64,000 bases of DNA. It comes from Megaustenia siamemsis (taxonomy: Eukaryota > Mollusca > Gastropoda > Stylommatophora > Ariophantidae). Positions 1 through 64,000 of the stretch are shown here, one piece after another. Below the pieces are notes generated by a model that was not told the DNA's origin, ran no database searches, and was given only the letters and a program-made list of their open reading frames with translations. The first letter of the stretch is position 1. Every line of letters begins with the position of its first letter. A program made the position numbers and the translations under genes. Where the stretch lies: NCBI GenBank assembly GCA_032433765.1, contig JAVIAB010000073.1, forward strand, positions 69,483,087-69,547,086. Reading direction: 5' to 3'.

Positions 1-168
1 TCCCAGATGAAATCAGTGAGGACCTTAAAAATATCGCCCTTTACAACGCACGGTCAAAGCAAGGAAAAGTGTATAAATGTTTAATTAAAATGCAAATCTG
101 TAGTAAAGCTAATTGTAAGGAGAAATGAAATAAAAATAGATAGAGAAAAAATATTATGGTTCACGCTT
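1..168. other. AT-rich sequence without a recognised feature
   Basis: No ORF, RNA gene or repeat is recognised here. The stretch is AT-rich and leads into the hairpin that opens the first tandem array. Confidence 0.4.
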
Positions 169-244
169 TATGTAATAAGTTGACGACACAAATTAGAGCA
201 TCGCTTAAACGTTATTCTAATTTGTGTCGCCCATTTATTACATA
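169..244. repeat. Imperfect inverted repeat at the head of the 48-bp array
   Basis: Arms 169-198 and 215-244 match at about 26 of 30 positions when one is reverse-complemented, around a 16-nt loop. The right arm is the start of the first tandem unit, so the left arm is an inverted partial copy of the unit (core TCTAATTTGTGTCG). This is the only inverted copy seen in the array. Confidence 0.75.
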
Positions 245-510
245 ATGTTTTAACAAACGTTATTCTAATTTGTGTCGTCCATTTATTACATAATGTTTTA
301 ACAAACGTTCTAATTTGTGTCGTCCATTTATTACATAATGTTTTAACAAACGTTATTCTAATTTGTGTCGGCCATTTATTACATTATGTTTTAACAAACG
401 TTCTAATTTGTGTCGGCCATTTATTACATTATGTTTTAACAAACGTTGTTCTAATTTGTGTCGTCCATTTATTACATTATGTTTTAACAAACGTTGTTCT
501 AATTTATACG
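208..510 (+). repeat. Minisatellite, unit about 48 bp
   Basis: Six to seven head-to-tail copies of a unit containing TCTAATTTGTGTCG and CATTTATTACATAATG, each ending in TTTTAACAAACG. Some units lack 3 bp (TAT), giving 45-bp variants. Short ORFs across it on both strands are repeat translation, not genes. Confidence 0.9.
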
Positions 511-884
511 TTTGTACTTCGTTCTCCTCGCTGGACACGAAAAAATGGATATGCGGGGATGGAATAACGACTCGGACGTTTGGCTATTGCTAAATCAAAG
601 AATTCAACACCAGAGGTTAGCTGAGGAAGCAACCGCTGAGATCTTTGCAGAGCCCTTCTGTAACAAGCATAAACTCTTCGCAGCTTATAGGCAACGAGAC
701 CAGACACCACCACCCCTAATATGTTGAAGATTATTTCCAGATCCTTTTGTTGCACTTCGCTGGGAACGTAGATATTTTGAGAGGGTTGGTGGGGGTGTGG
801 AGGGTGGGGGGGGGGGTTTCTGGATTCCTACAAGTGATCATATAATACTCCTGCATGGCCGCATCAACATCATGAAAGGTCCTT
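511..884. other. Spacer without a recognised gene
   Basis: Mixed-composition sequence between two arrays, with a G-run at about 806-816. ORFs of 60-80 codons lie on both strands but show no recognisable domain. Confidence 0.4.
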
Positions 885-2427
885 CAGCATGTTGTTTATC
901 TGCGCAACTTGCCGTTCATCATGTTGTTTATCTGCGCAACTTGCCGTTCATCATGTTGTTTATCTACGCAACTTGCCGTTCATCATGTTGTTTATCTGCG
1001 CAACTTGCCGTTCATCATGTTGTTTATCTGCGCAACTTGCCGTTCAGCATGTTTATCTACGCAATTTGCCGTTCAGCATGTTGTTTATCTACGCAACTTG
1101 CCGTTCATCATGTTGTTTATCTGCGCAACTTGCCGTTCATCATGTTGTTTATCTGCGCAACTTGCCGTTCAGCATGTTTATCTACGCAATTTGCCGTTCA
1201 GCATGTTGTTTATCTACGCAACTTGCCGTTCATCATGTTGTTTATCTGCGCAACTTGCCGTTCAACATGTTGTTTATCTGCGCAACTTGCCGTTCAGCAT
1301 GTTTATCTACGCAATTTGCCGTTCAGCATGTTGTTTATCTGCGCAACTTGCCGTTCAGCATGTTGTTTATCTGCGCAACTTGCCGTTCATCATGTTGTTT
1401 ATCTACGCAACTTGCCGTTCATCATGTTGTTTATCTGCGCAACTTGCCGTTCATCATGTTGTTTATCTACGCAATTTGCCGTTCAGCATGTTGTTTATCT
1501 ACGCAACTTGCCGTTCAGCATGTTGTTTATCTGCGCAACTTGCCGTTCAGCATGTTGTTTATCTGCGCAACTTGCCGTTCAGCATGTTGTTTATCTGCGC
1601 AACTTGCCGTTCAGCATGTTGTTTATCTACGCAACTTGCCGTTCAGCATGTTGTTTATCTACGCAATTTGCCGTTCAGCATGTTGTTTATCTGCGCAACT
1701 TGCCGTTCAGCATGTTGTTTATCTACGCAATTTGCCGTTCAGCATGTTGTTTATCTGCGCAACTTGCCGTTCAGCATGTTGTTTATCTGCGCAACTTGCC
1801 GTTCAGCATGTTGTTTATCTACGCAACTTGCCGTTCAACATGTTGTTTATCTGCGCAACTTGCCGTTCAGCATGTTGTTTATCTGCGCAACTTGCCGTTC
1901 AGCATGTTGTTTATCTGCGCAACTTGCCGTTCAGCATGTTGTTTATCCGCGCAACTTTCCGTTCAACATGTTTATCTGCGCAACTTGCCGTTCAACATGT
2001 TGTTTATCTGCGCAACTTGCCGTTCAGCATGTTGTTTATCTGCGCAACTTGCCGTTCAGCATGTTGTTTATCTGCGCAACTTGCCGTTCAGCATGTTTAT
2101 CTACGCAACTTGCCGTTCAGCATGTTTATCTACGCAACTTGCCGTTCAGCATGTTTATCTACGCAACTTGCCGTTCAGCATGTTTATCTGCGCAACTTGC
2201 CGTTCAGCATGTTTATCTACGCAACTTGCCGTTCAGCATGTTGTTTATCTACGCAACTTGCCGTTCAGCATGTTTATCTGCGCAACTTGCCTTTCGGCAT
2301 GTTGTTTATCTACGCAACTTGCCGTTCAACATGTTGTTTATCTGCGCAACTTGCCGTTCAGCATGTTGTTTATCTGCGCAACTTGCCGTTCAACATGTTG
2401 TTTATCTGCGCAACTTGCCATTCAGCC
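885..2427 (+). repeat. Minisatellite, unit 32 bp (29-bp variants), about 49 copies
   Basis: Unit core is TTTATCTGCGCAACTTGCC followed by GTTCAGCATGTTG. Units alternate at TCTGCG/TCTACG, AACTTG/AATTTG and TCAGC/TCATC/TCAAC, and some drop 3 bp (GTT). The unit has no stop codon in any forward frame. Because 32 is not a multiple of 3, all three forward frames stay open, giving three overlapping ORFs of 524-569 codons (797-2506, 889-2583, 909-2483). Reverse frames contain stops. Nothing suggests these are genes: the proteins have no non-repeat domain and encode the same repeat shifted in frame. Confidence 0.95.
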
Positions 2428-2708
2428 AGCCAGTCAAGGCGCTCGGTTCTCCTTTTGTTCCACGCCGAACGTGCGACCTGTAAGCTATTCAACAGCCTCG
2501 TTGTGACGTTTCTGCTCGGCCTTCCTGTCATGTCCGGGGCTTCAAAAACAAATAACTGCTCCCCGAGAAAGCCAAAGCGTTAACAATCGCCCCACCGATC
2601 ATCGTTACAACAGACGTCATTTGGAATTATCACAATGTGATAATGATTTACTTCAAAATGTTGGCAGGGATGGTGTTCTGCTTCACAAGAACATCCTTCG
2701 TGGCCAGT
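2428..2708. other. Unique spacer
   Basis: No gene recognised. It holds a short 9-bp-arm palindrome at about 2626-2644 (ATTATCACA and its complement). It ends at the 3' tail of the adjacent retrotransposon. Confidence 0.4.
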
Positions 2709-2733
2709 TATTGAGTTATTGAGTTATTTGCGG
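2709..2733 (-). repeat. NLR-1 3' terminal ATAACTCA repeat
   Basis: On the minus strand the element ends in about three copies of ATAACTCA. The stop codon of the RT/RNase H frame (2716-2718) falls inside this repeat, so there is essentially no 3' UTR. The same tail ends the copies at 17145 and 45195. Confidence 0.85.
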
Positions 2734-5418
2734 GTCATCATCATTGCACTCCGAACATGTCCATAGGTGCTCAGATCCCCTCCTCAGCAATTCCCTCAGT
2801 GTCCAGCGACTGACGACTCCAGTTCTATGTTGGTTGATAAGTCTTCTTACACGGCCACCAAGTTTCTCATTTCTGGCTGTGCCCATCTTAACTCCCATTT
2901 CCATCATCCGAAGAAGTGACGTTGATCTGTGTTTGTCGAAGTCCTGTGCTCTTCCCACATCTCGGAGTGCATTGATGACGTCCGCCCGATCCATCGGTTG
3001 CCCGTCCTCAACGACAGCGCAGCTAGCCAACCTGTCCGCTCTCTCATTTCCCCGTACTCCCGCATGTCCAGGGACATAGACAAAGGTGACCTTACGTATT
3101 TTGGATTTCTGCAACGACTCTACCCATTGCATGCGTACAAAGCCCGCCTCCACTTTTTTTATCATGCTCATCGAATCACTCAGTATACATGCGTGGATGT
3201 AATCTTGTGACTCTAACCATTTGAATGCCTTGGTCACTGCCATCACCTCCATTGTCATGCTACTCGTGGTCATGGCGTAAGCACCACTGTCTTCCTTGGC
3301 TATTCTGCCTGCCGAACGTGCTGTAAATGCCCATGCACTTTTTTCGTGTCGTCTTACAGATCCGTCTGTATAGATGACTGCATCTTTCTCATCGGTGTTA
3401 TCGCAGATGAGACCGTTGACCTCAGCATTAACCACGACTGGGTTCTGTTCCCTACTTTTCCTGTCGAGTGTGACAATACATGAGAAAGTCCCCTTGAATG
3501 ACGTAGGCACCGGTATCCACTCCTCACCAACGCTGATATTGGTAAGCCCACAGACCTGTTTGATGACATCTTCTGCTCGGCCCACCCATGATTTGCCTCT
3601 TTTTAGCCTGGTACCTTTCTCTGTGTTGAGCACGTGGTGCAATGGATGCTCTGTATCTGTACTAATCTTCAGGTATGCTCGTGCTCTCCAGATCTTGATT
3701 CTGTCATCCATGGTTGGAAAGTCAAGAAGATACCTCATTGCCACACAGGGAGTGTCCCTCGTACATCCCAGGATAATGCGCATGGCTTCATTTTCTATTT
3801 TCTCCAGCCTATCAATTTGAGTCGTACTGACAGTAAGAATGGCCAGGGCATACTCGATTGGTGCGAGGACTAATCCCTGGAACAGAAGAGTAAGTAGCCT
3901 CTGCTCGATGTTGGCAGCTGCCATGACCTTCAAGGCGGCTAATCCTTTGCGGGATTTTGTTATCACATGGTCAACGTGGTCCCGAAAACACAGGCTGCGA
4001 TCAAACTTAACTCCGAGGTATGTCATCAACTTGTCCCTGGTCACCTCATCAGCTCCCATTCGTACTACCGGTGTGGTCGTATTAACGATATGATTGTTAA
4101 GGGAGAACCATGAAACTGATGCTTTATTAGGATTAACCAAGGCACCTGAAACCCCACACCAGGAAGAAATGCGATCGAGTTCGTCTTGCATTGTGGAGGC
4201 GATTCCCCGTCTGTCTCTTCCCTGTCGATATACCAGAATATCATCAGCAAAAGTCATAGTTCTTCCCCTCCCATCCAGCTGTTGGGCCGTGATCGTTATT
4301 GTGTACACATTAAATAGAACTGGTGACAATGGTGAGCCTTGTGGCAGCCCAGGACAAATGGATGATGGCTCGGAAGACCAACTTCCACATCTGAGTATCA
4401 CCTTCCTCTGAAACAGTGCCGCGGCGACCCATCTTATGAGGAAGGGGTTCACCGCCAGTTTGAGAAGCATATGCATGAGATATTCAAATGGTACCCTGTT
4501 GTATGCATCCTCCAGATCTATAGCAGCAGCACATGTCTCCTCTCGTCTGTGGAAGCCTTCGAAGACGTCATAGGCAAATACTGCCGCATTGAGCCATGTC
4601 TCTTTGTTATATCTATAACCTCCGAGTGTGGATGGGAATACGCGTTTCTGTTCAAGGCGACACGTGAGGACACGGGCAACTATTTTCTCCAGCAGCTTGC
4701 CCGCAGTATTCTGCATTGTGATGATTCTGTAGGCACTGATCTGAGAATGGTCCTTGTTTGGCTTCGGTAGCGGTAGTAAGTAGCTGTGTAGCCACTCCTC
4801 CTTAATCTGGCCACTCCGAATACTGGCATTAAACTCATTGGCCAGTGTTGTCAAGTCGTCATCAGCTAAATCGCCTATGTCATCATACCGAACACCATCT
4901 GGACCAGGAGCAGTGTTGTGTGACCTTTTAAGTGTCGCGCGAATGGTATCGGTTGTGATTGTGAGATCTTCTTCCAGCCCTACATCCTCACACAAATTTG
5001 ACAAAGATCCCCGTATCCTCATTCTTACAGCCTCATTTCTTTGGTCCGTCTGCTCAATGTAGCGGGCAAGCAGGGCCTTCCCTTTGCTCTCATCAGATTT
5101 GTGTCATATCTGGTCGGTGCTCTGAAAGTCTGGTATACCTCTGTGTCGTGGTGTGCCATTCATGCACAGATGAAGGCGCCAGAATGTGGCTAGCGATTTT
5201 TCTGAGCACACTTTTTTACAGAAGTCATCCCATTTGGCATCCTTAGCCTGCTTAGCGCATAGTTTAAAGTGCATCATTTTTTGGTCGACCTCTACTTTCA
5301 GACGCTTCAAGAGCTCAGGTTGTGTTCTACCATACCTTCTGGCTTTCTGCCATGTCTTGACCGTTTGTCTCTTGCTCCGTCCTCGACATCTACGTTCCAC
5401 CAGGGTGGCTGCGTCCAT
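2716..5418 (-). pseudogene. Reverse transcriptase and RNase H of NLR-1 (one in-frame stop)
   Basis: One reading frame from 5418 to 2716, interrupted by TGA at 5104-5106. The lower part is an open frame of 768 codons from Met at 5022. In that numbering the RT shows the first catalytic Asp region AAIDLEDAYNRV (about 166-177), GLPQGSPLSPVLF (225-237) and the active-site FADD (258-261, nt 4240-4251). The RNase H follows with its four acidic residues in place: YTDGS (D553), TMEVMA (E592), LSDSMSM (D616) and GNERADRLA (D663). It ends in a short WTCSEC motif and ITQ, then stop. This enzyme would copy the element's RNA at the target site and degrade the template. The Met at 5022 is not the natural start: the frame is open further upstream, past the TGA, and joins the endonuclease after a frameshift. 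Confidence 0.88.
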
Positions 5419-6263
5419 CTCTCCTGCCTCCTACGAGGGGCGCTCTGTTTCCTATGTCTGATTTTACTAATGACGTCCTGGTCTGTTTTCTCGTAGTTGA
5501 ATGTGTGGAGCTTTCTTCTCTGGCGTTTATTTCCGCTTTTCTCAATTAGGAGGACACATGGATAGTGATCACTTCCGTGGAACCCCAGTGCACTCCACCT
5601 GCAAACCGGTGCGAAGGTGGAAGACACCAGTGCCAGGTCTATGACACTATCAGAGTCCCCTGTTCGAGTGGCCATTCTTGTTGCCCTTCCATCATTCAAG
5701 CACACTAAATCGGCCGATACCAGTGCGTTCTCTAGGTCTTCTCCCTGCTTGTTGGTTATGACGTTGCCCCACTGGTCTCCTCTAGCATTAAAGTTTCCGC
5801 AGAAAATGACATTCTCTTCATCGAACTCGAAGAGATTCTGCCATTGTTGTGTGTTCACCTGCCCATTACAAGCATACACATTAACAATCACGAAATGAAC
5901 TGGGGTCTGCACCCTAACCGCATGTACCTGCAATTCTGCATTGTTCCACGCAGACATATCAACCTCGGCTGCCACCATATTGTTGCGCACAAGGATGGCC
6001 TGCCCAAGGTGTCGTCTATTGTAAAAACAATGAAAGACAGGAGTACTTACTGTCCTGTCACCAAGAAGAGTTTCTTGCAAAACCATTATATCGGCGCCGC
6101 ACAGTAGCTTATCAAGAATGGGCCGTCGTTGATTAATGGACCCACAATTCCAATAAGTAACGCGCACATACTTTAGGCCTAGCCTCTCACACTTTGATAG
6201 TTTAGTGCCACCCCTCTTGCCCCGTCGTGTTTTCCTTCTTCGATGATGTAGTTTGGGCTGCAT
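5307..6263 (-). pseudogene. APE-type endonuclease of NLR-1 (frameshifted from RT)
   Basis: A 318-codon frame. It opens with a basic stretch (residues 5-23) and then an exonuclease-endonuclease-phosphatase fold: YWNCGSINQRR (N39), VLQET (E64), VIVNVYACNG (about 125-134), CGNFNARGDQWGN (155-167), DSVIDLALVS (205-214) and HGSDHYPC (229-236). Such domains nick the target DNA for target-primed reverse transcription. The usual GDFNA motif reads GNFNA, replacing a catalytic aspartate with asparagine, which suggests an inactive enzyme. The frame runs on to a conserved PPWWN motif (287-290) and is then lost; the continuation lies in another frame near 5350-5400. An in-frame stop lies about 15 codons upstream of Met 6263. 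Confidence 0.85.
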
Positions 6264-6823
6264 CTGAAAACTTACACTTCTTACCGTCGTCTTTAAAGAT
6301 GAACGTCACTGAACGTTGTTGCTTTGGATGGCCTAGACTCACGTGGCCATTGTCGCGCCAATGTCCAACACCATCATACCCGCATCTTATATATCAAGAT
6401 GAAGCGAGGGTATTGTCGCCTTCATGAAAAAAAAACTTTTTTGTAACCTTCGCGCTGCATGCGGCCAGGCCGGTGACAACGGCACTGTGGTACATTGCCT
6501 TGATGAATACCTTTCCATCGATAATTGGTGTAGTCTTCGGAAGGTTTGCTATTTCATATAAAAATGGTCTTCAATATAGGGTTATGTGGGGACTGCTTCG
6601 CTTGTCGATTGTTGGTCATTTGTTCAGTAAATTGTTCTGCTGAGACAAGAGCAACTGCAGTGTTTCGCTTGTGGTACAGCAATACATATACTGTAACCAG
6701 ATCTCCCTTTAATATGTAGAGAGGAAATGTGGAGGCACAGTCTGCCTCTCCACTATCATTTGTGGTAGTTGTGTCTTGGCTTTCTTCATGTTTCACATTT
6801 TCTGACTCATGTGAAATAGACAA
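6190..6823 (-). pseudogene. Gag-like ORF1 remnant of NLR-1
   Basis: The minus strand from Met at 6823 codes an 89-codon frame containing DLVTVYVLLYHKRNTAVALV. After a frameshift near 6560 a second open stretch follows (EIANLPKTTPIIDGKVF and on), and after a stop near 6392 a third, containing CGYDGVGHW and NGHVSLGHP, which may be a degraded CCHC knuckle. It ends at a stop near 6190. It sits directly upstream of the endonuclease on the same strand, where ORF1 of a two-ORF non-LTR element is expected. The assignment to gag is inference from position and style; no motif is intact. Confidence 0.5.
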
Positions 6824-7116
6824 ATAATAATAAATGAATATTATTATTGAGGGAAATTACCAAGGCCATGAAAAGATGGAATTTATTTATTTCATTCTTC
6901 GTTTATTATAATTTGTCTCTAGCCTAAACCACTGGAAACTACTATTCGGGTTCTTTCGTCCTATAAATGTTTGTATGTAACGCAAGTATTCAGCCCAACG
7001 GGAAATACTAGTCTTATATAGGAAAAATACAGATATACAATTTATTCCCGAGTTGTGAACGTTACTTTATCAGTCATGAGAACGCCTGCGTGAAAGACAT
7101 CGCCAATGATAGCTAC

Positions 7117-7212
7117 TGTTTTAGATAGCCTAGTTGGCCGTTTGCTCTAGCGTTTGGTTCTTGTGGCAAGGCGCTGTGACGAGGAGTACGGGTTGGGGTT
7201 CGATCCTGCTTC
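7117..7212 (+). mobile_element. tRNA-like SINE head
   Basis: TAGCCTAGTTGGC at about 7121 fits a pol III A box, and GGTTCGATCC at about 7196-7206 fits a B box, at roughly tRNA spacing plus an insertion. The 3' side shows no acceptor-stem pairing with the 5' side, so I call it a tRNA-derived SINE head and not a tRNA gene. Its 3' body is not defined. Confidence 0.5.
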
Positions 7213-7233
7213 GGGCCATCTATTGTTCTTTGA

Positions 7234-7595
7234 TTATTTTTGTTGTTGATCATTTGTGACTTTTCCCGAGTGCTGTAAACATATAAACAGATTTCTTCCT
7301 ATGAAATGATTAGCTGAATTATGTGCAGCAGGTTCAGTCTCCATCAACGCTGCCGTAGTATTGCGCAGTGTAGCCACATGTAGTGCTTTCTGAGCTGCCG
7401 CCCCAGCTTTTCCCGTAGAAACTTTTTTGGGGTCTTTAACAACCCTCCTCTTGGTCGCCACAGCTGTTGCTTGGGTTGTCTCCTCATTTGTGGTCCACCC
7501 ACGCCTCCTAGGAGGTCATTGTTAGCACGTGTTATATGTGGGACTTTGCGATGTTCAACTTTGGTGACATTAGTGGTGAGCGCTGCTGAGTACAT
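7234..7595 (-). pseudogene. Lys/Ala-rich ORF remnant in the virus-like block
   Basis: Two overlapping minus-strand frames (7595-7344 and 7461-7234). The second carries ATKRRVVKDPKKVSTGKAG followed by an Ala-rich stretch, a basic composition that looks coding. The first reads MYSAALTTNVTKVEHRK at its start. The frames probably belong to one gene broken by a shift near 7440. No function is recognised; a basic DNA- or capsid-associated protein is only a guess from composition. Confidence 0.3.
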
Positions 7596-7620
7596 CGCAA
7601 AGTATTGTCGACATTAGTCA

Positions 7621-8205
7621 AACGCCTCGGTATCACTGCAAACGAATTAAAATCCGTAATTATTCAACCGCCCGTGCCAGTGGAATCATCCGAATTAACA
7701 TCCCATCTCTTAGGAGTATCCAAACAAAGAAAGGCAGCTGCAGACTCCATCATAGTAGCTACAGCACACGTCAAATGACATAAGGCCAAGCGGCACCGGA
7801 AGTGAACTCAGGTGAACTGTCTTTCATTATACGATATCATCATTCATCGTAAGCGATCCAAATATCGGCAACGCTCGTGCTGAAGTCGGATGTGTTGGGC
7901 CGAAAGGCGCAAATAGTACAGGAAACCACAACACAACGCAGACACACCCACTTAACGTCCTTTTAAGGGCGGATGATGAAGAGGAATTTTACAGTCTATG
8001 AATACTCTATAATACTTTACTCATCGGGCGAACGCAAGCAAGCATCGAAACACTTTCCGGATGAAAAGCAGAGCTCACGGTGTGCACAGAGCACTAAACC
8101 CAATAGCTCCGGTTATAAGCTCCTACTACAATATGAGGAAACTGCAACAAGGAACACTTTTCGGACTGAGCCTCAATGATTCCTGCCACATATCCACCAC
8201 ATTTA
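7621..8205 (-). repeat. Dispersed repeat R1, copy 1 (SINE-interrupted)
   Basis: This segment, reverse-complemented, aligns with 39905-40288. Shared blocks include AAAAGTGTTCCTTGTTGCAG, GCTCTGTGCACACCGTGAGCT, GATGAATGATGATATCGTAT and TTTGCAGTGATACCG. In copy 1 the alignment is broken by about 180 bp (7853-8036) holding SINE-D; copy 2 is continuous at that point. R1 lies inside the virus-like block in the same orientation and may be part of it. Confidence 0.8.
7853..8036 (-). mobile_element. SINE-D insertion in R1
   Basis: On the minus strand it runs from CGTTCGCCCGATG through CGTTAAGTGGG, GCGTTGTGTTGTGGTTT and GCGCCTTTCGGCC to CATCCGACTTCAG. The same order of motifs is seen at 45437-45590 and 62309-62440. 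The second R1 copy lacks it. The flanks (GATGCTTGCTT on one side, GATCGCTT on the other) look like a diverged target duplication. Confidence 0.7.
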
Positions 8206-8240
8206 CTGCAATTGCCCATATCTGTGGTATAATTCATATG

Positions 8241-8490
8241 TAATGTAAATAAGATTTGTGGGACATGTTAAAAGACACAACTGTCTACTAAAAGTAATCT
8301 TGGAAGGGAAAATACAAAGTAAAAGGCAGAGGCAGACCAAGAGTAGCATTAACGAGTAACATCAACAGATGGACAAGTCAACTTATGACAACCGGCACTA
8401 TCAATGCAAGAGACAGAAAGGAATGGCCCTACATGGTAGCCAAACTTCGATGCGGAGACGGCACTCAACGATGATGATGCTGAATTCACA
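8241..8490 (+). mobile_element. NLR-A 3' fragment
   Basis: Aligns with 21610-21857: GGGACATGTTAAAAGACACAA, CTACTAAAAGTAAT, GGCAGAGGCAGACCAAGA and ACATCAACAGATGGACAAGTCA, ending CGGAGACGGCACTC and a GATGATGATG tail. It codes the C-terminal end of a non-LTR polyprotein in broken frames. 5' truncated. Confidence 0.75.
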
Positions 8491-8589
8491 TATGACAGCT
8501 TATGCTGAACTAACGGGTCAATTTCCGCAGGCAGCGACAGCTCGCTATCAATGGGCAAGAGCAAGATCGCTGTCATTGTATACAACCGT

Positions 8590-8640
8590 CATCATCATGT
8601 GCCATACCGGTTGGCGTCGGCGATCATGTCCTTCCACAAT
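8590..8640 (-). mobile_element. NLR-B 3'-end fragment
   Basis: TCATCATCATGTGCCATACC and GATCATGTCCTTCCACAA are the complement of the NLR-B terminus seen at 13510-13545. Only about 50 bp remain, abutting the truncated small ORF at 8650. Confidence 0.5.
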
Positions 8641-8649
8641 TTTCTATCT

Positions 8650-8800
8650 ACAGTGCATCAAATTAATATATATAACCGGTACTTCAGCCATTCCCAAAGT
8701 TGTTGTCATCGCGGTTACTAATCTCACTTCGTTTCTCGCGTAAAGCTGGTCAATCTCTTCATCGGTCATGCCTTCTATCTGTTCCATTGTCAGGGTTCGG

Positions 8801-8856
<56 letters not shown>

Positions 8857-8986
8857 CCGGCGCGAACTCCTACAACCAGAGCAGCTAGTCTTTCTCGCTT
8901 CAGGTCATTCGCAGGTACGACAGCTGCAGTTTCTGCATTCGTTTGGTCCAATAACTGATCGAGTAATTCGTCACACATTGTTCATC
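8650..8986 (-). pseudogene. Small ORF remnant split by a TA microsatellite
   Basis: The minus strand codes two convincing open segments. The upstream one starts MCDELLDQLLDQTNAET near 8980 and runs to GVRAGQ near 8856. The downstream one includes MEQIEGMTDEEIDQLYARNE (from about 8788) and ends near 8650 at a retrotransposon fragment. They are separated by about 50 bp of TA repeat (8803-8853). Acidic N-terminus, helical character and position beside the ATPase suggest one small conserved gene of the virus-like element, interrupted by microsatellite growth and truncated at its 3' end. Function unknown. Confidence 0.45.
8803..8853. repeat. TA microsatellite, about 25 repeats
   Basis: Uninterrupted TA dinucleotides between two coding-looking segments. 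Confidence 0.98.
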
Positions 8987-9348
8987 TTTTTAGTCTAACA
9001 TAAAGTGTGCATAGACGACCGTACTCAAGTACTACCCACAGAAGCTTGCACAGGAAACACACGTTGGCAATGGTTGACAGACAATGACCACAAAATATTG
9101 CGAAGCTATATGCTTCCCACGTGCTTTTGGAAACTTAAGCAACAGGTTGATAGTCTTTAGTATGGTAGCGTTTATATCTGGCTACCAAAGCTGTATAAGC
9201 TATCCCCCCATTGGCTGCTCACTCCATGCTCTTCTACCAAATATATCAAACTTCCAGTCGAAGTTCTGTTTAGCATAGCAGCAATTATTTCAATTGCCAT
9301 AAAGAGCACGTCAGTTAAATCCATCAACTGTTGAGCTAGAAAGTTCAG
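8987..9348. other. Spacer in the virus-like block, possible promoter motifs
   Basis: Minus strand shows AGCCAATGGGGGG near 9210 and GATATAAACG near 9170, spaced like a CCAAT box and TATA box, upstream of the small ORF at 8986. This is weak motif evidence only. No intact gene. Confidence 0.2.
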
Positions 9349-9578
9349 TTAGTGCGCAAGGACGCGGTCTACTTCTTCAGCATATGCTTTTTGAACCGGT
9401 ATATCCTCCCATATAATCGCTGACCAGGCGTCTCTTAACTCGGAAAAGGGTGCAGCAAGTCCCCAATCCTCCATCGGGTCCCGATAACCCGTCGCAGATG
9501 TTCCAGATTAGTACGTCCCCTTTCGTCTAATATAAAAAGTACACATGGCTGCCACATGGTAAACAGGTGTTGAGGCAT
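9349..9578 (-). pseudogene. ORF remnant of the virus-like block
   Basis: Minus-strand reading begins MPQHLFTMWQPC at 9578 and continues VLFILDERGRTNLEHLRRVI. A 1-nt shift near 9485 is needed before DPMEDWGLAAPFSELRDAW and ...YAEEVDRVLAH, ending at a stop (9349-9351). Composition and clean termination argue for a once-functional gene. It lies between the ATPase and the small ORF, on the same strand. I do not recognise a domain. Confidence 0.4.
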
Positions 9579-9839
9579 TTCGCACATTTCAAACAAGCAC
9601 GCCAAATGTGCAAAATACCTCCAATATAAAACACAGGTCCAGGCTTTTTATATACATATAGTGTAGGACACGTGCGACAATGGATCAAAGAACAAGGTAT
9701 TACAACCCCCTCCAAAGCTCCTTCAAAAATATTCACTTCATCCAGGCTCGATTCTGCCTCATCCAGACGTGCGGAAACGCTGCATTCAAGTTGTTTCTGA
9801 ATAAATACAGGAAGCTGGTCCTGCGGTAACCTGGATGAC

Positions 9840-10498
9840 TATCTATAGTTGTTAGTACGAGCTTAGTATTTTTAGTATCTGCTAGAAGTCGCCGCAATTC
9901 TGCTCGTTCTTTTCGAGATGTGATGACATCGTTCTCCCGAAGGTTTTTATTGAAACTGTTCCGGTCTTTTCAGTGGAAGAGCCACCCAACTGTTCTTTGA
10001 GGTCCTTGCAGACCGCATTCTGTTTCTGAGTCAGAACCCAGATCGACTTTGAAGCATGACTGCCACTAAATGCTAGCTTGGAATGCATGTCCTTTTTCTT
10101 CGCGATGGCTTTCGAAGCCGAACAGTCATCGATGATGTAAAGGGTGGGCTGTCCGTGGAATATGTCATATAAATCCCGCAGGCAATCGTGTGGCCGTTCG
10201 CTTGGGTCCAAGACATACACTTTATGATCTGACCACACACACGGCCTAGCGCGGTAGGTTTCGTTATATTTCAAAGTTGGGCAGAGGATCACTAAGTAAT
10301 ATCACTATATTAATTTTTTAAAATCCCTTGTAGGATCCCTCCAAGAGATCCAGGGTGAATATTGTTTTTCCACACCCAGTCTGACCGCACACTATCGTGG
10401 AATGTGACATCATTGGGTCCAAATCTACTACATTTGTACTGGAAGACAGCTTCGGCGTATCGCCCATTCAAAAAGTGCATATGAGCGTCCATGATCAC
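9840..10498 (-). pseudogene. Viral-type packaging ATPase (A32/FtsK-HerA-like), frameshifted
   Basis: A P-loop NTPase remnant in several frames. The Walker A motif GQTGCGKT is coded at 10363-10386. The next segment is a 136-codon frame from 10292 that holds the Walker B motif TLYIIDDCSA (Asp-Asp at 10125-10136) and, about 30 residues on, LAFSGSHASKSIWVLTQK. This spacing and the VLTQ sensor strand match packaging ATPases of Polintons, adintoviruses and related DNA viruses, which drive DNA into capsids. The C-terminal part continues in another frame near 9960-9840. At least three frame changes and a disrupted stretch near 10293-10330 show it is dead. Companion ORF remnants lie downstream on the same strand. 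Confidence 0.6.
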
Positions 10499-10539
10499 AA
10501 AGACATATATTCAAAACACCATCGCCTTCTCCCTCGTTT

Positions 10540-10738
10540 GGTCATTTGAAGCACCTCGCTATTTGAAGCACCTCGCTATTTGAAGCACCTCGCTATTTGA
10601 AGCACCTCGCTATTTGAAGCACCTCGCTATTTGAAGCACCTCGCTATTTGAAGCACTTCGCTATTTGAAGCACCTCGCTATTTGAAGCACCTCGCTATTT
10701 GAAGCACCTCGCTATTTGAAGCACCTCGCTATTTGAAT
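10540..10738 (+). repeat. Minisatellite, unit 17 bp, about 12 copies
   Basis: Head-to-tail ATTTGAAGCACCTCGCT with almost no variation, which suggests recent expansion. It lies just upstream (in minus sense) of the ATPase remnant. Confidence 0.95.
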
Positions 10739-10786
10739 ATCCTCGCTACCATTCCCTACTCGCCGCCGCTACCAGACAGTCGGTCA

Positions 10787-10890
10787 TCCTTGCTGCATGG
10801 CAAGCCATAGCGTATACTCAGTGGTCTGGTACTCGGCGAGGGACACATCAGCTAATTCAAGGTCTTTGGCTATCACCGCTCCAAACCGAC
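10787..10890 (-). other. Coding-looking patch upstream of the ATPase
   Basis: A minus-strand frame reads GAVIAKDLELADVSLAEYQT and on to WLAMQQG with no stop, then stops. The composition is protein-like and the orientation matches the ATPase. Too short to assign. Confidence 0.25.
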
Positions 10891-10976
10891 TTCCGATGCA
10901 GCTGCCCTAGACCGCCTGCCTGAAAGTATTTCCGAACCTCGACCCATTGTTGATAGGTCTTCGTGGTACTCCCCAC

Positions 10977-11235
10977 AGGTAATTCTAATTGGTGAGCCCG
11001 ACAGGTAATTCTAAATGGTGAGCCCTACAGGTAATTCTAAATGGTGAGCCCTACAGGTAATTCTAATTGGTGAGCCCTACAGGTAATTCTAATTGGTGAG
11101 CCCTACAGGTAATTCTAATTGGTGAGCCCTACAGGTAATTCTAATTGGTGAGCCCTACAGGTAATTCTAAATGGTGAGCCCGACAGGTAATTCTAATTGG
11201 TGAGCCCCACAGGTAATTCTAAATGGTGAGCCGCG
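10977..11235 (+). repeat. Minisatellite, unit 26 bp, about 10 copies
   Basis: Unit AGGTAATTCTAATTGGTGAG plus CCCTAC, with A/T and C/G variants. It ends at a GC-rich stretch. Confidence 0.95.
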
Positions 11236-12387
11236 GGTTCACATTTTGTGATAGCCCCGTGGCTCCGCGGGGGAGATAAAGGGGGTTGCGGCGCCCAGGG
11301 CGCCGGAGACTTTGTCGGTACGGCAAGGCAAACGGAGTTCTCCAGAAGTGCTGGATGGGAGGGATGTTAGAATGATATTGCTGGGGTGCCCAGATTGGAA
11401 ACGAACGGTGAAAACAAAAACCGGGGGGGGGGGGGGAGTTGGTATAAATCCCATATTTACAACCTACTTAGCGTTATCCGCTGTCCTCATTTGTCAACTG
11501 TCAAGAGATGTCGAGTTTTCAGCTAATACACAGGTGTGTAGTGTAAGAGAGATGTCTGGGTTATGCTGTGTGAAAAGATATATAGTAAAAATGTTAACGG
11601 AGAAAGCTCCTAGTTACGACTAGACTATGAGGTATATGTGCTATGTTTTGATGGCTTTATTTCTACCATCTGAACGCTTTTGGGCAATGTTTTCAGCACT
11701 AATCCATACCGCTTTTCTTTCATAAGGAAGAGAATGTCCTTTAAGACTGGGTGAACTAGTCAAAGGGTCGGGAGGAATAAACTCGACTTCGTGACTTCTG
11801 TAGACCATTTCACTACAATTAATGAAAAAGTCGAATTTTCTTCACCGATGCTACGTAGTTCGTACATTTCAGCTGAAACCATTTTCAGTGCTTTCGCTAG
11901 TGTGTGTCGGGTATACTTCATACTTCGGAACATGCTGAGGAAGGAATCTGAGCTCTGTAGAGTTACCTGTTGTACAATGATGATCGTGTGTCGACTAAAC
12001 CAAAGAGACATATGTTATTGTTTTCTTTAACTTATCATAGAGTGCATTTTCTATGGGCATAAACGATTGCTGGTTTTAAACGTTAAAGATGAGAGATTCG
12101 GATTTGTTTGAATCTTTAACTACACTTGTCCATGTAATCTAATCCATTTTTATTTTCATCCTTTCTTTCAGGTGAATCATCCTTAGGACACACTGACATG
12201 GCGAGTCTTAACTGGGATTGCGGTTTAACAAAAGTAATTATTTGGCTTATATTTTATATTTTTATGCACACAATTTCAATCTCTTTCACTAACATGTGTT
12301 TTTAAAATTTGTTTTCTGTATTTTCGTTTATTTTCTTTCTTCTAATTTTCCTTTTTTTTCATTTATTTCTTTCCAGTATTTGTTCCT
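11236..12387. other. Unique spacer without a recognised gene
   Basis: Begins GC-rich (11240-11340) and includes a G-run near 11422-11437; the rest is AT-rich. ORFs up to 103 codons on either strand lack domains. A patch at 11745-11800 (GGGTGAAC...CGTGACTTCTG) faintly resembles the SINE body seen at 34075, too weak to call. Confidence 0.35.
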
Positions 12388-12842
12388 TAGAAACTAGAAA
12401 AAGAGTTCTTAAATGTTACGAAGAGCCAGTCTTAACATATGGATGCGAATCATGGGCAATAGGACAACAGACAAGAAAATCACTGGAGTCTGTAGAAATG
12501 TGGTTTTACAGAAGAATGTTGAGAGTACCATGGACAACTAAGAAGAGTAATGAAGATGTTCTGAGAGAGGTCAAAGCAAAAAGAGAGCTAATTTCCAATG
12601 TTAGGAAGAAACAATCATCATTTTTTGGGCCATATAATGAGAAGAGAACAACTGGAATATATTGTAACAACTGGAAAAATTGAGGGACGAAGAGATAGAG
12701 GGAAGCAAAGAGAAAAAGTAACAGACAGCTGAAGAGAATGGCTTGGCAGAAGGTCAACAACAGAAATGATAAATAGCTGCCGAGATCTAAAGTTGTGGAG
12801 AGACATGATCACCTACGCCAGCAGGCCCGGTACTTGATGATG
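12388..12842 (+). mobile_element. NLR-B 3' fragment
   Basis: Codes the C-terminal part of a non-LTR polyprotein: LETRKRVLKCYEEPVLTYGC, SWAIGQQTRKSLESVEMWFY and RRMLRVPWTTKKSNEDVL, then frames break. It ends CATGATCACCTACGCCAGCA ... GTACTTGATGATGATT, the family terminus. Homologous to 28145-28632, 40295-41565 and 47036-47657 (reverse). 5' truncated at about 12388. Confidence 0.8.
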
Positions 12843-13369
12843 ATTCCTTCCTTCCTGTCTTGCACCAACCTCTTCCTATCCTATCTGTCTTTCTTTTTCT
12901 AGTTATTACTTTGTTGGTGTATGTGTGTGCACACGAGCTGTATAAAGGGCGAGTGGGTGGTAGAGTTGATTGTAGCAGGTGTTATCACAGCTGGTCGTTG
13001 ATCCTCTCCGGGTTAATTTATCATAACATAACTGTTGACATAACAGTGAGAGATCAAAACTGATTATAACGCAGCATGCGACACACGGTCCCTATCAAAA
13101 ATAACATAAATGCTGTAAAGTTTTTCTTTTTGTTTTCCTATTTCACTCTTACCTGCTTTATTTTGTTATTTTTTAAATTTAAAAAAAAATGTTATTATTG
13201 TTTCCTTTCTTCTGTATCTCTTTTTTTCTGGTTATAACAACAAAAAACACCAACGAGGAAGTTATCAGCGAGGCCAACACAGAAATAAAGCTTATAAAAA
13301 TATCAAAAAAAAAAGATAAACAATCGACATGTTTAACGCACGTCTTGAGAAGAGGAGAATTATAATACT

Positions 13370-13545
13370 TGGTTACAACTGCCAAAATACAGGGAAAGGG
13401 AGATCGTGGACGACAAAGAGAGAAAATAGCTTGGTGTCATGGCTCGGTAAACAATAAACAACAGACCTGAAACGATGTATCCACGAATTATGGAAGGACA
13501 TGATTGCCTGCGCCAGCTGGCATGGCACATGATGAAAATCTTCTT
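13370..13545 (+). mobile_element. NLR-B 3'-end fragment
   Basis: Short degenerate tail with GAAGGACATGATTGCCTGCG and GGCATGGCACATGATGA, aligning to the 3' end of NLR-B. No intact frame. Confidence 0.55.
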
Positions 13546-13689
13546 GATTTTGATGATACAGGCAAATGAAATACACGATTTTTGGAAGGTGTGCAATTAT
13601 TGAAAACAATATTTTAAATAAAACTCAGCAGTTGAATAATTGGATTTTCTCGGCACATGCACAGTCAATCAATAATAAACAATTCCTGG

Positions 13690-15455
13690 ACAAAACAAAT
13701 TAACTAACAGAACTAACTATATACAACAAACTAACGAACATAGCTAACTACCTAACTAACTGAACTAAATCAACTAACACGATAAATATAACTAACTAAC
13801 GTAACTTAACTAACCAACAAACTAAGTTTCTAAACTAACCTAATAAAACTAACGTAACTTAACTAACCAACAAACTAAGCTTCTAAACTAACATAATAAA
13901 ACTAACAAACTAACTAACTAGCAAACAAACTAACCAACCAAACAAACTAACTAATTAACAGAACTAACTAAACTAACTTATAATAAATTAACTGAATTAA
14001 TTAACAGAATTAACTGAACTGACTAACTAAATAAAATAAATAAACATACCAAACTAAGTATACCAATCAAATTATTTAACTAAATAACTAAATTAATTAA
14101 CTAAACTAATTAATTAAACTAAATAACTGAACTAAATAACTGAACTAATTAACTGAACTAAATAACTGAACTAAATAACTGAACTAATTAACTGAACTAA
14201 ATAACTGAACTAATTAAGTGAAATAAATAAGTGAACTAATTAACTAAACTAAATAACTGAACTAATTAACTGAACTAAATAACTGAACTAATTAACTGAA
14301 CTAAATAACTGAACTAATTAACCAAATTAAATAACTAAACTAAATAACTAAACTAATTCTTCTTCTACCTTTCAGCTCCCTGTGGAGCATAGGTCTTCAA
14401 CAAACACTTTCCAAGTCGTTCTGTTTTTTTGCCATTCTTTAAAGATCATTCCATGTCTTCCTCATCATCTTCATCTCTGCTTCTATCTGTCTTCTCCAAG
14501 AATTCTTTGATCTTCCTCTTTGTCTTTTCCCCTGGGGATTCCAAAAAAGGGCATGTTGTGTAATACTCTCAGTTGGCTTCTGCAGTGTGTGTCGTATCCT
14601 GCGCCATCGTCTTCGCTGTATCTCTTTATGCACAGGTATTTGACTGGTACATTTCCATAATTCTATGTTGATGATGTTGTCCTGCCATTTCCATCCTTTT
14701 ATTCTGCGTAAGCATCCATTAATGAATGTCTTTATCTTCATGATTGTAAATGTTGTTGTTCTCCATGTTTCACAGCCATATAATAGGACTGACTTAATAA
14801 TTGAGTTGAAAATTTTTATTTTGTATTTAACCTAATTTCTTTGGACTTCCATATGTTTCCCTAAACATGTGTTAACTAAACTAAATAACTAGACTAATTA
14901 ACTAAACTAAATAACTAGACTAATTAACTAAACTAAATAACTAAACTAAATAACTGGACTAGTTAACTAAACTAAATAACTAGACTAATTAACTAAACTA
15001 AATAACTAGACTAATTAACTAAACTAAATAACTGGACTAGTTAACTAAACTAAATAACTAGACTAATTAACTAAACTAAATAACTAAACTAAATAACTGG
15101 ACTAGTTAACTAAACTAAATAACTAGACTAATTAACTAAATTAAATAACTAAACTAAATAACTGGACTAGTTAACTAAACTAAATAACTAGACTAATTAA
15201 CTAAACTAAATAACTAGACTAATTAACTAAACTAAATAACTAGACTAATTAACTAAACTAAATAACTGGACTAGTTAACTAAACTAAATAACTAGACTAA
15301 TTAACTAAACTAAATAACTAGACTAGTTAACTAAACTAAATAGCTAGACTAATTAACTAAACTAAATAACTAGACTAATTAACTAAACTAAATAACTAGA
15401 CTAATTAACTAAACTAAATAACTAGACTAAATAACTGGACTAGTTAACTAAAGTA
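13690..15455 (+). repeat. AACTAA-rich satellite, split by an NLR-D insertion
   Basis: Left part (13690-14357) is an irregular AACTAA-type array that becomes more regular toward 14357 (CTGAACTAAATAACTGAACT). Right part (14873-15455) is a regular 26-bp array, TAACTAGACTAATTAACTAA plus ACTAAA, with GGACTAGTTAAC variants. The two halves carry different consensus variants. Confidence 0.92.
14358..14872 (-). mobile_element. NLR-D 3' fragment inside the satellite
   Basis: Minus-strand frame (14741-14439) reads MKIKTFINGCLRRIKGWKWQ, then ELWKCTSQIPVHKEIQRRRW and GKRQRGRSKNSWRRQIEAEM, the usual C-terminal end of a non-LTR polyprotein. The 3' end is AGGTAGAAGAAGAA. It is bounded on both sides by satellite repeats, so it entered the array. 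The same family is at 21276-21609 and 57237-57457. Confidence 0.8.
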
Positions 15456-16094
15456 ACTTTTAACGATCTTTGTGTTTTTGTTATAGTGTTCTTGTTAACA
15501 TAAAAAGAGCTTGTTATGGCAGTATCTGTTGTTTGGTTATCTTTTTGATCATTTGATAATTGTTTATCTATCTTGTTAATTTGTACTTTAATTTCATCTA
15601 TAGAGACAGATATAATTCGTTGTTTTGAACAAAATATATTATGACATCCACGCATGGTTTGACAACATGCCTCTGGTTCAAGCAACGCGTTCTAAAAGTA
15701 ACCTTACTTTAACGTTACCTTGTAGAGGCTTTCGGTGGTGTTTATCACAAGTAACTTCCGTGATGGTAATTATGTTCTTTGTCAATATGTATGTATATAT
15801 AATACTAACTTGAGATAATTTTGTTCAGAATCTAAAATGTATATCACAAAATCTCTAAACGAACTGTTTTAATCTAACTACTTCACTCCTAACTTACTGT
15901 TTGAAGCAGTTTCTTAAATTAGTCTGACTTTTCATTCTTGCTGTTGCTTCTGAATTCTTCGAGGGAACTCCTTATCTAACTAACTCCTAATACTACACTC
16001 TGCCCTGTGGCAGGTACTCTACTCTCGTCTACTATTTTGCTCTCGTCTACTATTTCTGCCTTTTTTTATGTATATCTCTTTATTGCATCGTTAC
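15456..16094. other. AT-rich unique spacer
   Basis: No gene recognised. ORFs of 60-80 codons have no domain. It ends at the target site of the NLR-1 copy. Confidence 0.35.
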
Positions 16095-17158
16095 ATTCAA
16101 TATTACACCTGTGTAGCAATGAGGTATCTTCTTGACTTTCCAACCATGGATGACAGAATCAAGATCTGGAGAGCACGAGCATACCTGAAGATTAGTACAG
16201 ATACAGAGCATCCATTGCACCACGTGCTCAACACAGAGAAAGGTACCAGGCTAAAAAGAGGCAAATTATGGGTGGGCCGGGCAGAAGATGTCATCAAACA
16301 GGTCTGTGGGCTTACCAATATCAGCGTTGGTGAGGAGTGGATACCGGTGCCTACGTCATTCAAGGGGACTTTCTCATGTATTGTCACACTCGACAGGAAA
16401 AGTAGGGAACAGAACCCGGTCGTGGTTACTGCTGAGGTCAAAGGTCTCATCTGCGATAATACCGATGAGAAAGATGCAGTCATCTATACAGACGGATCTG
16501 TAAGACGACACGAAAGAAGTGCATGGGCATTTACAGCACGCTCGGCAGGCAGAATAGCCAAGGAAGACAGTGGTGCATACGCCATGACCACGAGTAGCAT
16601 GACAATGGAGGTGATGGCAGTGACCAAGGCATTCAAATGGTTAGAGTCACAAGACTACATCCACGCATGTATACTGAGTGATTCGATGAGCATGATAAAA
16701 AAAGTGGAGGCGGGCTTTGTACGCATGCAATGGGTAGAGTCGTTGCAGAAATTCAAAATACGTAAGGTCACCTTTGTCTATGTCCCTGGACATGCGGGAG
16801 TAAGGGGAAATGAGAGAGCGGACAGGTTGGCTAGCTGCGCTGTCGTTGAGGACGGGCAACCGATGGATCGGGCGGAAATCATAAATGCCCTTCGAGATGT
16901 GGGAAGAGCACAGGACTTCGACAAACACAGATCAACGTCACTTCTTCGGATGATGGAAATGGGAGTTAAGATGGGCACGGTCAGAAATGAGAAACTTGGT
17001 GGCCGTGTAAGAAGACTTATCAACCAACATAGAACTGGAGTCGTCAGTCGCTGGACACTGAGGGAATTGCTGAGGAGGGGATCTGAGCACCTATGGACAT
17101 GTTCGGAGTGCAATGATGATGACCCGCAAATAACTCAATAACTCAATTCAATATTACA
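16095..17158 (+). mobile_element. 5'-truncated NLR-1 copy with 13-bp TSD
   Basis: The element occupies 16108-17145. It codes the last part of the RT/RNase H protein, in frame from CVAMRYLLDFP to ITQ and stop at 17139-17141. RNase H catalytic residues are present (YTDGS, TMEVMA, LSDSMSM, GNERADRLA). About 8 of 343 residues differ from the copy at 2716-5022, and there is no frameshift. A perfect 13-bp duplication ATTCAATATTACA flanks it (16095-16107 and 17146-17158), the hallmark of target-primed insertion. The ORF start at 16068 is flanking DNA, not a natural start. Confidence 0.93.
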
Positions 17159-17235
17159 GTGCATGATAACATATTTTTCATGAAAAACATGAAATAACAT
17201 CTCTCACATTCCATCTATAACATTTCAAAGAAGAA

Positions 17236-17598
17236 AGAACATTTCATATTTATCTCTTTCGTTCACATACTTTCATTCTCAACAGTATAGCTTGTTTATT
17301 TTAGTTCCACCGGCAACGTTTATAGAAATAATGCACATTTGTTATTGTTTATCTCTTTCGTTCACATACTTTCATTCTCAACAGTATAGCTTGTTTATTT
17401 TAGTTCCACCGGCAACGTTTATAGAAATAATGCACATTTGTTATTGTTTATCTCTTTCGTTCACATACGTTCATTCTCAACAGTAAACTTGTTTATTTTA
17501 GTTCCACCGGCAACGTTTATAGAAATAATGCACATTTGTTATTGTTTATATCTTTCGTTCACATACTTTCATTCTCAACAGTAAACTTGTTTATTTTA
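17236..17598 (+). repeat. Satellite, unit 98-99 bp, about 3.7 copies
   Basis: Units contain CTTGTTTATTTTAGTTCCACC, GGCAACGTTTATAGAAATAA and TCTCTTTCGTTCACATAC. Period by position: 99, 98, 98. The last unit ends exactly where the next element's coding sequence terminates. Confidence 0.93.
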
Positions 17599-18779
17599 AG
17601 ACTAACATTGTTCTTTGATTACAAATTTGTAGGAAAAGATGGGAATTAAAATTCTTATATTCGTACATAGCCTGATTCCTGCAGGTCCATATTATATGTC
17701 TGTATTCTGATAGTAGTATAAGTAATTGTGTAAAGAGATCTTGTGTTGTTGTTTTTGGTAGTGTGTTGAGCATAATAGATCTGTACGTGTCGACTCTTTG
17801 TGTGGTGTGTGATTTTGGTGTGTGTTGCAGTTGCAGTGCCCTTCTTGCCGGTATGACTGTACTGCACCTATAGAATAGATGCTCTTCTGTTTCTCGAGTG
17901 TTTTGTCTGCAGAGGGGCATCTGTGGGTTGGCCTCGCTGTGATGGGTGTCATGTTATATATGAGTCTATATGTGACCTCCCTCACTTTGGGTGCGATTTT
18001 GGATTGTGGAGGTTTGAGAAGGTGCTGGTGTAGTCTGTGAGAAAGTACTTTTGGCCTCTCTTGATTCTGTGATGTAGTGGAGGTGCGTGTTGTTTAATTA
18101 GATGTTGTTTGTCCCTTGGTGTAATATACTGTCATGTCCTTGGATGGAACAATGTATACCCTGTAAACATGTTTTGTAATATGTGGGTGTGGTGCCGAAA
18201 TGGTGAGGCAATGAATTGTTAAGTTTTCTGAATCTGGTTAATCTCAGCCCCATGTTGTAGTGTGCAAAGGTGTGGTTGTTTGGTTGTTTGATGATGCGAC
18301 TTTTGTGATTTATTCTGAGAGTTTGTATTTGTGTTTGTATGTTCTGTAGTGAGATCCCTCACTGTCTTTTGTGCTGTATCAGCGTTTTTTGTTGTATGTT
18401 GTGTATTGTGTGGCCAAATACAAAGGTTCTTATCAGTTTGTTTATCTCTTTGATTGTTGATTGCGGTGGGTCGAAGACTGTGGCTGTGTAAATCAATTTG
18501 GGGAAGGTGTATGTGTTGACTATGATGCTCCGGCCAAAAATTGTTGATGTTTTGTATTTGTATCTCTGTAGCAAATCTGTTATCTTCGTGACTGGGTTTT
18601 GCCATGTTGGTTTGTGTGTTTTGTTTGGGTTGCATGGATATGTTATCCCGTACAGTTTTAAGTTGGTGACCGGTGTTAGCGCTTAGGTTAGCTGTGTTGT
18701 CCGATGTGTCCCATGAGCTTAATGGGCGAAAAGTCCTCAAAATCTGTCTCTCGGCCCTTTTTGTTTCCTGGAAAGGCAA
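17591..18779 (-). mobile_element. L1/Tx1-like non-LTR C-terminal fragment
   Basis: Minus strand, multiple frames. At 18574-18359 a frame includes FGRSIIVNTYTFPKLIYTAT and INKLIRTFVFG, resembling the post-RT region of L1/Tx1-type elements. At 17920-17591 MPLCRQNTRETEEHLFYRCS is a Cys/His zf-RVT-like motif, followed by YRHIIWTCRNQAMYEYKNF, then stop. The region between is frameshifted and low-complexity (Thr/Gln/Asn/His-rich). The 5' side is lost near 18780. Confidence 0.6.
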
Positions 18780-19889
18780 CGCCCATTCTTGGATAAAGGT
18801 GTGGTCTATCTGGGGATATTGCTAAGACTATCAACCTATTGGTTGCTTATTTGACCACAGCATGTCGCTTACTGTGAAGCCTCGACAGCATCTGTCAATC
18901 ACTCCAAATAGCTACAAGTATGCAAGCTGTCATTGGTCTCCTAGACCAACCTAAGTTTTCCTCTGAATTTACTTTGAGTTATAGACTCAAAACGTTTCCC
19001 ACCGCTGAACATCAAGATGTCCCGACGTCCGTGAGTCTCTTGATTACGTCTCTTGTCGGCGGCCTAACTCAGAATGTTCCAGGGCTGGACTAGCGATAAC
19101 AATCTCATATCAACAGGTGTCGGACACCTGTTCGTACGGAGTCCATCGTTATTCTTCGTTGAGTTACGTAGCTTCCCTGGCCAGTGGTGAAATCTATCTG
19201 GGATTAGCATTCAGGCTGAACACCTGGCGTCCCTTGCGAACGGTTTGATTGCTTGTCACGCCTCGGCGTCTGAATTCGGTGGACTAACTTACTCTTGCTA
19301 ATTCTTCTTAAGTTTACTTTGTCATTCTACGCCGACCTCAACTTATTCTTCCTCTCATGTTTGTCATATTCTTCTTCTGTTCTTCCTCTTTATCATTCCT
19401 GGGTCAGCTACATTATCACATTTTAAGGGATGAATTGGGATACTAATGGCAATGATCTGCTAACCTTTTTTTTTTTTTTTTTTTGTTAGAAAAAATATGA
19501 TTACATGTTAGAATATTAATGTAAGAATACTGATACATACAGATGTAAGAATACTGATATTAGGCATACTGATATTAGACATACTGATGTAAGAATACTG
19601 AAATTAGACATACTGATGTAAGAGTACTGATATTAGACATACTGATATAAGACATACTGATGTAATAATACTGATGTTAGACATAATGATATAAGAATAC
19701 CAATATTAGACTTATTATTTTTAACTTGATTGACATGTAACGCAAAATCTGTGCCAGACAAATAGATTCTTGTTAATGCTATTCTAGTAGTGAAATCAAT
19801 TTTGAAACCATTAATTACTTAGAGGTGCACGAACTTATTGTTAGTCTTTATCCAACTACAAATGTGTTTTTGAAATACATTTTTTTAAA
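18780..19889. other. Unique spacer with a perfect palindrome and a T-run
   Basis: No gene recognised. It has a perfect 10-bp-arm palindrome at 19112-19132 (arm AACAGGTGTC, 1-nt spacer) and a T-run near 19467-19485. Confidence 0.4.
19500..19720 (+). repeat. Degenerate short tandem repeat
   Basis: Irregular copies of motifs such as GTAAGAATACTGATATTAG and ACATACTGATGTAAG, 16-30 bp apart. Confidence 0.7.
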
Positions 19890-21857
19890 ACCTTGCAACA
19901 GAGTGTGAAACAGTGTGGTTTTGTTGGAGGTGCAGGTACGAACAATGTCACATACATCATTAGATCTTTAGTAGAAAAAGCCATACAGGTGAAAACATAT
20001 CTATACCTATGTTTCATAGATTATACAAAAGCATTTGACAAAGAGTTCTAGAAGAGTTTGGCATCGAAGTGATCACAGACACATGCAATGACGTATACCA
20101 TACAGGATACATACCAAATGAACTAAAAACATCAACTTTCATTGCATTGCCTAAAAAGAATGGTGCAGTTGAATGCAGTGATTTCAGAACAACAAGCCTA
20201 ATGAGCCAGGTAACACAAATTTTACTAAAAGTTATACAGGGAAGGATTCAGAATAAAATCAATACTGAATTAGATGAGCAACAATATTGATTCAGGAAAA
20301 ACAGTGGGACAAAAGAAGCCATATTCAGCATGAGAACATTGATTGAAAAGTACACAGAAGTAAACAAACCAATATATGCCTGCTTTATAGACTACATCAA
20401 AGCATTTGATAGAATACACCATAACCAACTTATAGACTGCCTAAAGGATATAAATCTAGACGACGCAGACATACGACTAATATGTAATTTGTACTAGGAG
20501 CAAACAGCAATAATAAAATATAACGGGAGAACTCTACACCCATGGACATAAAAAGAGGAGTAAGACAAGGATGCATCCTATCACCAAGCTTGTTCAATCT
20601 ATACACTGAGCAAATCTTTAAAAAAACATCTCAGAGATACCAGGCCTAAACATTAATGGAAAGATAATCAATAACCTAAGATATGCTGATGATACTGTAC
20701 TACTAGCAGAAAATCCTAAAGACCTACAACAATTGCTTAATGTGATAAACATAACAAGCAAAAAATATGGACTAGAAATGAATATCAAAAAGACTAAAAC
20801 TATGATCATAAACAAAGAAAATTCTCAAGACCTACAATTAAATATCACAGTTGAGGGAATACATCTGGAGACAGTCCAGAGCTACAACTACCTGGGATAT
20901 ACTATAACCAATGATGGAAAATGCAAATTTGAAATAAACAAAAGAATAGGTATGACAAAAATTAATTTTAATGCCATGAAAAATATACTAACAACAAAAC
21001 AAATATCAACAGGGCTGAAACTAAGAATGGCAAAATGTTACATCTTCTCAATATTCCTTTATGGTGCAGAAACATGGACATTTGACAAGAAAACAGAACA
21101 GAAAATTGAAGCCTTTTAAATGTGGATTTATAGAATAATAGGCAGAATTGGATGGAAACAAAAGATAACAAACGATGAAGTTTTAAAACAGCTGAAAATA
21201 AAAAGAGAACTACTAAATACAATCAAGACAAGACAAATGAAATTTTTGGGGCATGTTGAAAGACACAACAGCCTCATCTTCTTCTACCTTTTAGCTCCCA
21301 GTGGAGCATAGGTCTTCAACAAACACTTTCCAAGTCGTTCTGTTTTTTGCAATTCTTTTAAGATCATTCCATGTCTTCCCCATCATCTTCATCTCTGCTT
21401 CGATCTGTCTTCTCCAACAATTCCTTGGTCTTCCTCTTTGTTTTTCCCCTGGGGATTCCAAAAAAGGACCTGTTGTGTAATACTCTCAGTTGGCTTCCGT
21501 AGTGTGTGTCCTATCAATCGCCATCGTCTTCTCTTTATCCACTGGTATTTGACCGGTACATTTCCATAATTCCACGTTAGTGAATTTGTCCTGCCAGGAC
21601 AAGGTAAATGACAAGACAAATGACATTGTTGGGGCATGTTGAAAGACACAACAGCCTACTAAAAGTAATATTGGAAGGAAAAATACAAGGTAAAAGAGGC
21701 AGAGGCAGACCAAGACTAACATGGACGAGTAACATCAAAAGACGGACAAGTCAATCTATGACAGCCTGCACCATCAAAGCAAGAAACAGAGTAGAATGGC
21801 GATCCCTGGTAGCCAACCTTCGTTGCGGAGACGGCACACGATGATGATGATGAATAT
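19890..21857 (+). mobile_element. NLR-A: degraded non-LTR retrotransposon, split by NLR-D
   Basis: A reverse transcriptase remnant in many pieces. Recognisable parts: FIDYTKAFDK near 20020, RRGVRQGCILSPSLFNLY in broken frames near 20560, NLRYADDTVLLAENPKDLQ (active-site YADD at 20682-20693), QSYNYLGYTITNDGKCKFEI, YGAETWTFDKKTEQKIEAF, then RMKFLGHVERH-type tail. The NLR-D piece 21276-21609 interrupts it. The 3' end resumes at 21610 and finishes CGGAGACGGCACACGATGATGATGATGA. Longest intact pieces are 20733-21119 and 21120-21275. It encodes the element's own copying enzyme; here it is dead. I do not name a clade. Confidence 0.82.
21276..21609 (-). mobile_element. NLR-D fragment nested in NLR-A
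   Basis: Minus orientation, with TCTTCTTCTACCTTTTAGCTC at its left and GTGTGTCCTATCAATCG inside; over 90 percent like 57237-57457 by eye. The NLR-A sequence on its left (about 21226-21275) is repeated on its right (21610-21657) almost base for base, so the insertion is flanked by an unusually long duplication of about 47 bp. Confidence 0.8.
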
Positions 21858-22032
21858 ATTGTCACAACTGGGAAAATTGGCGGATGAAGAGATAGAGGGA
21901 AGCGAAAAAAGATACCAGAATTGCTTGGCAGCAGATCAAGGAAAGGAAATGACAAATAACTGTCGAAATTGAGAGTTGTGGAGAGCCGTGATCACCTCCG
22001 CCAGCAAGCATTGTACTTGACGAGGATGATGC
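21853..22032 (+). mobile_element. NLR-B 3'-end fragment
   Basis: Starts ATATATTGTCACAACTGGGA immediately after the NLR-A GATGAT tail and ends CACCTCCGCCAGCAAGCATT ... GACGAGGATGATG. Aligns with 28455-28632. Confidence 0.7.
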
Positions 22033-22328
22033 ATTGCAATACGTACAATTCATAATTTGAGATTCTGTAACATTCTCCTCCCGCACACCCGTTAAAAAAT
22101 CTCAAGATTCCTTCCCCCAAAATGGAAAGCTCATATGCTAGTAATTTGGTGGGGGAATATTTGATATAAATTAATATCACCTTTTCAGGGGCCTGCTGTT
22201 TTCAATTATCAACTACCGGAGGGTGTCTTGCCTCTTACACTTGCTCAAACTAAACGGCCAACATGTTACAGCCTATTTTGTAAAGAATTAGTAACTTAAT
22301 CTCGTTGGCTCTGGTATCAGGGATCAGC

Positions 22329-22358
22329 AGAGAGAGAGAGAGAGAGAGAGTGAGAGAG
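22329..22358. repeat. AG microsatellite
   Basis: About 12 AG repeats with one TG interruption. Confidence 0.9.
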
Positions 22359-22544
22359 AACAGAAACCATTTGATTTACCTGCTATTTTAATTGCGATCT
22401 TTTGAACCAGATGTTGAGATCATATGATACCGTACTCCAGCTACACAGTAACATTGATAGTATAGGCCCTGGGCCTAGGTAGGTAGGTTATGTTGTGAGA
22501 GAAATCTGCGATTGAGTACGGGCAGTAGGTTCGACCAGAAGTAA

Positions 22545-24950
22545 TGTGTAGACCGGAGTCTCTTCTATCACATACGTAACATATTGTATAGACCAGAATC
22601 TCTTCTATCATATACATAACAATTGTATAGACGGGAATCTCTTCTATCATATACATAACACATTGTATAGACGGGAATCTCTTCTATCATATACATAACA
22701 CATTGTATAGACGGGAATCTCTTCTATCATATACATTACATATTGTATAGACGGGAATCTCTTCTATCATATACATAACACATTGTATAGACCAGAATCT
22801 CTTATATCATATATATAACATATTGTATAGACGGGAATCTCTTCTATCATATACATAACACATTGTATAGACCAGAATATCTTCTATCATATACATAACA
22901 TATTGTATAGACGGGAATCCCTTCTATCATATACATAACATTTGTATAGACCAGAATATCTTCTATCATATACATAACACATTGTATAGACGGGAATTTC
23001 TTCTATCATATACATAACATATTGTATAGACGGGAATCTCTTCTATCATATACATAACATATTGTATAGACGAGAATCTCTTCTATCATATACATAACAC
23101 ATTGTATAGACGGGAATTTCTTCTATCATATACATAACATATTATATAGACGGGAATCTATTCTATCATATACATAGCACATTGTATAGACCAGAATCTC
23201 TTCTATTATATACATAACACATTGTATAGACCAGAATCTCTTCTATCATATACATAACACATTGTATAGACGGGAATCTCTTCTATCATATACATAACAT
23301 ATTGTATAGACGGGAATCTCTTCTATCATATACATAACACATTGTATAGACGGGAATCTCTTCTATCATATACATAACATATTGTATAGACGGGAATCTC
23401 CTCTATCACATACATAACATATTGTATAGACCAGAATCTCTTATATCATATACATAACATATTGTATAGACCAGAATCTCTTCTATCATATACATAACAC
23501 ATTTTATAGACGGGAATCTCTTCTATCATATACGTAACATATTGTATAGACCAGAATCTCTTCTATCATATACATAACAATTGTATAGACGGGAATCTCT
23601 TCTATCATATACATAACACATTGTATAGACGGGAATCTCTTCTATCATATACATAACACATTGTATAGACGGGAATCTCTTCTATCATATACATTACATA
23701 TTGTATAGACGGGAATCTCTTCTATCATATACATAACACATTGTATAGACCAGAATCTCTTATATCATATATATAACATATTGTATAGACGGGAATCTCT
23801 TCTATCATATACATAACACATTGTATACCAGAATATCTTCTATCATATACATAACATATTGTATAGACGGGAATCCCTTCTATCATATACATAACATTTT
23901 GTATAGACCAGAATATCTTCTATCATATACATAACACATTGTATAGACGGGAATTTCTTCTATCATATACATAACATATTGTATAGACGGGAATCTCTTC
24001 TATCATATACATAACATATTGTATAGACGAGAATCTCTTCTATCATATACATAACACATTGTATAGACGGGAATTTCTTCTATCATATACATAACATATT
24101 ATATAGACGGGAATCTATTCTATCATATACATAGCACATTGTATAGACCAGAATCTCTTCTATTATATACATAACACATTGTATAGACCAGAATCTCTTC
24201 TATCATATACATAACACATTGTATAGACGGGAATCTCTTCTATCATATACATAACATATTGTATAGACGGGAATCTCTTCTATCATATACATAAACATTG
24301 TATAGACGGGAATCTCTTCTATCATATACATAACATATTGTATAGACGGGAATCTCCTCTATCACATACATAACATATTGTATAGACCAGAATCTCTTAT
24401 ATCATATACATAACATATTGTATAGACCAGAATCTCTTCTATCATATACATAACACATTTTATAGACGGGAATCTCTTCTATCATATACATAACATATTG
24501 TATAGATGGGAATCTCTTCTATCATATACATAACACATTGTATAGACGGGAATCTCTTCTATCATATACATAACATATTGTATAGACGGGAATCTCCTCT
24601 ATCACATACATAACATATTGTATAGACCAGAATCTCTTATATCATATACATAACATATTGTATAGACCAGAATCTCTTCTATCATATACATAACACATTT
24701 TATAGACGGGAATCTCTTCTATCATATACATAACATATTGTATAGATGGGAATCTCTTCTATCATATACATAAAACATTGTATAGTCCAGGGTCCCTTCT
24801 ATCAGATATACATAACACATTGTGTAGACCAGGGTCCCTTCTATCACATATACATAACACATTGTGTAGACCAGGGTCCCTTCTATCACATATACATAAC
24901 ACATTGTATAGACCAGGGTCCTTTCTATCACATACACGCAACAAATTGTG
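22545..24950 (+). repeat. Minisatellite, unit 40 bp, about 60 copies, with higher-order structure
   Basis: Unit contains ATTGTATAGACGGGAATCTC and TTCTATCATATACATAACAC. Variant units (ACCAGAATCTCTTATATC, ATTACA, GACGAGAATC) recur in the same order 958 bp apart, i.e. a 24-unit higher-order repeat. For example AATTGTATAG occurs at 22621 and 23579, and ATACATTACA near 22731 and 23689. A second, 240-bp (6-unit) duplication is seen at about 24490-24780. The last four units (24780-24950) are a diverged variant with CAGGGTCCCTTC. Confidence 0.95.
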
Positions 24951-25299
24951 AACTTTGAGGCCGAAACGTAGCAAGAGGCCACAACTTGAAAGTCATTACC
25001 CAGGGCCCCCTCCCCCCAATATGTCAAGAAGTTTTAGGGCTGAAATACTTGCTTGATGAGTCCCCATCTAATGATTAGATTAACTCCTCTCTATAAAGAG
25101 AGCTCTTTATAGTTCTGCATAATGAGTTTCCTATCATTAAGAAGAAATATATCAATTCTGATGTTCATTTAAGGCTTCGTGAATCTAAAAGCTGTCATCT
25201 GAATCGAACTATGTCGTCCTCAACAGATGAGCTCACTTACCACTTCTATACACTTGCTACTTTTGGAATTCGATGCATTAAAAGTTATGTGCATCTCCA
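24951..25299. other. Unique spacer
   Basis: No gene recognised. Contains a C-rich patch near 25004-25018. Confidence 0.35.
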
Positions 25300-25715
25300 G
25301 CCAGGGTCTTTTTACGTTTGAAGATATCTCCAGCCAGTTCTTTTTTACGGATGAAGAATTTAACATCAACCATGATCTTTTTTACAAATGAAGATTTTAA
25401 CACCTCCAACCGGGATCTTTTTTTTTACAAATGAAGATTTTAACATCTCCAACCGGGATCTTTTTTTTTACAAATGAAGATTTTAACATCTCCAACCGGG
25501 ATCTTATTTTTTACAAATGAAGATGTTAACATCTCCAACCGGGATCTTTTTTTTACAAATGAAGATGTTAACATCTCCAACCGGGATCTTATTTTTTTTA
25601 CAAATGAAGATTTTAACATCTCCAACCGGGATCTTATTTTTTACAAATGAAGATTTTAACATCTCCAACCGGGATCTTTTTTTTTTTTTTTTTTTTACAA
25701 ATGAAGATTTTTAAA
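25300..25715 (+). repeat. Minisatellite, unit about 45 bp, 8-9 copies
   Basis: Unit ATGAAGATTTTAACATCTCC plus AACCGGGATCTT and a T-run of 5-20 bases. The T-run varies in length, which makes the period drift. The leftmost units are the most diverged. Confidence 0.92.
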
Positions 25716-26246
25716 ACAGAAATCACGCCAATCGTTAGGGATATATTAGAGAGCCTAACTCGCCCGAACTGACGAAAACCATCTAGCAAAGAACGGTGGA
25801 CGGGCTAAAAAAAAACCTGGGAGACTGTAGCAAAGATGGGAAGATAACATCGATGAACTGACAAACCTTGGCTCACAATGAGCATCCGTAAACGGAGGTG
25901 GGGGAAGGGGGTTGAGGAAGATAATTGAAACTGTTGATGGTTCAAAGAAGAGAAATGAAGGGAGATAATATATAGTCATGTAATTGAGTATTTAGACAGG
26001 TTCAGGCAATATCTAGACACATACAGGACATAACCAGACACGTGAGGTTTTAATTATATGGGGATTCATCAATATTGTGGAAAGTATAACCAACCAACTT
26101 TGAAAGAAACAAAGCCAGTCAGTTTTAGCCATTCTGTGGCCTTTATAAAGCTAAATCTGTAGTAACTGAGTAAATCTACTTCAAAATAAGAGATATTGTT
26201 TAGACCTGTTTAGACCTGACAAATATATAGACCTGTTTACTATATA
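25716..26246. other. Unique spacer
   Basis: No gene recognised. Confidence 0.35.
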
Positions 26247-26531
26247 GTTCTGCTTACATAGTAAAAGTAAAGTACCCCCGTCAGGCCAAGTGGCGTATAG
26301 GGAATATGGTGTTAGTGACCATAAATTTTACAGACCCTCGGCAAATGAATTTGTTGGGGTAATGTGGTCGGTATTACGATTATGTGCCGCTTTACTTTCC
26401 CAGAAAAAAATCCGGTACCCATTAAAGACTGGGTAAACGGAGCCGTCGGTTGGAATCGAAACCTACTTCTTGTCCTTTGTAGTCTAGTTCACTAACCACT
26501 GAACTATCGCGGCTCCCGTTCTACTTACATA
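26247..26531 (-). mobile_element. SINE-A with 14-bp TSD
   Basis: Element 26261-26517. On the minus strand it starts GGGAGCCGCGATAGTTCAGT; an A box lies in TAGTTCAGTGGTTAG and a B box in GGTTTCGATTCC. A body of about 180 bp follows with CACTAACACCATATTCCC and ACTTGGC, ending in an AGTAAAGT-type tail. Flanks GTTCTGCTTACATA (26247-26260) and GTTCTACTTACATA (26518-26531) form a 14-bp duplication with one mismatch. Same family as 40431-40688 and 58561-58824. Confidence 0.92.
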
Positions 26532-27065
26532 CACAAATATATTTATATGTGCCTCTAGAATAGAAAGCACACACACACAAAATGAATTGCCTAATATTAG
26601 ACATAACGGCAGCTACGACTCGGATATAAATTAATGACTTAATATATTGCAGTGGTCTATATACGTCGATCGCAGCGGTCTCTTCTCAAGCTTGTGTACA
26701 CGTTTTCTTTATTAAGTTGTTAGTTAAGTGTTCGTTTCACATTTGAAGGAAGTGTTTCTCAACAGGGGTGCCGCCAGAAGGCGTTGATTGTACTTTTGCT
26801 TTACGTCGAGCTGTTTTGTGTGTCAAGTTGCTGTTTCGACGATGTCAAATATAGGGTCAAAGTACTTTCGGTCTATGGTACTTTTGAGACAAAATGTTTA
26901 CATCACATTTGATTACGAAAATACATCGCAAGGGATAGGCAACAGGATGATGATGACTATATTACAGTTATTGTTTCGTAGAATTTGCCTCATGACAAAA
27001 ATTGACCCATGAAATCTAATTCAGTTAATACTCCTTAGAGGTTGAGATCTGGAAGTTTAATGACT
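26532..27065. other. Unique spacer
   Basis: An ACACACAC patch near 26571. No gene recognised; a 74-codon ORF at 26788-27012 has no domain. Confidence 0.35.
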
Positions 27066-27945
27066 AAAATGACTAGGTGTATGTCACGACAAGATGCATA
27101 CCAGACAAGGTACATGCCATGACTAGGTGTATGTCACGACAAGATGCATACCAGACAAGGTACATGCCATGACTAGGTGTATGTCACGACAAGATGCATA
27201 CCAGACAAGGTACATGCCATGACTAGGTGTATGTCACGACAAGATGCATACCAGACAAGGTACATGCCATGACTAGGTGTATGTCACGACAAGATGCATA
27301 CCAGACAAGGTACATGCCATGACTAGGTGTATGTCACGACAAGATGCATACCAGATAAGGTACATGCCATGACTAGGTGTATGTCACGACAAGATGCATA
27401 CCAGACAAGGTACATGCCATGACTAGGTGTATGTCACGACAAGATGCATACCAGATAAGGTACATGCCATGACTAGGTGTATGTCACGACAAGAGGCATG
27501 CCAGACAAGGTAAATGTTATAAGATGTATGCCATGACAAGATGTACGTCATGACAAGATGCATGCCAGACAAGATACATGCCATGACTAGATGTACGTCA
27601 CGACAAGATGCATACCAGACAAGATACATGTCATAAGATGTATGCCATAACAAGATGTTTGTCACAACAAGATGCATGCCAGACAAGATACATGTCATGA
27701 CTAGGTGTATGTCACGACAAGATGCATACCAGACAAGATACATATCATAAGATGTGTGCCATAACAAGATGTACGTCACGACAAGATGCATGCCAGACAA
27801 GATACATGCCATGACAAGATACATGTCAGAAGATGTATGCCATGACAAGATGTACGTCATAATAAGATGCATGCCAGACGAGATACATGCCATGACAAGA
27901 TACATGTCATGAACAGATGAACGCCACAACAAGATGCATTGCACG
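27066..27945 (+). repeat. Minisatellite, unit exactly 50 bp
   Basis: GACTAGGTGTATGTCACGAC followed by AAGATGCATACC and AGACAAGGTACATGCCAT. About 8 copies from 27070 to 27480 are nearly identical. From 27490 to 27945 the array decays into rearranged half-units. A 173-codon minus ORF (27944-27423) is only repeat translation. Confidence 0.95.
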
Positions 27946-28144
27946 GGAATTACTTTGTTTGTCCTAAATTTGATTGTTTGCGCTGATTATTTACTGTCAT
28001 CAAATGTAAGTGGCCATGTCCTTACTCTCAGTGTTTGCGCTCTTTCAGTTTGATAAATGAGAATCTATCAATGCCAGTTCACTACTGACGATTAATCAGC
28101 ATTTACAGATGTCAGAAAATGCCTCTTTTCCCACTGCCTGTAAG

Positions 28145-28632
28145 ATATTATAAGATACTGTGCAATCCATTTTTGACAATAAAAACAAGAAAAAGAGTTC
28201 TTAAATGTTATGTAGAGTCAGTCTTAACATATGGATGTGAATCATGGGCAATACGACAGCAGACAAGAAAATCACTGGAGGCTGTAGAAATGTGGCTTTA
28301 CAGAAGAATGTTGAGAATACCATGGACAGCTAAGAAGAGTAATGAAAACGTTCTGAAAGAGGTCAAAGCAAAAAGAGAGCTAATTTATAAAATTATGAAC
28401 AAACAATCATAATTTTTTGGCCATGTAATGAGAAAGGAACAGTTGGAAGATATTGTGACAACTGGGAAAATTTAAGGACGAAGAGATAAAGGGAAGCAAA
28501 GAGAAAAGATACCAGACAGCTAAAGAGCATGGCTTGGCAGAAGGTCAACAACGGAAATGATAACTGTGGAGATCGAAAGTTTGTGGAGTGACATGACCAC
28601 CTACGCCTGCAGGCACGGCACTTGATGATGAT
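28145..28632 (+). mobile_element. NLR-B 3' fragment
   Basis: Frame 28119-28412 reads TRKRVLKCYVESVLTYGCES, then WLYRRMLRIPWTAKKSNENV and LKEVKAKRELI before a stop; the tail ends CACCTACGCCTGCAGGCACGG and TTGATGATGA. Closely related to 12388-12842. 5' truncated. Confidence 0.8.
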
Positions 28633-28909
28633 TTTATATTACCATTATCTTCAGTGCAAGTAATGGATTCACCATTATACAATATGGATACATTATGTAT
28701 TCTAGTTTTTCATGTCGCAGATCCGCTGTATTGTATTTTGTTGACAGCGCGCTGTATCCGTGTCTACTCGTGATTTGAATTGTTTACGAAGCTTTCACAA
28801 CATGATTAAATTTGAAGGGAATATGATACTTGATTCTCTCTCCGTTCTTTATCTCTTTGTTGTTTTGTTTTTGTGTCGTGGGATGTTGAAGAGAGCAGAT
28901 ATGTGTAGC

Positions 28910-30475
28910 TTTTTTGACATAGCCGGTTATGCAATTCTCATGACATAGCTTGGTATGTATTTCTCTTGACATAGCCGGTTATGCATTTCTCTTAACATAG
29001 CTGGTTATGTATGTATTTCTCTTGACATAGCTGGTTATGTATGTACTTCTCTTGACATAGCCGGTTATGCATTTCTTTTAACATAGCTGGTTATGTATGT
29101 ATTTCTCTTGACATAGCCGGTTATGCATTTCTCTTAACATAGCTGGCTTTACATTTCTCGTGACATAGCCGGTTATGCAATTCTCTTGACATAGCTTGGT
29201 ATGTATTTCCCTTGACATAGCCGGTTATGTATCTCTCTTAACATAGCTAGTTATGTATGTATTTCTTTTGACTTAGCTGGTTATGTATGTACTTCTCTTG
29301 ACATAGCTGGTTATGCATTTCTCTTAACATAGCTGGTTATGTATGTATTTCTCTTGACATAGCTGGTTATGTGTGTATTTCTCTTGATATAGCCGGTTAT
29401 TCATTTTTCTTGACAAAGCCGATTGTGTAGGAACCTTGACAAATCCGGTTATGCATTTTTATTGACAAAATGTCGATTGTATAGTGTACTTGATATAGCC
29501 GGTTATGCATCATTCTTGACATAGCTAATTGCGTAGTTTTCTTGACATAGCCAGTTTTGCATCTTTCTTGACATAATCAGTTATGCATCTTTCTTGACAT
29601 AGTCAGTTTTGCATCTTTCTTGACATAGTCAGTTATGCATCTTTCTTGACATAGCTAATTGTGTAGCTTTCTTGACATAGCCAGTTTTGCATCTTTTTTG
29701 ACATAGCCAGTTATGCATCTTTCTTGACATAGCTAATTGTGTAGCTTTCTTGACATAGCTAGTTTTGCATCTTTCTTGACATAACCAGTTATGCATCTTT
29801 CTTGACATAGCCAGTTATGCATCTTTCTTGACATAGCCAGTTATGCATCTTTTTGACATAGCCGATTGTGTAGCTTTCTTGACATAGCCAGTTATGCATC
29901 TTTCTTGATATAGCCAGTTTTGCATCTTTCTTGACATAGCCAGTTATGCATCTTTCTTGACATAGCCAGTTATGCATCTTTCTTGACATAGCCAGTTTTG
30001 CATCTTTCTTGACATAGCCAGTTATGCATCTTTCTTGACATAGCCAGTTATGCATCTTTCTTGACATAGCCAGTTATGCATCTTTTTTGACATAGCCGAT
30101 TGTGTAGCTTTCTTGACATAGCCAGTTATGCATCTTCCTTGACATAGCCAGTTTTGCATCTTTCTTGACATAGCCAGTTATGCATCTTTCTTGACATAGC
30201 CAGTTATGCATCTTTCTTGACATAGCCAGTTATGCATCTTTCTTGACATAGCCAGTTTTGCATCTTTCTTGACATAGCCAGTTATGCATCTTTCTTGACA
30301 TAGCCAGTTATACATCTTTCTTGACATAGCCAGTTATACATCTTTCTTGACATAGCCGATTGTGTAGCTTTCTTGACATAGCCAGTTATGCATCTTTCTT
30401 GACATAGCCAGTTATACATCTTTCTTGACATAGCCGATTGTGTAGCTTTCTTGACATTATGCATCATGATGAGGT
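28910..30475 (+). repeat. Minisatellite, unit 26 bp, about 58 copies
   Basis: Unit TTCTTGACATAGCCAGTTAT plus GCATCT. A left part (28910-29400) uses a variant, GGTTATGTATGTATTTCTC, with extra TGTA. A recurring GATTGTGTAG unit marks a higher-order pattern from about 29850 to 30440. Minus ORFs rich in CQERCITGYVKK are repeat artefacts. Confidence 0.95.
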
Positions 30476-31650
30476 TATGCATCTTGAGCTTGTTTAATTA
30501 TTCTCTGATTTTGTCAAACTCCAATTTCTTTGCTGCTCCTCTGTCCTGAAGCCTATTACTTTCGATCAGTGTATGCGAGTTCAGGTTGACTGGAAGCTAA
30601 CACTAATTATTTGTGTTGCTTGACCTAATCATTATGGTACACTTATTATAGTTCGTTTCAAATCATGTGCCCAACTTCAAAACGCTATTACGCAGTAAAC
30701 ATTTGTTAAAGACTGTTGAAATTTTCCAAATGTTATTAGAATGCAAAAGACCATTTAAATGTATATTTAACAAATATCTTGCAGCTGCAGTTTTCTTAAA
30801 GCGGCGAATTTCTTTGATGTTTGTCACAATTGTAAATTGTGAAGCCCTAAAGAATAGAAATTACCGTAGTTGCTGGTCTATGATTAATTTTCACTAGGTA
30901 AAGGCGTGGCCGTAATGGGGAAATAATTGGATAAGACAAAACACCAGGAGAATTATTGTCTGCTCAGATCGAGGACGGCATCGCCGCTGAATGAACGGAA
31001 ATGGAACACACAATGCCTCGTGTTTTCTACAAGTGTCTAATTGTGTCAGAAAAACTCACGTTGAAAGCGTGCAAAATCGTCAATTTGACCGTGTATGGAT
31101 TTTTAATCGCTATTTTTAACTTAAATACTGTAAACATTAAGTTTTGACTACATCAATGGGTCGTTATAAATTTATATAAATCAAATAAGCAACAATAATA
31201 ACCAAATGTTTTTTTTTTATGAAATTAATTCCCTGTTGCGTTCTAATCATTATAACTTTACATGCAGATTTTGAAAAGCTTATAAAAAGCGGTTTAAAAG
31301 ATATCGATTTTAAAAGTTGGGCACGACTTATGATATCAACAATCATCGTTGCTATTGATGGCTGATAGAATAGACTACAATTAACATATCAAGAGCAATA
31401 CAACGGGTAACGGCTCGGTACTAGAATGCTTAGAATACGTAGAAGGCATTGCATTATTTGTTTGAAAGGAAAAAAAACAGAGGAACTTCTCACATACAGT
31501 AAATAAGTTGAACTGAACATAATAATTAAAACATAAGAAACTGTTGTATTTGAGAACACCTACATCATCCACAATAGATAGCACATCCATATACATGAGA
31601 GGCACGCCAACACGAGATGTGGGAACATACGAAGTTGTCAAGAAAATCAT

Positions 31651-31715
31651 GATTGGTAGCTTCTGATAGTTCAGCGCTATTTGGTGAGGCGCTGAGCTAT
31701 CAGAAGCTATCAATC
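31651..31715 (+). other. 27-bp-stem hairpin, possible small-RNA precursor
   Basis: Arms 31651-31677 and 31689-31715 pair along all 27 positions around an 11-nt loop. The only two non-Watson-Crick positions are G-U wobbles in a plus-strand RNA; in the minus transcript they would be A-C mismatches. Length (65 nt) and stem fit a microRNA-like precursor, but expression and conservation cannot be judged. A small transposon end or a chance inverted duplication is the alternative. Confidence 0.5.
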
Positions 31716-32702
31716 GCTGAGATGTTTATATCCTATTGTCCCGATCTGGCGTGAGACAAATTGGAGTTATGCCGTCACAAGACATAAGTAAACGACTGCA
31801 CACTTTTCCAAAATATAGTATCCAACGTTCTCGCTGCTTATTTGTCATCATAAAGTTTCCTGTTTGATGTACCCCGCTCAATATAGAATACGCTTAAGAC
31901 AAGTGATCGTCATATTCTGATCAGCGAAGCCACGTTAACTCAGAACTGAGATAACTGGGCTACTATGAAAACAATTTCGGTTTAGATCTTGATCGATGAC
32001 TTTTATGTTGACCCAGCATTAAATTACTGCATTTTTCTGGGAAAGGAAAGTGTCACCGGTATAATACTGACCAGATTACCCGAAAAGGTAACGTGAAATA
32101 AAATAATGGACACTAGCACCATAGCACCATATTACTTCACGACTTTTCTTCTTAAATCCGGGATTAATAATTTAACACTGCAGCCCTGAAATGGATTTTC
32201 CCAGCCACACAAACAATACAGTTTGTCTGGCGGTCAGATCAGTTACGTGCTTTCATTGTTACTTCTATCGCCACTACTGAGAGGGTAACAACCGACTATA
32301 ATACATCTTGTTTAGCGTACAGGTTGTTTAGAGAGCTATCGAATAGAAAACAAAAACTAAAACATGAATGTGTTAGAGGTGTGTACATCCTGTAAATACA
32401 ATATGTTACAAAAACATGAAGGCGGATGCATGTCACTATAAGACACACAACACAATGAATACGAACAACGACGAATTAGAAGATATATTGTACCCACAGT
32501 GTGTGGTGTATGTGTGTGTTATAATGAATGTATAAGGTGCATGGAGGATAGCGTGTAGACATACGATCTTGCAGGCACTGGAGAAAGAGGCATGTTCGAG
32601 CACATGTGAAATATGGGGCCCCATCGGCAGCTATCACCCCACGTTTTGACGTTGATATATTCTGTTATCAAATATAAAATGGGGGAGCAGAAGCGCCAGC
32701 GA

Positions 32703-32945
32703 TCTGCTGTCACAGTAGCAGGGTCGGCACACCATCAACTGACCAAGACCTAGCAGTTCTACCTCCTTATGGTCTCCCAGGTAACAGTCTGCATCAAAAC
32801 AGGCTGGCTAACAGAAGCTAGGATCGACGTGTTCCCTGTAGTGGTGGTTGTTACTGATATAGAAGACCCAGTATTGCAGTACCTCTGGGCTGGACTAGTT
32901 GTTTCCCAGCATAGCCTGGGATAGACGAACTCCAACTTCTCCAAT
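32703..32945 (+). repeat. Dispersed repeat R2, copy 1
   Basis: Aligns at roughly 80 percent to the reverse complement of 56603-56853. Shared blocks include CTGCTGTCACA, CACCATCA.CTGACCAAGAC, GTAACAGTCTGC-like, TACTGATATAG and CCCAGCATAGCCTGG. No coding frame or tRNA-like promoter seen. Confidence 0.75.
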
Positions 32946-33392
32946 AAGAGCCGGGAATGTCAAAAAAGTCATTACGACCTGCCACATCAATGAGTCAAAG
33001 GGCACCCTTCCCGCATCAATTCGCGGCATTCCGTGAAATAAAAATCAAATATAAAAGACAGCAAACACATGGGAAATATATATAGCCAGATGTTGAAGGG
33101 CAAGAGAGAAACGAAACGTCAAGACTAAAGCATTTCATATAAACCAGTTTGAAGAACATTCTTAGATTACTGTGGCCAAACAAAATACTTACCTGCAGTA
33201 ATACCTAATCTGGTAATTAATTAATTAATATATAAGACAAGCAAATATGTGGACAGCTAGCCCTATACTTCAACACAAGAGAGTATTTCTCATCACACAG
33301 AAACATCTAATACGGTAAATATTCATTCCCATCTTGTGCTATCAGTTCCAAACATGATCGCTCTCGAAAGGGCATAAAAGGAAGCACAGAGA

Positions 33393-33705
33393 TTGAATGT
33401 TCAGGAAAAGCGTTTGGAGGGACCAGAAGAGATAGAATTTTATATCGTAAGAGGAAGAGAAACTGGCATTGAATCAGTTCTAAACTACATACAAAGACAA
33501 CCAAGAATTTGCTTCATCATCTGGAAAGAATGCCAAAAGTTTATTTACCAAACAAAACACCCGCTAAAAGAGGAGATAGAAGAAGAGCCACTGATAGACC
33601 CAAAGTAAAATTAACTAACAACATCCAAGAAACGACAAAAAACACTACGACGACATCAAATGACAATCAGACTACCAGAAGGACAAGAGCTAGAACATAG
33701 TGTCT
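33393..33705 (+). mobile_element. Possible non-LTR C-terminal fragment
   Basis: A plus-strand frame near 33500-33700 reads HLERMPKVYLPNKTPAKRGD and RRRATDRPKVKL, the general pattern of the basic tail after the RT in non-LTR elements. The upstream frame (33393-33608) differs, so a shift is likely. Weak. Confidence 0.35.
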
Positions 33706-33724
33706 CCCTCAACACTCGAAAGGA

Positions 33725-33726
<2 letters not shown>

Positions 33727-33810
<84 letters not shown>

Positions 33811-33819
33811 AAGAGAGAT

Positions 33820-33851
<32 letters not shown>

Positions 33852-33880
33852 GAGTGAGAGTGAGAAAGAGAGAGGAGTGA
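33727..33880. repeat. AG/AAAG-rich microsatellite
   Basis: Long AG repeat degenerating into AAAGAG and GAGTGAGAGT. Confidence 0.95.
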
Positions 33881-33896
33881 GAGTGTAAATTTGGCC

Positions 33897-35406
33897 GATT
33901 CATGAATTAAAATGTAAAGGTCTTCTCCAGAACCTTGCGCTTTGAATGGAGAATATGTTGTTAGTGACCATATGTTTCCACGACAAAGGTATATTTTTTC
34001 GGTGACGGTATCACGCCACGCCGCCTTTACTTCCCAGAAAAATTACTGGTACTCATTTTTTTAGAAGCTGGGTGAACCCCGGAGCCTTGACGGTCTGAAA
34101 AGAAATTCGTCACTTCTGGGGATCGAACTCGGACACTTCTGATCAGGAAGCACACAAACCACTCAGCCACCGAGGCGAGCACACAAACCACTCAGCCACC
34201 GAGGCGAGCACACGAACCACTCAGCCACCGAGGCGAGCACACAAACCACTCAGCCACCGAGGCGAGCACACAAACCACTCAGCCACCGAGGCGAGCACAC
34301 AAACCACTCAGCCACCGAGGCGAGCACACAAACCACTCAGCCACCGAGGCGAGCACACAAACCACTCAGCCACCGAAACGAGCAGACAAACCACTCAGCC
34401 ACCGAGGCGAGCACACAAACCACTCAGCCACCGAGGCGAGCACACAAACCACTCAGCCACCGAGGCGAGCACACAAACCACCCAGCCACCGAGGCGAGCA
34501 CACAAACCACTCAGCCACCGGGCGAGCACACAAACCACTCAGCCACCGAGGCGAGCACAAAACCAATCAGCCACCGAGGCGAGCACACAAACGACTCAGC
34601 CAACTAGGCGAGCACACTAACCACTCAGCCACCGAGGCGAACACACAAACAATTCAGCCACCGAGGCGAGCACACAAACCACTCAGCCACCGAGGCGAAC
34701 ACACAAACCACTCAGGAACCGGGGCGAGCACACAAACCACTCAGCCACCGAGGCGAGCACACAAACCACTCAGCCACCGAGGCGAGCACACAAACCACTC
34801 AGCAACCGAGGCGAGCCCACAAACCACTCAGCAACCGAAGCGAGCACACAAACCACTCAGCCACCGAGGCGAGCACACAAACCACTCAGCCACCGAGTCG
34901 AGCACACAAACCACTCAGCCACCGAGGCGAGCACACAAACCACTCAGCCACCGAGGCGAGCACACAAGCCACTCAGCCACCGAGGCAAATACACAAACCA
35001 CTCAGCCACCGAGGCGAGCACAAAACCAATCAGCCACCGAGGCGAGCACACAAACGACTCAGCCAACTAGGCGAGCACACTAACCACTCAGCCACCGAGG
35101 CGAACACACAAACAATTCAGCCACCGGGGCGAGCACACAAACCACTCAGCAACCGAGGCGAGCACACAAACCACTCAGCCACCGAGGCGAGCACACAAAC
35201 CACTCAGCCACCGAGGCGAGCACACAAACCACTCAGCCACCGAGGCGAACACACAAACCACTTAGCCACCGAGGCGAGCACACAAACCACTCAGCCACCG
35301 AGACGAGCACACAAACCACTCAGCCACCGAGACGAGCACACAAACCACTCAGCCACCGAGGCGAGCACACAAACCACTCAGCCACCGAGGTACTGATTCA
35401 TGAATT
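33897..35406 (-). mobile_element. SINE-A2 with its 5' head expanded into an array, inside one 12-bp TSD
   Basis: GATTCATGAATT occurs at 33897-33908 and again at 35395-35406. Between them, on the minus strand, are about 43 copies of the SINE's first 29 nt (35393-34150), then one ordinary SINE. That SINE has an A box TGGCTGAGTGG, a B box GTTCGATCCCC (34119-34131), and a body with CACCCAGCTT, CTGGGAAGTAAAG and GTCACTAACAACATATTC. The body is the same as SINE-A, but the tRNA-like head differs. The duplication placed outside the array means the array is part of the inserted unit or grew in place after insertion. Confidence 0.85.
34150..35393 (-). repeat. 29-bp minisatellite made from a SINE head, about 43 copies
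   Basis: Plus-strand unit GAGCACACAAACCACTCAGC plus CACCGAGGC; its complement is the SINE-A2 5' end with the A-box motif TGGCTGAGTGG. Most units are identical. A block of variant units (CACAAAACCAATC, ACGACTCAGCCAACTAG, ACAATTC) near 34551-34660 recurs about 463 bp later at 35014-35120, so about 16 units were duplicated together. Confidence 0.95.
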
Positions 35407-35599
35407 GCCAGGGACAACATCCAACAGGAGGAAACGAGTTATGACCTGTCTCGTCGCCAAGAAGTTGAGGCATTGAAACAATTGCTCAACGGGGAAACCC
35501 ATCTCATAGCCAGATTGCCTTATCTTGCACATTTCAAAGCAAATAATTTCCTTTCGTCATTTGAAGTTTAACTCGTTTCAAGTATATTTTGTAGCGATA
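35407..35599. other. Short unique spacer
   Basis: No feature seen. Confidence 0.35.
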
Positions 35600-36460
35600 C
35601 AAGTATAGTTTGAGGCAAGGAGCGTTAGTTTCTGTTACAGTCTAAGACAGTGAGTGTTAGTTTCAGGTAGCGTTTGAGACTATGAGTGTTACTTTCAGTT
35701 ACAGTTGGAGACTTTGAGTGTTAGTTTCAGGTATAGTTTGAAGCAATGAGTGTTAGTTTCAGGTATGGTTTGAGGCAATGCGTGTTAGTTTCAGGTATAG
35801 TTTGAGGCAATGAGTGTTAGTTTCAGATATAGTTTGAGGCAATGAGTGTTAGTTTCAGGTATAGTTTGAGGCAATGAGTGTTAGTTTCAGGTATAGTTTA
35901 AGGCAATGAGTGTTAATTTCAGTTCTGGGTTTAAGCGATGATTGTTAGTTTCAGGTATAGTTTTAAGCGGTGATTGTTAGTTTCAGGTATAGTTTAAAAC
36001 GATGATTGTTAGTTTCAGGTATAGTTTTAAGCGGTGATTGTTAGTTTCAGGTATAGTTTTAAGCGATGATTGTTAATTTCAGTTATAGTTTTAAGCGATG
36101 ATTGTTAATTTCAGTTATAGTTATAAGCGATGATTGTTAATTTCAGTTATGGTTTTAAGCGATGATTGTTAGTTTCAGGTATAGTGTGAGACAATGAGTG
36201 TTAGTTTCAGGTATAGTTTGAGACTATGAGTGTTAGTTTCAGGTATAGTTTTAGACAATGATTGTTAGTTTGAGGTATAGTTTGAGGCAATGATTGTTAG
36301 TTTCAGGTGTAGTTTTAAGCGATGATTGTTATTTTCAGGTATAGTTTTAAGCGATGATTGTTAGTTTCAGGTATAGTTTTAAGCGATGATTGTTAGTTTC
36401 AGGTATAGTTTTAAGCGGTGATTGTTAGTTTCAGGTATAATTAGAGGTGAAGCGAGGCTA
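35600..36460 (+). repeat. Minisatellite, unit about 32 bp, about 27 copies
   Basis: GTTAGTTTCAGGTATAGTTT followed by GAGGCAATGAGT or TAAGCGATGATT. The two variants occupy successive blocks and then mix. Confidence 0.93.
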
Positions 36461-36784
36461 TTTGAAGTACAGTTTGGGGTAATGTGTTTTCGTTTCAGTA
36501 CTCGCTATGACTGGTCTTTGGTTTCAGATAATTAATGTTAATCGTTATATAACTGAAAAAAAAACAGTGCTTCTAGACTGAGACGCGAAAACAAACATAA
36601 TTTTGACATACCTGCCACGTTGTTAGCTCCCTTTTTGTATGTATTATGGACGCTTATAACAAAGGTCCCATTGTCACCAATCTCGCATATGAGTAACTCA
36701 TAAACCCACCATGCAATATCATGTGTTCTACACTCCCTTGCTAGACCATCATTCACCAGCACATTATTATAAAAAATTTAATTG

Positions 36785-37672
36785 TTGTATTCTTTCATTA
36801 TAGTCATGTTGAATTATAGTTTACTTTAGTTCAGTTCATGTTTAGTTTATAGTATACTTTCATTCAGTTCATGTTTAGTTTATAGTTTACTTTCATTCAT
36901 TCATGTTTAGTTTATAGTTTAATTTAATTCAGTTCATGTTTAGTTTATAGTTTATTTTCGTTCAGTTCATGTTTAGTTTATAGTTTACTTTCATTCAGTT
37001 CATGTTTAGTTTATAGTTTACTTTTCAGCTCTTGTTTAGTTTATAGTTTACTTACACCCAGTTCTTGTTTAGTTTATAGTTTACTTTTCTTCAGTTCATG
37101 TTTAGTTTATAGTTTACTTTCATTCAGTTCATGTTTAGTTTATAGTTTACTTTCATTCAGTTCATGTTTAGTTTATAGTTTACTTTCATTCAATTCATGT
37201 TTAGTTTATAGTTTAATTTAATTCAGTTCATGTTTAGTTTATAGTTTACTTGCATTCAGTTCTTGTTTAGTTTATAGTTTACTTGCATTCAGTTCTTGTT
37301 TAGTTTATAGTTTACTTGCATTCAGTTCTTGTTTAGTTTATAGTTTACTTGCATTCAGTTTTTGTTTAGTTTATAGTTTACTTTCATTCAGTTCCTGTTT
37401 AGTGTATAGTTTACTTTCATTCAGCTCATGTTTAGTTTATAGTTTACTTGCATTCAATTCTTGTTTAGTTTATAGTTTACTTGCATTCAGTTCTTGTTTA
37501 GTTTATAGTTTACTTGCATTCAGTTCTTGTTTAGTTTATAGTTTACTTTCATTCAGCTCATGTTTAGTTTATAGTTTACTTGCATTCAGTTCCTGTTTAG
37601 TGTATAGTTTACTTGCATTCAGTTCTTGTTTAGTTTATAGTTTACTTGCATTCAGTTCTTGTTTAGTTTAGG
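36785..37672 (+). repeat. Minisatellite, unit 33 bp, about 27 copies
   Basis: CATTCAGTTCATGTTTAGTT plus TATAGTTTACTTT; later units have TTG for CAT. Because 33 is a multiple of 3, one frame stays open as an 11-residue repeat (37402-37671, SLLAFSSCLVY). It has no start region outside the repeat and is not called a gene. Confidence 0.94.
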
Positions 37673-37894
37673 TTCGGGTTAGTTCTTGAATCTGTTTCTC
37701 AAACAAGCTTCCCATGGTAATTCCTTTTATGTTTGAGATTGTTAGAGCAATTTATGGGTAGGCAGAATCAACAACAGAATGAACAACATAAATCAATAAC
37801 AGAAATCAATAATTAAGTTAACAAAATATGTGCATTGCGCTTTAAAATGGTTTACTCTACATAATAAAACTGCATGATGTTGTTCGTTAAATCA

Positions 37895-38530
37895 CTATCA
37901 TCATTGAGTGCTGTCTCCGCATCGATGGGTGGCTACCATGGAGCGCCATTCCGCTCCGTCTCTTGCTTTGATAGTGCGTGATGTCATAGGCTGTCTTGTC
38001 CATCTTGTGATGTTACTCGTCCATGTTAGTCTTTGTCAGCCTCTGCCTCTTTTATCTTGTATTTTCCCCTCCAACATTACTTTTAGTAGGCTGCTGTGTC
38101 TTTTAACATGACCCAAAAATCTCTCATTTGTCTTGTTTGAATTATGTTTAGCAGTTCTCCTTTCATTTTTAATTGTTTTGAAACTTCATCGTTTGTTTTC
38201 TTTCTTTCCATCCAATACTTCATATTCTTTTATAAATCCATATTTGAAAGGTTTCAATTTTCTGTTTTGTTTTCTTGTATATTGTCCATGTTTCTATACC
38301 ATACAGAAATGTTGAAAAGATATAACATTTTGCTATTGTTGTTTTAGCCCTGGCGTTATTTGTTTTGATGTTAGTATATTTTTTCATGACATTAAAATTA
38401 CTTTTTGCCATTCCTAATTTCTTTGTTTATATGTCCAAGGTAGTTGCAGCTCTGAACTGTCTCCAGGTGTATTCCGACACCTTTGATATCAACTTTGATA
38501 TCTCCTTTAATATCACATTTGATGTTGTTT
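37895..38530 (-). mobile_element. NLR-A 3' half
   Basis: Reverse complement of the 3' part of NLR-A: GAGTGCTGTCTCCGCATCGA, CGTGATGTCATAGGC, GTCTTTGTCAGCCTCTGCCTC. It continues to the region coding RMAKCYIFSTFLYGIETWT (ORF 38411-38220) and the ETVQSCNYLGH-like stretch. Frames are broken. Confidence 0.78.
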
Positions 38531-38994
38531 GTTACCAAATGTGTAGAATTACTTGAATTAGCGCGTGGTGAAGAGAAATGGGAACGCAGAACTTAGCAAA
38601 CGGAAATTGGAGAAATGTTTCCCCAATAAAAAGTTAGAGACAGGACTGCCAAAGTCTTTCAATTTATGCTCCATCTTCCAGTGTAACGCCACATGGAATG
38701 CCTAATTTGCAAGATAAGTTATATATAAGATAAATGTGTCTATAGCTTTAAAAAGAGAGAAATTTCGTTATTGATTACATGGATAAACATAAGTAAAATG
38801 AATACTCAACAACTAGGTAAATTCGTCACAAAGAATAGATAGTATAATACTTGCCTGTTGCTCTGAGGCCGATCGACTTTTATGTCAATGATGAGAAGTG
38901 TGGTTTTGTTGGAGGTAAAGGAACGAACAATGTCATATACACATGATCAGATATTTAGTAGAAAGAGCCATAGAGGTGAACACAGATATACTGC

Positions 38995-39023
<29 letters not shown>
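38995..39023 (+). repeat. Run of 29 G at the 5' edge of SINE-B
   Basis: Homopolymer located between the left target duplication and the first bases of the SINE (GCCTCGGTAGC). Exact length in the genome may differ from this assembly. Confidence 0.9.
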
Positions 39024-39025
<2 letters not shown>

Positions 39026-39343
39026 TCGGTAGCATAGTTGGGAAAATCACCTGACTGGCCTACCGACGTTCGGACAACCCGTGTTCGATTCCCGCTGGGA
39101 GCAGTGTGAATTGTACTCGTGGTTGGAAAAAAAAAATATCCCCACGATCGACCCAGCCGTTGGCAGAAATGGGTACTAGGGTATTACCCTGGGAAGGTGA
39201 GGAATGTCGCCTCGCATCTGAGTTTCGAAGCTTGGGGCGACACTATACAGAAATCTCCAAAAATTTCTGGATAGGCGGCCGAGCACATATGAGTGTATAC
39301 TCGCGTGCTAAAGACGTCGATTTAAGTCTCCTACTTTACCTTT
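39020..39343 (+). mobile_element. SINE-B, tRNA-headed
   Basis: Head GCCTCGGTAGCATAGTTGGG holds an A box, and GTTCGATTCCCGC (near 39082) the B box. The body reads CCCACGATCGACCCAGCCG, GGGTACTAGGGTATTACCCT and later GGCCGAGCACATATGAGTG. It is nested in NLR-A. A minus-strand head of the same family lies at 53203-53292. Confidence 0.85.
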
Positions 39344-39400
39344 ACAGATATATACTTATGTTTCTACATCTGCGCCGCTAAGGCAATGTTGTACGCCGGC

Positions 39401-39904
39401 AACAGTCCCTTTTTGACAAATCAAGTGTTGTGAATGCGACCTTCCACCGTCTAGACTTGATCTGCGCTATACGTCTCATGGTGCTGTTCATGACCGTGTT
39501 GGAATTCCTTGACGCAAGTTATTTCCATGTTACTTATCAATGTAAACTACTTCGTCATCCGCAGTTTACGGAATTACGGAATTCTCTTTACGTAATTTGC
39601 AGTGTTTTGTTCGTCTTAGGCTGCTTTTACTAGAGTAATCAGAAATCTAAAGGGAGCGAAATTGTGTGAACGATTTTTTTGGTGTGCTACGGCATCGTAA
39701 TGGTTCATCGTACATCCCTTGAGCCTAAACCGGCCGTATCTAATTTACGGTCGGTTGTTTGATGTGCGACGGGGATAATCTGACGACTAACTGTGTGTCT
39801 ATATGTTCGGAATTGGAGTCAACAACGATGGCCTAACATCATCAAGCGCTCTACATTTTTAAAAAAAATATGACGATCATCATTTTCTAGAGGACGTGAA
39901 CTCC
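39401..39904. other. Unique spacer
   Basis: No feature recognised; a 67-codon ORF at 39430-39633 has no domain. Confidence 0.35.
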
Positions 39905-40288
39905 CGGTATATGGTGGATAGGCGGCGGGAACAATTGAAGGCTATGCATGAAAAGTGTTCCTTGTTGCAGTTTCCTCATATTCCAAGTCCGACTTGTTGC
40001 AGGAGCTACTGAGTTAAGTGCTCTGTGCACACCGTGAGCTGTGTTCTCATCCGTTTTGATCATGTTTCGATTGCTTTCGATGAATGATGATATCGTATGA
40101 CAGGGAAAAGTTGGCTATGTTCACTTTCTGCGCGGTTTCGCCTTATATCTTTTGGCGTGTGCTGAGACTGCTATGATGGGGACTACAGTTACTTTCTTTG
40201 TTTGGGAGAAGAGATTCGGATGATTCCGCTGGCACGGGCGTTGAGCAATTATGGATTTTAATTCATTTGCAGTGATACCGGGGCCTTC
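39905..40288 (+). repeat. Dispersed repeat R1, copy 2 (uninterrupted)
   Basis: Same content as 7621-8205 reversed, without the SINE. A short frame here includes EKCSLLQFPHI, also readable in copy 1, so the repeat probably derives from coding sequence. It ends at TTTGCAGTGATACCGGGG next to NLR-B. Confidence 0.75.
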
Positions 40289-40294
40289 CATAAC

Positions 40295-41565
40295 CAAATA
40301 ACCTATGTTTTCTTAGATTATGCCAAGCATTAAAACAAGGTAAAGCACCAAGAAATAATCACAATTTTAGAAAGCGTTAACGTTGTGGGCAAAGGTCTTA
40401 GAATAATAAAGAACATGTACTAGCAACAAATAGCCGCGATAGCTCAGTGGTTAGTGAACTGGACTACAAAGGACAAAGGGTAGGGTTCGATCCCAACCGA
40501 CGGCTTCCGGTTTCACCCAGCCTTAAATGGGTACCGGATTTTGTCTGGGAAAGTAAAGCGGCACGGGCGTAATACCGACCACATTACCTCAAAAATCTTG
40601 TGCTGAAGGTCTGTAAAATTTATGGTCACTAACACCATATTCCCTATACGCCACTTGGCGTGACGGAGGTACTTTACACTTTTTTTTTACTGGCAACAAA
40701 CAGCGATCATAACAACTGGAAATCATTGGGAATGTTTCAACAAATGAAACAAGGTTAGGCAAGGTTGTGTGCAATCATCAGATTTATTTAATAAATATAG
40801 TGAGATTATTTTAAGATAAATGAGCGGCGTGCCTGGAGTAACAATTGGAGGTCATAATATAAATAATCTAAGGTATGCTGATAATACAGTCCAAATCGCT
40901 ATAAGTGGAAATAAGTTACAAGAATGGTTAGACATTATAGTGGAGGAAAGCAAAATAAAGGACTCAGCCTTAATAGCAAAACGACAGAAGTAATGGTAGC
41001 AACAAAGAAAAAGACAGCAGCGGAATGCACAATAAAGATAAGTGGAACAATATTAAAACAGATAAATGAATTTAAATATCTGGGAACAATGTTAACCTCA
41101 GATGGAATGGTACATGCACAACAGAGGTGAGATGCAGAATGGCGCAGGAAAAAGCAGCTTACCAAAAAATGAGGAGGATACTGTACAATAAATTTTGACA
41201 ATAGAAACAAGAAACAAAGTTCTTAAACATTATGTAGAGCCAGTCTTAACATATAGATGTGAATCATGGACAATATAACAACAGAAAAAAATCACTGGAG
41301 GTTGTTGAAATGCGGTTGTACAGAAGAAGGTTGAGAATATTATGCGTAGTTAACAAGAGTAATGGAAACGTTCTGAAAGAAGCCAAAACAAAAAGAGCTA
41401 ATTTCCAATATTAGGAAGAAACAATCATTTTTTTTGTTGCCAAGCAATGAGAAGGGAACAACTGGAATATATTGTAACAAACAGAAATGATAAATAACTG
41501 TAATAAAAAGGCATGATCCCCTACGTCAGCAGGCATGGTACTTTATGATGATGATGACGTCAATG
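40295..41565 (+). mobile_element. NLR-B RT-containing copy, interrupted by SINE-A
   Basis: Broken RT: KAFD-type start near 40318, then the SINE (40431-40688), then SGVPGVTIGGHNINNLRYAD with active site YADN (40874-40885) in place of YADD. FKYLGTMLTSDG follows (about 41070-41105) and degraded copies of the KRVLKCYVEPVLTY tail segment. It ends with CTACGTCAGCAGGCATGG ... TTTATGATGATGATG. Stops and shifts throughout, no function. Confidence 0.8.
40419..40700 (+). mobile_element. SINE-A nested in NLR-B, 12-bp TSD
   Basis: Element 40431-40688. A box in GATAGCTCAGTGGTTAG, B box GGGTTCGATCCC. Body CACCCAGCCTTAAATGGG, CTGGGAAAGTAAAGCGGC, GGTCACTAACACCATATTCC, with a T-rich end. Flanks ACTAGCAACAAA (40419-40430) and ACTGGCAACAAA (40689-40700) are a duplicated target with one mismatch, inside the RT of NLR-B. 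Confidence 0.92.
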
Positions 41566-41689
41566 ATAGAAGAGTTCTTTTCCATATAACAAAGATGAGT
41601 TAGCATAATGTTGACCATATCACACAGCAATATGTTTGTGGTTAAAACATATTAGCATGGAAATAATATTTTTATTGGCTGCATTTGAG

Positions 41690-41859
41690 ATCTTTCTTTC
41701 TTTCTATCTTTCTTTCTTTCTTTCTTTCTGTTCTCAATAGAAAGCCTCTTCCAATGTTGCATTATTTTCATGCCACATATTGCCTTTCTTTCTTTCTTTC
41801 TTTCTGTTCTCAATAGAAAGCCTCTTCCAATGTTGCATTATTTTCATACCACATATTGC

Positions 41860-41890
<31 letters not shown>

Positions 41891-41913
41891 TTCTTTCTTT
41901 CTTTCTTTCTTTT

Positions 41914-41958
<45 letters not shown>

Positions 41959-42184
41959 TTTCTTCTTTCTTTCTTTCTTTTTCTTTCTTTCTTTCTTTTC
42001 TTTCTTTCTTTTCTTTCTTTCTTCCTTTCTTTCTTTCTTCTTTTCTTTCTTTCTTCTTTATTTCTTTCTTTCTTTTTTTTTCTTTCTTTCTATCTATCTA
42101 TCTGTCTTTCTTTCTTTCTTTCTTTCTTTCTTTTCTCAAAGATAGCCTCTTCCAATATTTTATTATTTTCATACCACATATTGA

Positions 42185-42216
<32 letters not shown>

Positions 42217-42274
42217 TTTCTTTCTTATAACCTCTTCCAATATTGTATTATTTTCATACCACATATTGACTTTT

Positions 42275-42306
<32 letters not shown>

Positions 42307-42515
42307 TTCTTTCTTTCTTTTCTCAAAAGATAACCTCTTCCAATATTGTATTATTTTCATACCACATATTGACTTTCTTTCTTTCTTTTCTCAAAAGGTA
42401 GCTTCTTCCAATATTGTATTATTTTCGCACCACATATTGACTTTCTTTCTTTCTTTTCTCAAAAGGTAGCTTCTTCCATATTGTTTTATTTTCATACCAC
42501 ATATTGCCTTTCTTT
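41690..42515 (+). repeat. Composite repeat: TTTC tracts alternating with a 50-bp core
   Basis: At least seven copies of a core (CTCTTCCAATATTGTATTAT and TTTCATACCACATATTGAC, with CTCAAAAG before it) separated by TTTC microsatellite tracts of 10 to 250 bp. The ORFs of 120-190 codons here are Phe/Ser/Leu strings. Confidence 0.95.
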
Positions 42516-42666
42516 CGTTATCTCATTCTCCGCCAACCCCTCCTACTCACAATTATTTGCAGGATGCTCTTAGCCTTGCCAAACTCCGAGATAGCGGCCC
42601 AACGATTTCTTGTATACTCTGTAACCTGAAGTTGTAACTTATGTTTGATAGTGGCATAAACAATAC

Positions 42667-42697
42667 GCGACAGACAGACAGACAGACAGACAGACAG
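42667..42697. repeat. GACA microsatellite
   Basis: About seven GACA repeats next to a SINE head. Confidence 0.9.
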
Positions 42698-42704
42698 AGA
42701 GAGC

Positions 42705-42910
42705 GGGTGGCCTAATTCGTGTCGGGCTCCAAACCAAGAGAACGCGGGTTCGAATTCCGGTGGGGGTCACATTTTTTTTTTTCTATCGGCTGTGAAATAA
42801 AATTTCAGACCCGACAACTCATACTGACTGCACTGGATAAGTGGCCTTTACTCTCCAGTGTTATAAGTTCTCTCGGCAGACCCAGTAATGAGAAAATGCC
42901 GTGAAGATAG
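42705..42910 (+). mobile_element. SINE-C, tRNA-headed
   Basis: GGGTGGCCTAATTCGTGTCG fits an A box, and GCGGGTTCGAATTCCGG a B box (about 42755). A T-run and a body of about 120 bp (CCCGACAACTCATACTGACTG, CTCTCGGCAGACCCAGTAATG) follow. The acceptor arm is not preserved. Confidence 0.65.
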
Positions 42911-43254
42911 TGCATGAGAGAAATACATATTGTTTTCTCAAGTATAGCATTTTAAAAGGTCTTTTGTAAAATCCATTGAATGGCATATGTCCGCCATCTA
43001 TGTCAGCTGATCAGTAGTTGGTTCTATTGCTGACTTAAGGTGCATTATGGATTTGTCCGGAGTGCAGTGCTGATGATCCTAGATAACAATTGAGCGACGA
43101 TTATAGCCTTGAATGGAGAGATATGGCATTTTGATGTTGAGTACCTCGTTAATGCTGTGATAACAGTCAGTCAAATATATTTAGTAAATTGATTTTAATA
43201 CATTTATTTTGTTATTGTTTTGTTTATAGTTTTAAAAAATAAACATATTTATCA
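42911..43254. other. Unique AT-rich spacer
   Basis: No feature recognised. Confidence 0.35.
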
Positions 43255-43800
43255 TATTATAGGGTTCGTGAACACTTGTCCAACATCGAAAGTGATTCTG
43301 ACACTCCTGTCTCCTCCTATTTCAGATCTCCAGGCCATCATATTCTGACTTGCAAGTCGCAGGTATCATCTCTTGCTCTTTTGGCACTCATAGTCTACTC
43401 GCTTTAGAGAACCGACTCATACCCTGTTTTGGTAATCTCCGTCCGAGAGGCATAAACTATTTTCACTCTTTTCTTTAATCATCAGCTCCTCTGCCACTAC
43501 TTCCTTTCATCCATCCTCATAAGCCCCTTTCTAATTTTTTACTGTGTTTGGCTCCCTTTCGGCCCTCTAGATCCTACCTTCCCTATTGACTCTCTATCTT
43601 GTGACCAACAGGCACGTTAAATCATGGCCATTATTCCTATTCCGCCATTTTAAATGTCCAGAGCTGTGTTTGACTTTTGTCTTTCTATTTCTTTTAGAAT
43701 AGTACGTTCCCTCTCGTGTTGTATAAATTATAAATATCTGTTGTCTTGTACCCGATGAAGTCTTTTGCGGAAACGTTGTAGTTTGTCCCGTAATTAGCTG
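43255..43800 (+). mobile_element. Penelope-like element, C-terminal fragment
   Basis: From 43261 one frame reads RVREHLSNIESDSDTPVSSY, then FRSPGHHILTCKSQV, to a stop near 43405. The pattern of Arg/His, then DTPV, then F..PGH is that of the C-terminal half of the GIY-YIG endonuclease of Penelope-like elements. The downstream CCCGATGAAGTCTTTTGCGG AAACG (43751-43775) resembles the conserved GATGAAG..GAAACG signature seen after such ORFs, which in some members is a hammerhead ribozyme, but stem II is not evident here. 5' truncated; the GIY-YIG start and the RT are absent. Confidence 0.55.
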
Positions 43801-44075
43801 CTTAATATCATTTCATGTTTATTTTATCTTTTCTGCAGCTCTACTCGCGCCCCGCACGAAATGTTAATTATTATGTATTTTTTTCTTTGTGCTTATCACC
43901 AGGTTATAGAGTTGTACCACATATTATCGAAAAGTTATAAGTGAATGTGAATGAGTGAAGACCACATTTTTTATACTTTATTTCATCAACTTGTGGATGT
44001 CTCATAACAATTTGTGTCTTATGGGAGTGAAGTATTCGTAGAGAAGTACTCACTGTGATGTACTTGTAATGAATT

Positions 44076-45208
44076 ACTAACTGAACTTAAGACGCAAATT
44101 GACAAGCTGGACAAAACAGATTGAAGCTATGCGCATTATCTTGGGCTGTACGAGGGACACTCCCTGTGTAGCATGAGTATCTTCTCGACTTTCCAACCAT
44201 GGATGACAGGATCAAGATCTGGAGGGTAAGAGCATACATGAAGATAAGTGCAGATAAAGAGCATCCATTGCATCATGAGCTCAACACAGGGAAGAGTGTC
44301 AGACTAAAAAGAGGCAAATCATGGGTGGGCCGAGCAGAAGATGTCATCAAACAGATCTCTGGGCTTACCAATATCAATACCGGTGAGGAGAATGGATACC
44401 GGTGCCCACGTCATTCAGGGGCACATTCTCGTGTATTGACACGCTTGACAGGAAATGTAGGGAACAGGACTCAGTCGTCGTCAATGCGGAGGTCAACGGT
44501 ATCATTTGGGATAATACCGATAAGAAAGATGCAGTCATCTATAGAGACGGATCTGTAATACGACACCAAAGAAGTGCATGGGCATTTACAGCACGCTCGG
44601 CAGGCAGAATGGTCAAGGAAGACAGTGGTGCATACGCCATGACCACGAGTAACATAACGATGGAGGTGATGGCAGTGACCAGGGCATTCATCTGGTTTGA
44701 ATAACAAGATTACACCCACCATTTATACTGAGTGATTCGATGAGCATGATAAGAAAAGTGGAGGCAGGCTCTGTACGCATGCAATGGGTAGAGTAATTGC
44801 AGAAGTCAAAAATACTTAAGGTCACCTTTGTCTACGTCCTAGGACATGCGGGAGTACGGGGAAATGAAAGAGCGAACAGGTTGGCTAGCTGCGCTATTGT
44901 TGAGGACGGTCAACCAATGGATCGGGCGGACATCAGCAATGTCCTCTAGGAAGTTGGAAGGACACAGGACTTCGACAACCATGAGTCCACATCACTCCTT
45001 CTTGATTAAAGAGATGGGAGTTAAGATGGGCACCGCCAGAAACGAGAAACTTAATGGGTGTGTAAGAAGACTAATCAACCAACATAGAACTGGAGTCGTC
45101 AGTCGCTGGACACTGCAACACTTGCTGCGGAGGGGATCTAAGCACCTATGGACATGTTCGGAGTGCAGTGATGATGACCTGCTAATAACTCAATAACTAA
45201 CTGAACTT
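44076..45208 (+). mobile_element. 5'-truncated, degraded NLR-1 copy with 13-bp TSD
   Basis: Element 44089-45195. It aligns with NLR-1 from about residue 400 of the RT ORF (TCAAATTGA.AGGCTGGA-like) through FPTMDDRIKIWRVRAYMKIS to CSECSDDD. It is broken by frameshifts (near 44393, giving two overlapping ORFs) and stops; YTDGS has become YRDGS. It ends in ATAACTCAATA. A perfect ACTAACTGAACTT flanks it (44076-44088 and 45196-45208). It is clearly older than the copy at 16108. Confidence 0.92.
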
Positions 45209-45436
45209 CACAGTACTAGTCCACAACTTGTGAAGGTGATCAGCCAGTGCTGTTTCCTCTTGCTGTTATCTTTCATAAATAAGTGACTCCGGGAGTACAT
45301 TTCTTTATAATTTTGACCGACTGGAGAGGGGTCAAGAGGCACGCCATTGTGCTATCTACTTTGTTAGTGACGCATTTACCGAATTATTTTAAAAGTACTA
45401 AAGTACGAATTACAATTTTTTGTTTTATTTTTTTTT

Positions 45437-45590
45437 TTTGGCGTTCACCCGATGTTACTAATGAATGAATAGTCTTCTTACTCATCCGACCAGGTGCCTT
45501 AAGTCGGTGTAGTTTGTGTTGTGTTGTGGTTTGCAGCTAGGCTGGGATATTTACACCTTTCGGCCAAACACATTCGACTTCAGTATAGTT
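45437..45590 (+). mobile_element. SINE-D copy
   Basis: GCGTTCACCCGATG, then GCCTTAAGTCGGTG, GTGTTGTGTTGTGGTTTGC, CACCTTTCGGCCAAACACATT and CGACTTCAG. Same order of motifs as 62309-62440 and the inverted copy at 7853-8036. Confidence 0.7.
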
Positions 45591-46114
45591 TTTTTTTAAT
45601 AGCAGGTTGCCTTCCTTCTTCGATTCCTACTCTTTTAGCCAGACTGTGTAGCCTGTTTCCAAAAGCACCACTCGGAGATGGAGAAGAGTCTTGATCAGCT
45701 CAGTTGCTACAGCTTCTGCCACATACAGTCAGCTGATCGCACTCAGCTCAGCAGCTGAATGGACGTTTTGGCTCCAAATTGTCATTTTAAAAAGCTGGAA
45801 ACAGTAGAATAAAAGTACCAAATTTTATGGACACCATAGAAGCAGGATATTATATAAAAGAAAAAATATGCAATTATATTTTTAAAAATACAATTGTACA
45901 AATCATATGACAATACTAATTAAAGAAAAGTAAAAATTTTCCAAATTTTAAAAATAAAAAGTCCTAGTGTACTAAATTATAAAAGTGTAAAGGTACCAAT
46001 TTATATGTACGGTTTTAAAAGACCACATTATATTTTTGAAATATAAAATTAGATACAAAAGTACCCACATCGCCAGCATTTCCAGGATATAGAGAAGCAG
46101 ACTAAAGAAGTTTT
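45591..46114. other. AT-rich spacer
   Basis: No gene recognised. Confidence 0.35.
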
Positions 46115-46693
46115 TGCTGTTTGCTACCCAGTTTGCTACCCAGCAGTTTGCTACCCAGCAGTTTGCTACCGAGCAGTTTGCTACGGAGCAGTTTACTACC
46201 GAGCAGTTTGCTACCGAGCAGTTTGCTACCAGCAGTTTGCTACCGAGCAGTTTGCTACCGAGCAGTTTGCTACCGAGCAGTTTGCTACCTAGCAGTTTGC
46301 TACCCAGCAGATTGCTACCCAGCAGTTTGCTACCGAGCAGTTTGCTACGGAGCAGTTTTACTACCGAGCAGTTTACTATCAAGCAGTTTACTACCGAGCA
46401 GTTTACTACCGAGCAGTTTGCTACCGAGCAGTTTACTACCGAGCAGTTTACTACCGAGCAGTTTACTACCGAGCAGTTTGCTACCGAGCAGTTTACTACC
46501 GAGCAGTTTACTACCGAGCAGTTTACTATCGAGCAGTTTGCTACCGAGCAGTTTACTACCGAGCAGTTTACTACCGAGCAGTTTACTACCGAGCAGTTTG
46601 CTACGGAGCAGTTTACTACCAAGCAGTTTACTACCGAGCAGTTTACTACCAAGCAGTTTGCTACCAAGCAGTTTACTACCGAGCAGTTTGCTG
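46115..46693 (+). repeat. Minisatellite, unit 15 bp, about 38 copies
   Basis: GCTACCGAGCAGTTT, with GCT/ACT and CCG/CGG/CCA variants. As 15 is a multiple of 3 and few unit frames contain a stop, ORFs of 138-231 codons exist on both strands (TTEQF, LLPSS, VVNCS, LLGSK pentapeptides). They are mutually exclusive readings of one repeat and I do not call any of them a gene. Confidence 0.96.
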
Positions 46694-46699
46694 TGTTTA

Positions 46700-48010
46700 T
46701 GCTTGCAATGTAAATGTGCCATCACCATCATCAGGTTACATGTCCTAATTGCATTCACCACAGCTTGTCTGAAAGAATCTATCTCTAGCTAGATCTCCAC
46801 TTCTGTCGTCATGTTTAAGGTCTCCTTGATGTTTTGAAATCACCCTATTATTGGTCTGCCCATGATGCGTCGCCCAAGAACCATGCCTTCCATTACCTGT
46901 CTTTCCAGACCGCTGTGTTTTTTGGCGCGGCCATAGTATTTTAATCTCCTCTGTAGATTGGTGTTTATAAGCCAACTCTTTTTAATGGTTAAATCTGTTA
47001 GTATGTCCTCATTGCCCTTTTTCATTATCCAAGGTCATCATCATCATCAAGTACCGTGCCTACTGGCGTAGGTGATCATGTCTCTCCACAATTTTCGATC
47101 TCGGCAGCTATTTATCATTTCTGTTGTTGACCTTCTGCCAAGCCATTATCTTAAGCAGTCTGATATTTTTTTCGTTTTGCTTCCCTCTATCTCTTCGTCC
47201 CTAATTTTTCCAGTTGTTACAGTATATTCCAGTTGTTCTCTTCTCATTACATGGCCAAAAAATGATGATTGTCTCTTCCTAATATTGGAAATTAGTTCTC
47301 TTTTTTGCTTTGACCTCTTCATAACGTTTTCATTACTCTTCTTAGTTGTCCATGGTACTCTCAACATTTTTCTGTAAAACCACATTTCTGCAGACTCCAG
47401 TGATTTTCTTGTCTGTTGTCCTATTGTCCATGATTCGCATCCATATGTTAAGACTGGCTCTACATAACATTTAAGAACTCTTTTTATTGTTTCTATTGTC
47501 AAAAATGGATTGCATAGTATCTTCCTCATTTTTTGGAAAGCTGCTTTTGCCTGAGCCATTCGGCATCTCACCTCTTTTGTACATCTTCCGTCTGAGGTTA
47601 ACAAAGTTCCCAAATATTTAAATTCATTTACCTGTTTTAATATTGTTTCACTTGTCTTTATCCAAGGTATCTTAATGATTTTTATGTAGCATTTATTTCG
47701 AATGAATCAATATTTTCCTTCCTGTTTGCGAGATTGTCCATGATTCTCAACCATATGTTACTATATGGAAGATACAAGTCCTCAGTAATTTTATTTTCCT
47801 ACCTGCCACTCTATTGAATTTGTTTGCCAACACTAGTTTCATTATGTGTATGTCAACTGGTTGTCCTCAAGGAACGCCTTTAATAACTGATAATTGTTTT
47901 GCTCCATACCTGTCTGCTGCTCTGAGCATTTAGCTAACTTTCCGTCTGCCAAGAATGAGTTCACGCTCTTTATCTATTCTGTCATTTAATGTGTATATTT
48001 CTGGAGTTTT
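46700..48010 (-). mobile_element. NLR-C non-LTR C-terminal region, split by NLR-B
   Basis: Minus-strand frame 47025-46840 reads MKKGNEDILTDLTIKKSWLI, then LQRRLKYYGRAKKHSGLERQ and GRRIMGRPIIG, the standard tail of a non-LTR polyprotein. Another frame continues to about 46745. The upstream part resumes at 47669-48010 beyond the NLR-B insertion. The same family is at 54845-55270. Confidence 0.7.
47025..47668 (-). mobile_element. NLR-B 3' fragment nested in NLR-C, 11-bp TSD
   Basis: Frame 47613-47146 reads MGTLLTSDGRCTKEVRCRMA, FLTIETIKRVLKCYVEPVLT, YGCESWTIGQQTRKSLESA and MWFYRKMLRVPWTTKKSNEN. The 3' end (left) is TCATCATCATCAAGTACCG. TTATCCAAGGT occurs at 47025-47035 and 47658-47668, the duplicated target within NLR-C. 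Confidence 0.9.
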
Positions 48011-48329
48011 TCTAATGATTTCCCAGTCCAGAATTTGATATTATTAATTCACATTATTCTTTTACATAAAAAACATTTTTTAAAATGTTTGTTATAATGT
48101 TTATTCTACTGCCCGTTTATAGAAGATTTAAACATAAAATAAATCCAGCCGTTGCTATCAACTTCAACTTTTGTTTATTACTCGGAGGCCATAATCCAGT
48201 TTTCAACTTAATCAGACATGAAAGATTACAAATTTCGATGTGTTTCGAAGACAAGCTTAATTACACATATTGATATATACAACCAGACAGCACTGCGTAT
48301 TAGGGATTATGTTTAATACTTTACAGCCA
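48011..48329. other. Unique spacer
   Basis: No feature recognised. Confidence 0.35.
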
Positions 48330-50560
48330 TCTGTTATCTCATTGCTCGAGAGTTGGCAGTTGATCAATAAAATTGTGATTAATTATGTTTTCGTTTACGT
48401 GGCCTGAGTTATTGAACCAGCAGGAAAGAGCCGGTGTATTTTTGAAGCACTCGGAAAATGAAAATGTTGAATCAGTAAGGTGACGAGGGTGAGTTGTTGA
48501 ATCAGTAAAGTGGCGATGGTGAGTAGTAGAATCAGTAAGGTCAAGGGAGTGCATTGTTGAGTCAGTAAGGTGACGAGGGTGATCTTTTGAATCAGTAAGT
48601 GACAAGGGTGAGTTGCTGAATCAGTTAAAGTGACGAGGGTGAGTTGTTGATCAGTGAGGTCACGAGGGTGAGTTGTTTGGTCAGTAAGGTGACGTGGGTG
48701 AGTTGTTGGATCAGTAAGGTGACGAGGGTGAGTTGTTGAATCAGTAAAATGACGAGGGTGGGTTGTTGAATCAATAAAGTGACGAGGATGAGTTGTTGGA
48801 TCAGTAAGTGACGAGGGTGAGTTGTTGGATCAGTAAAGTGACGAGGGTGAGTTATTTAATTAGTAGGGTGTCGAGGGTGAGTTGTTAAATTAGTAAAGTG
48901 ACGAGGGTGAGTTGTTGAATCAGTAAAGTGACGAGATGAGTTTTTGGGTCAGTAAAGTGACGAGGGTGAGTTGTTGGATCGTAAAGTGACGAGGGTGATT
49001 GTTGAATCAGTAAAGTGACGAGGGTGAGTTTTGGGGTCAGTAAAGTGGCGAGGGTGAGTTGCTAAATCAGCAAAGTGGGATGATTAAAGTACGTTATTGA
49101 ATCACTAAGGGGAGGATAAGGTGAGTTGCTGAATCAGTAAGGTGAGGGTGATTAAGGTGAGTTGCTGATCAGTAGGGTGGGGGTGATTAAGGTGAATCGT
49201 TGAATCAGTGAAGTGGGGGTGATTAAGGTGAGTTGTTGAATCAGGGAGGTGGGGTGAATAAGGTGAGTTATTGAATCAGTGAGGTGGGGTGGTTAATGTT
49301 AATTATTGAATCAGTGAGGTGGGTGTGGTTAAGGTGAGTTGTTGAATCAATGAGGTGGGTGCGATTAAGGTGAGTTGTTGAATCAGTGAGGTGGAGTGGT
49401 TAAGGTGAGTTGTTGAATCAGTGAGGTGGGTGCGATTAAGGTGAGTTGTTGAATCAGTGAGGTGGGGTGGTTAAGGTGAGTTGTTGAATCAGTGAGGTGG
49501 GGGCAATTAAGATGAGTTGTTGAATCAGTGAGGTGGGGGCAATTAAGATGAGTTGTTGAATCAGTGAGGTGGGGGCAATTAAGATGGGTTGTTGAATCAG
49601 TGAGGTGGGGGCAATTAAGATGAGTTTGTTGAATCAGTGAGGTGGGGCAATTAAGATGGGTTTTGAATCAGTGAGGTGGGGGCAATTAAGATGAGTTGTT
49701 GAATCAGTGAGGTGGGGGCAATTAAGATGGGTTGTTGAATCAGTGAGGTGGGGGCAATTAAGATGAGTTGTTGAATCAGTGAGGTGGGGGGGGGTGTTTA
49801 AGGTGAGATGTTGAATCAGTGAGGTGGGGGGGGTGTTTAAGGTGAGATGTTGAATCAGTGAGGTGGGTGTGGTTAAGGTGAGTTGTCGAATCAGTGAGGT
49901 GAGTGTGGTTAAGGTGAGTTGTCGAATCAGTGAGGTGGGTGTGGTTAAGGTGAGATGTTGAATCAGGGAGGTGGGTGTGATTAAGGTGAGTTGTTGAATC
50001 AGTGAGGTGGGGGTGTTTAAGGTGAGTTGCTGAATCAATGAGTTGGGTGTGGTTAAGGTGAGTTGTTGAATCAGTGAGGTGGGGGTGTTTAAGGTGAGTT
50101 GTTGAATCAGTGAGGTGGGGGTGGTTAAGGTGAGTTGTCGAATCAGTTAGGTGGGGCGATTAAGGTGACTTATTGAATTAGTAAGGTGGCGAGAATGAGT
50201 GGTATCAGTAAGGTTGCGAGGGTGAGATGATCTGCCGTATCAGTGAAGAAGGATGGGTGATAATGGGGGTGTTGAATCAGAAAGGTAAGGTGATGAGGAT
50301 GAGTTACATAACCAGAGGCATGATAGTGAGTTGTTGCTCTTGTAGAATAATAAATTTGGTTTGTTTAACGAATGGCACAATGAAGGTAAATTTGTTGAAC
50401 AATTAGGACAATGAGGTGTGTTGTTAGTGGAATGGCACAATGAAGGTAAATTTGTTGAACAATTAAGGACAATGAAGGTGAATTGTTGAACATGTGTGGT
50501 GATGAAGATTTGCTATTGAGTCAGTGTGTTGTTAGGGATGAATTATTGAGCCGATGGAAC
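48330..50560 (+). repeat. Evolving minisatellite, units 30 to 36 bp
   Basis: From about 48470 units read GTGACGAGGGTGAGTTGTTG plus AATCAGTAAA (30 bp). From about 49080 the phrase becomes AATCAGTGAGGTGGGGGCAA plus TTAAGATGAGTTGTTG (36 bp), then GGTGTGGTTAAGGTGAG variants. Past 50200 it frays into AATGAAGGTGAATTG-type units. The shared GAGTTGTTGAATCAGT core shows one array that changed its unit along its length. Confidence 0.93.
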
Positions 50561-50689
50561 GGTTGCAATGTATCGATTTCTCAAGTATCTCGGAGCCACT
50601 AGCTCAACCTACTGGAAGGATGGTTTATTATTAGACGTTGGTGTTTCTCATAGAGGATCTCATTGAGAGATGCTGTCTGCAAACTATTT

Positions 50690-50822
50690 CTCTCTATCTT
50701 TCTCTCTCTCTCTCTCCCTCTCTCTCTCTCTATCTCGCTCTCCCTCCCCCCCCTCTCTCTCTCTTCCCACCCTCTCTCTCTCTCCCTCTCCCCTCTTCCC
50801 CCCCCCCCTCTCTCTCTCCCTT
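50690..50822. repeat. TC/CCCTC-rich microsatellite
   Basis: CTCTCT tracts with C-runs. Opposite-strand ORFs are low-complexity artefacts. Confidence 0.95.
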
Positions 50823-51010
50823 CTCTATTTATCATTTCGGGTTCGAGGAAGATAAACATTCTGATTCTCCCTCTTCCGGCAGCCTCTGTTATTGGTACTT
50901 GATTCTGTTGTAGAGTTTCTCTGATCTTGTCACTCCAATGCAGTCTTGGTCTGCCTTTAGCACTGTGCACTTCTACTCTTGTTGGACATGCCTTGTTTGC
51001 CATCACAGGG
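50823..51010 (-). mobile_element. Possible non-LTR C-terminal fragment
   Basis: Minus frame begins MANKACPTRVEVHSAKGRPR and LHWSDKIRETLQQ, which fits the GRPR..W motif of non-LTR tails. Then it runs into the microsatellite. Confidence 0.4.
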
Positions 51011-51099
51011 AATTCTCTACAGGTGGATACACGCTTTCATTTCAGATCTTTGTAATTCAAAATTGGTTCTGCGCTGACTGTGTGACGTTCTTAGTTTGG

Positions 51100-51800
51100 T
51101 TCTGAGCTGACTGTGTGATGTTCTTAGTTTGAAACCAGTTAGCTCAATAATTCTCCCGTAGTTTGAAACCAGTTAGCTCAGTAATTCTTCCATAGTTTTG
51201 AAACCAGTTAGCTCAATAATTCTCCTGTAGTTGGAAACGAGTTAGCTCAATAATTCTCCCATAGTTTGAACAAGTTAGCTCAGTAATTCTTCCATAGTTT
51301 GAAACGTTTAGCTCAATAATTCTCTCATAGTTTGGAACGCTTAGCTCAATAATTCTCCCATATTTTGAAACGAGTTAGCGCAATAATTCTTTCATAGTCT
51401 GAAACGAGTTAACACAATAATTCTCCCATAGTTTGAAACGAGTTAGTTCAATAATTAACACATAGTTTGAAATAGTTAGCTCAATAATTCTCCCAAGTTT
51501 GAAATAGCTAGCTCAATAATTCTCCATAGTTTGAAACGAGTTAATTCAATAATTCTTCCATAGTTTGAAATAGTTAGCTCAATAATTCTCCCATAGTCCT
51601 GAAACGAGTTAGTTCAATAATTCTCCCATAGTTTTGAACAAGTTAGTTCAATAATTATCCCATAGTTTGAAAGGAGTTTGTTTCAATAAATCTCCCATAG
51701 TTTGAAAGGAATGTGTTCATAATTCTCACATAGTTTGAAAGGAGTTAGCTCAATAATTCTCCCATGGTTCCAAAGTTGTTGCTAAATCATTCCCCAAGTT
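51100..51800 (+). repeat. Minisatellite, unit about 34 bp, about 20 copies
   Basis: AGTTTGAAACGAGTTAGCTC plus AATAATTCTCCCAT. Many single-base indels; the most diverged of the arrays. Confidence 0.92.
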
Positions 51801-53202
51801 TGAAACTTGAAGGTGTCAAGCACAAAAATTCGGAACTCTATCAACTTGAAACTAGAACATTCTCCAAGAGTTTAAAAACCTGAGACGACACTGCTATTTA
51901 ATGCGTGAAACTATCCGCATTGTTGCTTTTGTTAGATATGGGCCTTGTATTTCGAATGCTCGATAAAGACAAATGCAAACAACATCTGTAGTGTGGCCTC
52001 CTCGTCTATTGCGTTACACTCATGTGTTTTCAGTTGCTTTTTTTTCTATTTGTTTGAATGTGGTTGGCTATATGAAGCATGACAGTGATTCTTTTGTGGC
52101 AAATCTGGTAAAAGAGGGAAAGTTAACCAGGACCCTAATCCTAGTAAAGCAAAGAGACAGAAAAGTGAGAGAACAGCAGAAGTACAGTAAGATAGTGCTA
52201 TTTTGTGTGTGGAAGAGATCATCCCTTCCAACAAGTAGCAAATTCTAAACATCACTTTTGAAGTTGAGGCCGAGCGTGTGTTTTATAATTGAAATTTGAG
52301 GCTGCACTTTTCTTCATTGAAATGTTAGGCTGCACATGTGTTTTATAATTGAAATTTGAGGCTGCACACATGTTTCATTGTTGAAATCGTAGATTGCAGT
52401 AAGTTTTATAACTGAAGTTCAAACTTTACCATTGTTTCACAATGAGAACTTTCAAATTTATGTTATTTCAGAGTGTTAAAGTGTAAGTCTGCAGCGCTGT
52501 TTCACTGTTGAAATATAAGTTTGTTTTCTCGGTTCAGACCTCACAGTTGTTTCATGTTTTAAATGTTAGGCTGTACCTATTATTATTATTGTTTAAAATG
52601 TGCGAATGCAGCTCATTCTACCATTTCTAAAATTCTATCTAACAGTTCTATTCTAACATTCAACTGCAATCATCCATTCAGAAGCGACAAGATTAATTTG
52701 GAAGTATCCACATTTATAAAATAATGTTGCTTGCGTGCAATGTTTGTCGTTCGACCTGGCAAAAGTTGTTGAAACAAAGTTCATGTGTAATAGAAGGTTG
52801 CAGCTGCGGATTTTCAGAGGAGAAAACTGAGGCCACGACTCTTCAAATTGTTATCACAATACATAACATAATCACATTCCAGCTCGATAAGTTAAATGTC
52901 AATGCTTGTACAACCAGCCACCAAATTCTGTAGCCGTGTAGTAGCCGTGATATATTTTCAATAATTAGAGCCGTTGCTAATAAATAGGCTTCAATGTCTA
53001 TGGGATCAAACTTATACAACCGTACAATGGCATCTGTCGATCTTGTAATGTGTATGAGAACTAGGTAGACCATTTCTGCAATCACCTTCTGGTTACTACA
53101 ACATCATCGGAGTAGCTAATAATGTAGCGTTCTATCTCTTTATCGAAACATATAGTAATAGTATAGAGGGGGCTATTTTTGTTTCCAACCTCAAGTACAA
53201 TT
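51801..53202. other. Mostly unique sequence with a weak repeat
   Basis: A degenerate repeat of about 42 bp (GAGGCTGCAC, TTTTATAATTGAAATTT) at 52255-52520. ORFs of 60-91 codons on both strands show no domain. Confidence 0.4.
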
Positions 53203-53292
53203 CACATAGCCACCAGCTGGAATCCAACACGGGTTGTCCGAACGTCGGTAGCCAAGTCGAGTGATTTCCCAACTCGGCTACCGAGGAGCCGA
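53203..53292 (-). mobile_element. SINE-B head fragment
   Basis: Reverse complement begins CTCCTCGGTAGCCGAGTTGG and contains GACGTTCGGACAACCCGTGTT, as in SINE-B at 39023-39090. The B box is mutated (GTTGGATTCC). The body is absent. Confidence 0.75.
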
Positions 53293-54294
53293 ACCCCCAC
53301 CCTCATCGCTGGAACGTTTAAACTGTGAGTTTGATCACATGGAAACTGCTCTCACTGTTTGTATATATCTATTTTTTTTTTATTTGATCGTTTTTATAGA
53401 TAATAATTCATCCCCTTTTCTTAAGATTTGTTTAGATTGTTAATCTGAACAACCTTTTGAAGATTCGCCTAGTGCAATGTAAAATACAAACAAGATGTGC
53501 AAGAGCTGTGTACTGTCAGTGTTTTTATTATTATTCTGACAACAGAAAACATTATTAGTGTTTCATACAAATAAACGATGAATCAGAATATCTTCAAATG
53601 TTTTAGTCAACAAAAAATAAGTTAGCAAGAATTGCCCGGGAGCCAACAAGATTTACAGGCAGTGGTAACATTCAGGCAATGAAGGGGAATAGGCCACAAG
53701 CTCATACGATTCCGAAAACAGTCAAGAGTTGCCAGGGTTGACCCCCGAAGACGAAATCGAGGCAGGCTATGGACGACACTCCCCGATGAACAAACACATT
53801 TTATGGCCCTTTTCGTCTTGTCAGATGGTCTAGTGGAGGGTATTGTGTATTTAGTTTTGTGTTTGAGGTTTTGTTTTTGTCGAACAGCTTCTCTCGTGGC
53901 TAATTCTACCAATGTTTGACAAACACACACCCCACAGAATGAACAAGTCAGGCCCACTGATCCACAGGTTTTCCATCCTTTTTCATGAGTCTTCTCTTCT
54001 AAGTTTTGCCTTAGCACAGTCCTCAAATGATGTTATACCATTCCTTATACATGATGTGCGATCACTTGTCAGATGTACCCAGTCATTTCACTGATGGAGA
54101 AGTCATTCAGAGATGATTTACATATCTCTATACCGTAGATGAACAAGTAGAACAGTGGAAACACTTTTGACTTGAGATTTGTGGGACAGACTTGGAGATC
54201 TACCAAACAGTTTAGAAGAATAGAGCCTGGGAGCTATCAAATCAAAGTGATCGTAGAGTCAGGAACGATGAATCCTCGGCACATCGTCATCAAA
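53293..54294. other. Unique spacer
   Basis: No domain found. A 134-codon minus ORF (54026-53622) with several Cys and a basic middle is not supported by any motif. Confidence 0.35.
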
Positions 54295-54840
54295 TGTAGA
54301 AATAAGAAATACTGAGCAGGAAATCTAACTTAGAATATTCAGCTCCAATGTATTAACACCCTAACTACGCATGTTGTAGCTGGAAAACAACACAAGAGAT
54401 TGAGAAAAAACTAAAAACTTTCGCATTGTCTAAGAACGACATACAAGTATGCAACATAAACGTTAGTGCAATTTACTTACTGTATCTCGTAATTTTATGA
54501 GAAAAACATGGTGTCTGTGTACACTGGAATGAATTAAAGACGAATATATTGATAAGAGAAATGGCATGCAACTAACAATCTCATCTACAATTAGGAAGAG
54601 AAGATGGACATTTGTTGGCATGTGTTGAAAAGAGACAACAAAAGAATGTCAGAACAGGCACTTGTATGAGAAACACCAGACACAGAAATAGAAGCCATAG
54701 AAAGACTCTGAAAAGAATACTGATAAGAGAAGCAAAGTTGGCAGGCATAGACTCTTTAATAAGATCGAACAATTCGTCCAAAAGAAAGTTGTATGGCGAA
54801 AAGCAGTACGGCCTCTATGCGACGTCTAGCAGGATTAAGA
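54295..54840 (+). mobile_element. Degraded NLR-D-like non-LTR fragment
   Basis: Scattered frames read RIFSSNVLTP near 54335, IRKRRWTFVGHV-like near 54590-54620 and RNTRHRNRSHRKTLKR near 54670. This is the order seen in the C-terminal region of NLR-D-type elements, with many stops. Confidence 0.45.
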
Positions 54841-54844
54841 GTTG

Positions 54845-55270
54845 CATTTCTGTAGAACTTTGCTGGCATCACAGCCCTTCTGAAAGAATATCTAGGTTGA
54901 TCTCTCACTTCTTCTATTGTCAATTTCAATGTCTTTTTGATGTTTTGAAACTGCTTTCTTCTTGGTAAACACCCGTTACGTCTTCCAGAACTGTGCCTTC
55001 ATCATTTGTCTGGACGTGCCCGTAATTGTTTTCATTTCCTCTTTAAGGTGTTGTTTACGAACTAGTTCTATCCATTGTTCATATTTGTCTTTATATATGT
55101 AATCATTGCTATTTTTCACAATCCAAGATGTACTAAGTATTTTTCTGTAGCATTCTGTTTCGAATGAAACCAATTTTCTTCAAAGTTGTTTGCTAGATTG
55201 TCTATGATTCGCCACCATACCAATACTATTGAGAAGACACATGCCATTAGTAGTTTTAATTTTATTTTAA
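54845..55270 (-). mobile_element. NLR-C fragment
   Basis: Minus frame 55173-54976 reads MVSFETECYRKILSTSWIVK, then NSNDYIYKDKYEQWIELVRK. The left end (TCTGAAAGAATATCTAGGTTG, TCTTTTTGATGTTTTGAAA) matches 46760-46850. Confidence 0.65.
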
Positions 55271-55654
55271 TGCCGTTCTGGTATAGTCACATACTGGAGA
55301 CAAATACTAATAAATGAATATTATTATAGAGGGAGACTTCCGAGGCGATAGTTTAGCGAACCATAGGAGGGAGGGTATGTTTTACAGCGCTGAGAAAAAA
55401 TGACAAAAAAACAACAACAGAAAAAAAAAACACAATAATATTGTCCCATATGTTTTTTTATGGCATTTAATTTGTATGATGTTATTGCTAATCTTGTAGT
55501 CTCTTTCTTGCAGTCTCCATTGTTAGTTACTACAGATTCCGAATATTCACAGATTGTTACAATTTCAGAATCTTCATCGTTGATGATGATTTGTGGTTAG
55601 TATATAACTTTATCGATGGACATTGTCTTAGTTTCTTTTCTTCTGCACATATAT
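55271..55654. other. AT-rich spacer
   Basis: Segment 55302-55350 resembles 6822-6868 (AATAAATGAATATTATTAT, AGAGGGAGACTTCC). No gene. Confidence 0.35.
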
Positions 55655-56520
55655 AGTAGTATTAGTAGTAGTGTGATGGTAGTGGTAGTGGAGGTAGTAG
55701 TAGTGGTGATGGTAGTGGTAGTGGAGTAGTAGTAGTGGTGATGGTAGTGGTAGTGGAGGTAGTAGTAGTGGTGATGGTAGTGGTAGTGGAGGTAGTAGTA
55801 GTGGTGATGGTAGTTGAGGTAGTAGTAGTGGTGATGGTAGTGGTAGTTGAGGTAGTAGTAGTGGTGATGGTAGTGGTAGAGGAGGTAGTAGTAGTGGTGA
55901 TGGTAGTGGTAGTTGAGGTAGTAGTAGTGGTGGTAGTGGTGGTAGTGGTAGTAGTAATGGAGGTAGTAGTAATGGTGATGGTAGTGGTAGTAGTAATGGA
56001 GGTAGTAATGGTGATGGTAGTGAAGTAGTAATGGAGGTAGTAGTAATGGTGATGGTAGTGGTAGTAGTAATGGAGGTAGTAGTAGTGGTGATGGTAGTAG
56101 TATGGGAGGTAGTAGTAGTGGTGATGGTAGTGGTAGTAGTAGTGGTGGTAGTGGTAGTAGTAATGGAGGTAGTAGTAGTGGTGATAGTAATGGAAGTAGT
56201 AGTAGTGGTGGTAGTGGTAGTAGTAGTATTAGTGATGGTAGTAGTAGTAGTAGTGGTATTAGTAATAGTAATTGTGGTAATTGTAGGTGTAGAAGTACTA
56301 ATGGTGGTAATGGTAGTAGTAGAAGTAGTAATAGTGGTAGTGATAGTAAAGGTGACAGTGGTAGCATTAGTAGCAGTAATGGTAGTTGTAGCTGTATAGC
56401 AATGGTGGTAATAGTAGTAGTAGTAACAAGAGCAGTAACAGTAATGGTAGTAGTGGTAGCACTACTAGTAGTAATAGTTGGAGTAGTAGTAGCGTAGTAG
56501 TGGTTGTAGTTGTTGATGTA
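55655..56520 (+). repeat. AGT/GGT trinucleotide satellite
   Basis: GGTAGTAGTAGTGGTGATGG and GTAGTGGTAGT phrases repeat with a local 30-40 bp period before decaying into AGT/AAT/GGT mixtures. ORFs are Val, Ser/Gly or Leu/Tyr/His strings in different frames. Confidence 0.95.
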
Positions 56521-56602
56521 ATGCTACGAGATCGGGTTTCCTTTTTACTCATTGATATGGTGGGTCGTAATGGCTTTCTTGACATTATCGCTCTTACGGT
56601 AT

Positions 56603-56853
56603 AAGTTGGAATTCGTCTATCCAGGCTATGCTGGGAAAGTACTAATCCAGTCTACAGGTACTGCAGTACTGGGTTTTCTGCTATATCAGTATAACCCACT
56701 ACTACAGAGAAAACGGCGATTCTAGCTTCTGGTTAGCCAGTCTGTTTTTAACGCAGACTGTTAGTGGGGAGACCACGAGTAGGTAGAACTGTTATGTCTT
56801 GGTCAGCTGATGGTGCGCCGATCCTGCTATTGTGACAGCAGGTCACATACGTT
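56603..56853 (-). repeat. Dispersed repeat R2, copy 2
   Basis: Reverse complement of 32703-32945 at about 80 percent. The order of blocks is the same and no frame is shared. Confidence 0.75.
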
Positions 56854-57236
56854 TATGATCTCCCAGCGGTGGTAGCAGCAGCAGTGAGAGACAACGGATT
56901 TATAAGTTAGTGTCTGAGAAATTGTGTTGAGTTTGCATTACTTCTCGTCTGGTGTCGCAATCTTTCCCGATCTGTTTATCTACTTTCAAACCAGTTTCTA
57001 ACTGGTTGCCTCCAGCTTTAGCAAGCTGCTCCCATTCAGTTAACTTCATTTTAATTGTGTGTCCATGACACTGTAACACAACACTTTTGTGGTGGAGAAT
57101 GTATGTGGAGTGGTCGTAGAGGTTCTGGTAATAAAGAGATCTACGAGCCATAATCATGCACGAAAAAAAAGGTTTTGAAAGCTCAAAGCTCACAGAAACC
57201 AAATGTTATCCCATTATCATAATTATTGTAGATGTC

Positions 57237-57457
57237 TCTTCTTCTACCTTTTAGCTCCCAGTGGAGCATAGGTCTTCAACAAACACTTTCCAAGTCGTTC
57301 TGTTTTTTGCAATTCTTTTAAGATCATTCCATGTCTTCCCCATCATCTTCATCTCTGCTTCAATCTGTCTTCTCCAAGAATTCCTTGGTCTTCCTCTTTG
57401 TCTTTTCCCCTGGGATTCCAAAAAAGGGCCTGTTGTGTAATACTCTCAGTTGGCTTA
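57237..57457 (-). mobile_element. NLR-D 3' fragment
   Basis: TCTTCTTCTACCTTTTAGCTC at the left, then GGAGCATAGGTCTTCAACAA and CATTCCATGTCTTCCCC, to TACTCTCAGTTGGCTTAC. Nearly identical to 21276-21495; 5' truncated at about 57457. Confidence 0.82.
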
Positions 57458-57499
57458 CTTTGACTTGTTCATGTTTGTGAAGTTTTTTCGGCTTATTTT

Positions 57500-57650
57500 T
57501 TTAAATATGGGATAGCCAGTCCCATGCCTAACCCTCCTTTCTAGTCTCTTACGAACATGCCTGGTAGGTACAGCGCCGCTATTCTTTACTCCCCTTTCGG
57601 GCCCCGGCAGCGCACGGGCATATTGTAGATGTAGTCCGTGTTTAATCATA
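57500..57650 (-). other. GC-rich patch, possibly part of a repeat
   Basis: CpG-rich compared with its surroundings (GGTACAGCGCCGCTATTC, CGGGCCCCGGCAGCGCAC). A minus frame of 64 codons crosses it. No second copy in this window, so its nature is open. Confidence 0.3.
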
Positions 57651-57914
57651 CATCACATCAGGTGATGAATTCTATACAACTGATAAAACGGTGACAATTC
57701 AAATATAATGTTAATTTTTCAAACAGTATTAAATACAACTAACTTCTATAGTTATACCGCTGCTGCATAAATAAGTGAATTGGTTTTCACAGATTTAACC
57801 ATAAGTAAAACATACAAGCTAACCTTCATTTTCTGTATAAAAATACACAGTGACGTTGAATGATAATTACTATCATTACTTTCAGTTTCAGGTGAAATGA
57901 ACTTTTTCTTTCTT

Positions 57915-58090
57915 AGCGTTCACCGATTAGGTGGGCGTGGATGCGTTGTGTTGTTTATGGCAGAGACCACGAGAGGGCAAAGCCACAACGAAAACATTGG
58001 TTCAAAGTAGAAATATTCCAATTCATGTGCTTGATTCGAACCCGGGGATCTTCCTGTATAGAGGCTAGCAGTATAAATACCATAGTCTTT
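57915..58090 (+). mobile_element. Possible diverged SINE-D copy
   Basis: AGCGTTCACCGATTAGGTGG and GCGTTGTGTTG recall SINE-D, then the sequence departs. A GATTCGAACCC (58035) reads as a B box on the other strand. Weak. Confidence 0.4.
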
Positions 58091-58439
58091 GTACCTGAAC
58101 CCTTTTTGATGGACACCAAAGGACACGGATGGACATGACTGGTGACGGTGGGGTGGGGGATAACTCTATGATCAGACACGACCCAGGGAAACCTTGGAAC
58201 CACCCCAAATATCAGTAGGACAACTCAGAAAATATTAAAAGTGTCGAGTTGTTCTAGCGGGAGTAGTTGAATAAGTGTAGGTATTCCTCATAGGCACATA
58301 TGAAAAAATATTAATTTTCCGCTAATTATATAGAACATATAGACAACATATGAAAAGTGGTCGAGTTCTCTTTAGAGAGGTAGGCGGTTTTCAGGTTAGA
58401 TAGGCTCATGGACAAAACAAGGTAACGTTGAAAGTGTCA

Positions 58440-58865
58440 AACCCAGAAATAGCTAAGTATAACACAGCAGTAAAAAGACATCACTGTAAAGCACAATAAA
58501 GACAAGTGGAACTATATTAAAACAGGTAAATGAATTTAAATATCTGGAACATAACCTCAGGTATGGAAGCCGTGATAGCTCAGTGGTTAGTGAACTGGAC
58601 TACAAAGGACAAGAGATCAGGTTCGATCCTGACAGACGGCTTCCAGGTTCACCCAGCCTTAAATGGTTCCGGATTTTTTCGGGGAAAGTAAAGCGTTACG
58701 AACGTAATACCGACCACATTACCCCAAAAATTATGTGCCGAAAGTCTGTAAAAATGATGGTCACTAACACCATATTCCCCATACACCACTTAGCGTGACG
58801 GGGCTCTTTACTTTACTTTTTTTTATAACCTCAGATGGTAGAAGTACAACAGAAGTGAGATGCTG
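58440..58865 (+). mobile_element. NLR-B RT fragment carrying SINE-A
   Basis: TAAACAGGTAAATGAATTTAA-like text (58520-58545) matches NLR-B at about 41055-41085 (the FKYLGTMLTSDG region). It resumes after the SINE as CTCAGATGG.AGAAGTACAAC (58830-58850). Confidence 0.7.
58551..58834 (+). mobile_element. SINE-A nested in NLR-B, 10-bp TSD
   Basis: Element about 58561-58824. A box in GATAGCTCAGTGGTTAG, B box AGGTTCGATCCTG, same body as 40431-40688. ATAACCTCAG occurs at 58551-58560 and 58825-58834. Confidence 0.9.
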
Positions 58866-58955
58866 GGTGAACCCGGAAGCCGTTGGTTGGGATCAAACCC
58901 TACCTTTTGTCCTTTGTAGTCCAGTTCACTAACCACTGAGCTATCGCGGCTCCCG
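58863..58955 (-). mobile_element. SINE-A head fragment
   Basis: Reverse complement begins GGGAGCCGCGATAGCTCAGT and reaches GGGTTCACCCAGC; the body is missing. It lies 30 bp from the complete SINE-A, in opposite orientation. Confidence 0.85.
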
Positions 58956-60404
58956 GGATTCACAAAAGGATGTCAGATAAAAGTGGAAAGACTGTTCCCT
59001 ACATACATTGTAGGGCTCAAGCCTTGTCACTTCCAGTGACAAGTGAAAAAGATAAGTTTTCCTTCGTGAAAGTATTTTCTTTATGTACTCAGATATATAT
59101 ATATAAGCTGTGCCAGCAATCTGTCATTGAGAAGCAGCTCTCCGTGACATTCAAAAATTGTTAGAGGATCCTATGCTGAGAATTACAGAGTTACAGATGT
59201 ACTCTGGATCAGTCACTACACAATTCACATCATTACGTATTGTTATGGGTTAATCACGATGACGTGTGAGCACTTACATAAGGATGGGAATGATCTAGCT
59301 TCGTTAGCTGGATTTTTTTTTTCTTGAAATGGGAAAATGTCTTTGATGTTAACACTTTGCCTCTTTTAGGAGATACTGGGAGTTGTTTTTAAATTCAAAC
59401 AAATACTTCCAGAAGCAGGAATGTCAGATGGCAATCTAACGACGCTATTTTCAAGTTCATCTTTACATTAAAATCAATGTCTGCGTTTGTACAGAACTCA
59501 GAAAAAAAACCACAGTGATTTACTGCAACATATAAATAATTGAAAGACAAGGTGTCACACAATAAAAGCAGATGTCTCTGATGACAAAACTTGATTGCAG
59601 ACACTTACTAATTCACAAATACTGTAATATCTGAAATGGAGATAAGGTTTAGTAAGCAAACATTGTTATTAATTTCAGCATGTTCATTTTTTGAACCATC
59701 TCATCACATTCAGCAGATAAAAAAGTCAGATGTTAACTCTCTGTGTTAGTATTTGGATGACATGGATCAAGATCATATGTGAGCAGATCTGAAGTCTTTT
59801 AAATATTTGGTCTCAAATAGGACGACAATGTGTCACCATTAAATATATTCTTCAATCTTTAATTGGTTATGGCGAACTGACAAATAGGAGTGTACAAATA
59901 TTGACTCTACCAATATCAACATTCACTGTTAAGGACTTTTAGTGCTGTGAGTAGAATAATGACTCCACTAAGAAACCAGCTAGGAGATAGTTCACTGGTT
60001 CCCTGCATGAAGAATTCTATTGAAGGAGAAGAGATCTTATGTAAAAAAATTAATATGCAAAAGTTTGGAGCACTATGCCTTTAAAAAGCAAAGGAGAGTA
60101 CGTGTACTGTAAATAAGACCCTAAACAAGAGACATATACTACAGTAAGTGAGAGACATATACTACATTAAGTGAAAGATATTATTTCAGCCTATAAACTG
60201 TCTTTCCTTTAATGTTTTCCCTACCACCCCCACCCCGGAATTTTTTCTAACACCCCCCCCCCCCTCCCCCAAACCTTAGAAATGAATCATTTTCGTTTTG
60301 ATAATTGTTAGTTTCAATCATGACGTCATCTATCACACTTTGTTGTACCTGGGCTGGAGACCAGGGTCTAAAGAGCCGGAGAATAACAGCCCAGTGTAGT
60401 CGTA
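58956..60404. other. Unique AT-rich spacer
   Basis: ORFs below 70 codons and a C-run near 60248-60262. No gene recognised. Confidence 0.35.
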
Positions 60405-61537
60405 ACGAGAATAACATCATTGCTCTCACATACAAGAATAACATCATTGCTCTCACATACAAGAATAACATAATTGCTCTCACATACAAGAATAACATAA
60501 TTGCTCTCACAAACAAGAATAACATAATTGCTCTCACATACAAGAATAACATCATTGCTCTCACATACAAGAATAACATCATTGCTCTCACATACAAGAA
60601 TAACATAATTGCTCTCACATACAAGAATAACATCATTGCTCTCACATACAAGAATAACATCATTGCCCTCACATACAAGAATAACATAATTGCTCTCACA
60701 TACAAGAATAACATAATTGCTCTCACATACAAGAATAACATAATTGCTCTCACATACAGAATAACATAATTGCTCTCACATACAAGAATAACATAATTGC
60801 TCTCACATACAAGAATAACATAATTGCTCTCACATACAAGAATAACATAATTGCTCTCACATACAAGAATAACATCATTGCTCTCACATACAAGAATAAC
60901 ATCATTGCTCTCACATACAAGAATAACATCATTGCTCTCACATACAAGATAACATCATTGCCCTCACATACAAGAATAACATAATTGCTCTCACATACAA
61001 GAATAACATAATTGCTCTCACATACAAGAATAACATAATTGCTCTCACATACAAGAATAACATAATTACTCCACATACAAGAATAACATAATTGCTCTCA
61101 CATACAAGAATAACATCATTGCTCTCACATACAAGAATAACATCATTGCTCTCACATACAAGAATAACATCATTGCTCTCACATACAAGAATAACATAAT
61201 TGCTCTCACATACAAGAATAACATAATTGCTCTCACAAACAAGAATAACATAATTGCTCTCACATACAAGAATAACATAATTGCTCTCACATACAAGAAT
61301 AACATAATTACTCTCACATACAAGAATAACATAATTGCTCTCACATACAAGAATAACATAATTGCTCTCACATACAAGAATAACATCATTGCTCTCACAT
61401 ACAAGAATAACATCATTGCTCTCACATACAAGAATAACATAATTGCTCTCACATACAAGAATAACATAATTGCTCTCACATACAAGAATAACATCATTGC
61501 TCTCACATACAAGAATAACATCATTGCTCTCACATGC
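60405..61537 (+). repeat. Minisatellite, unit 27 bp, about 42 copies
   Basis: ACATACAAGAATAACATAAT plus TGCTCTC, with ATAATTG/ATCATTG as the main variation. As 27 is a multiple of 3, both strands stay open (NNIIALTYK; RAIMLFLYV; ESNYVILVC). The longest, 61747-60938 on the minus strand, adds a unique stretch without a domain. Confidence 0.96.
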
Positions 61538-62308
61538 AATTACTATGCGGAATGTCCACATGTTTGTGATGTAATACCACAAACTGAAAAGCTCTAAAAA
61601 AAAAAATGTGTATATTTGAGAATGAGGGAAGAACGATAAGTAAAGAACATATTCTGTCACAAGGGTTATCCATTTATAGAATTTTTGTTTTTCTGTAGCC
61701 ACATGAAATGTTATTTTAATATTGAAACAAGAAGTCGTCCCAGGCACATTTATTGGTGATGTGCTTGCTATTTTAAAATATGTGATAAACTAGGAAGTCG
61801 TGTCATTCAGTCAAAGAGAAAGAAATTCTCCGCATTTGGGTTGTTGAACCAGGATTTACCTGAAACATAACAGGTGTACTGTCAACTTCCCTACATTGAC
61901 TTCTGTATTTTATACACTCAGAATATTCCGCCCTTTAGATATTGATATTAATCTGTATTTCTGATTGTATTTCACGGGAAAATAAATATGCTTTATCATT
62001 GTTATCATAGCTGCTTTTCTTTTCGTGAGGTCTACGGACATTAGTTGTGTTTTCCTCTACGTTTATTTAACACACACATTGATTATATATCTTTGTTCAA
62101 TATACATGGCAGTTCAATATTTGACAACTGAGCTGTGCTTGAATCTCCTTTGTCAGTCACAGTGTACACAAAGAATGCAAACTAGTTCTTTCATTGCTGT
62201 CTATATTGATCATGGTCGTTATAAAAGCATTATTTACCTTGTGAAGCGTCAATCTGATGTACTAGCACTCACGTATTAATGACAATAGAAATTATATTCT
62301 TTCTTTCT
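61538..62308. other. Unique spacer
   Basis: An 84-codon ORF (62025-62279) has no domain. Confidence 0.35.
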
Positions 62309-62440
62309 GTCGTTCACCCGATGACTTCTACAGGAATTGATTGTACGCTTCGCCATCTCTACATAGATGGACGTTAAGTGGGCGAAGATACGTTATGTTA
62401 TAGCTAGCAGTAGAACTGTAATATTTGCTCCTTTCTGTCC
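62309..62440 (+). mobile_element. SINE-D copy
   Basis: GTCGTTCACCCGATGACTTC, GGACGTTAAGTGGGCG, ATACGTTATGTTATAGC and TATTTGCTCCTTTC align with SINE-D at 7853-8036. Confidence 0.65.
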
Positions 62441-62854
62441 ATCCAACTTCAGCATGTTATTTTTGAGTACCGAGTTGTCTCCCCTACTCCCTTGGTCAGA
62501 CGATACAGGTTAGTCTGTTTCTGGAGGCACCTCGGAAAAGTGGAGTAGGATCTGGATGGTTCTGGCGCAGCTCTTCTGTTACTCTTCACTTCCTCTTCTG
62601 TTCCTTGTCTCCAAGAGGTTAAACTCACTGAACATTTCCAATTATTTTGTTTCCCTTTCACGACTTGATTTTTACGGAAAGGTGGGGGGAGTGGGGTGGT
62701 GCTTCTTTAAAATAAAATGTTAACTCACTGAACTTCAATTCATATATTATTGATTGCATCTTCATTGTCGTTTAGTTAATAGTGGCATTCTGTTTGGTAT
62801 TTGAGGGTCTAACATAGCCTTTAGGTTTCTTTTATCTCTAAATGACAGCAGTTG

Positions 62855-63655
62855 TTGAGCTGTCTCGCTAGGAAGATGTTTGTAGTTAGAGCTGTCTTAT
62901 CTAGGAAGATGTTTGTAGTTAGAGCTGTCTTATCAAGGTTGATGTTTGTAGTTAGAGCTGAATTATCTAGGAAGATGTTTGTAGATAGAGCTGTCTTATC
63001 TAGGAAGTTGTTTTTAGTTAGAGCTGTCTTATCTAGGAAGATGTTTGTAGTTAGAGCTGTCTTATCTAGGAAGATGTTTGTAGTTAGAGCTGTCTTATCT
63101 AAGAAGATGTTTGTAGTTAGAGCTGTCTTATCAAGGTTGATGTTTGTAGTTAGAGCTGAATTATCTAGGAAGATGTTTGTAGTTAGAGCTGTCTTATCTA
63201 GGAAGATGTTTGTAGTTAGAGCTGTCTTATCTAGGTTGATGTTTGTAGTTAGAGCTGTCTTATCTAGGAAGATGTTTGTAGTTAGAGCTGTCTTATCTAG
63301 GAAGTTGTTTGCAGATAGAGCTGTCTTATCTAGGTTGATGTTTGTAGTTAGAGTTGTCTTATATAGGAAGATGTTTGTAGTTAGAGCTGTCATATCTAGA
63401 AATTGTTTGTAGTTAGAGCTGTCTTATCTAGAAGTTGTTTATAGTTAGAGCTGTCTTATCTAGAAATTGTTTGTAGTTAGAGCTGTCTTATATAGGAAGA
63501 TGTTGTAGTTAGAGCTGTCTTATCTAGAAATTGTTTGTAGTTATAGCTGTCTTATATAGGAAGATGTTTGTAGTTAGAGCTGTCTTATCTAGAAATTGTT
63601 TGTAGTTAGAGCTGTCTTATCTAGAAATTGTTTATAGTTAGAGCTGTCTTATCTG
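62855..63655 (+). repeat. Minisatellite, unit 33 bp, about 24 copies
   Basis: GTTAGAGCTGTCTTATCTAG plus GAAGATGTTTGTA; about 30-bp variants with TAGAAATTG become common after 63400. ORFs on both strands (186 and 190 codons) are repeat translation. Confidence 0.95.
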
Positions 63656-63656
63656 T

Positions 63657-63880
63657 CGTTACGTAATGAAGGATGCTGACTGTTGTATTGTTACGTAATC
63701 AATGATGCTGATTACTGTGGCGTTACGTAATCAATGATGCTGATTACTGTATCGTTACGTAATCAATGTTGCCGATTACTGTATCGTTACGTAATCATGT
63801 TGCTGACTACTGTATCGTTACGTAATCAATGTTCCTGATTACTGTATCGTTACGTAATTGAGGACACTGACTCCTGTTTC
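63657..63880 (+). repeat. Minisatellite, unit about 32 bp, 7 copies
   Basis: CTGATTACTGTATCGTTACG plus TAATCAATGTTG. Each unit carries GTTACGTAAT, centred on the palindrome TTACGTAA. It abuts the preceding 33-bp array with no spacer. Confidence 0.93.
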
Positions 63881-64000
63881 GATAAGTGACCAAGGTGCTG
63901 TTAAATTATATTCGGTTTGCTTTTTCGACACATGGGCAAAGCCAGTATGAGTACGTGTCCTGTGAAGTGACGCTGGATATGCAGTTTTTATTCCTTGGGT

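Follow-up and report, generated by a model that had tools for sequence, protein, structure and literature searches.

In the 64,000-nucleotide stretch of DNA analysed here (the window, G000:C73:69483087-69547086), the 5' head of a putative tRNA-derived SINE has become a minisatellite of 43 units, and array and SINE lie together inside a single 12-bp target-site duplication. Arrays of the same head were found in sister copies of this SINE across the genome. We consider it likely that the SINE inserted first, that its head was then multiplied in DNA in place, and that this was repeated separately in many sister copies.

Structure of the window locus

The features of the locus, in window positions, are the following:

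33897..33908, no strand: left 12-bp target-site duplication copy, GATTCATGAATT, on the 3' side of the SINE
33909..34148, minus: SINE body (3' tail, central part, B box, anticodon-arm-like part)
34118..34132, minus: single B box, CCGAGTTCGATCCCC, which we take to be such from its motif
34149..34177, minus: body-proximal head unit, spanning tRNA-like positions 1 to about 29, A box included
34149..35390, minus: 43-unit head array (29 bp; a few of 28 bp)
34528..34663, minus: first copy of a 136-bp block, repeated exactly at 34991-35126, 16 units (463 bp) apart
34991..35126, minus: second copy of the 136-bp block
35391..35394, minus: 4 bases separating the array from the right target-site duplication, where many sister copies have a GGA leader
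35395..35406, no strand: right 12-bp target-site duplication copy, GATTCATGAATT, on the 5' side of the SINE

The two copies of GATTCATGAATT start at 33897 and 35395, and the sequence has no further site in the window on either strand. Random pairs of similar-size stretches from this repeat-rich window shared at least 12 bases in 53 of 19,927 draws, which puts the chance of such a 12-bp repeat at about 0.3%; the direct repeat that the first-pass annotation had placed around SINE and array is thus confirmed. Tandem Repeats Finder delimited the array at 34149-35390 (period 29, 42.9 copies, 93% matches), and 43 A-box anchors were counted within it, 31 of them with the exact GGTGGCTGAGTGG, in agreement with the roughly 43 tandem heads and the single B box described earlier. 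Head spacings are 29 bp in 39 of 42 cases and 28 bp in the other 3. The A box adjoining the B box lies at ordinary tRNA-like spacing, and every next A box is 29 bp more distant. The array also contains a multi-unit internal duplication, the duplicated 136-bp block carrying rare variants.

Two details of the earlier description needed adjusting. The unit had been called the first 29 nt of the SINE; it is indeed head-derived and 29 bp long, but the GGA leader falls outside it, so that it spans tRNA positions of about 1-29. Likewise, the DNA between the direct repeats is nearly all SINE and heads, apart from the 4 bases at 35391-35394. The broader claim, that a retrotransposon promoter gave rise to tandem DNA, holds at this locus, as the array consists of the SINE's own head and lies within its target-site duplication. 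The array is also a minisatellite derived from a transposable element (TE) in the accepted sense of a 10-100 bp tandem unit that comes from part of such an element.

The unit, GCCTCGGTGGCTGAGTGGTTAGTGTGCTC, corresponds to tRNA positions 1 to about 29: it starts with the acceptor stem's 5' strand, runs through the D arm, where the A box lies, and ends a few bases into the anticodon arm. GGA precedes position 1 in many sister copies. In single-head copies the body restarts at position 30 with GCTTCC or near it, which resembles the GCCTC of position 1. Against RF00005, the single-head sister L060 matched positions 1-71, the whole tRNA model, at 26 bits, below the curated gathering cut-off of 29 (E 0.058 among 8 loci, 0.0013 alone). 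L060 was the only one of those 8 loci with a tRNA match, the window copy gave none in a tRNA search, and ARAGORN found no tRNA in 11 sister loci; the head is therefore tRNA-like rather than a tRNA gene. The element as a whole would class as a tRNA-derived SINE, its tRNA-like head with A and B boxes resting on L060 and on the box motifs.

The family is dispersed and multicopy, with 2873 first-look candidates from a query with the SINE body, of which 40 were scored. Direct repeats scoring at least 8, as expected of target-site duplications, flank 17 of 29 rows (two of the 17 being the window copy) compared with 44 of 580 controls, and two copies with two heads, L010 and L012, have duplications of 11 and 9 bp, respectively.

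TFIIIC binds mainly via the B box, so that a role of the isolated A boxes of the window array as a TFIIIC/pol III decoy is not supported. The multi-start promoter that the first-pass annotation suggested alongside the decoy would be purely hypothetical. It is also quite unlikely that the heads are still active, with pol III starting at various A boxes and multi-head RNAs inserting as ready-made copies; if they were, the SINE would spread minisatellite seeds across the genome.

The window holds further repeats of several kinds. Its 22 arrays with a period of 10-100 and at least 4 copies, the SINE-head array included, make up 28% of positions 1-64000, and all tandem repeats 31%; given this wealth of unrelated minisatellites, the genome may favour tandem growth in general. 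A non-LTR retrotransposon is represented by open frames or pieces at 2716-5103 (minus), 15984-17141 (plus) and 44172-45196 (plus). Relatives of the second of these have reverse transcriptase and RNase H domains, and among 92 matches to a LINE protein of the window the sole one named by organism came from the land snail Bradybaena similaris (60% identical).

Sister copies and their arrays

A search of the genome for other multi-head copies, as proposed in the first-pass annotation, covered 2.59 Gb in 155 contigs and yielded 47 distinct loci with at least four tandem heads of the window SINE, read whole or in part. This figure is a recount of 55 loci less the same-place repeats L009, L119, L120, L121, L122 and L123, the duplicate L118, and L022. 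The last of these has a run of 4 head-like motifs apart from its single-head SINE. The largest stretches contain 64 heads (L048), about 68 (L116 and L121 together) and about 74 (L108 and L119 together, with 37 and 41 heads and an overlap of roughly 100 bp). The view of the window insertion as a single remarkable locus was abandoned once these sister loci had been read, as copies bearing anything from 4 to about 74 heads occur across the genome.

The frequency of expansion was estimated from two samples, neither of which was chosen for arrays. The first, the best 39 other copies scored of the 2873 body-query candidates (among them L020/L021, a duplicated pair without heads), comprised 12 copies with no full head, 19 with one, 3 with two and 5 with 9-22 heads. 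These counts depend on the script: the automatic count was 11, 21, 3 and 4 (none, one, two and more), and reading of L039, which has 31-bp units, and of the partial heads of L024 and L040 led to the values given. The second sample, of 38 copies, was selected for a GGA-bearing 5' end, being drawn from the first 100 places of 315 exact 32-nt 5' ends after exclusion of two tandem clusters (L071, a satellite, and L059, a 45-bp array), and included 34 copies with one head and 4 with at least four. A looser counter gave L037 and L095 two heads; on reading they were counted as one. Pooled, the samples contain 65 head-bearing copies, 53 with one head, 3 with two and 9 with at least four. Seven other loci read first, from the initial query, carry 9-23 heads, and this sample is biased because that query itself contained heads.

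An exact genome-wide pattern in which an intact 5' end is followed by a head-head junction of 29 bp occurs at 25 places on many contigs, and the corresponding pattern with the body-like junction GCTTCC at 129 places, a number that overcounts single heads since 7 of these places make up a single 45-bp array and one further place at least, L064, is a 31-bp array. By extrapolation from at least 2873 candidates, expanded copies would number a few hundred genome-wide. Separately, at L071 (G000:C8:24706447-24757905), 14 exact SINE 5' ends recur about 3.95 kb apart in a long-unit tandem satellite; the copy that was read has a truncated head of the window SINE family.

Arrays typically remain joined to SINE bodies. 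A query with the array only returned 410 first-look candidates, of which 40 were scored, and among 20 arrays whose edges were fetched, 18 have a same-strand SINE body on the side where one is expected (17 when L117/L118, a duplicated pair, count as one). For one of the others, L108/L119, the array spans the entire fetched stretch. The other, L113/L120 (G000:C24:2087800-2090400), has a proper 5' start and no SINE body, and is flanked by two other minisatellites. The first-pass annotation had named arrays lacking SINE bodies as evidence against the link between the two; this one array in 20 is such a case, which is not enough to dissolve the link. Two arrays 519,199 bp apart (G000:C73:54132637-54133850 and C73:53613438-53614651) have an identical match pattern and look like a duplicated chromosome segment carrying one array. 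The right flank of the window insertion matched only itself in a genome search. The left flank forms the end of a different repeat, 39 other scored relatives of which (of 1247 candidates) are 71-79% identical.

A second SINE family, with the head GAGCCGCGATAGC, is present in the window as four single heads, at 40433-40466 and 58569-58602 (plus) and at 26480-26513 and 58917-58950 (minus). Among 28 insertions of this family, two of which share one sequence, a single one (L089) has more than one head, namely three with a 65-bp period. Its unit apparently extends into 5' flanking DNA, an outcome that duplication at the DNA level would produce. More than one head occurs in 12 of 65 copies of the first family versus 1 of 28 of the second (Fisher p 0.10); setting the 9 of 65 first-family copies with at least four heads against the same second-family case of three heads gives p 0.27, so that the contrast in proneness to expansion is suggestive only.

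Probable growth in place and its alternatives

Insertion of the tRNA-derived SINE would have proceeded by target-primed reverse transcription, the established mechanism for SINEs, and left the 12-bp duplication seen in the structure of the locus. The A-box-bearing 5' head (tRNA positions of about 1-29) would then have been duplicated in DNA between the similar GCCTC at position 1 and GCTTC at position 30, and the resulting perfect 29-bp repeat may have grown through slippage, gene conversion or unequal exchange, in part by the copying of several-unit blocks. Like arrays would have been born separately in many sister copies of the family.

The patterns within arrays favour such post-insertion growth over the arrival of complete arrays with the RNA or cDNA, a choice that the first-pass annotation had left open: the majority of single-head copies, the array-specific variants, the low unit diversity, the other registers and the 136-bp block all point in this direction, without being decisive. 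Over all head spacings read, 554 of 599 are 29 bp. Other registers are 31 bp (L039, L064), 24 bp (L035), 45 with 29 bp (L059) and 50/29 bp (L072), and L119 is a mixture that includes shorter mixed units. At L059 (G000:C25:23894100-23895500), both 45-bp and 29-bp tandem units come from the head of one SINE. The Haber-Louis model calls for direct repeats of 5-10 bp flanking the unit in the unduplicated copy. In single-head copies GCCTC and GCTTC lie 29 bp apart and agree at 4 of 5 bases, the exact part being 2 bp. An exact match of 4 bp exists for the less common 24-bp register, and the dominance of the 29-bp register is therefore not accounted for by microhomology alone. Single-strand folding of five units was only somewhat better than that of shuffled sequences (z -1.9 and -2.8; 7 and 3 of 200 shuffles equally good).

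In 12 of 25 arrays at least one position has a commonest base other than that of the family unit; the remaining 13 have no such position. Several such variants are nearly fixed, both end units included: position 5 in L007 (9 of 9 units), position 11 in L044 (9 of 9), position 3 in L053 (17 of 18), position 21 in L054 (8 of 8) and position 12 in L058 (40 of 41). They are not strictly private, with C at position 12 a minority variant in L006 and T at position 3 in L059. T at position 21 is common to the window array, L048, L049 and L052, and may be a subfamily variant since it also occurs in the single-head L023; the query carried it as well. Units differ on average at 1.43 of 29 positions within loci and at 2.48 between loci (23 arrays; L065, L067, L068 and L087 unscored, the stretches of L065 and L067 ending before the SINE body).

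Unit diversity was further compared with twice the divergence of the adjoining body, and the ratio ranged from 0.00 to 0.62 over 23 arrays (L064 and L072 lying outside this set), with 0.19 for the window array. Homogenisation within an array also lowers unit diversity, and the age argument is therefore not decisive: an array formed at insertion could look young through homogenisation. The window body differs by 17.6% from the consensus and by 15% from the nearest copy in the sample; as its 12-bp repeats are identical, part of this divergence may predate the insertion. Body divergence does not clearly separate single-head from multi-head copies (medians of 0.054 and 0.079 for single copies of the two samples; 0.034-0.113 for multi-head copies).

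The strongest alternative, which we nonetheless regard as unlikely, is that extra heads were made during insertion itself, the reverse transcriptase near the RNA 5' end jumping from GCCUC to GCUUC at position 30 and recopying the head one or more times, with later turnover homogenising the array. The 29-bp register fits a GCCTC/GCTTC jump as well, and so do the position of the array within the target-site duplication and the 11- and 9-bp duplications around the two-head copies L010 and L012. In 5 of 9 arrays (L002, L004, L005, L006 and L008), moreover, the outermost unit retains the GGA leader. However, the repeated 29-bp unit lacks this leader, so that the jump would need to begin before the end of the RNA. 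The other registers, the compound units of L059, L072 and L119 and the multi-unit block duplication instead indicate DNA-level events, and unit diversity lies below what body divergence predicts.

Retroposition of a source SINE that already had two or more heads, followed by expansion of its copies, is a considerably more doubtful explanation, even though most arrays use one junction and the 25 exact multi-head 5' ends are found on many contigs. Against it, the array-wide variants are unlike between arrays. Two-head copies are also rare, at 3 of 65 in the two samples together, and one of these 3 has the 24-bp register. A tree of SINE bodies, built without rows L009, L021 and L118, showed no clustering of multi-head copies: with 45 one-head copies and 40 copies of at least 3 heads it required 28 changes compared with a shuffled mean of 28.7 (95 of 200 shuffles equal or lower), and with the samples not chosen for arrays 7 compared with 6.7. 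This is a weak test, because control columns cluster only weakly in the tree (five columns, each left out in turn, gave 4, 67, 19, 6 and 21 of 100 shuffles equal or lower), and the tree was dropped as an arbiter between common descent and independent births. Finally, an older 29-bp array from which the SINE arose, or beside which it landed, might account for the body-less array at L113/L120, but this is extremely improbable given that the window duplication encloses array and SINE together, that one-head copies are the majority in both samples, that 18 of 20 arrays end in a same-strand SINE body, and that the right flank matched no other copy.

Relation to known TE-derived minisatellites

Growth in place, the reading we prefer, bears on a poorly known process, the birth of minisatellites. 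Sister SINE copies with a similar starting sequence serve as replicates of it (2873 first-look candidates), and their fates differ: most sampled copies are single, some have doubled, some have reached tens of units, and in a few the breakpoints were different. The family could thus allow direct measurement of birth rate, growth and the preferred register. A search of titles and abstracts in one literature collection returned no account of the window SINE family or of multi-head expansion of a tRNA head. Two mollusc SINE studies, one of them Matetovici et al. 2016, are cited in PMC11203168.

Closest are the human Alu minisatellites (Ahmed and Liang 2012, PMC3389668; Jurka and Gentles 2006, as cited therein), in which local duplication likewise turns part of a SINE into a tandem array and short direct repeats have been proposed as the seed; the postulated mechanisms are reported there to explain only 6% of TE-derived arrays in human. 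Unlike in Alu, most arrays read here are built from one and the same part, the 5' tRNA-like head with its A box, and at least four units are present in 9 of 65 sampled head-bearing copies. The mouse B1-derived family (Bois et al. 1998; PMC9659126, PMC6947457) similarly consists of unstable VNTRs from one SINE family, although its unit, as described in these sources, is (GGCAGA)n from a dimer within B1 rather than a 29-bp tRNA-like head. Hy/Pol III of Hydromantes and Satellite 1 of Xenopus laevis also represent tandem DNA from a tRNA-related, SINE-like region (PMC9659126), yet these are satellite DNA families, whereas the arrays described here are short, dispersed and mostly still joined to SINE bodies (18 of 20 tested). 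Among molluscs, PcH-sat of the limpet Patella caerulea has been traced to a SINE, Nin-SINE (PMC11121367). TE-derived minisatellites are thus already well known, and the window case is a well-replicated further example, in which expansion is unusually frequent.
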